Shown here piece by piece: positions 1 to 25,995 of a DNA stretch of 25,995 nucleotides. The notes below the pieces were generated by a model. It made no database searches. It was not told the DNA's origin and was given only the letters and a program-made list of their open reading frames with translations. The position numbers and the translations under genes are program-made. The DNA comes from a virus, in the IMG/VR virus record IMGVR_UViG_3300021182_000075, positions 1-25,995 of that record; one strand, 5' to 3'. Numbering within the stretch: position 1 is the first letter of the stretch; each line of letters opens with the position of its first letter.

Positions 1-327
1 GGTTACTGTTCGAGAAGAATTACTCCCCACAACAGTACCCGGTTGTCTTACTGAGGGTATTTGAACGCCAGCGTTATAGTTAGCGTTTGGGTTATATCCA
101 GGAATAGTAGTAGCAATAGCTGGTGTACTATATCCTGCAGGGAGTCCTGAAGTGTTTGGTGCTTGGTAAGGAGCATTTCCCCCCGGAGGAGCGAATGTAT
201 TTGGTGCTATGCCTGTTGAAGATGAGGGTGTACCGCCAAGTCCTGCACCTGTGGCGCTGTTAGCGGTTGGACTATTCACCGATGAGGTGAAGCTATTTAA
301 TGCTGTCGGAGTTTTAAAAGTTGGCAT
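1..327 (-). CDS. N-terminal part of a large Ala/Pro/Ser/Thr-rich virion protein (runs off the window)
   Basis: The reading frame opens with ATG at 327-325 and stays open for 109 codons to the window edge, so only the N-terminus is seen. It begins MPTFKTPTALNSF and is low-complexity, rich in Pro, Ser, Thr, Asn, Ala and Gly, with no hydrophobic segment. Such disordered N-termini are common on internal virion or tail proteins of short-tailed phages, but no domain is visible, so the function is not assigned. It is the last gene of the leftward structural run seen here. It is preceded by a 38-nt gap carrying the TTGCGTTGAC motif at 352-364, so it may have its own late promoter. No Shine-Dalgarno sequence precedes the ATG (CCCACAATG). 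Confidence 0.7.
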   Translation of the reverse strand, partial: MPTFKTPTALNSFTSSVNSPTANSATGAGLGGTPSSSTGIAPNTFAPPGGNAPYQAPNTSGLPAGYSTPAIATTIPGYNPNANYNAGVQIPSVRQPGTVVGSNSSRTVT

Positions 328-351
328 TGTGGGTAGTATGATTTAGCTATG

Positions 352-364
352 TAGGTCAACGCAA
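352..364 (-). promoter_or_regulatory. Copy 1 of the TTGCGTTGwCyTA motif (candidate late promoter)
   Basis: On the minus strand TTGCGTTGACCTA begins one base after the TAA stop of the upstream gene. If TTGCGT is a -35 element, an 18-bp spacer leads to CATACT at 340-335, an acceptable -10. It precedes the partial virion gene. The same 13-mer family occurs at 5767, 12639, 14603 and 17700 on the same strand. Confidence 0.5.
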
Positions 365-365
365 C

Positions 366-731
366 TTAGGTGATTGCTACTCTAAACCAGCCATTAGAGG
401 CACTACCACCCGTTGGTTGGTTATAATCATAGAAATAAATGTAAGTAGTGCCTGAAATCTTAGCTATTTTTACTTGGTCATAGGGGCTTAAAGGTTTGCC
501 TGTGGGGGCAATCGTAAGAGATTCAAATAAGCCTATAAGCCCTGTGTTAAACACAATGCGCCCATGTTGAGTACTTTCTAGTGCCTGTATACGGTTAGTT
601 AAATCTTGGAGTTGTTGGGTAGGGTCAGGTAAACCACTGTCTACTTGTCCCGCAGCAGGAGTACTTTTCTGGGGTTGGGGATGCTGAAAATGAGGTTCAG
701 CTAACTGTGCGTCTGTTTTTTCTATAGCCAT
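366..731 (-). CDS. Hypothetical virion-associated protein, 121 aa
   Basis: The N-terminal 45 residues are polar and Pro/Gln-rich (disordered). A short heptad-like segment (about residues 38-55, QQLQDLTNRIQALES) may form a trimeric coiled coil. The C-terminal half is beta-rich with aromatic residues (TYIYFYDYN, then NGWFRV). This coil-plus-beta build is typical of small fibre or decoration proteins of phages, but no named family is recognised. It starts one base after the stop of the membrane protein gene upstream. The start is in an AT-rich context (AATAATATG) without a Shine-Dalgarno sequence. Confidence 0.65.
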   Translation of the reverse strand: MAIEKTDAQLAEPHFQHPQPQKSTPAAGQVDSGLPDPTQQLQDLTNRIQALESTQHGRIVFNTGLIGLFESLTIAPTGKPLSPYDQVKIAKISGTTYIYFYDYNQPTGGSASNGWFRVAIT

Positions 732-732
732 A

Positions 733-1005
733 TTATTGTTTTAAAATACTGTACCCGACTAAACCTATTATCCATTTGAACCCTCCGGCAATTACCACAA
801 ACGAACCCATGATTACTGCTGCTGAAACGAGAATGTTTTTACCCATTTTCCCTTTAGAAGAAAAGAATTCTACGAGAGCGTCATGTACTATTTGTTTCAT
901 TTCTTCCTTGGTAGGGCGGTCTTGAAAGGCTTTTTCATCCTCTAGGCCATGTGCGTGTTGCCAGTTCCGTATACCTGCCAAGGCTTCTCTAGTTTCTACA
1001 TCCAT
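733..1005 (-). CDS. Small membrane protein, holin-like candidate
   Basis: I chose the ATG at 1005 (MDVETREALAG); an in-frame ATG 10 codons upstream (1035) is possible. The protein of about 90 aa has a charged, helical N-terminal half with EEMKQIVHDALVEFF and a Lys-rich turn (SSKGKMGKN). A C-terminal hydrophobic stretch of about 30 residues follows (ILVSAAVIMGSFVVIAGGF, then WIIGLVGYSIL), enough for one long or two short membrane segments. The size, the soluble head and the membrane tail among late genes fit a holin or a virion membrane protein. No endolysin is adjacent, so the holin call is only a suggestion. Confidence 0.6.
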   Translation of the reverse strand: MDVETREALAGIRNWQHAHGLEDEKAFQDRPTKEEMKQIVHDALVEFFSSKGKMGKNILVSAAVIMGSFVVIAGGFKWIIGLVGYSILKQ

Positions 1006-1084
1006 ACCTATGTTATGATAGTAAATAATGAACAAGGACTTTGTATTTTGGTGATTTTGCTCATCTTAATCATGCTTGACAAGT

Positions 1085-2584
1085 CTACTCGGCTATGTCG
1101 TAGTATATAATAACCCTTATTAGCCCCCACGCGCCGTTAGTCGCCGTTATTGAAGGTTGTATTGCCTGGCATTTTGCTTGTGAGTAGTCAAAATCATTTA
1201 CATATGTTGTTCCTGTGGGCACGGATACTATACGATTGGCATTTGAGATAGGAAGAGCATTTCCTTTTTCATCTATAACTGAAACGGTAATGTCTGTAAC
1301 CCCTGTATGGGCTATACCTGTAGTGATAACACGCATACGTCTTACAAAAATTGGTCGCGGGAAGTAAATATTATTAAACGCAACAGAAAATGCTAAACCC
1401 GAAACACTGCTCATGTCATAGGTGCGGAAGTTATTTAATGAAGCGTAGGTAGCGTAGTTAAAGACGCCTATTTTGTTATTCCCCAGTGGGCATAAAGCGG
1501 TGATTTTATCAGTATTCCCTAAGGAAGTACCTATGTTAAACCAAGCCTTGGGTCTACCCCCGATTGGGTCTCCATATCCTAGAAGGGTAAAACCATCGGC
1601 AACGAGCAGGATGTTGCTTGTGCTTGATACGCGATGTTTGTATAGGAGCGTAGTCGAGCCACTTGCTACGTTATATAACTTACGTAAAAAGGTAATACCG
1701 TTTCCATTCCACATACCTACCTTTTCGCCGTAGGTTACATATACCGTACCCCCTACATTTTGAAAGGCGGTAACGAGGTCATCAACGGGTATTTTCCTAC
1801 GTAAACCAGTTGAATATCCGTCATACATACCTATAAATGCTTGTGTTGAGACAACATCCCCCTGGTTTTGCACTGTTTGATAGGAAATCAACATCAACCC
1901 TGTTGCTGGGTCTATACCAAGAGCGTAAATGGTCTCGTAATTTTGTAAATTAAAGACATTAAGATTCACACAAAGCGAAGGAGTCGATATGTTAGGTGCT
2001 ACGGTGTCACTTTTTATGATGTTATGAAGCAGTTGGCCGTCAGCTACCCAAAGATTATTGTTATAAGCAAGCAAAGGATGCGGGTTACTTGAGAGTGCTG
2101 GAGGATGGCTGGTGCCTATGTAGTATGGAATAGTAGTCCACCAACTTTCTGTTACAGTGGTAGAGCCATTCCACATAGCTATATCCGTACCATGAGATAC
2201 AAAAGCTGCACCCACTCCTGCATTGCTAGTTTGAATGCCAATATCAGTTCTTCCAAAGGTATAATGGGAAGTATCTGAACCAGTAAATACCTTAACAATA
2301 TTTCCACTCGTATCAATGGTGTAATAGTTCGCATTTTCTGCGACGGCCAAGCGTGCATTAAGACCTCCCGTAGCATCTTCAGACGTAGCAATGATGTTAC
2401 CTACACTGCTTACAGCATAAGTGGTATCCCCCGTATTGAGTGTTCCCCTGATAATGCCAGGCGTAACAAATGGGTTCATCTGGTAGGAACCATTGCCCAA
2501 AGCACCGTCAGTAGCATAGTCAGAAGAACTCATGCCGGACATAAGCTGTTCACTTCCAAGTTGTAGGTTAAATTTTCCAATCAT
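1085..2584 (-). CDS. Large beta-rich tail/virion structural protein, about 499 aa
   Basis: The preferred start is the ATG at 2584 (MIGKFNLQLG), four bases after the upstream stop; a start at 2617 would overlap the previous gene. The sequence is almost entirely short beta segments separated by Gly/Asn/Ser turns. Recurrent blade-like units (for example GNIIATSED, IAMWNG, LWVADGQ, VGMWNGNG, LLVADGFTLL) suggest a beta-propeller-like fold. The C-terminal 90 residues (from about ARP-IFVRRMRV) look like a separate jelly-roll or Ig-like domain. Phage proteins of this build are usually tail hub, spike or adsorption-apparatus components. No catalytic motif is visible. It belongs to the tightly packed leftward virion operon. 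Confidence 0.7.
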   Translation of the reverse strand: MIGKFNLQLGSEQLMSGMSSSDYATDGALGNGSYQMNPFVTPGIIRGTLNTGDTTYAVSSVGNIIATSEDATGGLNARLAVAENANYYTIDTSGNIVKVFTGSDTSHYTFGRTDIGIQTSNAGVGAAFVSHGTDIAMWNGSTTVTESWWTTIPYYIGTSHPPALSSNPHPLLAYNNNLWVADGQLLHNIIKSDTVAPNISTPSLCVNLNVFNLQNYETIYALGIDPATGLMLISYQTVQNQGDVVSTQAFIGMYDGYSTGLRRKIPVDDLVTAFQNVGGTVYVTYGEKVGMWNGNGITFLRKLYNVASGSTTLLYKHRVSSTSNILLVADGFTLLGYGDPIGGRPKAWFNIGTSLGNTDKITALCPLGNNKIGVFNYATYASLNNFRTYDMSSVSGLAFSVAFNNIYFPRPIFVRRMRVITTGIAHTGVTDITVSVIDEKGNALPISNANRIVSVPTGTTYVNDFDYSQAKCQAIQPSITATNGAWGLIRVIIYYDIAE

Positions 2585-2588
2585 AATT

Positions 2589-3560
2589 TTATGATGCTGC
2601 TGCGAAGAAGAAGCCACTATTAACTGTCGCTGAGGCTGCTGTTTTAATAGACACCATAACCATGCCGGCAGAGCTACCAGTAGTATTCACCGTGATAGTT
2701 ACGGCATTAGAACCTGTCGCAACCGTAGCATTGCTGTCGTAAAAGCCAATGTTGATGCCATTGTTTCTAGCTACACCAGGGGAGTTGGCTGTACTAGTAA
2801 TACCGCGCTCACCCGCCATGTACACCAACCAGCAGTTAGCAGTCCCTACTGTGAGAGAACCTGATAATCCTCCTGTGCCATTTTGTGCTTGACTAGCGGA
2901 GGCATCAGGTTGCCCTGACTGCAAAGTGCCGCTGTAAGACACTGCCCCCAAGTATTGTTGGGTACTGGTAGAAGAGGCAACAGCTAGAGTGTGCGAGCCT
3001 GTAGCGGGGCCGACTAATATCCAACTATCCCATACTCTGTCTGATGCAAGGGTTACGTCATTTACCTTCGTCAAAGCGACGCTGTTATAGGTAGCTCCTG
3101 TAACCGCTGAAGAAGTACCCGGAAAGTTGCCCGCTGACCATGAAAATATAAGAGGATTGCTGCCCGTAACCGTATAAGAGCCACTGATTGAGGTAGCATT
3201 GCCTCCTGATGTATTGACTTGTGCCACGTTATCAAACGCGATAGCGAAATTAAAAATAGAGTGGAAGGTTTGGCCGTTAGGTGTTACCAAAACAGGGAGT
3301 GGCACTAACTTAAAAGCAAACGGATTTTTCAGAGCGCGAAGTCGCCCTTCTTGATGAGAGAGAAAGTTTTCCCACGTTCCATGAACATATATGCCGTCTT
3401 GCATCGAACCCTCAAAACGAATACCTGCTTTGCGGCCAAACCAATACTCATAGAGACGGAAAACATTTGCTGTCCAAGAATTGGAAGACCACACAGGAGT
3501 AATAACTTCACGTGGGTGGCGAGTTATATCCACCATAAGTTTATGTAGAAAAGTTCTCAT
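2589..3560 (-). CDS. Virion structural protein with Ig-like C-terminal region
   Basis: I take the ATG at 3560 (MRTFLHKLMVD) because it lies one base after the stop of the preceding fibre gene. A longer frame starting at 3620 would overlap that gene by 59 bases. A Shine-Dalgarno-like GGAGGTG lies about 19 bases upstream, inside the fibre gene, which is far but could serve by re-initiation. The first 85 residues are basic and aromatic. The rest (from about residue 95) is a Ser/Thr/Gly-rich beta domain with repeated surface-type strands (SGSYTVTGSNP, GSHTLAVASS), as in adhesion or decoration domains. It is probably a tail or fibre-associated protein; the exact role is unknown. Confidence 0.65.
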   Translation of the reverse strand: MRTFLHKLMVDITRHPREVITPVWSSNSWTANVFRLYEYWFGRKAGIRFEGSMQDGIYVHGTWENFLSHQEGRLRALKNPFAFKLVPLPVLVTPNGQTFHSIFNFAIAFDNVAQVNTSGGNATSISGSYTVTGSNPLIFSWSAGNFPGTSSAVTGATYNSVALTKVNDVTLASDRVWDSWILVGPATGSHTLAVASSTSTQQYLGAVSYSGTLQSGQPDASASQAQNGTGGLSGSLTVGTANCWLVYMAGERGITSTANSPGVARNNGINIGFYDSNATVATGSNAVTITVNTTGSSAGMVMVSIKTAASATVNSGFFFAAAS

Positions 3561-3561
3561 A

Positions 3562-4641
3562 TTAGGCTGTTGCGACACACCTCCACTTAGAAGTTGCTGA
3601 GTTGTACATAAACACAGCACTTATAGGTAATGTTGTAGAGCCATTAGAAGTAACGGGGGCGGTTGCAGTACTATTCTCAGTATTCACCCATGTAATAGTT
3701 TGAGCCGCAGCAGAGAAGTCATACACCCTCACTACACTAAACTGTCCATCTACAGCACCTGACGTGGTCATGGTTATCGTCAAGGTAGCAGCGGAGTTGT
3801 TGGTTACGGTATTTGTTTTTGACGTTACAGGGACAGTCGCTGCGTTACCAGAGGCGGTTATAGCGTTGTTGGTAGAAAGTACTTGAGTGGTTGTTTGTAC
3901 ACCCGTAAAGGTATTCGCTGCATCAGTACGGGCGATTGTCGCAGACGTTGAAGGGAACGTCATCGTAGTTGAATCAGTACCTGAGAACGTAAGGAAGTTA
4001 TTGAAAGTTATTTTATCGCCTGTCGGAACGGAAACGGCAGTATAGTTTACCGACCATGAAGCAGCAGTCGTCCCTGATGTGAGAATACAGGTGACAAGAG
4101 CATATGTACCTGAATAGAGTCCGATTACTAGGTTACTTCCCGATGAATTAACACTGACATTATTGGTGCTGTTGTTTACGAAAAGAAATTGTTGACCCAA
4201 AGTCATGGTAGAAGCGACAGGCAAAACAACCGTCTGTAAGTTCGTACCTGTAAAAAACTGGTTATAGGTGCTCGCTGAAGTAAGCGTTGTAGTGCCGTTT
4301 GCCGTTGCAGTAGTGGTGTATCCCTGACCTCCTGATGCAGGAGTGGCCCATGTAGCATCGCCTCTCCAAAAGGTCGAAGAAGAGGCAGAGGTGCCTGAGT
4401 TAAGGTTGGTGACTGGCAGGTTTCCCGTCACGCCCGTTGTAAGAGGCAGACCTGTCGCATTTGTAAGAACACCTGACGCTGGCGTACCAAGCGCAGGAGT
4501 AACCAAAGTAGGTGCCGTAAAAAGGTTCGCCACCGTCATACTCTTAGACGTACCACCCGATACTTGGTCTAGGTACAGTAAATCTCCCGTAGCGGGTGCT
4601 GCTCCTAACGCGGTTAAAGCTGAAAGTTTAGTGTCGGCCAT
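3562..4641 (-). CDS. Tail fibre / receptor-binding protein, 359 aa
   Basis: It opens [20 protein letters not shown], the classic start of a large family of phage fibre proteins. A collagen-free, Thr/Ala/Ser-rich repetitive shaft follows (about residues 25-110, [15 protein letters not shown]-type units with [12 protein letters not shown]). The C-terminal half is beta-rich ([22 protein letters not shown]) and ends in a short strand, consistent with a trimeric receptor-binding tip. It starts one base before the small repeat protein gene ends and is followed one base later by another structural gene. No enzymatic motif such as a depolymerase site is visible. Confidence 0.8.
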
Positions 4642-4642
4642 A

Positions 4643-4858
4643 TTAATTTTTAGTTGCTTTAGTCCAGACTGATGAACTAGATGAAGATTGTTCTAAGAGA
4701 AGTTTAAAACCGTCTTCAAGAAGTAGGTAAAAACCGTTCTCAAGTAAAAGGAAACTATTACCAGCTGCACTTATGCTTGCTTTGGTGAATGTTCCTACGT
4801 TTTTTGAAGGTTTTGTAAATGTACCTGTGTTTTTACTCTCTTTAGTCCATGTTCCCAT
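4643..4858 (-). CDS. Small tandem-repeat protein (GTFTK and LLLE repeats), 71 aa
   Basis: Two repeat types fill the protein. The N-terminal half has three units of the form (N/V)GTWTKxSKN/GTFTKxSKN. The middle has three units of the form NGFYLLLE ([22 protein letters not shown]), then a Ser run and a closing VWTKATKN that echoes the first repeat. LLLE-type repeats of this kind are seen in small virion or fibre-linked proteins of environmental phages; their role is not known. It sits between the connector and the fibre gene, with gaps of one to two bases on each side, so it is probably made together with them and may be a fibre attachment or tip component. Confidence 0.65.
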
Positions 4859-4860
4859 AT

Positions 4861-5691
4861 CTATCTTCCGTAGAAATATCCTCCTGCTCCTGTAGCTCCA
4901 TAATCGCCATAGGAGTCATACGCAGGCCGTAAGGAAAGCATGGTGTCTAAGTCTTTACGACTATAGGCAGTTCTGAGTCGTGCTTCCCAATCCTGCAAGT
5001 CATTTTTAATGTTTTGCAGTTGAGGTAGATTGTTTGTATTTGCAAACTCATAAGCGGCACCCGCCGCAAGCATCATGTGAAATGGTGCATCAATGCCTGG
5101 TACAACCGTTGAGTCTGAAATATCCACTGTCCAATCACTAGAAGTAAAAGGGGTGACGTTTCGTTCCCACTCAGAACGTACTTTGGCTCCTGCCGTTATC
5201 TGTGCTGCCGTAGCGCGGGGATAGATGAAGAAAGAATTGTATTTAAAACTGTATTTGGGTGCTTGTTGTATAAAGTTGGCGTCTTCCGCCAAGAGTCCTG
5301 CCGCATTAGTAGGGTCGCTCATACCCCACTGAGGTGCTCCACCGTCAAAAGGAGTGGCCCTAAACCAATTTACACCGTCATAGGTAACATCCACGCGACG
5401 TTCTTTTAAGACTCCTTCTGAAACGGGTATGGAAATATCCCTATTTGAATAGAGGTTGTCAGTGCCGTTGAGTACAAAAGGTGAGGTAACTATCGGATAG
5501 GTGGTGTTACGTTGGTCATCAAAGTACGAGTCATCTTGTGATTCATAAATCATTGAGACCATTTTTTGGTACCACGTATTTATGTCGTTTACGAGTGACG
5601 GTAGTGGTGGTGTTCCATCAGAGGGGTAGCTGCTAGTATCTGCGTGTACAGTAGCTCGCGCTTTAATTGCAATTTGACCTAGTGTAGCCAT
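4861..5691 (-). CDS. Head-tail connector / tail adaptor-like protein, 276 aa
   Basis: The N-terminal 60 residues (GQIAIKARATVHADTS, then LPSLVNDINTWYQKMVSMI) are helical and resemble the start of gp4-type or gp10-type adaptor proteins of short-tailed phages, which bind under the portal. A beta-rich middle (residues 65-180) follows, then a helical C-terminus (HMMLAAGAAYEFANTNN, LQDWEARLRTAYSRKD) and a Gly/Tyr tail. The family assignment rests on overall pattern and position (first tail gene after the head and modification genes), not on a decisive motif. It is preceded by a 90-nt gap with the TTGCGTTG motif and a perfect stem-loop, so it probably heads a tail transcript. Confidence 0.6.
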   Translation of the reverse strand: MATLGQIAIKARATVHADTSSYPSDGTPPLPSLVNDINTWYQKMVSMIYESQDDSYFDDQRNTTYPIVTSPFVLNGTDNLYSNRDISIPVSEGVLKERRVDVTYDGVNWFRATPFDGGAPQWGMSDPTNAAGLLAEDANFIQQAPKYSFKYNSFFIYPRATAAQITAGAKVRSEWERNVTPFTSSDWTVDISDSTVVPGIDAPFHMMLAAGAAYEFANTNNLPQLQNIKNDLQDWEARLRTAYSRKDLDTMLSLRPAYDSYGDYGATGAGGYFYGR

Positions 5692-5709
5692 AAATAGTTA
5701 AGCAATGTT

Positions 5710-5734
5710 GGGGTTTGTTTCCTCTGCAAACCCC
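5710..5734 (-). other. Perfect 8-bp stem-loop in the leader of the connector gene
   Basis: GGGGTTTG and CAAACCCC pair around a 9-nt loop, 19 bases before the ATG of the connector gene and downstream of the motif at 5767. There is no U-tract, so it is unlikely to be a terminator. It could be a processing site or a 5'-end stabiliser of the late mRNA. Confidence 0.5.
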
Positions 5735-5766
5735 TCATGCTCTCCACATAGAGTACTTTTATGGTC

Positions 5767-5779
5767 TAAGACAACGCAA
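5767..5779 (-). promoter_or_regulatory. Copy 2 of the TTGCGTTGwCyTA motif (candidate late promoter)
   Basis: TTGCGTTGTCTTA begins one base after the TAG stop of the GT2 gene. An 18-bp spacer from TTGCGT leads to TACTCT at 5755-5750, identical in sequence and spacing to the copy at 14603. It precedes the connector gene. Confidence 0.5.
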
Positions 5780-5780
5780 A

Positions 5781-6434
5781 CTAAAGAGGGGGAAGTGTCA
5801 TGCCACCTTTAAACATAGTCATTCTTTTAGTATTCAAAGTACCATCGAAAGTGTCTCTATATGGATGTGGCTGGTGGGCATCGTGGTCGAAAACTAGGAC
5901 TGGGTTATCAAATAGACATGCAAATGAGTATCCGGCAAGTTTTGCCCTACAACCTACGTTGACGTTGTCTCCACTCCATATCCCGTCTAGGGCTTCATCA
6001 AAGCCTCCTATGAGCTTTAAAGCGTACAGGGGGGCTGCTCCGTTGTCTATCTCCCAACAGTTATCCTCACAGGGACGGATATTCTTGGTTTCGTCGTTAC
6101 GATAAGCTCTCCAATCCCAGGCAGGCTTAGAAGCATAATTGAGGTCAGCCACCTTACCTACGGGCGCAGTCATGAAAGTATCGGGGTTAGCTTGGTAAGC
6201 ATCCCACCATTTTTGTAGATAGTCAGGGCGTATGAGTGAGTAGTCTTGGAGAGACACCACTAACTCGCCTTTGGCACGTTTAAGCATGCGATTGTAGGCT
6301 TTGTTTAAATCGTGGCGGTCTAAGCCAATCTCGACCAACCACTCAAAGTCTTTAAAGGTTTGCTTAAGAAGCCCCGTGCGGATTATGTCTAATCCATTTG
6401 GCCGAATCGAGGGGCTAAGTACTGAGATTTTCAT
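5781..6434 (-). CDS. GT2-family (GT-A fold) glycosyltransferase
   Basis: The 217-aa protein starts MKISVLSPSIRP, the first beta strand of a GT-A fold. It continues with FEWLVEIG, a region around residues 45-65 that lists nucleotide-sugar contacts (NRMLKRAKGELVVSLQDYS; the usual DxD appears as QDY), and then a GGFDEALDG-IWSGDNVN motif near residue 160, typical of the acceptor/catalytic part of GT2 enzymes (GGFDE followed by an acidic DN pair). The lack of a canonical DxD is odd and leaves activity open. It shares ATGA (4-base overlap) with the FkbM gene upstream, so the two are translationally coupled. Likely role: adding sugar to virion or host glycans. Confidence 0.75.
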   Translation of the reverse strand: MKISVLSPSIRPNGLDIIRTGLLKQTFKDFEWLVEIGLDRHDLNKAYNRMLKRAKGELVVSLQDYSLIRPDYLQKWWDAYQANPDTFMTAPVGKVADLNYASKPAWDWRAYRNDETKNIRPCEDNCWEIDNGAAPLYALKLIGGFDEALDGIWSGDNVNVGCRAKLAGYSFACLFDNPVLVFDHDAHQPHPYRDTFDGTLNTKRMTMFKGGMTLPPL

Positions 6435-7036
6435 AGTCTTAGCAAGAACATACCATTGTTAATCTTACTCACTACTTTGTGGGGTAAGTGTTTAGCAAAG
6501 AACTCCTCTGCGTCTATTGCACTGGGGCCGTTCTCGTAATGCCACTCCACAATAATCTGTGGGACTTCTTTTAAGCGGGTAGAGTGTTCGATGATATTTA
6601 GCTCTGCTCCCTCGACGTCTAGTTTAATCAAATCAGGCAAAGGAAAATCCTCTAAAGTCTTAAAATCACAGAATACGCCACTAGGGATACCCGTATTGTC
6701 TACTTCACGGATAAACTGGCCTCCTACGTTATCGTCTTGTCTATTAGACAACTCGGCCTTCTCTGCACCGTACCAAATACCAAAAGGTTTAATTTCAACA
6801 CCGATGTCATTTAATTCTCCTCTAGCGTGCATATAGTCCACATTGTCTTTAAAAGGCTCAAAGCAAATAGATTTCTTGCCAAACATTTTAAATACTATAT
6901 ACGCCCAGCCTCCAACACACGCTCCTATGTCGTATATAACCTCAGGGTTTTGGGTAAATGCCTCCGTAAGCAGTTCAGCGAACTGGGGCCGTTGCCATTC
7001 GTTTACCGTATAGTTCCAGTGGGTATCTTGATTCAT
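6431..7036 (-). CDS. FkbM-family SAM-dependent methyltransferase
   Basis: The protein of 201 aa shows motif I VIYDIGACVGGW (about residues 34-45), which binds S-adenosylmethionine, then ICFEPFKDNVDYM (acidic motif II) and LIKLDVEGAELNIIE (about residues 137-151), the signature of FkbM methyltransferases. In bacterial glycan clusters these enzymes O-methylate sugars. Its position between three glycosyltransferases, with four-base ATGA overlaps on both sides, indicates a job in capping or decorating the same glycan. It is a little shorter than usual FkbM proteins (220-250 aa) but has all visible motifs. Confidence 0.85.
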   Translation of the reverse strand: MNQDTHWNYTVNEWQRPQFAELLTEAFTQNPEVIYDIGACVGGWAYIVFKMFGKKSICFEPFKDNVDYMHARGELNDIGVEIKPFGIWYGAEKAELSNRQDDNVGGQFIREVDNTGIPSGVFCDFKTLEDFPLPDLIKLDVEGAELNIIEHSTRLKEVPQIIVEWHYENGPSAIDAEEFFAKHLPHKVVSKINNGMFLLRL

Positions 7037-7929
7037 ATTATTGATTGTATACCCTCTAGTAGAGAATTAGCATAGTGCTTTTCTGTGTATTTCTCTTGTA
7101 CATACTTAATACCCTTTAAACCCATTTCAGGAGTCAATAGTTTAAATGCTTCTTTGATTGAATTAGCATCAGGTTCGCATACAACACCCGCACCGCTCTC
7201 TTCGATATATTCCCTATTCTTAGGGGAATCCGCCATGCAGATTACTGGCACGCCACAGGCTAAACTTTCGAGCGATGCACGTTGGCCTCCGCCCCAATAC
7301 TCGGAAGTATTACATACACAAACTGATTCATTTATTAACTTTGCCACCTCTTCTGCTGGTTGTTCAAGTAAAACAGTCGCCCCAAGTTTTTTTGACCTAT
7401 TAAAAGGTTCTGAATCAGTTTCTTGGAAGCGACCACATAATAAAGATTTATCTCTAAATGCTTCGGCCATTAGCCATTGTCTTTTCCAAGAAGCACTTGT
7501 TGCTTGAAGCATTGCATCCCATTTCTTCTCTAGGTTCATAGGCTTCATTATCTGTGTGTTCACCCCAAAGGCACGTTTATATGGAATACCCTCACGCTCG
7601 CAGTCTTCTTCGTTTATCTGGGACTCGACAAAGACAAGGTCAAAGTCCTTTACATCCATAGCTTTTAATGGGCCTCCTGCAAAGAGTAAAGCCTTCTTAT
7701 ACGGTAAGGCACATACACTAAACCAGTTTTCGGCGTTCTGTCCTTTATTTGTGACTGGGGCCTCCCAGTAAAGGACAACATCAGGGTTAAAGTCCATGAG
7801 TCCTTTAAGAGGAAAATCGAAGTACTTTACCTCGTGCTCTTCCTCTAAAAGTTTCATAGCCGCGTAAAGACCATCACGCCACATTCCATAACGCCCATCA
7901 AATCCCTGCCAAATAAAAGCTATTTTCAT
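7033..7929 (-). CDS. GT4-like (GT-B fold) glycosyltransferase, 298 aa
   Basis: The N-terminal half begins KIAFIWQGFDGRYGMW with alternating strands and helices of a GT-B acceptor domain. The C-terminal half contains CNTSEYWGGGQRASLESLA, followed by CGVPVICMADSPKNREYI and GAGVVCEPD (about residues 208-250). This E-x7-E type region binds the nucleotide sugar in GT4 enzymes. The protein is shorter than typical GT4 enzymes (350-400 aa) because the N-terminal domain is compact. It is translationally coupled on both sides by ATGA overlaps. The sugar and acceptor cannot be told from sequence. Confidence 0.8.
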   Translation of the reverse strand: MKIAFIWQGFDGRYGMWRDGLYAAMKLLEEEHEVKYFDFPLKGLMDFNPDVVLYWEAPVTNKGQNAENWFSVCALPYKKALLFAGGPLKAMDVKDFDLVFVESQINEEDCEREGIPYKRAFGVNTQIMKPMNLEKKWDAMLQATSASWKRQWLMAEAFRDKSLLCGRFQETDSEPFNRSKKLGATVLLEQPAEEVAKLINESVCVCNTSEYWGGGQRASLESLACGVPVICMADSPKNREYIEESGAGVVCEPDANSIKEAFKLLTPEMGLKGIKYVQEKYTEKHYANSLLEGIQSII

Positions 7930-10220
7930 ATAAGTTCCTTGTTCCAGCGTTCAGCTATTTTGGGCCAAGAAGGGAAAGTAAATCCTGCCTTAGTATGTTT
8001 ACCTAACTCGCTTACAACTGCGTCTATCCATTCTTTTTGTTCTTTCTCTCCTTCTAATCCGAAGTGGAACTGATAAGGTTTATTCCAGTTATCTTTTGTT
8101 TTTGTTGAGTGTACTTTATATCCAACTTCATTACTCTCGGCTAACGCACCAAAGTCGCTCGTAACAGGATAACAATACGCTGCCTGAGCTTTCTTAACTG
8201 AGATGCAGAAAATCTCTGCAAACTCTGTAGGGTAGGCAAAGATACTAGCCTTTTGATACAGCTTACCTACTTCCTCTTGAGTAATACGGCCTAAGTCTTC
8301 TATACCAGCGTCTTTGATAGCTTTCTTGGTTTCCTCCATCCATTCCATCTTAGCTGAGTCGTTCTTCCAAGCGTTCATAAATCCCTCCCAGCCATACGCC
8401 CATTGTAATCTAGCTTGGGGTACACGCTTTCTAACCTCTTTAAAGAGTTTTGGGAGTACATCCATTGAACGGTCAGGGCTTGAAGTGTTGATGATAAGGT
8501 ATGGGTCTTTCTGTATCTTTGCGTCAGGATAAATCTCTAGGCCATTAGGAATGATGGCGAAGTGCTTGTCCGGCGTATTGGGGAACAAGGAACGGTGAAA
8601 CTTACTCTTAACAAATATCTTGGTGAGTTTGGCGAGGCGATTTGGCGTTAGCTCACCTTCAGAGACTACATCATGTAGCTCAAGGAATATCTTTGGTGCA
8701 TTTATTTCAGCATCAAGTGGTTTTGCCCATCGCCAGAGTATTACTACGTCTTGTTTGTCACGATAATTGAACTCCCAGAAAGGTTTGTAGGTAACTCCGT
8801 CTGCTTTTACTTCTTTATGTCCGCAGTTGTTGTATACCGTGACATTCCAGCCTAGTTTAGCTAGTTCACGAGCCATATGTATCACGGCTTCTTCTGACCC
8901 TCCAACCATTTTAGTTTTAAAGGTCTCTGGGTTCCATTGTTCAACCGTATTACCGCAGTAAAAGACCAAATCTCTGCCCGTTGAGGTAGTCTTTTGGAAG
9001 TTTTCGTTACGAAGTTGCACTATATACGGTTCAGATTTCAAATCCTCTGGTACTTTATCCAGTGCTTTACGCAGTTTCTCCTTATCGGTTATCTTTTTGA
9101 GCTTTTGGAGCAGAGTAAGTGACTTTGCGAGCAACTCTTTGTCCTTTTCGCACTGTTCTTTCCAAGCGAGAAGGTTTTTGTCGTGCGGATATATCTTTAG
9201 ACAGCCTTTTAAGAGGGTCAGCACCCAGTCAGGACGGTACTTAGCTTGGTAAATCTTCGCCAAGAGCATCATAGGGGTATAATCGTAGTCCCGTGGGTTA
9301 TATACCACCATTTTCATTATCTCTGGCTTGCGTTTCATGCCCATAAGGCACATTTCCTCTGCCTTATCGAGGTTATCGAAGTCAAAGTAGTAATAGGCCA
9401 GTTGGAAATAAGCGTCTGGGAGGTTCGGGAATAGCCCTATAGCCGCTTGTAGCTGTTTAATGCACTCATCCCTCTTATTGAGCGATTTAAGCACGTTAGC
9501 GAGGCGTATACGGGCAAGGTAGGTCTCTTCGTCAGACTGGGTAGAGTCAATAAAATCCTCAAATGTCCTCCTTGCACCTTCCACATCTCCCGTACCAAAC
9601 TGTGAGTTGGCTAGGTTCCATGAAGCGATAGGGTCATCAGAGTTCTTTTTAATCGCTTCCTTGGCAATCTCAAGGTTACGTACCATGTTTTCTTTACTGC
9701 GGGTTTCAGTAGTAACGTGTAGACGCTCAATCCCTTCAATAAGATGTATGGCTACTTGCCTATTAGGTATCAAGTCCTCGTGTATTGCCCCTTTCCATGA
9801 GGCACAACCGTCATTCTTTACTATCATCGTCTTTCTATGTACAACCACAGGATTCTTTTCCTCATCCCAGTCGTATAAATACCAAAAGCCAAACCCGTCT
9901 ACCAGAGGGTTTTCTTCCATGGTTGGCCGTAGTTTCTCCAAACCCCGCCAAATATCATCCGCATCGCACCACATTACCCAATCGTACTCTTTGGGGACTT
10001 GAGAGAAATTAAAGTTACGAGCCGCCGCAAAGTCTTTATTCCACTCGAAGTCTGATAAATGAGCATTATGCAGTTTAGCGACATTACCAACCGCGACATT
10101 CGGTTGAGTTCTAGTAATAAAAATACCGTCTACGTACGGTGCAACTGACTCAAGACACCTATTAAGAAGTTTAGCTTCCTCGTTGGTGCCACGGCAGATA
10201 ACAGCAAGTGCAATTTTCAT
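7926..10220 (-). CDS. Bifunctional glycosyltransferase: GT2 domain, TPR repeats, GT4-like domain, 764 aa
   Basis: Three parts are visible. Residues 1 to about 185 form a GT-A/GT2 domain (IALAVICRGTNEEAKLLNRC; WVMWCDADDIW with D86-A-D-D near residue 88, the metal-binding DxD). Residues about 190-345 are tetratricopeptide-like helical pairs (ASWNLANSQFGTGDVEGAR, PDAYFQLAYYYFDFDNLDKA). After a Lys-rich linker, residues from about 415 on form a GT-B domain (KMVGGSEEAVIHMARELAKLG; then FAYPTEFAEIFCISVKKAQAA and YPVTSDFGALAE near residues 665-700). GT2-TPR proteins of this kind are found in marine and environmental phages; fusion with a second transferase suggests two successive sugar additions. 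It is the first gene of the four-gene modification cassette and overlaps a 50-aa gene upstream by ATGA. Confidence 0.85.
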   Translation of the reverse strand: MKIALAVICRGTNEEAKLLNRCLESVAPYVDGIFITRTQPNVAVGNVAKLHNAHLSDFEWNKDFAAARNFNFSQVPKEYDWVMWCDADDIWRGLEKLRPTMEENPLVDGFGFWYLYDWDEEKNPVVVHRKTMIVKNDGCASWKGAIHEDLIPNRQVAIHLIEGIERLHVTTETRSKENMVRNLEIAKEAIKKNSDDPIASWNLANSQFGTGDVEGARRTFEDFIDSTQSDEETYLARIRLANVLKSLNKRDECIKQLQAAIGLFPNLPDAYFQLAYYYFDFDNLDKAEEMCLMGMKRKPEIMKMVVYNPRDYDYTPMMLLAKIYQAKYRPDWVLTLLKGCLKIYPHDKNLLAWKEQCEKDKELLAKSLTLLQKLKKITDKEKLRKALDKVPEDLKSEPYIVQLRNENFQKTTSTGRDLVFYCGNTVEQWNPETFKTKMVGGSEEAVIHMARELAKLGWNVTVYNNCGHKEVKADGVTYKPFWEFNYRDKQDVVILWRWAKPLDAEINAPKIFLELHDVVSEGELTPNRLAKLTKIFVKSKFHRSLFPNTPDKHFAIIPNGLEIYPDAKIQKDPYLIINTSSPDRSMDVLPKLFKEVRKRVPQARLQWAYGWEGFMNAWKNDSAKMEWMEETKKAIKDAGIEDLGRITQEEVGKLYQKASIFAYPTEFAEIFCISVKKAQAAYCYPVTSDFGALAESNEVGYKVHSTKTKDNWNKPYQFHFGLEGEKEQKEWIDAVVSELGKHTKAGFTFPSWPKIAERWNKELI

Positions 10221-10369
10221 TTCTTTATAACTGACTTAATAGCTTCTTCCATTGCTTCTTTTGAGAGTAGCCCCCAATCTACGGCTTTTTCCATTGCTTT
10301 TATCCAATCATAGGTTGAGGCTGACTTCTTAAACGTAGGTGCATCATGTGCCATCTTGGTTTCTTCCAT
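10217..10369 (-). CDS. Small helical hypothetical protein, 50 aa
   Basis: ATG at 10369 and stop TGA at 10219-10217, overlapping the start of the glycosyltransferase gene as ATGA, which is the same coupling used through the cassette. The product is charged and helical (SASTYDWIKAMEKAVDWGLL, then KEAMEEAIKSVIKK). The gene lies three bases after the 105-aa gene upstream. The tight packing and coupling make it likely to be real. No family is recognised. Confidence 0.6.
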   Translation of the reverse strand: MEETKMAHDAPTFKKSASTYDWIKAMEKAVDWGLLSKEAMEEAIKSVIKK

Positions 10370-10372
10370 AGA

Positions 10373-10690
10373 CTAAATATTAGTGGGTAATGCGAACTCT
10401 TTAAATGTCTTAGCAAACCATCTACCGCCTGCTTTTCTATCGGAACCACCTGCCTTAAACCACTCCATTTCCTCTTCAGAGAGTTGCATGATGAACATTT
10501 CAGAAAGGTCTACAGGTATTTCAAATAGCGCACGCATATCAGGTGCTCCGTGTTTCTTTGCAGAGGCAAAGTCATCTGCATAGGTGTTGCGGGTTAATTT
10601 AATACCATCGCACACAGTCGCATAATCTTCAGGAAAAAGATTTATGTAGGCTTCGACAATCTGCTTAATACGCTCTTTCGCTTGTTGCAT
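10373..10690 (-). CDS. Hypothetical protein, 105 aa, between capsid gene and glycosylation cassette
   Basis: It is a soluble, mostly helical protein with an N-terminal helix (ERIKQIVEAYINLFPEDY), a middle acidic helix (LSEEEMEWFKAGG) and a basic C-terminus (RKAGGRWFAKTFKEFALP). The position directly after the major capsid gene would suit a head completion protein, but no motif supports this. It lies 30 bases past the capsid terminator, so it may be expressed from readthrough or from an unseen promoter. The start context (CACCTAATG) has no Shine-Dalgarno sequence. Confidence 0.65.
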   Translation of the reverse strand: MQQAKERIKQIVEAYINLFPEDYATVCDGIKLTRNTYADDFASAKKHGAPDMRALFEIPVDLSEMFIMQLSEEEMEWFKAGGSDRKAGGRWFAKTFKEFALPTNI

Positions 10691-10720
10691 TAGGTGAGGA
10701 AATTACCTTATATGCTTTTA

Positions 10721-10754
10721 TAAAAACACAAAAGCCCCTTTTTGCAAAGGAGCC
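10721..10754 (-). terminator. Rho-independent terminator after the major capsid gene
   Basis: On the minus strand GGCTCCTTT and AAAGGGGCT form a 9-bp stem (two G-U pairs) closed by a GCAA tetraloop, followed by TTTTGTGTTTTT. It begins 24 bases after the capsid stop. Such a terminator lets capsid mRNA accumulate above downstream genes. Confidence 0.85.
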
Positions 10755-10777
10755 ATGTGTTAACAAGTCTCGTTGGA

Positions 10778-11701
10778 TTACGCCAAGAGGAAACCTGAAG
10801 CGAAGAAGTTTGAGTCCTGATTGCGAGTCTCAAGAGTAAGTGAACCATACACAGCGCGAGGCGTATATGCGCCACCAGTCTGAAGGTCGGTAAGAACAGT
10901 CGGCTTCTCCAAGAATGCAACTTTGAGCTTCTCTGGGCGGATTGCCAAGATGCGGCCGGTTGCATCGCCTGACTGCTGCACAAAGCGGTGTTTGTGGATT
11001 GTAAGCGTACCAAATGCGGTTTCGTAAGTGGTAACAGTTTTAACAATGCCACGGATATCAGGAGAGTTCACAACGACGTTCGACTTAGCGACGAAGGTGT
11101 CGGTGTTGCGCTTCATGATGCCGCCGACGAAGAGGTCAGTGGCAACGTCGCCGTTGCTGTTTGACCAGTTAGTCTGCATAAGGCCGTCAAGAATCGATGC
11201 GCTAAATACTGTTCCAGAAGTCTGGGCAGTAGTGTTAGTTGACTTCGAGATTGCGACGATTATGCCTGCCATAGTCTGAACGGTGCCTGAGACACCAGAT
11301 GCCTGCGTACCGCGAACGAGGTCGAACTCTACGGCGTTGGTGAACTCCATGAGTCCCTTTGCCAACTGGCGGTCAAGTTCGTTCTGTCCATGATAGTGCT
11401 GCACTGCTATCTGAGGGCGGGTGACACGAATCGGAATGGCGACTTCTTGCACAATGTTAGTAAGAAGAGTCGGTGCGGTGCGGGTAGAGTAGGTAAAGTC
11501 CTGACCCTGCTCGACTGCTGCCGATGCGGGAGTTGCCAAGGTGTCCACTGGGTAAGAGTGAATCATAGCAATCGCGTTCGTCTTACCAAGCATCGCAAAG
11601 ATACCGTCTTCACGAGCAGAGATTATTTCAACAGAGTCCAAGACAATGTCTGTCTTGATAGTCGTGTCGCCATAAGTCTGAAATACAGCTGTTTGAGCCA
11701 T
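10778..11701 (-). CDS. Major capsid protein, SU10-like HK97-fold type, 307 aa
   Basis: The protein forms the capsid shell. It starts MAQTAVFQTYGDTTIKTDI and then reads EIISAREDGIFAMLGKTNAIA, with TPASAAVEQGQDFTYSTRT, an E-loop-type segment, and a long helix region (HGQNELDRQLAKGLMEFTNA) similar to the spine helix of HK97-fold proteins. This order (N-arm, E-loop, N-x-G-QD, QLAKG-EFTNAVE) matches SU10-type major capsid proteins (DUF5309). The last third carries beta segments of the P and A domains (RPEKLKVAFLEKPTV). Its base use is more GC-rich than the neighbours, as is common for highly expressed capsid genes. It is flanked by the scaffold gene upstream and a strong terminator downstream. Confidence 0.85.
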   Translation of the reverse strand: MAQTAVFQTYGDTTIKTDIVLDSVEIISAREDGIFAMLGKTNAIAMIHSYPVDTLATPASAAVEQGQDFTYSTRTAPTLLTNIVQEVAIPIRVTRPQIAVQHYHGQNELDRQLAKGLMEFTNAVEFDLVRGTQASGVSGTVQTMAGIIVAISKSTNTTAQTSGTVFSASILDGLMQTNWSNSNGDVATDLFVGGIMKRNTDTFVAKSNVVVNSPDIRGIVKTVTTYETAFGTLTIHKHRFVQQSGDATGRILAIRPEKLKVAFLEKPTVLTDLQTGGAYTPRAVYGSLTLETRNQDSNFFASGFLLA

Positions 11702-11713
11702 AATAGTTTGGGT

Positions 11714-12265
11714 TTATCCCTGGTTATTCTGTGCGTTGATAGCTCTTGCAAATACAAGGGCACTATCTTCGTTGGTGGAACCGCGTGCGTTTGTAACGGC
11801 CACGGCTTCAGTCAACACAGTTTGAACCTGAGATAAACGAGCGTTAGATGAGAGAACTGATTTAGAGTTGGTGACTTCATCGGCCACTTTCGCTTTCTCG
11901 AAGTAGGTCTTAAATGCCTCATTGTTCACAACCTCGGAAGGGTTAGACCCCATCGCATTGATGATAGCCTCGTGACCCTTGTATTGTGGATTAGATGCGT
12001 AAAAGACTTCTGACTTGAGTGAGTCAAGCTCTGATTTTAGGTTGTTGTCGGGCGCGGGATTGACCGCAGCCATCTTTTTACCGACATAGCTCTGTGTATC
12101 CGCGAGGGCTTTGAGAGCTGTTGGGACATCCTTAAAATCTTTGCCGAGAGTTGAGTTCAACTCAGCAAGCGTAAGGGCTGGCGCAACCGCCGCATTGCCG
12201 TCTGCTGCTGTCACGTGGGCAGCATCAGATAAGGTAGTGTCGGTAAGGTTATCGTTTTCGTTCAT
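11714..12265 (-). CDS. Capsid scaffold / assembly protein, 183 aa
   Basis: It is an acidic, Ala-rich, helical protein directly upstream of the major capsid gene, the standard place of the scaffold. Visible parts are an acidic disordered N-terminus (MNENDNLTDTTLSDAAHV), a central coiled helical stretch (LNSTLGKDFKDVPTALKALA, then LKSELDSLKSEVFY) and a C-terminal helix (VLTEAVAVTNARGS). No protease motif is visible, so it is a scaffold rather than a maturation protease. The leader contains several short palindromes before the start. Confidence 0.75.
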   Translation of the reverse strand: MNENDNLTDTTLSDAAHVTAADGNAAVAPALTLAELNSTLGKDFKDVPTALKALADTQSYVGKKMAAVNPAPDNNLKSELDSLKSEVFYASNPQYKGHEAIINAMGSNPSEVVNNEAFKTYFEKAKVADEVTNSKSVLSSNARLSQVQTVLTEAVAVTNARGSTNEDSALVFARAINAQNNQG

Positions 12266-12336
12266 AACTTTAATTCAATTATTGATTAAAGGGGAATCGA
12301 CCTTGTGTCCCCTCCTGAGGAAAGGAGGAAGCGCAA
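12266..12336 (-). promoter_or_regulatory. Hairpin-rich leader of the scaffold gene
   Basis: On the minus strand three short hairpins follow one another: CCTCC/GGAGG, GGGGA.../...TCCCC and CTTTAAT/ATTAAAG. The last ends two bases before the ATG and could mask the start. No U-tract follows, so these do not look like terminators. The start has no Shine-Dalgarno sequence; translation control is inference. Confidence 0.35.
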
Positions 12337-12639
12337 TTACTCTCTGCCTATGAAGTCATCTACGTTCTTATCCAACATCTTCTGGTTGTTTGCCTCTTGC
12401 TGTTCTACAAACCCATAGATGTCATTCTTCAACCACTGAAAGAATATGTCTGCGGCCATCATTCTACCGTCTATCTGAGCTTCTAAGGGCTTAGTGCGGT
12501 CTAAGTTGGCCATGTTCTGCAAGTCCAGTATCTTTTGGTCTAACTTACCTTTGACTGACTTCCACCCATCGGACTCTGTCATGTACTTAACATGGTCAGC
12601 TTCCGTGAGTATCTCCTGTGTATCTTTATCCTTAGGCAT
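12337..12639 (-). CDS. Hypothetical small head protein between portal and scaffold, 100 aa
   Basis: It is a charged, helical protein (EILTEADHVKYMTESDGWKS; KPLEAQIDGRMMAADIFFQW; a C-terminal DFIGRE), without a recognised family. A gene between portal and scaffold is often a small head-morphogenesis factor in short-tailed phages. The 13-base gap to the portal stop consists entirely of the TTGCGTTGACCT motif, and the last bases of that motif overlap the start codon, so no ribosome binding site is present. This places the candidate promoter motif in an impossible distance for its own gene and hints at a different role or a downstream transcript start. Confidence 0.65.
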   Translation of the reverse strand: MPKDKDTQEILTEADHVKYMTESDGWKSVKGKLDQKILDLQNMANLDRTKPLEAQIDGRMMAADIFFQWLKNDIYGFVEQQEANNQKMLDKNVDDFIGRE

Positions 12640-12651
12640 AGGTCAACGCAA
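12639..12651 (-). promoter_or_regulatory. Copy 3 of the TTGCGTTGwCyTA motif, overlapping a start codon
   Basis: TTGCGTTGACCTA begins one base after the portal stop and its last two bases are part of TATG, so the ATG at 12639 starts within the motif. This copy fills the whole intergenic gap. A promoter reading would place transcription start inside the next gene. Confidence 0.45.
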
Positions 12652-12652
12652 A

Positions 12653-14578
12653 TTAACGTGTTAATGCGCTAGTAGTTAATTGTTGCTGTTGCTGTCCGGC
12701 ATTCATAGGTGAGGGTTGTGGTTGACCGGGCTGTGGCTGTCCTTGCATAGGTTGCTGTTGCACTGACTTAAATGGTGCAAGACCCATCAAATCAACTGCC
12801 TGTTGAACTATCTGGTCAGCGTATTGTGGTGCAATCTGTGCCATTTGTAGGAGATTCTGTACCGTGACTGAAATATCCATCTCTTCATTCGTCACAACCA
12901 TCTGTGTTTCAAGCTCTTTAGCGATGATGTCTTTAACAAGGGTAAGATAAATGCCATTCTTGCGTACCTTTTCAGTAGCAGATTGTATTTCCTGTGCAAT
13001 TTCCTGTGGTGAGGGTAAGTATCCTTTACCAAATGACTCATCAAGAGCCTTTTGCGCCATGTAATTGACTGCTTGTTCTATAAGGTCGTTGTAGTTCTCC
13101 TCGTCAGCGGTAATTCTCACTAATTGACCCTTAGTAAGCTCCTTGGTGATGATAGGGAGTGCGTGTCTGTCCATCCAACGCTCCGTAAATCCTCCTATAG
13201 CATCCTTAATCATGCCAAAGCCTGATTTAGCTGCTGATGCTTGCATACTAGCTTCAGTTGCACTGGTAGAAGCAGGGAGATTTTCACCTGTAGCTACTTG
13301 GAAAGCACCCGTAAGTCGTTCAGCCAGTTTGTTTATAACCTCCTCATCGTTGTATGAGGTCTGTCCTACCTCCTGCACAATCATCTGCTCAAGGTCATCG
13401 AGGTTGTTTAGCACAACGACACCGTTACTTGGTAGTCTTGCAAGCATTTGCGGTGTCACCCCAGCTCCTTTCTTCATCTTAAAGAGGCCTAACTGTGAGA
13501 CACGCGAGCGATTGATGCGTACATTGAAGACTATGTTTGCATAGATTTGGAGAGTTAAGAGCTTTTCTGCTACACCACGGCCATACCATCGATTAGGCAC
13601 ACGGTCATACCAGCATTCCTCGTAGGGTTTCATGCTGTTACCTTGGTCATCTATCTTCAAGTTACGTTCAATAAGGTGCACGCGTTCTTTGCCCGGGCTA
13701 TCAATACCCGACACAACAATATGTCCTGCAACTTCCACGTTGTCATCAGAGCCAATGCCAGTGATAAGGCTAAGAGGGATTTGCCCCCACAGCTCGTATA
13801 CGTCTATCTCACGCACGTTTGAGTTCACTTGAGTGCTACGGTTCATCCAGTACGGGTCAGTGCGTGGCAAGCCTTCTGTGACGTTTACATCGATGTCCTG
13901 AGTGTTCATCCACCCAGTCATGCCTTTAATCTGCTCAGGCAATTGTAGAGAGCGTTCGGTAAAGCGATAGGCTTCTTGAATACTTGGCGTCGTAGGGTCT
14001 ACATAAATGTTCAATAGGTCAACCATTGCCATGCGTAGCTTTCCTTGCTCTTCCCAAGTCTTCCATACCGCTGTGCCATCAATACACAGCATCTTCTCGA
14101 AGTCATCGAGCTTCTGCCCAAAGTACATGCGTGAGAGCTTATCTTTCACCGCTGCACGGGTGATGTTTGTTATTTCATAGCCATTCGGTGTCTTAGAACG
14201 GAAGCCTATATCCTTTTGGTCGAGGTCTATGTTCTTTAAGACGGCGTTGACATTGATTTCTGTAAGGGGATACCATGTCTTCTCTAGCCCTGTGTACTGG
14301 TCTACAGGGACGTCAAAGATACCGTAAAAGTTCTTGCGGCAGATACGTATAAGCTGGCGCATCTTAAAGGACACGCGGTCAGTAACAAAGGCTGTAGCTA
14401 CTTCCCAGCGTTGTTTCTCTCCCCTAACAATGCCAATAGCCCTCGCTTGGAGGTTTTGGTTAGAGTAAATGCCTATAGGGTCAGAAGAATCAGCCGTTTG
14501 TTGCGGATGTCCTTGCCTTTCTTGGTCTACTACCTTGGAAGATTTAAATGTCTTTGCAAAGTTGCCTTTCTTGGCCAT
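12653..14578 (-). CDS. Portal protein, 641 aa
   Basis: It sits directly after the large terminase gene and before scaffold and capsid genes, as portals do. The protein has a basic disordered N-terminus (MAKKGNFAKTFKSSKVV), a wing region with YGIFDVPVDQYTG and an FGQKLDDFEKMLCIDGTAVW segment, a long helical stem/clip region (residues about 330-460, NRWYGRGVAEKLLTLQIYANIVFN, typical of portals), and an extended C-terminal crown with Gln/Pro-rich tail (GQPQPGQPQPSP). The length (641 aa) is at the large end and resembles the portals of short-tailed phages such as P22-like and SU10-like types. Confidence 0.85.
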   Translation of the reverse strand: MAKKGNFAKTFKSSKVVDQERQGHPQQTADSSDPIGIYSNQNLQARAIGIVRGEKQRWEVATAFVTDRVSFKMRQLIRICRKNFYGIFDVPVDQYTGLEKTWYPLTEINVNAVLKNIDLDQKDIGFRSKTPNGYEITNITRAAVKDKLSRMYFGQKLDDFEKMLCIDGTAVWKTWEEQGKLRMAMVDLLNIYVDPTTPSIQEAYRFTERSLQLPEQIKGMTGWMNTQDIDVNVTEGLPRTDPYWMNRSTQVNSNVREIDVYELWGQIPLSLITGIGSDDNVEVAGHIVVSGIDSPGKERVHLIERNLKIDDQGNSMKPYEECWYDRVPNRWYGRGVAEKLLTLQIYANIVFNVRINRSRVSQLGLFKMKKGAGVTPQMLARLPSNGVVVLNNLDDLEQMIVQEVGQTSYNDEEVINKLAERLTGAFQVATGENLPASTSATEASMQASAAKSGFGMIKDAIGGFTERWMDRHALPIITKELTKGQLVRITADEENYNDLIEQAVNYMAQKALDESFGKGYLPSPQEIAQEIQSATEKVRKNGIYLTLVKDIIAKELETQMVVTNEEMDISVTVQNLLQMAQIAPQYADQIVQQAVDLMGLAPFKSVQQQPMQGQPQPGQPQPSPMNAGQQQQQLTTSALTR

Positions 14579-14602
14579 TACCGTAAGAGTAGATTATGTC
14601 TA

Positions 14603-14615
14603 TAAGACAACGCAA
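14603..14615 (-). promoter_or_regulatory. Copy 4 of the TTGCGTTGwCyTA motif (candidate late promoter)
   Basis: TTGCGTTGTCTTA begins directly after the TAG stop of the large terminase. An 18-bp spacer from TTGCGT leads to TACTCT at 14591-14586, and the portal ATG follows 8 bases later. Sequence and spacing match the copy at 5767. Confidence 0.5.
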
Positions 14616-15911
14616 CTAATCGTAGGTCTGTGAATAAAGCTGTCCTTCCTCTTCCCTATTAGCAAACCGTGGATTGTGTTGATGGTAGTCCATAGGTATA
14701 GGGTTAGTAGCTCCCCACACAGCTAGAGCTAATGAGAATACTCTGTCATCGTGTAATCCCTCTGGGCAGCCCACTTTAATCTTACCTAATGGACTAAGAG
14801 AGTATTGGAATGATTCTAGTTCATCTATCAGTCCTTGGTCGTTGGGTATCTGTATCTTATCCTGCTCCAATAGCATGGCGAGGTTATTGAGTAAGTTCAT
14901 CCTTGTTACCTCAGTAAACTTAATAGCATCCTCGTCGGTGATGTTTAGACCTCTCGCTTTTAAATCCTCAACAACAGGGTCACCAACGCCTGTAGCGTCA
15001 ATCTTAACTCTCGCCTTGTAGCGTAGAGCTGTTGCTTCAATTCTTGCCTTCTGGAGATTCCAGTCAATTTGGTTGAATCTATCCTGCTTATACGCGCGGA
15101 ACGTATTAAGATTAAAAGGAGTAATAACAGTAAAATCTTGGTATTTTGCCAAATCAACGCCCAAGTGGAAGTCTCCGTACTCGGTTTGTTGTTCTTCTTT
15201 GTCATAGAGGTTTTGATGTATTCTCCTAAAGAATGCTCCCGCGCCGTCAATGAATGAGCAATAGTATTCTTGTTTGATAAAAGCCTCGGGGTTGTTTCGT
15301 TTCTCTTCGTCTAGTATTTCTTTAGAGAGAACGCTTGTATCATCAACTGTTAAGACTTGGGTAAACCATTTTGGATTCTCTTTAGCACGCATTAAAAGCG
15401 TGTGAGCATGATTCTTGCCACGAGGCGTAAAGTTAAATATCGCCCAGCCGTCATTCGCGGCTAAAATAGGACTAATAAACTCCCATGCGCTCGGACTCAT
15501 CACTGAATACTCCGAGAAGACTATACCCACTGGGTTAGTACCCACACCACGCTCTTTAAACTCATTACCCGCTATGAGCTGGATAATAGAGCCATTTACC
15601 AATTCAACCTTTAACTCAGTGTTGTTGACCGCTTTAATGGCTTCTTGAGGTATATGTGAGAGCATCTTAAAGCCGTCGTTATCTATGTTGTCCCAGATTA
15701 CCTTTTTTGCTTGTGAGGCTTCCGGCAATAAGTAGAAATAGGTTCCTACTCTTTGCATGGCACGAGTAAACATATAGTTAAAGCAGGTTTTATCCTTCCC
15801 TGCTCGGCGATGCCACACTATAACTGCACGGTTAATACCATTATCCATAGCCTTTATAAGAGGCTCTTGGTAGCTTCTGGGCTTAAACTTGTGTGGAATC
15901 GTTATTTCCAT
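14616..15911 (-). CDS. Terminase large subunit, 431 aa
   Basis: The packaging motor and nuclease. The ATPase half shows an early adenine/Q-type region (KFKPRSYQEPL), the Walker A AVIVWHRRAGKDKT (about residues 29-43) and a Walker B-like VGIVFSEYSVMSPSAW (about residues 127-142) with the acidic E. The nuclease half shows the metal-binding acids in FHLGVDLAKYQDFTV, KIDATGVGDPVVEDL and, near the end, HDDRVFSLALAVWG. Order and spacing match RNase-H-like terminase nucleases. The length is normal to slightly short. It overlaps the small-terminase-like gene by 29 bases, so the two are probably co-translated. Confidence 0.93.
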   Translation of the reverse strand: MEITIPHKFKPRSYQEPLIKAMDNGINRAVIVWHRRAGKDKTCFNYMFTRAMQRVGTYFYLLPEASQAKKVIWDNIDNDGFKMLSHIPQEAIKAVNNTELKVELVNGSIIQLIAGNEFKERGVGTNPVGIVFSEYSVMSPSAWEFISPILAANDGWAIFNFTPRGKNHAHTLLMRAKENPKWFTQVLTVDDTSVLSKEILDEEKRNNPEAFIKQEYYCSFIDGAGAFFRRIHQNLYDKEEQQTEYGDFHLGVDLAKYQDFTVITPFNLNTFRAYKQDRFNQIDWNLQKARIEATALRYKARVKIDATGVGDPVVEDLKARGLNITDEDAIKFTEVTRMNLLNNLAMLLEQDKIQIPNDQGLIDELESFQYSLSPLGKIKVGCPEGLHDDRVFSLALAVWGATNPIPMDYHQHNPRFANREEEGQLYSQTYD

Positions 15912-16182
15912 CTTTGTAGGAGACTATGTTAAATACCACTGATTCTCCTTTAGAGGTTATGTCGGTCTTTGTTTCAGCGTTGCCTTCTGCCATTTTCCAA
16001 ATTATATCCTTAGGTAATCCTTCCATAAACTCTTCCTTTTCTTCAGCAGAGAGACTCATTAAGTAATCTTGTGCGTATTGCTTAAGTGAAATAGTGCCTT
16101 TTGGTCGGCCACCTGGATTACCACTTTGTCCTTTCTTAAATAACCATGGTTTACTGCTATTTGTCTGTTCCTGAGTTTCCAT
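15883..16182 (-). CDS. Small-terminase-like protein with DUF5681 N-terminus, 99 aa
   Basis: It has FKKGQSGNPGGRPKGT (about residues 15-30), the hallmark of the DUF5681 domain, found in many phage proteins next to terminase genes. A helical segment follows (ISLKQYAQDYLMSLSAEEKEEF). Its 3' end overlaps the large terminase start, the usual position of the small terminase that recognises DNA for packaging. It is shorter than most small terminases and lacks a clear HTH, so the call rests on domain and position. Confidence 0.65.
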   Translation of the reverse strand: METQEQTNSSKPWLFKKGQSGNPGGRPKGTISLKQYAQDYLMSLSAEEKEEFMEGLPKDIIWKMAEGNAETKTDITSKGESVVFNIVSYKDGNNDSTQV

Positions 16183-16186
16183 GTGT

Positions 16187-16582
16187 TTATATTACCACGC
16201 TATATGCAATACAAGGCAAGCATCTTGTTTGTCCCTTTCTTGTTTTCAAATATCTATTACCACAATTACACAAAATAATTGGTGATTTGGTCAATGCTAT
16301 ATCAGTTCGGGTGTACTTTGAGGTTGAACGCTGTCTCATGGTGTGCCACGCTACAGGCGTTTTCATAGGGTTCCATTCATCTACACAACGCTTTCTCGCT
16401 CGGTCTTTTTCCTTTACCTTCTCGGGATTTTCAGTCTTCCATTCAGTCCATCTAGCACGCATACAGGCTTTACAGGCACTTTGTACGTTTACATACGTTT
16501 TCCCTTTGTAGGTGGATTTAGTTTTACTAAACTCCACTACTGGCTTTATCGTAGAGCACTTCTTACAAAAATGCGTGTCCAT
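16187..16582 (-). CDS. Zinc-cluster protein, endonuclease VII / HNH-related, 131 aa
   Basis: The N-terminus reads FCKKCSTIKPVVEFSK then, after about 20 residues, CKACMRARW, the paired CxxC zinc ribbon found at the front of many phage HNH/endonuclease VII-like proteins. The middle is Lys/Arg/Glu-rich (TENPEKVKEKDRARKRC). The C-terminus has a second cluster, CNCGNRYLKTRKGQTRC followed by LPC. A His-Asn catalytic pair of endonuclease VII is not visible, so nuclease activity is uncertain. An extended -10 (TGGTATAAT) ends nine bases before the ATG, implying a very short or absent leader. Confidence 0.6.
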   Translation of the reverse strand: MDTHFCKKCSTIKPVVEFSKTKSTYKGKTYVNVQSACKACMRARWTEWKTENPEKVKEKDRARKRCVDEWNPMKTPVAWHTMRQRSTSKYTRTDIALTKSPIILCNCGNRYLKTRKGQTRCLPCIAYSVVI

Positions 16583-16591
16583 TCCCTATGT

Positions 16592-16597
16592 ATTATA
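16592..16597 (-). promoter_or_regulatory. Extended -10 promoter for the zinc-cluster gene (near leaderless)
   Basis: TATAAT with an upstream TG dinucleotide (TGGTATAAT) lies 9 bases before the ATG at 16582. The predicted start of transcription is within 3 bases of the start codon. No good -35 is visible (CTGTAA at 17 bp). A TTATCCACA site lies 30 bp upstream. Confidence 0.6.
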
Positions 16598-16627
16598 CCA
16601 AAAACGACACCTTTTTACAGTGCCGCT

Positions 16628-16636
16628 TGTGGATAA
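16628..16636 (-). promoter_or_regulatory. Perfect DnaA-box-like site TTATCCACA
   Basis: It reads TTATCCACA on the minus strand, in the gap between two genes. It is 30 bp upstream of the -10 at 16592, a spacing close to that at the other four copies. Confidence 0.5.
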
Positions 16637-16651
16637 ACCTATAGGTTCGTA

Positions 16652-17005
16652 TTACTTCAATGCACCGTTCTGTACGTTTGGTTTTGCACCACCTTGGCCA
16701 TAACCTGCATCTACAATGTCGAGCACAATGCCTGCGTTCGTAATCGGTACGTTCAATCCCATAGCCGGAGCTAGTGAAGCGAAACGTGCATACTCACGGT
16801 CTTTGAGAGCCTTTTGCTCAATAGCCTCTGCACCTGCGAAAGCCTCGAAAGGCTTAAGAGCTGATGCACGGGACATACCAAACCCATTCGGAAAGTTGTC
16901 ATTGCTTACTCCTTTCTCAGCAGTAGTCTGGAAGATGTTGTTGTTTGAACCTGAACCCTCTGAACCCTCGCTGGTTGTTTCTACCTGGTCAATTTGCTTT
17001 GCCAT
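16652..17005 (-). CDS. Hypothetical protein, 117 aa
   Basis: The N-terminal 45 residues are Ser/Gly/Asn-rich (disordered). A central Ala-rich helical part follows (ASALKPFEAFAGAEAIEQKA, LKDREYARFASLAPAMG), then a C-terminal region rich in Gly and Asn. This composition is like small internal or decoration proteins of phage heads, but no family is recognised. It is packed three bases after the gene upstream in a run of five small genes ahead of the terminase genes. The start is AT-rich (AAATTATG). Confidence 0.6.
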   Translation of the reverse strand: MAKQIDQVETTSEGSEGSGSNNNIFQTTAEKGVSNDNFPNGFGMSRASALKPFEAFAGAEAIEQKALKDREYARFASLAPAMGLNVPITNAGIVLDIVDAGYGQGGAKPNVQNGALK

Positions 17006-17008
17006 AAT

Positions 17009-17302
17009 TTACTGGAACTTAGCTTTATAATTAGCGCCTTGATTCATCTCCTCTGCGCTGTTGGCATAGCCAAGATTATTTTGAGGAGTTCGACCTTGCT
17101 TTACTGAACTCATCGGCACGAAAGCCTTTAAGCGTTTAGTCATCTCTACCGAATCACTTACCATGGTGGAATTGCTGTTTGGTGAGTTGAAATAAGTTTC
17201 CCCACGAGATGAGTCCACCACATTCCAACCATAAGGATTAGCGAGGTTGTTTGGGTTATTGTGTGGGTCTTCAAACAAGGGTACTGCTGGTTTAGTATTC
17301 AT
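17009..17302 (-). CDS. Hypothetical protein, 97 aa
   Basis: A soluble, Asn/Pro/Ser-rich protein (PLFEDPHNNPNNLANPYGW; YFNSPNSNSTMVS) with a short helical centre (SVEMTKRLKAFVPMSS). No domain is recognised. It is part of the closely spaced 16.6-17.7 kb cluster (gap of 3-5 bases to each neighbour). The start has no Shine-Dalgarno sequence (AATAATTATG). Confidence 0.6.
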   Translation of the reverse strand: MNTKPAVPLFEDPHNNPNNLANPYGWNVVDSSRGETYFNSPNSNSTMVSDSVEMTKRLKAFVPMSSVKQGRTPQNNLGYANSAEEMNQGANYKAKFQ

Positions 17303-17307
17303 AATTA

Positions 17308-17430
17308 TTATTTATCGTGATAAGTGCCAAATCCATCTTGGATATACAGATTAGTATCTGGAGGAATGTTCTCATTCTTACCAGAACCTTGGTCTTTCTT
17401 AGGAGGGAGCGGATAGGTTATCTTAGCCAT
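17308..17430 (-). CDS. Small protein with a GFGTYH C-terminus, 40 aa
   Basis: The ATG at 17430 (MAKITYPLPPKKDQG) directly follows the stop of the neighbouring gene (one base between), and is favoured over longer frames that would overlap that gene. The product has a Pro/Lys-rich start and ends YIQDGFGTYHDK. The neighbour ends TDGFGTYHE, so the two share a six-residue tail (GFGTYH) despite unrelated fronts. Function unknown. Confidence 0.6.
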   Translation of the reverse strand: MAKITYPLPPKKDQGSGKNENIPPDTNLYIQDGFGTYHDK

Positions 17431-17431
17431 A

Positions 17432-17656
17432 TTATTCGTGGTATGTGCCAAATCCATCTGTAGTGATGTTACCGTCTGGGTAAACCACTTCGTCAGGAAG
17501 TGACTCAAAGTTAATATCAACTGGTGTATTTGTTTCATTTGCAGTGGTAAGTGCTGCGTCTTCTGCAACAGGTTGCTGTTCATCTGGTACTACGGGAAGG
17601 TCTGCGACAGGAGTATCCACTACAGCTTCTATTGGGGTTGTAATTGTTTCGTCCAT
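17432..17656 (-). CDS. Acidic small protein with a GFGTYH C-terminus, 74 aa
   Basis: The product is highly acidic and Pro/Val/Thr-rich (TPIEAVVDTPVADLPVVPDE), almost free of basic residues, and ends TTDGFGTYHE. It is probably intrinsically disordered. The last residues match those of the following gene product. It lies one base before that gene, so they are co-transcribed. Copy 5 of the TTGCGTTG motif lies about 45 bases upstream, inside the end of the HTH gene. Confidence 0.6.
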   Translation of the reverse strand: MDETITTPIEAVVDTPVADLPVVPDEQQPVAEDAALTTANETNTPVDINFESLPDEVVYPDGNITTDGFGTYHE

Positions 17657-17660
17657 ATAG

Positions 17661-18020
17661 TTATTTGATTATCTGTAGTATCAGTTTATCGGGGATAACT
17701 AGGACAACGCAACTATTACAAGAGCATTCAGGCTCTCCGTGCATGAGCATGGTACAGGACTCACAGCGTGGGTGGCCTTGTAGCTTTATAGGGCAGAGCT
17801 GGCAAAGCGTCTTATCTATCGTTTTATGAAAATCGGTAGCACGTTTAGATACTACTCGGGAGTTCTCTCTCTGTTTAGGATATTCATAGCGTTGGAGCGT
17901 TCGGTGCGTAATACCCCATTGCTCCGCTATGTCTGTGAGGGTGAAGACCTTTAATTCTTTAGAGAGCGTAACTCTAGTGTGGAGGATTTCAATCAGAGGT
18001 TGTGCCACCTTCTGTTTCAT
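17661..18020 (-). CDS. HTH and zinc-cluster DNA-binding protein, 119 aa
   Basis: An N-terminal helix-turn-helix reads FTLTDIAEQWGITHRTLQRY (about residues 26-45). A C-terminal cysteine cluster reads CQLCPIKLQGHPRCESC, then CSCNSC (about residues 73-103), likely one or two zinc sites. The combination suggests a small regulator. TATACT lies six bases before the ATG, so the transcript starts at or next to the A of the start codon, that is leaderless. The final codons contain copy 5 of the TTGCGTTG motif, which here is read as CVVL. Confidence 0.65.
   Translation of the reverse strand: MKQKVAQPLIEILHTRVTLSKELKVFTLTDIAEQWGITHRTLQRYEYPKQRENSRVVSKRATDFHKTIDKTLCQLCPIKLQGHPRCESCTMLMHGEPECSCNSCVVLVIPDKLILQIIK
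17700..17712 (-). promoter_or_regulatory. Copy 5 of the TTGCGTTGwCyTA motif, inside the end of the HTH gene
   Basis: TTGCGTTGTCCTA follows TAATAG in another frame and lies about 45 bases before the ATG of the acidic small gene at 17656. It keeps the TAG preceding the motif although that is not the in-frame stop, which suggests the flanking T-A-R is part of the site and not only a stop codon. Confidence 0.4.
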
Positions 18021-18026
18021 GCCCTA

Positions 18027-18032
18027 AGTATA
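18027..18032 (-). promoter_or_regulatory. -10 element giving a leaderless HTH-gene transcript
   Basis: TATACT is followed by six bases (TAGGGC) and the ATG at 18020. No close -35 is visible at 17 bp (TGAAGA), but a TTATCCACA site lies 23 bp upstream. Confidence 0.55.
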
Positions 18033-18052
18033 TATCCTTCTTCACTTCTTCT

Positions 18053-18244
18053 TCATGTGGATAAGTCAGACTTTTTTCTATCCCACCAGTGTGGGTACCC
18101 GTTTACATATTCTAGTTTGGGTTGGTAGGGTAATTGGTAGTAGGGGCAGTCGGTTCTGATGTGATGAGTTATGCAAATACATTGGTCAACGGTTGCTTCA
18201 GGGTAAATCTTTCTACCCGCAATATCTCTTTCAATATATCCCAT
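18053..18244 (-). CDS. Small Cys/His/Trp-containing protein, 63 aa
   Basis: The product reads MGYIERDIAGRKIYP, then CICITHHIRTDC, then PQWWD-like ending (NGYPHWWDRKK). Two Cys and two His residues in CICITHH-x4-C could bind a metal. No family is recognised. Its last codons overlap the TTATCCACA site at 18056. It is preceded by a 332-base gene-free stretch full of RNA-like structures, which may be its leader. Confidence 0.55.
   Translation of the reverse strand: MGYIERDIAGRKIYPEATVDQCICITHHIRTDCPYYQLPYQPKLEYVNGYPHWWDRKKSDLST
18056..18064 (-). promoter_or_regulatory. Perfect DnaA-box-like site TTATCCACA
   Basis: It covers the last codons of the 63-aa gene, ends one base before its TGA stop is complete, and lies 23 bp upstream of the -10 of the HTH gene. 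Confidence 0.5.
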
Positions 18245-18339
18245 ACTTACTTCAATTACTTCTAATGTGGTGGAACAGTGCTGGTGTCAGAGGCTTAATA
18301 CTTTTTCAACTAAGCCCCCGCGTCAGAACTCTTCAGAAC

Positions 18340-18428
18340 AGTGCTGGGTCGGGTAGTCGAGTACATTATCCTGCTAGCTGGCACTCCGTTCTCACGGTAA
18401 AGCCTTCTCGACTACGCCACGCAACACT
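18340..18428 (-). ncRNA. Candidate structured RNA: 22-bp imperfect stem around a 45-nt core
   Basis: The arms 18340-18361 and 18407-18428 match at 18 of 22 positions; nine in a row next to the core are perfect (GTAGTCGAG with CTCGACTAC). One mismatch becomes a U-G pair if the minus strand is transcribed, so minus is slightly favoured. The core contains a CCGT-GAGA-ACGG hairpin with a GNRA-type loop. The strand and function are uncertain. Confidence 0.4.
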
Positions 18429-18451
18429 CTTCCTTTCTCTATGAACGGCAC

Positions 18452-18544
18452 TAAGAGCAGGGAGCGAGAAATGTTTATACCCAGTCAAGGCGTGTTAACT
18501 CCACCTTTCTCGCACACGACCAGTTGTTGTGTTCCCTGCTTTTA
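18452..18544 (+). ncRNA. Candidate three-way-junction RNA
   Basis: Three stems meet with no unpaired base: 18452-18463 with 18533-18544 (12 bp), 18464-18471 with 18506-18513 (GCGAGAAA/TTTCTCGC, 8 bp) and 18514-18520 with 18526-18532 (ACACGAC/GTTGTGT, 7 bp, 5-nt loop). The first and third stems each contain one G-U pair on the plus strand that would be A-C on the minus strand, so the plus strand is favoured. A 34-nt loop closes the second stem. Function unknown. Confidence 0.45.
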
Positions 18545-18576
18545 ATGCCCTTCTACTGTGTTAAAGGACTACAAAC

Positions 18577-18774
18577 TCAATCTGCTAAACTTGGGTCTTT
18601 TCCCTTCCAAATCATAAACCTTTTAATCTGTGAAGCGGCTATCTTGCCTTTATTTTGGAAGAGTCTGTATTTTCCTTTCTTACCCCAGAACTTGTCTACA
18701 AACTCTTCCCCGCTTAATAACATTACTTTAACTCTTTTACCTTCCCAAACTCCTGTGTGCGGTGTGCGTGCCAT
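18577..18774 (-). CDS. Small beta-rich conserved-type protein, 65 aa
   Basis: It reads GKRVKVMLLSGEEFVDKFW followed by KGKYRLFQNKGKIAASQIK and ends with KRFMIWKG. This pattern of alternating strands (a KV-VML-SGEEF, then K-YRLF, then I-x-RF-IWK) recurs in small phage proteins with an SH3-like or OB-like barrel. The role is unknown. It belongs to a run of small genes from 18.6 to 20.5 kb with short gaps. The gene-free stretch of 332 bases lies just downstream. Confidence 0.55.
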   Translation of the reverse strand: MARTPHTGVWEGKRVKVMLLSGEEFVDKFWGKKGKYRLFQNKGKIAASQIKRFMIWKGKDPSLAD

Positions 18775-18777
18775 ACA

Positions 18778-19002
18778 TTAGAGATGTTTATTAGTAAAAC
18801 GCCGAGTTTCGTAAGTAGCTGATGAAGTATATCGAGAGTCATTTAGACCTGTAATTCTATATTCAAACCATTCTAACCACACATAGGGATTTAACCCGTG
18901 ACCGTGGAAATCACCAATCTCAACTGGAAACCAAGCAAAATTCTTTTGCCAGCCTTTTTCCCGTTCCTGTTCGTACCATTGATGAGCGTTTCCAAATAAC
19001 AT
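18778..19002 (-). CDS. Hypothetical protein, 74 aa, Trp/Tyr-rich
   Basis: It reads FGNAHQWYEQEREKGWQKNF, then AWFPVEIGDFHGHGLNPYVW, LEWFEYRITGL and a basic C-terminus. The FP-EIGDFHGHG part is unusual and could be metal-binding (three His/Asp). No family is recognised. It starts 11 bases after the zinc-ribbon gene stop and is three bases from the next gene, so it is in the same run. Confidence 0.55.
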   Translation of the reverse strand: MLFGNAHQWYEQEREKGWQKNFAWFPVEIGDFHGHGLNPYVWLEWFEYRITGLNDSRYTSSATYETRRFTNKHL

Positions 19003-19013
19003 ACATTATCCGT

Positions 19014-19199
19014 TTATATTAATTCTTCTATGAGGGGGCGAACAATTGGTTTTTCACTACAATCCATGCAACGTATTTCTGCTCTTGAACCCCATTGTTC
19101 CCACACGTCTAAGATTTGTTTAGGACTTTTTATAGTTGCCAACACTTTGCCGCAAGCGTCACACTTTATTTCACCTTTGATTGTTTGCCAGATTGCCAT
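19014..19199 (-). CDS. Zinc-ribbon protein, 61 aa
   Basis: Two CxxC pairs are visible: IKCDACGKVLATI (about residues 11-23) and IRCMDCSEKPI (about residues 42-52), about 30 residues apart, as in zinc-ribbon folds. The C-terminus is helical and acidic. Zinc-ribbon proteins this small are usually DNA- or protein-binding adaptors; no specific role is suggested. Confidence 0.6.
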   Translation of the reverse strand: MAIWQTIKGEIKCDACGKVLATIKSPKQILDVWEQWGSRAEIRCMDCSEKPIVRPLIEELI

Positions 19200-19211
19200 A
19201 TAAGTATCTAA

Positions 19212-19694
19212 TTAGTCTTGTAAGGGGGATAATAATTGTGTGTATTCTGTTATTTTTTCTTTGAGATAGAAGTTACCGTATTTTTTGCCTTTACCTTCTT
19301 CGTTTTTCTTTTTAAGTTGCGCGACCCATTCACTACCTTTTTCCTGTAGTAAGTGATTTTCAAAGGCAAGCCAGTTGCCGGACTTCCAAATGTTACACGC
19401 AGCGCATTGTGGTCGAAGATTATCGAGCGAATAGCGGAGTTCAGTAGAGCAAATGCTTGACGCGATGAAATGGCCTGTTTGCCAATTCGACCCCGTAAGG
19501 TTTTGAAGTCCGCAGGTAAAGCATACGTTTCCGTATCTGTTTTTGATGATTTGTCTACAAAGTTGCCAGAGTTCATGTTTTAGTTTGGTTGTCTCGCCCT
19601 TTTTAGGCCTCTTATTTCGCCGTATAAGCCCCGTAGCGCGTTTTTTAGGTGGTTTGCGTGGTTTTACCTTAAAAGTGCTATTCCAGTGGTTCAT
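19212..19694 (-). CDS. NinG/Rap-like recombination protein with HNH-type zinc site, 160 aa
   Basis: It has a very basic N-terminus (KPRKPPKKRATGLIRRNKR, then KKGETTKLKHELW), a CFTCGLQNLTGSNWQTGHF zinc/histidine part (about residues 57-76), and YSLDNLRPQCAACNIWKSGN (about residues 88-108), the paired C/H signature of NinG (Rap) proteins that resolve branched DNA in phage recombination. A helical C-terminus follows. It shares ATGA with the preceding gene. The family is common among lambdoid and other phages. Confidence 0.85.
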   Translation of the reverse strand: MNHWNSTFKVKPRKPPKKRATGLIRRNKRPKKGETTKLKHELWQLCRQIIKNRYGNVCFTCGLQNLTGSNWQTGHFIASSICSTELRYSLDNLRPQCAACNIWKSGNWLAFENHLLQEKGSEWVAQLKKKNEEGKGKKYGNFYLKEKITEYTQLLSPLQD

Positions 19695-19966
19695 ATAAAC
19701 GATAACTGTGCCACTCTTGTACCGTCAGCCCTTTCAACTAACTTTACTACTTGAACTGGTGGTTTGGACTTTAAACGGCGCATGAACAATCGAGAGGAGT
19801 GTTTCTTACCACACACACCGGAACATGGAATAGCATCGAATGTGTAACCCTTTGTAGCTAACTCGCTGTATCTCTTACGGTGGTCGCGCATGTACTCAAT
19901 GGTGGTAGAGCACACCCACTCACCGTTCTTGTGGAGTTCTATAAGTTGGTTGTGGTGAGTTTTCAT
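19691..19966 (-). CDS. Hypothetical protein, 91 aa
   Basis: A basic, helical N-terminus (HNQLIELHKNGEWVCST, then YMRDHRKRYSELATKGYTF) is followed by a CSGVCGKKHSSRLFMRRL segment in which two Cys and one His could hold zinc, then a beta pair (PPVQVVKLVERADG). It lies between two genes that both overlap it by four bases (ATGA), so it is made with the NinG-like protein. No family is recognised. Confidence 0.6.
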   Translation of the reverse strand: MKTHHNQLIELHKNGEWVCSTTIEYMRDHRKRYSELATKGYTFDAIPCSGVCGKKHSSRLFMRRLKSKPPVQVVKLVERADGTRVAQLSFI

Positions 19967-20196
19967 ATATCAAACTCGTCCTCAATTTTCTTAATTTTGG
20001 CTTTCAACTCCTCATTTTTACCTATGTAAGCGGGAATACCGTAGTATCTACAATTCTCAACGTGTTCTTGTAAGCCTTCTCCCATGACCCAATGTACATC
20101 TATTTCATCTCTTACAAGGTCATACTCATCCTCAACATCCTCATCTTGTAGGACAAACCACTTCCCTTTGTAATCTGATGCAACTATCTTTCCCAT
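19963..20196 (-). CDS. Acidic hypothetical protein, 77 aa
   Basis: It is strongly acidic in the middle (QDEDVEDEYDLVRDEIDVHW), followed by a helical C-terminus (KNEELKAKIKKIEDEFDI). The net charge would suit a protein partner or DNA mimic, but there is no direct evidence for that. It starts one base after the sigma-like gene and overlaps the next gene by ATGA, so it is in the same transcript. Confidence 0.6.
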   Translation of the reverse strand: MGKIVASDYKGKWFVLQDEDVEDEYDLVRDEIDVHWVMGEGLQEHVENCRYYGIPAYIGKNEELKAKIKKIEDEFDI

Positions 20197-20197
20197 A

Positions 20198-20533
20198 TTA
20201 TTTTATCTCTTTGTTAAGAGGGGACTTTAAAGCTGACTTAAGATGTTTGCACTTGCAACCACAATCATGGCATTCTTCGCAGAAGTCATGGTGGACTAAA
20301 TGATTTATTTGCAAATCATTGAAAGCTTTAGCCAACCAATCGTAACTCTTAAACTCTATTTGTCTTATTCTTTCTCGCGTAACTCCATAGTGTTTCCCCA
20401 CTTCTTCAAGGGTGTGCGGTATTGCGTCTAATAAACCGTTCCTCATAACTATTATTTCCCGTTCCTTTGGTGAAAGTCCACGAAAAGCGCGAAATAGATT
20501 TTGCAAAACTCTTGTCCATTCCTGTTCTGTCAT
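20198..20533 (-). CDS. Sigma-70 region 4-only protein, 111 aa
   Basis: Residues about 14-70 read GLSPKEREIIVMRNGLLD then TLEEVGKHYGVTRERIRQIE, an almost canonical sigma-70 region 4 with its HTH (normally binds the -35 element) and the ERIRQIE recognition helix. Regions 1 to 3 are absent. A His/Cys-rich tail follows (HHDFCEECHDCGCKCKH), which could bind zinc. Free region-4 proteins may act as regulators or partial sigma factors; here a phage promoter-specificity factor is a natural idea. The promoter TTGACT-N16-TAGACT lies upstream and the -10 ends six bases before the ATG, so its mRNA is probably leaderless. Confidence 0.8.
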   Translation of the reverse strand: MTEQEWTRVLQNLFRAFRGLSPKEREIIVMRNGLLDAIPHTLEEVGKHYGVTRERIRQIEFKSYDWLAKAFNDLQINHLVHHDFCEECHDCGCKCKHLKSALKSPLNKEIK

Positions 20534-20539
20534 GTTTAA

Positions 20540-20567
20540 AGTCTATCAAATGTCAATCTAAAGTCAA
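20540..20567 (-). promoter_or_regulatory. Promoter TTGACT-N16-TAGACT for the sigma-like gene
   Basis: The -35 is at 20567-20562 and the -10 at 20545-20540. Six bases separate the -10 from the ATG at 20533. A DnaA-box-like site lies five bases upstream of the -35. Confidence 0.65.
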
Positions 20568-20572
20568 CTTAG

Positions 20573-20581
20573 TTATCCACA
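20573..20581 (+). promoter_or_regulatory. Perfect DnaA-box-like site TTATCCACA
   Basis: It lies at one end of the 38-bp repeat and five bases upstream of a -35. In the direction of transcription it reads TGTGGATAA. The second copy with the same arrangement is at 21852. Confidence 0.5.
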
Positions 20582-20610
20582 CCTCCTTTGTACGAGGGGT
20601 TGGGACTAGA
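20573..20610. repeat. 38-bp direct repeat, copy A
   Basis: Identical to 21852-21889. On the minus strand it starts at the stop codon of the upstream gene (TCTAG), contains a full Shine-Dalgarno core (AAAGGAGGTG) and ends in the TGTGGATAA site. In both copies a promoter -35 follows within five bases. Confidence 0.95.
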
Positions 20611-20878
20611 GAACCTTTAATCTTTCTAAAACGTCTTCTGAGGTATGGCCGTCCCATTCTGGCGCACGTTCTAATACTTCTGCAAACTCACAAACTTCAT
20701 GCCAGAACCGCGCTGGTAAGTGATATGTTATCTGCTTTCCTTTTTCTTTGTTGATACCTAAGATAAACCAATCTCCAAACGAACTACCGTCAGAGTGAAG
20801 TGTTGAGCACCAAATATCTTGCTCCGTAAAATTACCCCATTCATCAGCAGATTTCTTGTAGTTTATTTGGCGGCACAA
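20606..20878 (-). CDS. Conserved-type phage hypothetical protein, 90 aa
   Basis: It reads WCSTLHSDGSSFGDWFILG, then ITYHLPARFWHEVCEFAEVL and ERAPEWDGHTSEDVLERL. The order TYHLP...RFW...(L/I)xxAPEWDGHT-xDVLxRL is a recurrent signature of a family of unknown function in many phages. A TTG is used as start at 20878, overlapping the previous gene by 16 bases; no better start is visible. The end carries the 38-bp repeat copy A. The role is unknown. Confidence 0.65.
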   Translation of the reverse strand: MCRQINYKKSADEWGNFTEQDIWCSTLHSDGSSFGDWFILGINKEKGKQITYHLPARFWHEVCEFAEVLERAPEWDGHTSEDVLERLKVL

Positions 20879-21009
20879 TGAAATAAAAAGGCGTATACGA
20901 TGCTCATAGAGTCATCGAAAGTGTGGTAGCCGTCACAATTACAAGATTGAGGCGACACCACAACTCCTTTATCTCCAACTGATATACATTTTGCTGAATG
21001 CTCTTTCAT
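20863..21009 (-). CDS. Small cysteine-containing protein, 48 aa
   Basis: I take the ATG at 21009 (MKEHSAKCISVGDKG). A longer frame would start inside a 23-bp repeat shared with the end of the HNH gene, which makes it unlikely. The product has three to four Cys (SPQSCNCDGYHTF, FHCAAK) and ends in a hydrophobic stretch (MSIVYAFLF). The gene sits just downstream of the 23-bp repeat and overlaps the following gene. Function unknown. Confidence 0.5.
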   Translation of the reverse strand: MKEHSAKCISVGDKGVVVSPQSCNCDGYHTFDDSMSIVYAFLFHCAAK

Positions 21010-21012
21010 ACT

Positions 21013-21035
21013 CTCTATTTCTATTAACTTGATAA
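21013..21035. repeat. 23-bp direct repeat, copy A
   Basis: Identical to 22543-22565. On the minus strand it reads TTATCAAGTTAATAGAAATA followed by GAG and lies 3 bases before the ATG at 21009. The other copy is the end of an HNH gene and the region just before the methyltransferase ATG. Confidence 0.95.
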
Positions 21036-21059
21036 CACCTCTATTTCCTTTGTGTGAGG

Positions 21060-21257
21060 TTAGATAACTGCATATCCTTTGTAACTGCACTTTGAACAGT
21101 TGGCGTGTATTTGAGGCGGATTGCTAGTTAAGACTATATTTGGTGCCGGATTCAGCATTTCTGCGCCACACTTAGGACAACTAATACCCAACATTTGAGT
21201 AAAGGCCGTTCCTAATTCCTTTTGCTTCCTCTCGTTATATTCGTCTAATGTTTCCAT
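21060..21257 (-). CDS. Zinc-ribbon protein, 65 aa
   Basis: A helical N-terminus (METLDEYNERKQKELGTAF) is followed by SCPKCGAEMLNP and, 20 residues later, NCSKCSYKGYAVI, a textbook two-CxxC zinc ribbon. The family is common in phages. It begins four bases after the stop of the small basic gene and may be co-transcribed with the genes to its right. Confidence 0.65.
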   Translation of the reverse strand: METLDEYNERKQKELGTAFTQMLGISCPKCGAEMLNPAPNIVLTSNPPQIHANCSKCSYKGYAVI

Positions 21258-21261
21258 ATCT

Positions 21262-21411
21262 TTAGTTTACCTCTTTGTTATTGGATAATTGGGGCGACCT
21301 TTTAGCTTTATTTGCTTTTTGAGATATTTCAAGACGCCTTTGAGGGGTGAGTTTCTTGGCGCGGGCTTTACCTCCGAGTGAGCCAAGTTTTACTGCTTCG
21401 GGGTTTTTCAT
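21262..21411 (-). CDS. Small basic protein with GGKARAKK-type motif, 49 aa
   Basis: It reads KNPEAVKLGSLGGKARAKKL then TPQRRLEISQKANKAKR. The LGxxGGKARAKKLTPxxRxEI(S/A)xxA pattern is a recurring small family in phages and bacteria, thought to bind nucleic acid. It overlaps the gene upstream by ATGA, so it is co-translated. A similar protein (GKRWAK-type) is coded on the plus strand at 25342. Confidence 0.65.
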   Translation of the reverse strand: MKNPEAVKLGSLGGKARAKKLTPQRRLEISQKANKAKRSPQLSNNKEVN

Positions 21412-21689
21412 AGATTTCCTGCTTTACGCATTTTTTGACGTTCTACTATGCTCATTTTGCTCCTCTCCTTTATTGCAGCCTTACCTTCAGGGCTGGAATT
21501 AAAAGACCTAATCGCTTTGTGCGCTTTATTAAAATCATTGCTTGCGGTTTTAAAAGCGTCAGTCTTTCTAATTGCATCAGATGCCCCTCCAAACTTTCCT
21601 TTTGATGTGTTAGCTATTTTATTTAGAGAATCAGAAGACTCATTGTATTTTGCGTGTAATGCTTTTGACTGTGCTGTTTGCTTATTCAT
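21408..21689 (-). CDS. Lys/Ser/Ala-rich helical protein, 93 aa
   Basis: I take the ATG at 21689 (MNKQTAQSKALHAKYN); an upstream in-frame ATG would lie inside the tRNA-like RNA at 21711-21813. The product is a low-complexity helical protein (DSLNKIANTSKGKFGGASDA, AFKTASNDFNKAHKAIRS) ending with KERSKMSIVERQKMRKAGNL, similar in style to the small basic proteins. It is preceded 21 bases upstream by the RNA structure, and its start has no Shine-Dalgarno sequence. Confidence 0.6.
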   Translation of the reverse strand: MNKQTAQSKALHAKYNESSDSLNKIANTSKGKFGGASDAIRKTDAFKTASNDFNKAHKAIRSFNSSPEGKAAIKERSKMSIVERQKMRKAGNL

Positions 21690-21710
21690 AACGGTTCTTT
21701 TTATTATTAA

Positions 21711-21813
21711 AGTAGTTTGCTGGTGGTGGCGACTGTTGGTAACGCTCCAACCCATTCCGGTTCATGAGACCAGCTCGCTGCCTTGAGCTAGACGCCTCCA
21801 TCAACAAACTACT
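21711..21813 (-). ncRNA. tRNA-like structured RNA in a long closing stem (anticodon-like CAU)
   Basis: Arms 21813-21790 and 21734-21711 pair at 20 of 24 positions plus one U-G. The inner end is a tRNA-like acceptor (GGCGTCT with AGTCGCC, one mismatch, then ACCA). Inside are a D-arm-like hairpin (GCTC...GAGC, loop with GG), an anticodon-like arm CTGGT/ACCGG with loop CTCATGA (anticodon CAT) and a T-arm-like GTTGG/CCAAC with a seven-base loop AGCGTTA. The T-loop lacks the usual TTCRA, and position 26 is missing, so it is not a standard tRNA. A promoter ends so that transcription would start at the first base of the stem. Confidence 0.55.
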
Positions 21814-21819
21814 ACCTTA

Positions 21820-21847
21820 AGTATATACCTTACCGCTAAGGTGTCAA
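21820..21847 (-). promoter_or_regulatory. Strong promoter TTGACA-N16-TATACT for the tRNA-like RNA
   Basis: The -35 is at 21847-21842 (TTGACA) and the -10 at 21825-21820 (TATACT). The predicted start, 6-7 bases on, is the first base of the long stem. A DnaA-box-like site is four bases upstream of the -35. Confidence 0.8.
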
Positions 21848-21851
21848 GCAC

Positions 21852-21860
21852 TTATCCACA
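21852..21860 (+). promoter_or_regulatory. Perfect DnaA-box-like site TTATCCACA
   Basis: It is the outer end of the 38-bp repeat copy B, four bases upstream of the -35 of the tRNA-like RNA promoter. In the direction of transcription it reads TGTGGATAA. Confidence 0.5.
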
Positions 21861-21889
21861 CCTCCTTTGTACGAGGGGTTGGGACTAGA
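21852..21889. repeat. 38-bp direct repeat, copy B
   Basis: Identical to 20573-20610. On the minus strand it starts at the methyltransferase stop codon (TTCTAG), carries AAAGGAGGTG and ends in TGTGGATAA. Confidence 0.95.
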
Positions 21890-22541
21890 ACAATGGCTCA
21901 CTTAAAGCTGATAAACGGTCTTGGGCTATTTTGACGTACTCTGGAGAGATTTCTATGCCCGTGGCTTGTAAGCCTAGTTCGTGTGCCGCGACTAATGTGC
22001 TTCCGCTTCCTGCGAAGGGGTCTAAGATTTTATCTCCGTCTTTTGCGTAATCATCAAGTATTTTTTTCATTAGCTCAACTGGTTTTTGTGTTGGATGAAA
22101 TCTGTTCTTCTCTTTTCCTATTAAACCATTCCAAAGGTGTTCATATTCTTTTACAGACTTACGAGGAGAGTTAGTCCATACAAGCTCACAATCACTGAAA
22201 GTGGGCATCGTGTTTAATTTGCGCCACACGAGCCAGTGAGTACCTTGTGGTAAAATATCCGCAAAGTAATTTCCACCAAAAATTAGCACTAACTTACCCA
22301 CTCGCAACATTTCGTCAAATACATCTTTGTTGGGGCGCATATCATCCCACCCATCACTGGCATATCTAGTACGCGCAATCTTCTCCCCAAACCCTCCAAA
22401 CCCTCCAAAGCCCTCAAAGCCCTCAAAGCCCTCATCTCTACCTATCCCATAAGGCGGGTCAGTAAGCACCAAATCCACCGACTTATCCGGCATAGTACGC
22501 ATGACTTCGAGGCAGTCGCCGAGTATTATTTTACTTTCCAT
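21885..22541 (-). CDS. Beta-class N4/N6 DNA methyltransferase, 218 aa
   Basis: It has LTDPPYGIG near residue 27 (catalytic DPPY, motif IV) and, near the end, KILDPFAGSGSTLVAAHELG (about residues 170-189), the SAM-binding motif I, with FHPTQKPVELMKKIL (motif X) just before it. The order IV-X-I is the beta class, which methylates adenine (N6) or cytosine (N4). Between motif IV and the rest lies an odd EGFEGFEGFGGFGGFGE tract coded by 9-base tandem repeats. The length is on the small side but complete. The start ATG at 22541 overlaps the HNH gene end by 16 bases, and GAGG just before it can serve as a ribosome binding site. Role: self-protection of phage DNA or regulation. Confidence 0.85.
   Translation of the reverse strand: MESKIILGDCLEVMRTMPDKSVDLVLTDPPYGIGRDEGFEGFEGFGGFGGFGEKIARTRYASDGWDDMRPNKDVFDEMLRVGKLVLIFGGNYFADILPQGTHWLVWRKLNTMPTFSDCELVWTNSPRKSVKEYEHLWNGLIGKEKNRFHPTQKPVELMKKILDDYAKDGDKILDPFAGSGSTLVAAHELGLQATGIEISPEYVKIAQDRLSALSEPLF
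22384..22435. repeat. In-frame 9-bp tandem repeat in the methyltransferase gene
   Basis: On the minus strand GAGGGCTTT occurs three times, then GGAGGGTTT two times and a degenerate copy. The units code Glu-Gly-Phe and Gly-Gly-Phe, so changes in copy number keep the frame and alter only a loop just after the DPPY catalytic motif. Confidence 0.85.
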
Positions 22542-22903
22542 CCTCTATTTCTATTAACTTGATAATACCCTCCCCTTTTGCTACGAACGAACTTATTAGA
22601 TTTAGTCTGCATGTTCTTTTGAACGCCGTTTATTTTATGATACTTGAAGTGGCAACTTCTACATAGAGCTACGAAATCATTATCTACTAGCGAGAGGTAC
22701 CGTCCGGCTTTTGGATACTTCTTGTGGTGTAAGTTTATGGTATCTTCTGTTTTACATCTCGCACATCGTTTCTTGTGCTTTGAATACCATATTTCCTTTT
22801 GCAACCGCCAAAAATCGCTTTCTATAAACTCACGGTAGGTAAACTGTGTACGTTTATTCGCCTTTAGTATTTCCTTTTCTTTGCCATATAAGTCTAAGTA
22901 CAT
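22526..22903 (-). CDS. HNH endonuclease, about 125 aa
   Basis: It shows CARCKTEDTINLHHKKYP (zinc CxxC with the HH of the HNH site) and, about 20 residues later, DNDFVALCRSCHFKYH, the second zinc pair and the final His. The N-terminus is helical and basic. I take the ATG at 22903 (MYLDLYGKEKE); a TTG start at 22948 is possible. Its end overlaps the methyltransferase start and contains the 23-bp repeat copy B, coded as GYYQVNRNRGWK. The enzyme probably nicks or cuts DNA near packaging or recombination sites, or is a homing-type nuclease. Confidence 0.8.
   Translation of the reverse strand: MYLDLYGKEKEILKANKRTQFTYREFIESDFWRLQKEIWYSKHKKRCARCKTEDTINLHHKKYPKAGRYLSLVDNDFVALCRSCHFKYHKINGVQKNMQTKSNKFVRSKRGGYYQVNRNRGWKVK
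22543..22565. repeat. 23-bp direct repeat, copy B
   Basis: Identical to 21013-21035. It codes the C-terminal residues YQVNRNR of the HNH protein and lies two to three bases before the methyltransferase start codon. Confidence 0.95.
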
Positions 22904-23075
22904 AATTATTTGGGTATGCGCCCGCCTTTGCTTCTTGATAACTAGCAATTGGTTCGTAAAGCTCTAAGGAAACTAATCCGAGGCATATCAATTGGCAGGA
23001 GGGAGGCGTCAACCCTTTTTTCCTGCTTTCTCATATGACCCTGATAAGTAACAGATAGACGAGAATTGATTTAAC

Positions 23076-23237
23076 GTGCAGTGGCCTAAGTACACGATAA
23101 GAGCTTTAAGTTATTTTGCCTGTGCCTCATCCAAGACGCGCAGACGGTTACAGAGATATATAGAATTAGAGCCACCCTCATTTAAGAGAATGGCTCGTAT
23201 TCTGAATCTGCCGCAAATGCCGATATGGCGCGATTAA
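23076..23237 (+). CDS. Possible small HTH-like protein, 53 aa
   Basis: A GTG at 23076 opens a 53-residue frame with a basic, helical content (KTRRRLQRYIELEPPSFKRM then ARILNLPQMPIW). The PSFKRMARILNLP part looks like a Cro-type recognition helix, so a small regulator is possible. There is no Shine-Dalgarno sequence and the opposing frame at 23182 overlaps it, so only one of the two, if any, is real. Confidence 0.3.
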   Translation: MQWPKYTIRALSYFACASSKTRRRLQRYIELEPPSFKRMARILNLPQMPIWRD

Positions 23238-23292
23238 ATCCTACCATTGTAGGGTTCACTCGTGCAATAACAATGTTTGAATTGTTTACCAT
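23182..23292 (-). CDS. Possible very small protein, 36 aa
   Basis: ATG at 23292 with product MVNNSNIVIARVNPTMVGF and a polar end. A TATACT lies 38 bases upstream, and a DnaA-box-like site lies 30 bp before that -10, the same spacing as the four promoter-linked sites. The frame is short and overlaps the opposing candidate, so support is weak. Confidence 0.25.
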   Translation of the reverse strand: MVNNSNIVIARVNPTMVGFNRAISAFAADSEYEPFS

Positions 23293-23329
23293 ATGATATT
23301 TGCTGTACCTTATTCAAGGGTACTTAGTA

Positions 23330-23335
23330 AGTATA
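23330..23335 (-). promoter_or_regulatory. -10-like TATACT on the minus strand
   Basis: TATACT reads leftward into the possible 36-aa gene. The -35 is poor (TAGACT at 15 bp). It fits the pattern of TTATCCACA sites placed 23-30 bp upstream of a -10. Confidence 0.35.
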
Positions 23336-23365
23336 ACCCACACTTCACGCAGTCTACAGAAAAGC

Positions 23366-23374
23366 TGTGGATAA
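23366..23374 (-). promoter_or_regulatory. Perfect DnaA-box-like site TTATCCACA
   Basis: It lies 30 bp upstream of the TATACT at 23330 (minus) and next to an inverted repeat on its other side, in the gene-poor control region. It is also about 34 bases upstream of a rightward -35. Confidence 0.5.
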
Positions 23375-23378
23375 CCGC

Positions 23379-23403
23379 GCATGCGCTAATAAAATCCGCA
23401 TGC
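23379..23403. repeat. Inverted repeat GCATGCG-N11-CGCATGC
   Basis: Seven-base arms around an AT-rich 11-base spacer, five bases from the DnaA-box-like site and ahead of a strong promoter. It may be an operator or part of an origin. Confidence 0.4.
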
Positions 23404-23407
23404 TTCA

Positions 23408-23436
23408 TTTACAATTCATCTTAGAGGTGTTATAAT
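23408..23436 (+). promoter_or_regulatory. Strong promoter TTTACA-N17-TATAAT
   Basis: The -35 at 23408-23413 and the -10 at 23431-23436 have the ideal 17-bp spacing. The transcript begins about 23443 and meets a terminator at 23509-23533. Confidence 0.85.
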
Positions 23437-23442
23437 AACCCA

Positions 23443-23533
23443 GCAGAACAAGAATCTGCTCTAATTAGAAATATAAAGAAAAGGTATAGGTTAATCCTAT
23501 CGACCTCTAATCCGCCGTTGCAAGCGGATTTTT
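23443..23533 (+). ncRNA. Short RNA of about 90 nt, promoter to terminator
   Basis: The transcript predicted from the promoter above contains a hairpin AGCAGA/TCTGCT, a second one with GGTATAGG/CCTAT-CGACC, and the terminator hairpin. No reading frame of note is present. It may be a regulatory small RNA, or an antitermination/attenuation leader for the tRNA downstream. Expression is not shown by sequence alone. Confidence 0.55.
23509..23533 (+). terminator. Rho-independent terminator of the short RNA
   Basis: AATCCGC and GCGGATT form a 7-bp stem with an 8-base loop (CGTTGCAA) followed by TTT, giving five T's in a row including the stem end. Confidence 0.8.
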
Positions 23534-23545
23534 GCGTGTTATACT
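23518..23545 (+). promoter_or_regulatory. Candidate tRNA promoter TTGCAA-N16-TATACT
   Basis: The -35 lies in the terminator loop and the -10 at 23540-23545. Transcription would start about 23552, 32 bases before the tRNA. The overlap with the terminator suggests that the two signals exclude each other. Confidence 0.55.
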
Positions 23546-23583
23546 GTTAAAAGGTGCGTGTAGTTTATCTGCATACACCGGTG

Positions 23584-23656
23584 CGGTCTATCGCCTAGTG
23601 GCATGGCGTCTGCTTTGGGAGTAGAAATAATGGGGGTTCGATTCCCTCTAGACCGA
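23584..23656 (+). tRNA. tRNA-Pro (anticodon UGG)
   Basis: The acceptor stem CGGTCTA/TAGACCG is perfect (7 bp). A D-arm (GCC...GGC with TAGTGG loop), an anticodon arm TCTGC/GTAGA with loop TTTGGGA (anticodon TGG) and a T-arm with loop TTCGATT and stem GGGGG/CCCTC are all present. The variable loop is 6 bases and CCA is not encoded. It ends three bases before the stop of a minus-strand gene. Phage tRNAs usually supply codons that the phage uses more than its host. Confidence 0.9.
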
Positions 23657-23659
23657 CTG

Positions 23660-23917
23660 TTAATGGAGGGTAAGTTTGTTCTTTTTGTGGGTTAGGTGCC
23701 ACGTTCCGCACCATTGGCATTTATAGGCTCTTATGTGCTTTTGTTTGGCGCGGCCTTTTGCTCCATGTTCTGTCCGGCACACCTTATCAGTCTGCACACA
23801 AAATTGCTTCTTAGGCTTCGGTTTCTTTTTCTTAGGAGCGGGTTGAGTTGTGGGTTGAGCGATAGGCGCGGGCTTGCGCCAAAATAAACCTACAAATCTT
23901 TTCCAAAGTTCTCCCAT
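23660..23917 (-). CDS. Small Lys/Pro-rich protein with C-terminal zinc motif, 85 aa
   Basis: Its N-terminus is hydrophobic/amphipathic (GELWKRFVGLFWRKPAP), then a Pro/Lys/Gln linker (PTTQPAPKKKKPKPKKQ) and a C-terminal part YKCQWCGTWHLTHKKNK, a frequent (Y/R)xCxxCGxWHLT ending of small phage and plasmid proteins, with earlier Cys (FCVQTDKVCR) possibly completing a zinc site. Its stop is three bases from the tRNA-Pro on the other strand. It may attach to membranes or DNA; no function is established. Confidence 0.55.
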   Translation of the reverse strand: MGELWKRFVGLFWRKPAPIAQPTTQPAPKKKKPKPKKQFCVQTDKVCRTEHGAKGRAKQKHIRAYKCQWCGTWHLTHKKNKLTLH

Positions 23918-23944
23918 ATTACAAATATACTTCTTTAGTAAGGG

Positions 23945-24265
23945 TTAATAAGGATAATACAATTTTGATAAGGCTCTAAGGTGGGGAATACTAAGGCGCG
24001 GATATTTCTTTAGGTCATCATCTGTTGCGCGGTGGATTGCAATGGCTTGGTTTATTTTCTTGTTGAAACTTCCTCCTAAATGGTGCTCCCAACATACCGG
24101 CACCAAACTCCAATAATCATCTAACCTTATCCCTTTGTAGGTCATACTGTGGTCAATCGTAATTCTGCCGCCACAATCATCGTTCTTTCTTGCACACACT
24201 TTATAGTAGGGGTCTTGCGATATACGCTCGCGGATTGCTTTTGATATTGGTCTAGTAAGCGACAT
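23945..24265 (-). CDS. HNH-type endonuclease, about 106 aa
   Basis: I take the ATG at 24265 (MSLTRPISKAIRERI), which overlaps the upstream coiled-coil gene by 14 bases; a longer frame from 24385 would overlap by more than 130 bases. The protein has VCARKNDDCGGRITIDHSMTY (a C-x6-C with the key Asp-His) and LVPVCWEHHLGG with the second Cys and His pair, in the order expected for an HNH site, and a helical C-terminus. Its role is probably DNA cutting in packaging or recombination. Confidence 0.7.
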   Translation of the reverse strand: MSLTRPISKAIRERISQDPYYKVCARKNDDCGGRITIDHSMTYKGIRLDDYWSLVPVCWEHHLGGSFNKKINQAIAIHRATDDDLKKYPRLSIPHLRALSKLYYPY

Positions 24266-24554
24266 GGGAATAAATGCGGTGTTTGATTGCGGATAGTTGT
24301 TTTTCCAATACCTTGCTCTGCCTTTTAAGAGTAATGAGTTCCTGCCCCCACGTTGCCGCGCTCCATTTACGCTTGGCGTGAGCAAGAGGTATTGTGCTGT
24401 AAGATTCCATGTACAACGCCTCCTCTTTTTCCAGCTCGCCTAGTCTTAGTTCCGTTGAGCTGTAGAGATTAAGAAACTCCGTATACAACTCTTCCAACTT
24501 TGTCTTGGTAAGGTTTTGCTCGCGCACTTCTACAAGTAGCTCTGTGAGGTTCAT
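24252..24554 (-). CDS. Coiled-coil protein, 100 aa
   Basis: The start at 24554 (MNLTELLVEVREQNLTKTKL) is preferred over an ATG seven codons upstream, because a -10 TACACT ends six bases before it. The product is almost wholly helical with regular heptads (LEELYTEFLNLYSSTELRLG; LITLKRQSKVLEKQLSAIKH), so a dimeric coiled coil is likely. It overlaps the HNH gene by 14 bases and is the first gene of this leftward set. No family is recognised. Confidence 0.6.
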   Translation of the reverse strand: MNLTELLVEVREQNLTKTKLEELYTEFLNLYSSTELRLGELEKEEALYMESYSTIPLAHAKRKWSAATWGQELITLKRQSKVLEKQLSAIKHRIYSHVAY

Positions 24555-24560
24555 ATCCCC

Positions 24561-24566
24561 AGTGTA
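24561..24566 (-). promoter_or_regulatory. Extended -10 giving a leaderless coiled-coil-gene transcript
   Basis: TGCTACACT carries the TG of an extended -10; TACACT is followed by GGGGAT and the ATG at 24554, so transcription would start on or next to the start codon. No clear -35 is visible. Confidence 0.55.
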
Positions 24567-24575
24567 GCATACCAA

Positions 24576-24689
24576 ACAAACTTGCGCTAGTATCTAGTAT
24601 AGTGTAATATGGGGATACGCCTACGCGAATAAGTGGTGGCACTACGACATGGAGCAGGTTATCGAGCGACCCATCCCTGCGCTTGATAG
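24576..24689 (+). other. Gene-free stretch with a possible promoter and folded RNA
   Basis: A TTGCGC-N17-TAATAT promoter-like pair occurs at 24583-24611, and GGGGAT (24611) can pair with ATCCCT (24673), enclosing hairpins CTAC/GTGG and GGTT/GACC. The shape is reminiscent of a degenerate tRNA but I could not form a credible anticodon arm, so it is not called as a tRNA. The 14-mer CTTGCGCTAGTATC here is the inverse of one at 25462. Confidence 0.35.
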
Positions 24690-24764
24690 TTTGTTTATAA
24701 GGGGGTGCTATTCGGATTAGAAACGCCGATTGAGGGTTTGATTCCCGACCCCCCTATAAGCAAA
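24690..24764 (+). ncRNA. tRNA-like RNA without anticodon arm, in a 17-bp stem
   Basis: Arms 24690-24706 and 24748-24764 pair at 15 of 17 positions plus one G-U that exists only on the plus strand. Inside are a D-arm-like CTA/TAG hairpin (loop TTCGGAT with GG) and a T-arm-like GGG/CCC hairpin with loop TTTGATT, close to the canonical TTCGATT. Between the two, where an anticodon arm should be, only 13 bases remain. It lies 16 bases before the ATG at 24781, the same placing as the element at 21711 before its gene. Confidence 0.5.
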
Positions 24765-24780
24765 TTATGAAAATAAAAAT

Positions 24781-25062
24781 ATGAAAATAAATGAGCTAAT
24801 ACAGTGGGCAGAAATGGGGAATGTCACCATCTCTAAAACTCTTTATCGAGAGCGAGTGCGTGAGATACCTCAATACAAGTCAAAAGACTTTAAGGACGGA
24901 GAAGATTTTTATACGCCTGTAAGCTATAAAAAAGTGCCGTACAAAGTATTTAATTATCTCGCACAAATAGACAAAGAAACCTACAAGATAACCCGCAAAG
25001 ATATGAAGCTTTTATTAGAAGCAGGGGCTAAGGTAGGAGAAATATATGGAACTTCCAACTGA
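24781..25062 (+). CDS. Hypothetical protein, 93 aa
   Basis: It starts MKINELIQWAEMGNVTISKT, a helical region that could be a winged-helix or HTH start, followed by a basic stretch (YRERVREIPQYKSKDFKDGE) and a C-terminal helix (DMKLLLEAGAKVGEIYG). The first ATG at 24766 is followed by a stop after five codons, so the ATG at 24781 is used. There is no Shine-Dalgarno sequence. It overlaps the next gene by 17 bases, so the two are co-transcribed on the plus strand. Confidence 0.6.
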   Translation: MKINELIQWAEMGNVTISKTLYRERVREIPQYKSKDFKDGEDFYTPVSYKKVPYKVFNYLAQIDKETYKITRKDMKLLLEAGAKVGEIYGTSN

Positions 25063-25327
25063 CTATACACAATTAGAATGGCAGGATAGAAAAGCTGTCC
25101 GAGAGGAGTATGTAAAAATGCAGAATGGCAAATGTTATTTTTGCAAGTCAGCTTTAAATAAACCAGTTCCTAAAAGAATAACCAGTAAAGAAATAAATTG
25201 GTCTTTGTTTCCTGAAAACTTCTTAAAATATCCGGTACACTTACAGCATAATCACGATACAGGAATGACGGAAGGAGCAGTACACGCCTATTGCAATGCT
25301 GTTATGTGGCAATACTTTGGAGAATAA
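25046..25327 (+). CDS. Endonuclease VII-like protein, 93 aa
   Basis: It reads CYFCKSALNKPV, then VHLQHNHDTGMTEGAVHAYC and N, with the Cys pairs and the HxxHDTG and GxVHxxCN pattern of recombination endonuclease VII and related HNH proteins, which cut branched DNA. The protein is shorter than T4 endonuclease VII (157 aa) and ends soon after the catalytic block. A good Shine-Dalgarno sequence (GTAGGAG) lies eight bases upstream of the ATG, unlike most genes here. Confidence 0.8.
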   Translation: MELPTDYTQLEWQDRKAVREEYVKMQNGKCYFCKSALNKPVPKRITSKEINWSLFPENFLKYPVHLQHNHDTGMTEGAVHAYCNAVMWQYFGE

Positions 25328-25341
25328 TATGAACCTAAAAT

Positions 25342-25497
25342 ATGAAACCAAAAAATAAAGCAGCCCAAGAAATGGCCGGCAAACGCTGGGCTAAGAAGTC
25401 TAAGAAGGATAAAAAAGCTCACATGTCCATGATGGCTTCTAAACGCTGGGCTAAGGTTAAAGATACTAGCGCAAGCATTGACAAAACCACAGAATAA
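25342..25497 (+). CDS. Small basic protein with two GKRWAK-type motifs, 51 aa
   Basis: ATG at 25342; the product contains AGKRWAKKSKKDKKAHMSM and ASKRWAKVKDT, two near copies of a (A/G)(G/S)KRWAK motif. This ending style belongs to small nucleic-acid-binding proteins of phages and resembles the small basic protein at 21262 on the minus strand. It is 14 bases after the endonuclease gene. Confidence 0.6.
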   Translation: MKPKNKAAQEMAGKRWAKKSKKDKKAHMSMMASKRWAKVKDTSASIDKTTE

Positions 25498-25648
25498 TCT
25501 TACAATCCGCTATCCACTTTACAGTCCTAGCGCAAGCATATATACTCTACTTATCAAGGCACAAAGCTTTGAAGAAGTAATGGCTGGGACGGAAGGGTTT
25601 GAGAAACTCTCCTACGCAACCTATCCCAAGCTCATCACTTCACAGTAG
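25478..25648 (+). CDS. Possible small protein with TTG start, 56 aa
   Basis: A frame from TTG at 25478 (overlapping the previous gene by 20 bases) or from ATG at 25580 reads LTIRYPLYSPSASIYTLLIK then AQSFEEVMAGTEGFEKLSYA and ends TYPKLITSQ. The composition looks protein-like, but there is no ribosome binding site and a strong promoter lies inside it, so only the last part may be used, or none. Confidence 0.35.
   Translation: MTKPQNNLTIRYPLYSPSASIYTLLIKAQSFEEVMAGTEGFEKLSYATYPKLITSQ
25518..25546 (+). promoter_or_regulatory. Strong promoter TTTACA-N17-TATACT
   Basis: The -35 is at 25518-25523 and the -10 at 25541-25546 with ideal spacing. It would transcribe from about 25553 into the genes at 25678 and beyond. 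The same 13-mer (CTAGCGCAAGCAT) lies in its spacer and at 25466. Confidence 0.75.
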
Positions 25649-25677
25649 AAACCTTATTAAATTAGATTATTGAGTTT

Positions 25678-25890
25678 ATGTCGTTACATCAAAATGAAGA
25701 TTGGATTTCTGCCGCAAAAGAAACATTCGATATGGGTGTTGAAAGCGGAGACTACGAAACGTGCAAAATGGTAATAGATGATACGTTCGATAAGGGGTTC
25801 GTCAAAGAGTCGCTAGTGTTAGAGCAGTTGTTACTTGCCAGTCCTCTCGATAAGTTTACCAACCCAACACATGAATTTTTATGGAAATAG
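25678..25890 (+). CDS. Hypothetical protein, 70 aa
   Basis: An acidic, helical protein (EDWISAAKETFDMGVESGDY, then CKMVIDDTFDKGFVKESLV) with no recognised domain. ATG at 25678 is preceded by an AT-rich context (GAGTTTATG) and no clear ribosome binding site. It overlaps the next gene by 10 bases. It would be the first clear gene of the transcript from the promoter at 25518. Confidence 0.6.
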   Translation: MSLHQNEDWISAAKETFDMGVESGDYETCKMVIDDTFDKGFVKESLVLEQLLLASPLDKFTNPTHEFLWK

Positions 25891-25995
25891 GAAAAATACA
25901 GTCGCATGGTAAAACAATCTTGCGCGATTATCGCCGGAATAAGTTCTGGGGAAAGGTAAAGAATGTACTCGGAGTAGCGTTTTGGAAGAGTTTGT
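25881..25995 (+). CDS. Partial gene at the right window edge (basic N-terminus)
   Basis: The ATG at 25881 lies inside the last codons of the previous gene. The first 38 codons read MEIGKIQSHGKTILRDYRR, then NKFWGKVKNVLGVAFWKSL, a basic amphipathic N-terminus. The frame is open to the window edge, so the product cannot be identified. Confidence 0.6.
   Translation, partial: MEIGKIQSHGKTILRDYRRNKFWGKVKNVLGVAFWKSL

What the first reader, a model, noticed from the sequence alone, without database searches (positions are those of the whole stretch)
21711..21813. tRNA-like core in a 24-bp stem, transcribed from its own strong promoter, upstream of a gene
The structure has acceptor-like, D-like, anticodon-like (CAU) and T-like hairpins ending in ACCACCA, but the T-loop and position 26 are non-standard and the acceptor is extended to 24 bp by outer stem pairing. 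The promoter TTGACA-N16-TATACT would start transcription at the first base of that stem. It could be a tRNA mimic or decoy in the leader of the gene at 21408, a processing signal, or a decayed tRNA-Met/Ile.
Basis: seen in the sequence. Interest (0 to 1): 0.65.

Follow-up and report, generated by a model that had tools for sequence, protein, structure and literature searches.

The report
Stem-caged phage tRNA with swapped T-loop
The structure is a divergent transfer-RNA gene of a virus of bacteria, with a CAU anticodon, an unusual T-loop that also occurs in tRNAs of many other phages, and flanks that pair into a long stem starting at its own promoter; it is a new variant of a known kind, not a new class of RNA.

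Summary
The structure is real. An RNA starting at about 21813 on the minus strand would begin with a 12-bp perfect stem (21802-21813 / 21711-21722) that encloses a tRNA-like body, 21796-21724. The body has anticodon CAU and an encoded CCA. Default tRNA tools miss it: the Rfam tRNA score is 17 against a gathering score of 29, and ARAGORN reports it only at a 92% threshold.

The reason is its T-loop, AGCGUUA. This belongs to a T-loop variant with positions 54 and 58 swapped (A54/U58 instead of U54/A58). I found the variant in tRNA-Phe genes of T4-like, T5-like, Justusliebigvirus/Stephanstirmvirinae, Vibrio, Aeromonas and Streptomyces phages and in one tRNA-Ser. A covariance model of that tRNA-Phe family, built without the window, scores the body at 28.9 bits, the same as the phage's ordinary tRNA-Pro (29.5). 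The next best place scores 7.3.

So it is a divergent phage tRNA, not a riboswitch or unknown class. A second element (24686-24768 +) has the same outer-stem sequence, a tRNA-like T-arm and no anticodon arm, just upstream of another ORF. Whether element A is charged, a decoy or half-decayed cannot be told from sequence. The swapped T-loop in phage tRNAs is the most interesting part; I found no report of it.

The parts
21842..21847 (-). -35 box TTGACA
   Evidence: TTGACA-16-TATACT, 11 of 12 matches, tied best in 16.5-26 kb
21827..21842 (-). inverted repeat ACCTTA-GCGG-TAAGGT between -35 and -10; a further TAAGGTA at 21813-21819 over the start site: operator candidate
   Evidence: read directly from sequence; TAAGGTA positions
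21820..21825 (-). -10 box TATACT
21852..21889 (-). 38-bp perfect repeat (second copy 20573-20610) holding TTATCCACA; ends 4 bp upstream of the -35 box
21802..21813 (-). 5' arm of the outer stem ('cage'), AGTAGTTTGTTG; predicted first base of the transcript at 21813
21711..21722 (-). 3' arm of the outer stem, CAGCAAACTACT
21724..21796 (-). tRNA body (73 nt), acceptor GGCGUCU/AGUCGCC with a U.U mismatch, A73, encoded CCA at 21726-21724
   Evidence: R2 model 28.9 bits, E 1.3e-6; ARAGORN tRNA-Met(cat) c[21724,21796] at 92% threshold; Rfam tRNA 17.0 bits
21764..21766 (-). anticodon CAU in loop CUCAUGA (U33 present, G37)
21735..21751 (-). T-arm GTTGG AGCGTTA CCAAC, T-loop with positions 54/58 swapped (A54/U58)
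21408..21689 (-). 93-aa ORF downstream, no family or relative found
24686..24768 (+). element B: sister element, 14-bp outer stem ATAGTTTGTTTATA/TATAAGCAAATTAT with the same TAGTTTGTTkAT / AGCAAAyTA sequence, then GGGGGT/ACCCCC
   Evidence: fold z -4.70, 0 of 200 shuffles as good; shared stem p about 0.01-0.02
24734..24746 (+). T-arm of element B, GGG TTTGATT CCC (canonical-type loop)
   Evidence: Rfam tRNA-Sec 13.7 bits, below cut-off
24781..25062 (+). 93-aa ORF 12 nt downstream of element B
23584..23657 (+). ordinary tRNA-Pro(UGG) of the same phage, used as yardstick
   Evidence: Rfam 55.5 bits; R2 29.5 bits

Best explanation
Element A is a phage-encoded tRNA gene of the CAU (Met or Ile2) type, divergent but related to other phage tRNAs. 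Its T-loop carries the swapped 54/58 pair that recurs in phage tRNA-Phe. It is transcribed from its own strong promoter as the first element of a small operon. The transcript starts at the first base of a leader that pairs with the trailer, so the pre-tRNA, including its CCA, is enclosed in an extended double-stranded stem. Inferred, not shown: ribonucleases cut the stem and release the tRNA, leaving a short-leadered mRNA for the downstream 93-aa ORF. The tRNA then serves in translation, or replaces a host CAU tRNA attacked by defence nucleases.
For: (1) A covariance model of 12 phage tRNA-Phe genes built without the window finds the body at 28.9 bits, E 1.3e-6, next to the true tRNA-Pro at 29.5; the next place scores 7.3. 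(2) A BLAST query of the T-arm/acceptor/CCA end (33 nt) hits 35 phage records; every one that is annotated at the match or that I opened is a tRNA-Phe gene or pseudo-tRNA (GAA), with the match in the same register. (3) In 4.87 Mb (both strands), a 5-bp T-stem closed by G-C with loop A.CG.T occurs 14 times: 12 in phage tRNAs, once by chance (L159), and once as element A. (4) The swapped loop is real biology: stems GTTGG/CCAAC, GATGG/CCATC and GTACG/CGTAC vary around a constant AUCGUUA, and in tRNA-Ser Apostate has UUCGAUC and Berthold AUCGUUC, the same loop with 54/58 exchanged. (5) CCA, CAU, U33, GG in the D-loop and C56 are present. (6) The promoter places the start at the stem's first base.
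Against: The body lacks two nucleotides between the D and anticodon stems, has a U.U mismatch in the acceptor, G37 where tRNAs for A-starting codons usually have A37, and G55 instead of U55. The anticodon arm is not favoured in unmodified folding. The Rfam tRNA score is below cut-off. No homologue of the whole element was found, so there is no covariation of the cage beyond the A/B comparison. Transcription, processing and charging are untested.
Confidence: 0.6

Rival explanations
1. Elements A and B are a pair of cis-acting leader structures (mRNA 5' stabiliser, RNase III/P processing signal, or antitermination element in the manner of HK022 put sites) that happened to be built from captured tRNAs; the outer stem is the functional part and the tRNA core is only a cap.
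For: A and B share the outer stem sequence (TAGTTTGTTkAT 11/12, AGCAAAyTA 8/9, same U.G wobble on the RNA strand) although their interiors differ; 7 of 400 shuffled windows have as good a pair. Both end 12-22 nt before the ATG of a small ORF. Both basal helices are 21 layers long. No phage tRNA-Phe gene examined has such a cage (9 bp or less in 16).
Against: A keeps anticodon loop, CCA and T-arm, which a mere cap would not need. Of 81 box-promoter units in other viral contigs none has such an element. No promoter was found next to B.
Confidence: 0.2
2. A decayed tRNA-Met/Ile gene without function, kept because it lies in a leader.
For: Missing positions 25-26, U.U in the acceptor, G37, G55; weak anticodon arm. 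B looks like a tRNA that has lost its anticodon arm.
Against: Long perfect cage, strong promoter starting exactly at it, intact T-stem, encoded CCA and U33; the odd T-loop is not decay but a shared variant.
Confidence: 0.2
3. A decoy or resistant substitute for a host CAU tRNA attacked by an anticodon nuclease (VapC-like or defence nuclease), not itself needed for decoding.
For: Phage tRNAs are proposed or shown to evade tRNA-targeting defences (PMC10264068, PMC11555353); A has G37 next to a CAU anticodon and lacks U54, U55 and A58, the usual modification sites.
Against: No nuclease, host or assay is known for this phage; the link is an analogy only.
Confidence: 0.12
4. A bacterial/phage Y RNA (YrlA type): long terminal stem for a Ro60-like protein plus a tRNA-like module.
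For: Same plan as described for YrlA: 90-150 nt, stem of paired ends, tRNA-like domain (PMC8394870).
Against: No TROVE/Ro60 gene in the window or nine related contigs, control search positive; no Rfam Y RNA match; A has an anticodon arm and CCA.
Confidence: 0.03

Closest known systems
Phage tRNA-Phe(GAA) genes with T-loop AUCGUUA (Serratia/Erwinia T4-like phages, EcS1, Proteus Stubb, Vibrio pv27, Streptomyces JXY1, Aeromonas LAh_8, UAB_1)
   Same: T-stem GTTGG/CCAAC identical in most, T-loop with A54, C56, G57, U58, U59, A60; AG after the T-stem in most; CCACCA-type end in most; cloverleaf
   Different: Anticodon CAU instead of GAA; G55 for U55; two nt fewer between D and anticodon stems; 12-bp leader/trailer cage; stands alone behind its own promoter instead of in a tRNA array
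Cellular tRNA-Met / tRNA-Ile2 (CAU)
   Same: CAU anticodon in a CU-CAU loop, G1-C72, A73, CCA
   Different: Canonical T-loop UUCRANY and A37 in cellular tRNAs; swapped T-loop pattern found in 0 of 143 genomes of one bacterial class, canonical pattern in 127
YrlA / bacterial Y RNA (PMC8394870)
   Same: Paired ends forming a long stem, tRNA-like module
   Different: No Ro60 gene found, no family match; A has anticodon arm and CCA
HK022 put sites (from memory, not tested)
   Same: Two related structured RNAs in leaders of phage operons on opposite strands
   Different: put RNAs are two simple hairpins; A and B are tRNA-like with one long stem; antitermination untested

Membership tests
tRNA gene (Rfam RF00005) | score at or above curated gathering score (29 bits) | tested here: not met
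   17.0 bits; a sister phage tRNA-Phe with the same T-loop type scores 36
tRNA gene (ARAGORN) | reported at default threshold | tested here: not met
   only at 92% of threshold, as tRNA-Met(cat); at 90% 0.28 false hits per shuffled window
tRNA gene | cloverleaf with 7-bp acceptor, D arm, 7-nt anticodon loop with U33, T-arm, CCA | tested here: inconclusive
   acceptor with U.U mismatch, T-arm and anticodon loop intact, D/anticodon junction short by 2 nt, CCA encoded
tRNA gene | aminoacylation | not testable with these tools
   needs an experiment
Swapped-T-loop phage tRNAs | 5-bp T-stem, loop A54-N-C56-G57-U58-U59-N60 | tested here: met
Swapped-T-loop phage tRNAs | found by a covariance model of the family built without the window | tested here: met
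   28.9 bits, E 1.3e-6; background 7.3 bits
YrlA Y RNA | Ro60/Rsr (TROVE) gene nearby | tested here: not met
   window and nine related records; records may be incomplete
YrlA Y RNA | match to a described Y RNA family | tested here: not met
   no such Rfam match
HK022 put-type antiterminator | antitermination of RNA polymerase | not testable with these tools
   needs an experiment

The most novel reading that the evidence does not exclude
Phages of many lineages, independently or by exchange, carry tRNAs whose T-loop has the universal U54-A58 pair swapped to A54-U58, a form not seen in the bacterial genomes sampled. It would remove the host modification sites U54 and A58 and might hide phage tRNAs from host tRNA-modifying or tRNA-cutting enzymes. 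Element A extends the variant to a CAU tRNA that is additionally caged in a leader/trailer stem.
Probability: 0.3. Interest if true: 0.75.

Novelty: new variant of a known kind. Interest (0 to 1): 0.5.

Why it matters
Standard tools overlook tRNAs with the swapped T-loop: element A falls below both cut-offs, and many of the sister tRNA-Phe copies are unannotated in GenBank. The 54-58 pair is described as conserved (PMC7912444). A naturally recurring swap in phages gives a direct test of how far that pair is needed for tRNA function and modification. If the swap or the cage protects phage tRNAs from host enzymes, it is a new way for phages to keep translation going under tRNA-targeting defences.

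Tried and rejected
Riboswitch, ribozyme or other known RNA class: no Rfam match. Close homologues of the whole element: none in phage records, IMG/VR by loop pattern (one hit, in a tape-measure ORF), by outer-stem pattern (8 stretches with no tRNA-like interior), or by single-sequence covariance model in 45 sources and ten contigs. Pattern CGCCACCACCAGCAAAC: 63 hits, none with a matching 5' arm and tRNA-like interior. Relatives by the downstream ORFs: none. Structured leaders in related contigs: other hairpins exist but none matches a tRNA model. Promoter-box units in 81 places: no comparable element. Ro60 gene: absent. Element B as a tRNA by bacterial or mitochondrial ARAGORN settings: nothing, so B is called tRNA-like only by its T-arm. 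Host from terminase relatives: unclear, three MAG contigs from unrelated groups.

Full report
Observation. On the minus strand the sequence downstream of TTGACA-N16-TATACT (21847-21820) can fold into a 103-nt structure of -41.9 kcal/mol, z -3.97, better than all 200 shuffles. The transcript would start at about 21813, the first base of a 12-bp stem (21802-21813 with 21711-21722). Inside lie UGG/CCA, then the acceptor-like helix, D-like, CAU and T-like arms. Default tRNA search finds only tRNA-Pro at 23584-23657. With the threshold lowered to 92%, ARAGORN reports exactly one more gene, tRNA-Met(cat) 21796-21724; at 90% shuffled windows give 0.28 such hits each. The Rfam tRNA model gives 17.0 bits on nearly the same interval. 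On these tests alone the tRNA claim would stay weak.

What settled it. A BLAST search of the region gave hits, at E 10 only, to a 29-nt block covering T-arm, acceptor and CCA in T4-like phages, and the block lay in the same register inside a gene annotated tRNA-Phe. A 33-nt query with this end gave 35 records. All those annotated at the match are tRNA-Phe genes or a pseudo-tRNA-GAA; the rest have no feature there, and the one of these I opened (Proteus phage Stubb) holds the same tRNA-Phe. The family is large: 698 records match the Erwinia copy. Its members fall into two T-loop forms. One is canonical (A511 and Moby TTCGATA, T5 TTCAATT). The other is ATCGTTA, in which positions 54 and 58 are exchanged, with T-stems that covary (GTTGG/CCAAC, GATGG/CCATC, GTACG/CGTAC). 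In a 12-sequence alignment of the family 95.6% of cells pair and 15 of 21 pairs show changes on both sides. A second isotype shows the same exchange: Acinetobacter phage Apostate tRNA-Ser has TTCGATC, Berthold ATCGTTC.

Element A carries GTTGG AGCGTTA CCAAC, the swapped form with one more change (U55 to G). Scanning 4.87 Mb, both strands, for a five-pair T-stem closed by G-C around A.CG.T gave 14 places: 12 in phage tRNAs, one chance match, and element A. A covariance model of 12 tRNA-Phe sequences, without the window, finds element A at 28.9 bits (E 1.3e-6), as high as tRNA-Pro (29.5), with the next place at 7.3. I take this as the main proof that element A is a tRNA homologue. A limit: the model is of tRNA-Phe, and the strongest shared part is the T-arm.

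Is the swap phage-specific? In 143 genomes of one bacterial class the pattern TAGCTCAG..GGATCGTTNCC was found in none, the canonical GGTTCGANNCC in 127. This is one class and one D-arm type only. A review of T-loop nucleotides describes the U54 (A54)-A58 pair as conserved and contains no mention of phages or of U58 (PMC7912444). My literature searches found no description of the swapped form, but the library is incomplete.

The cage. The 12-bp leader/trailer helix is unusual: 12 of 5000 random places in the window reach 12 bp, and none of 16 phage tRNA-Phe genes exceeds 9. A search for similar stems found element B at 24686-24768 plus: 14-bp stem, z -4.70, with the same TAGTTTGTTkAT and AGCAAAyTA sequences and the same U.G wobble on the RNA strand. 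In 400 shuffled windows 7 had a pair of stems as similar, so the sharing is suggestive (p about 0.02), helped by both elements lying just upstream of small ORFs on the strand of those ORFs. B has a T-arm GGG TTTGATT CCC; of five T-arm-like motifs in the window only this one and tRNA-Pro have G-C stems. B has no room for an anticodon arm and is not scored as a tRNA by any program. Its best Rfam tRNA-type score is tRNA-Sec 13.7 bits, below cut-off.

Mechanism, with status. Shown: structure, promoter consensus, tRNA homology, swapped T-loop, encoded CCA, cage. Inferred: transcription from 21813; co-transcription with the 93-aa ORF (no terminator was called at this place); release by host ribonucleases; use as a CAU tRNA or as a resistant substitute. 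Not decidable here: whether the core is charged. Defects (two nt missing between D and anticodon stems, U.U in the acceptor, G37, G55) leave partial decay or a decoy role open. Evasion of tRNA-targeting defences by phage tRNAs has been proposed and shown elsewhere (PMC10264068, PMC11555353).

Known systems. Y RNAs of the YrlA type have a similar plan, paired ends and a tRNA-like module (PMC8394870), but no Ro60 gene was found in the window or nine relatives while the control search was positive, and element A has an anticodon arm and CCA. No Rfam class other than tRNA gives a meaningful match. Verdict: new variant of a known kind, a caged CAU phage tRNA with the swapped T-loop.

Noticed in passing
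16628-16636, 18056-18064, 20573-20581, 21852-21860, 23366-23374: All five exact TTATCCACA (DnaA-box) copies lie just upstream of sigma-70-like promoters, several apparently leaderless (-10 box 6-9 nt before ATG).
   Followed up: partly
L259-L276 (phage tRNA-Phe and tRNA-Ser genes): Swapped 54/58 T-loop (AUCGUUN) recurring in phage tRNA-Phe of several lineages and in one tRNA-Ser, with canonical sister copies; many copies are unannotated in GenBank.
   Followed up: partly
24686-24768 +: Element B: long-stem tRNA-like structure without anticodon arm, 12 nt before an ORF of 93 aa, sharing its outer stem sequence with element A.
   Followed up: partly
23408-23535 +: TTATCCACA box, promoter TTTACA-17-TATAAT, an ORF-less stretch with hairpin AGCAGA..TCTGCT and terminator-like CCGC..GCGGATTTTTG: candidate small RNA upstream of tRNA-Pro.
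   Followed up: no
20573-20610 and 21852-21889: Perfect 38-bp repeat from a gene's stop codon to the next promoter's upstream edge.
   Followed up: partly
whole window: Almost no Shine-Dalgarno sequences before the phage's genes; starts often read TAAT-ATG or TTAT-ATG.
   Followed up: no
L084 contig G001 29283-29344 +; G006 20855-20911 +: Related phages carry other strong hairpins directly behind a CCACA box and promoter; G001's lies 2 nt before an ATG. No tRNA-model match.
   Followed up: partly
L193, about 1083 onward +: A box-promoter unit whose transcript begins like a tmRNA (GGATTGGTTTCGACG); no Rfam match at the gathering score.
   Followed up: no
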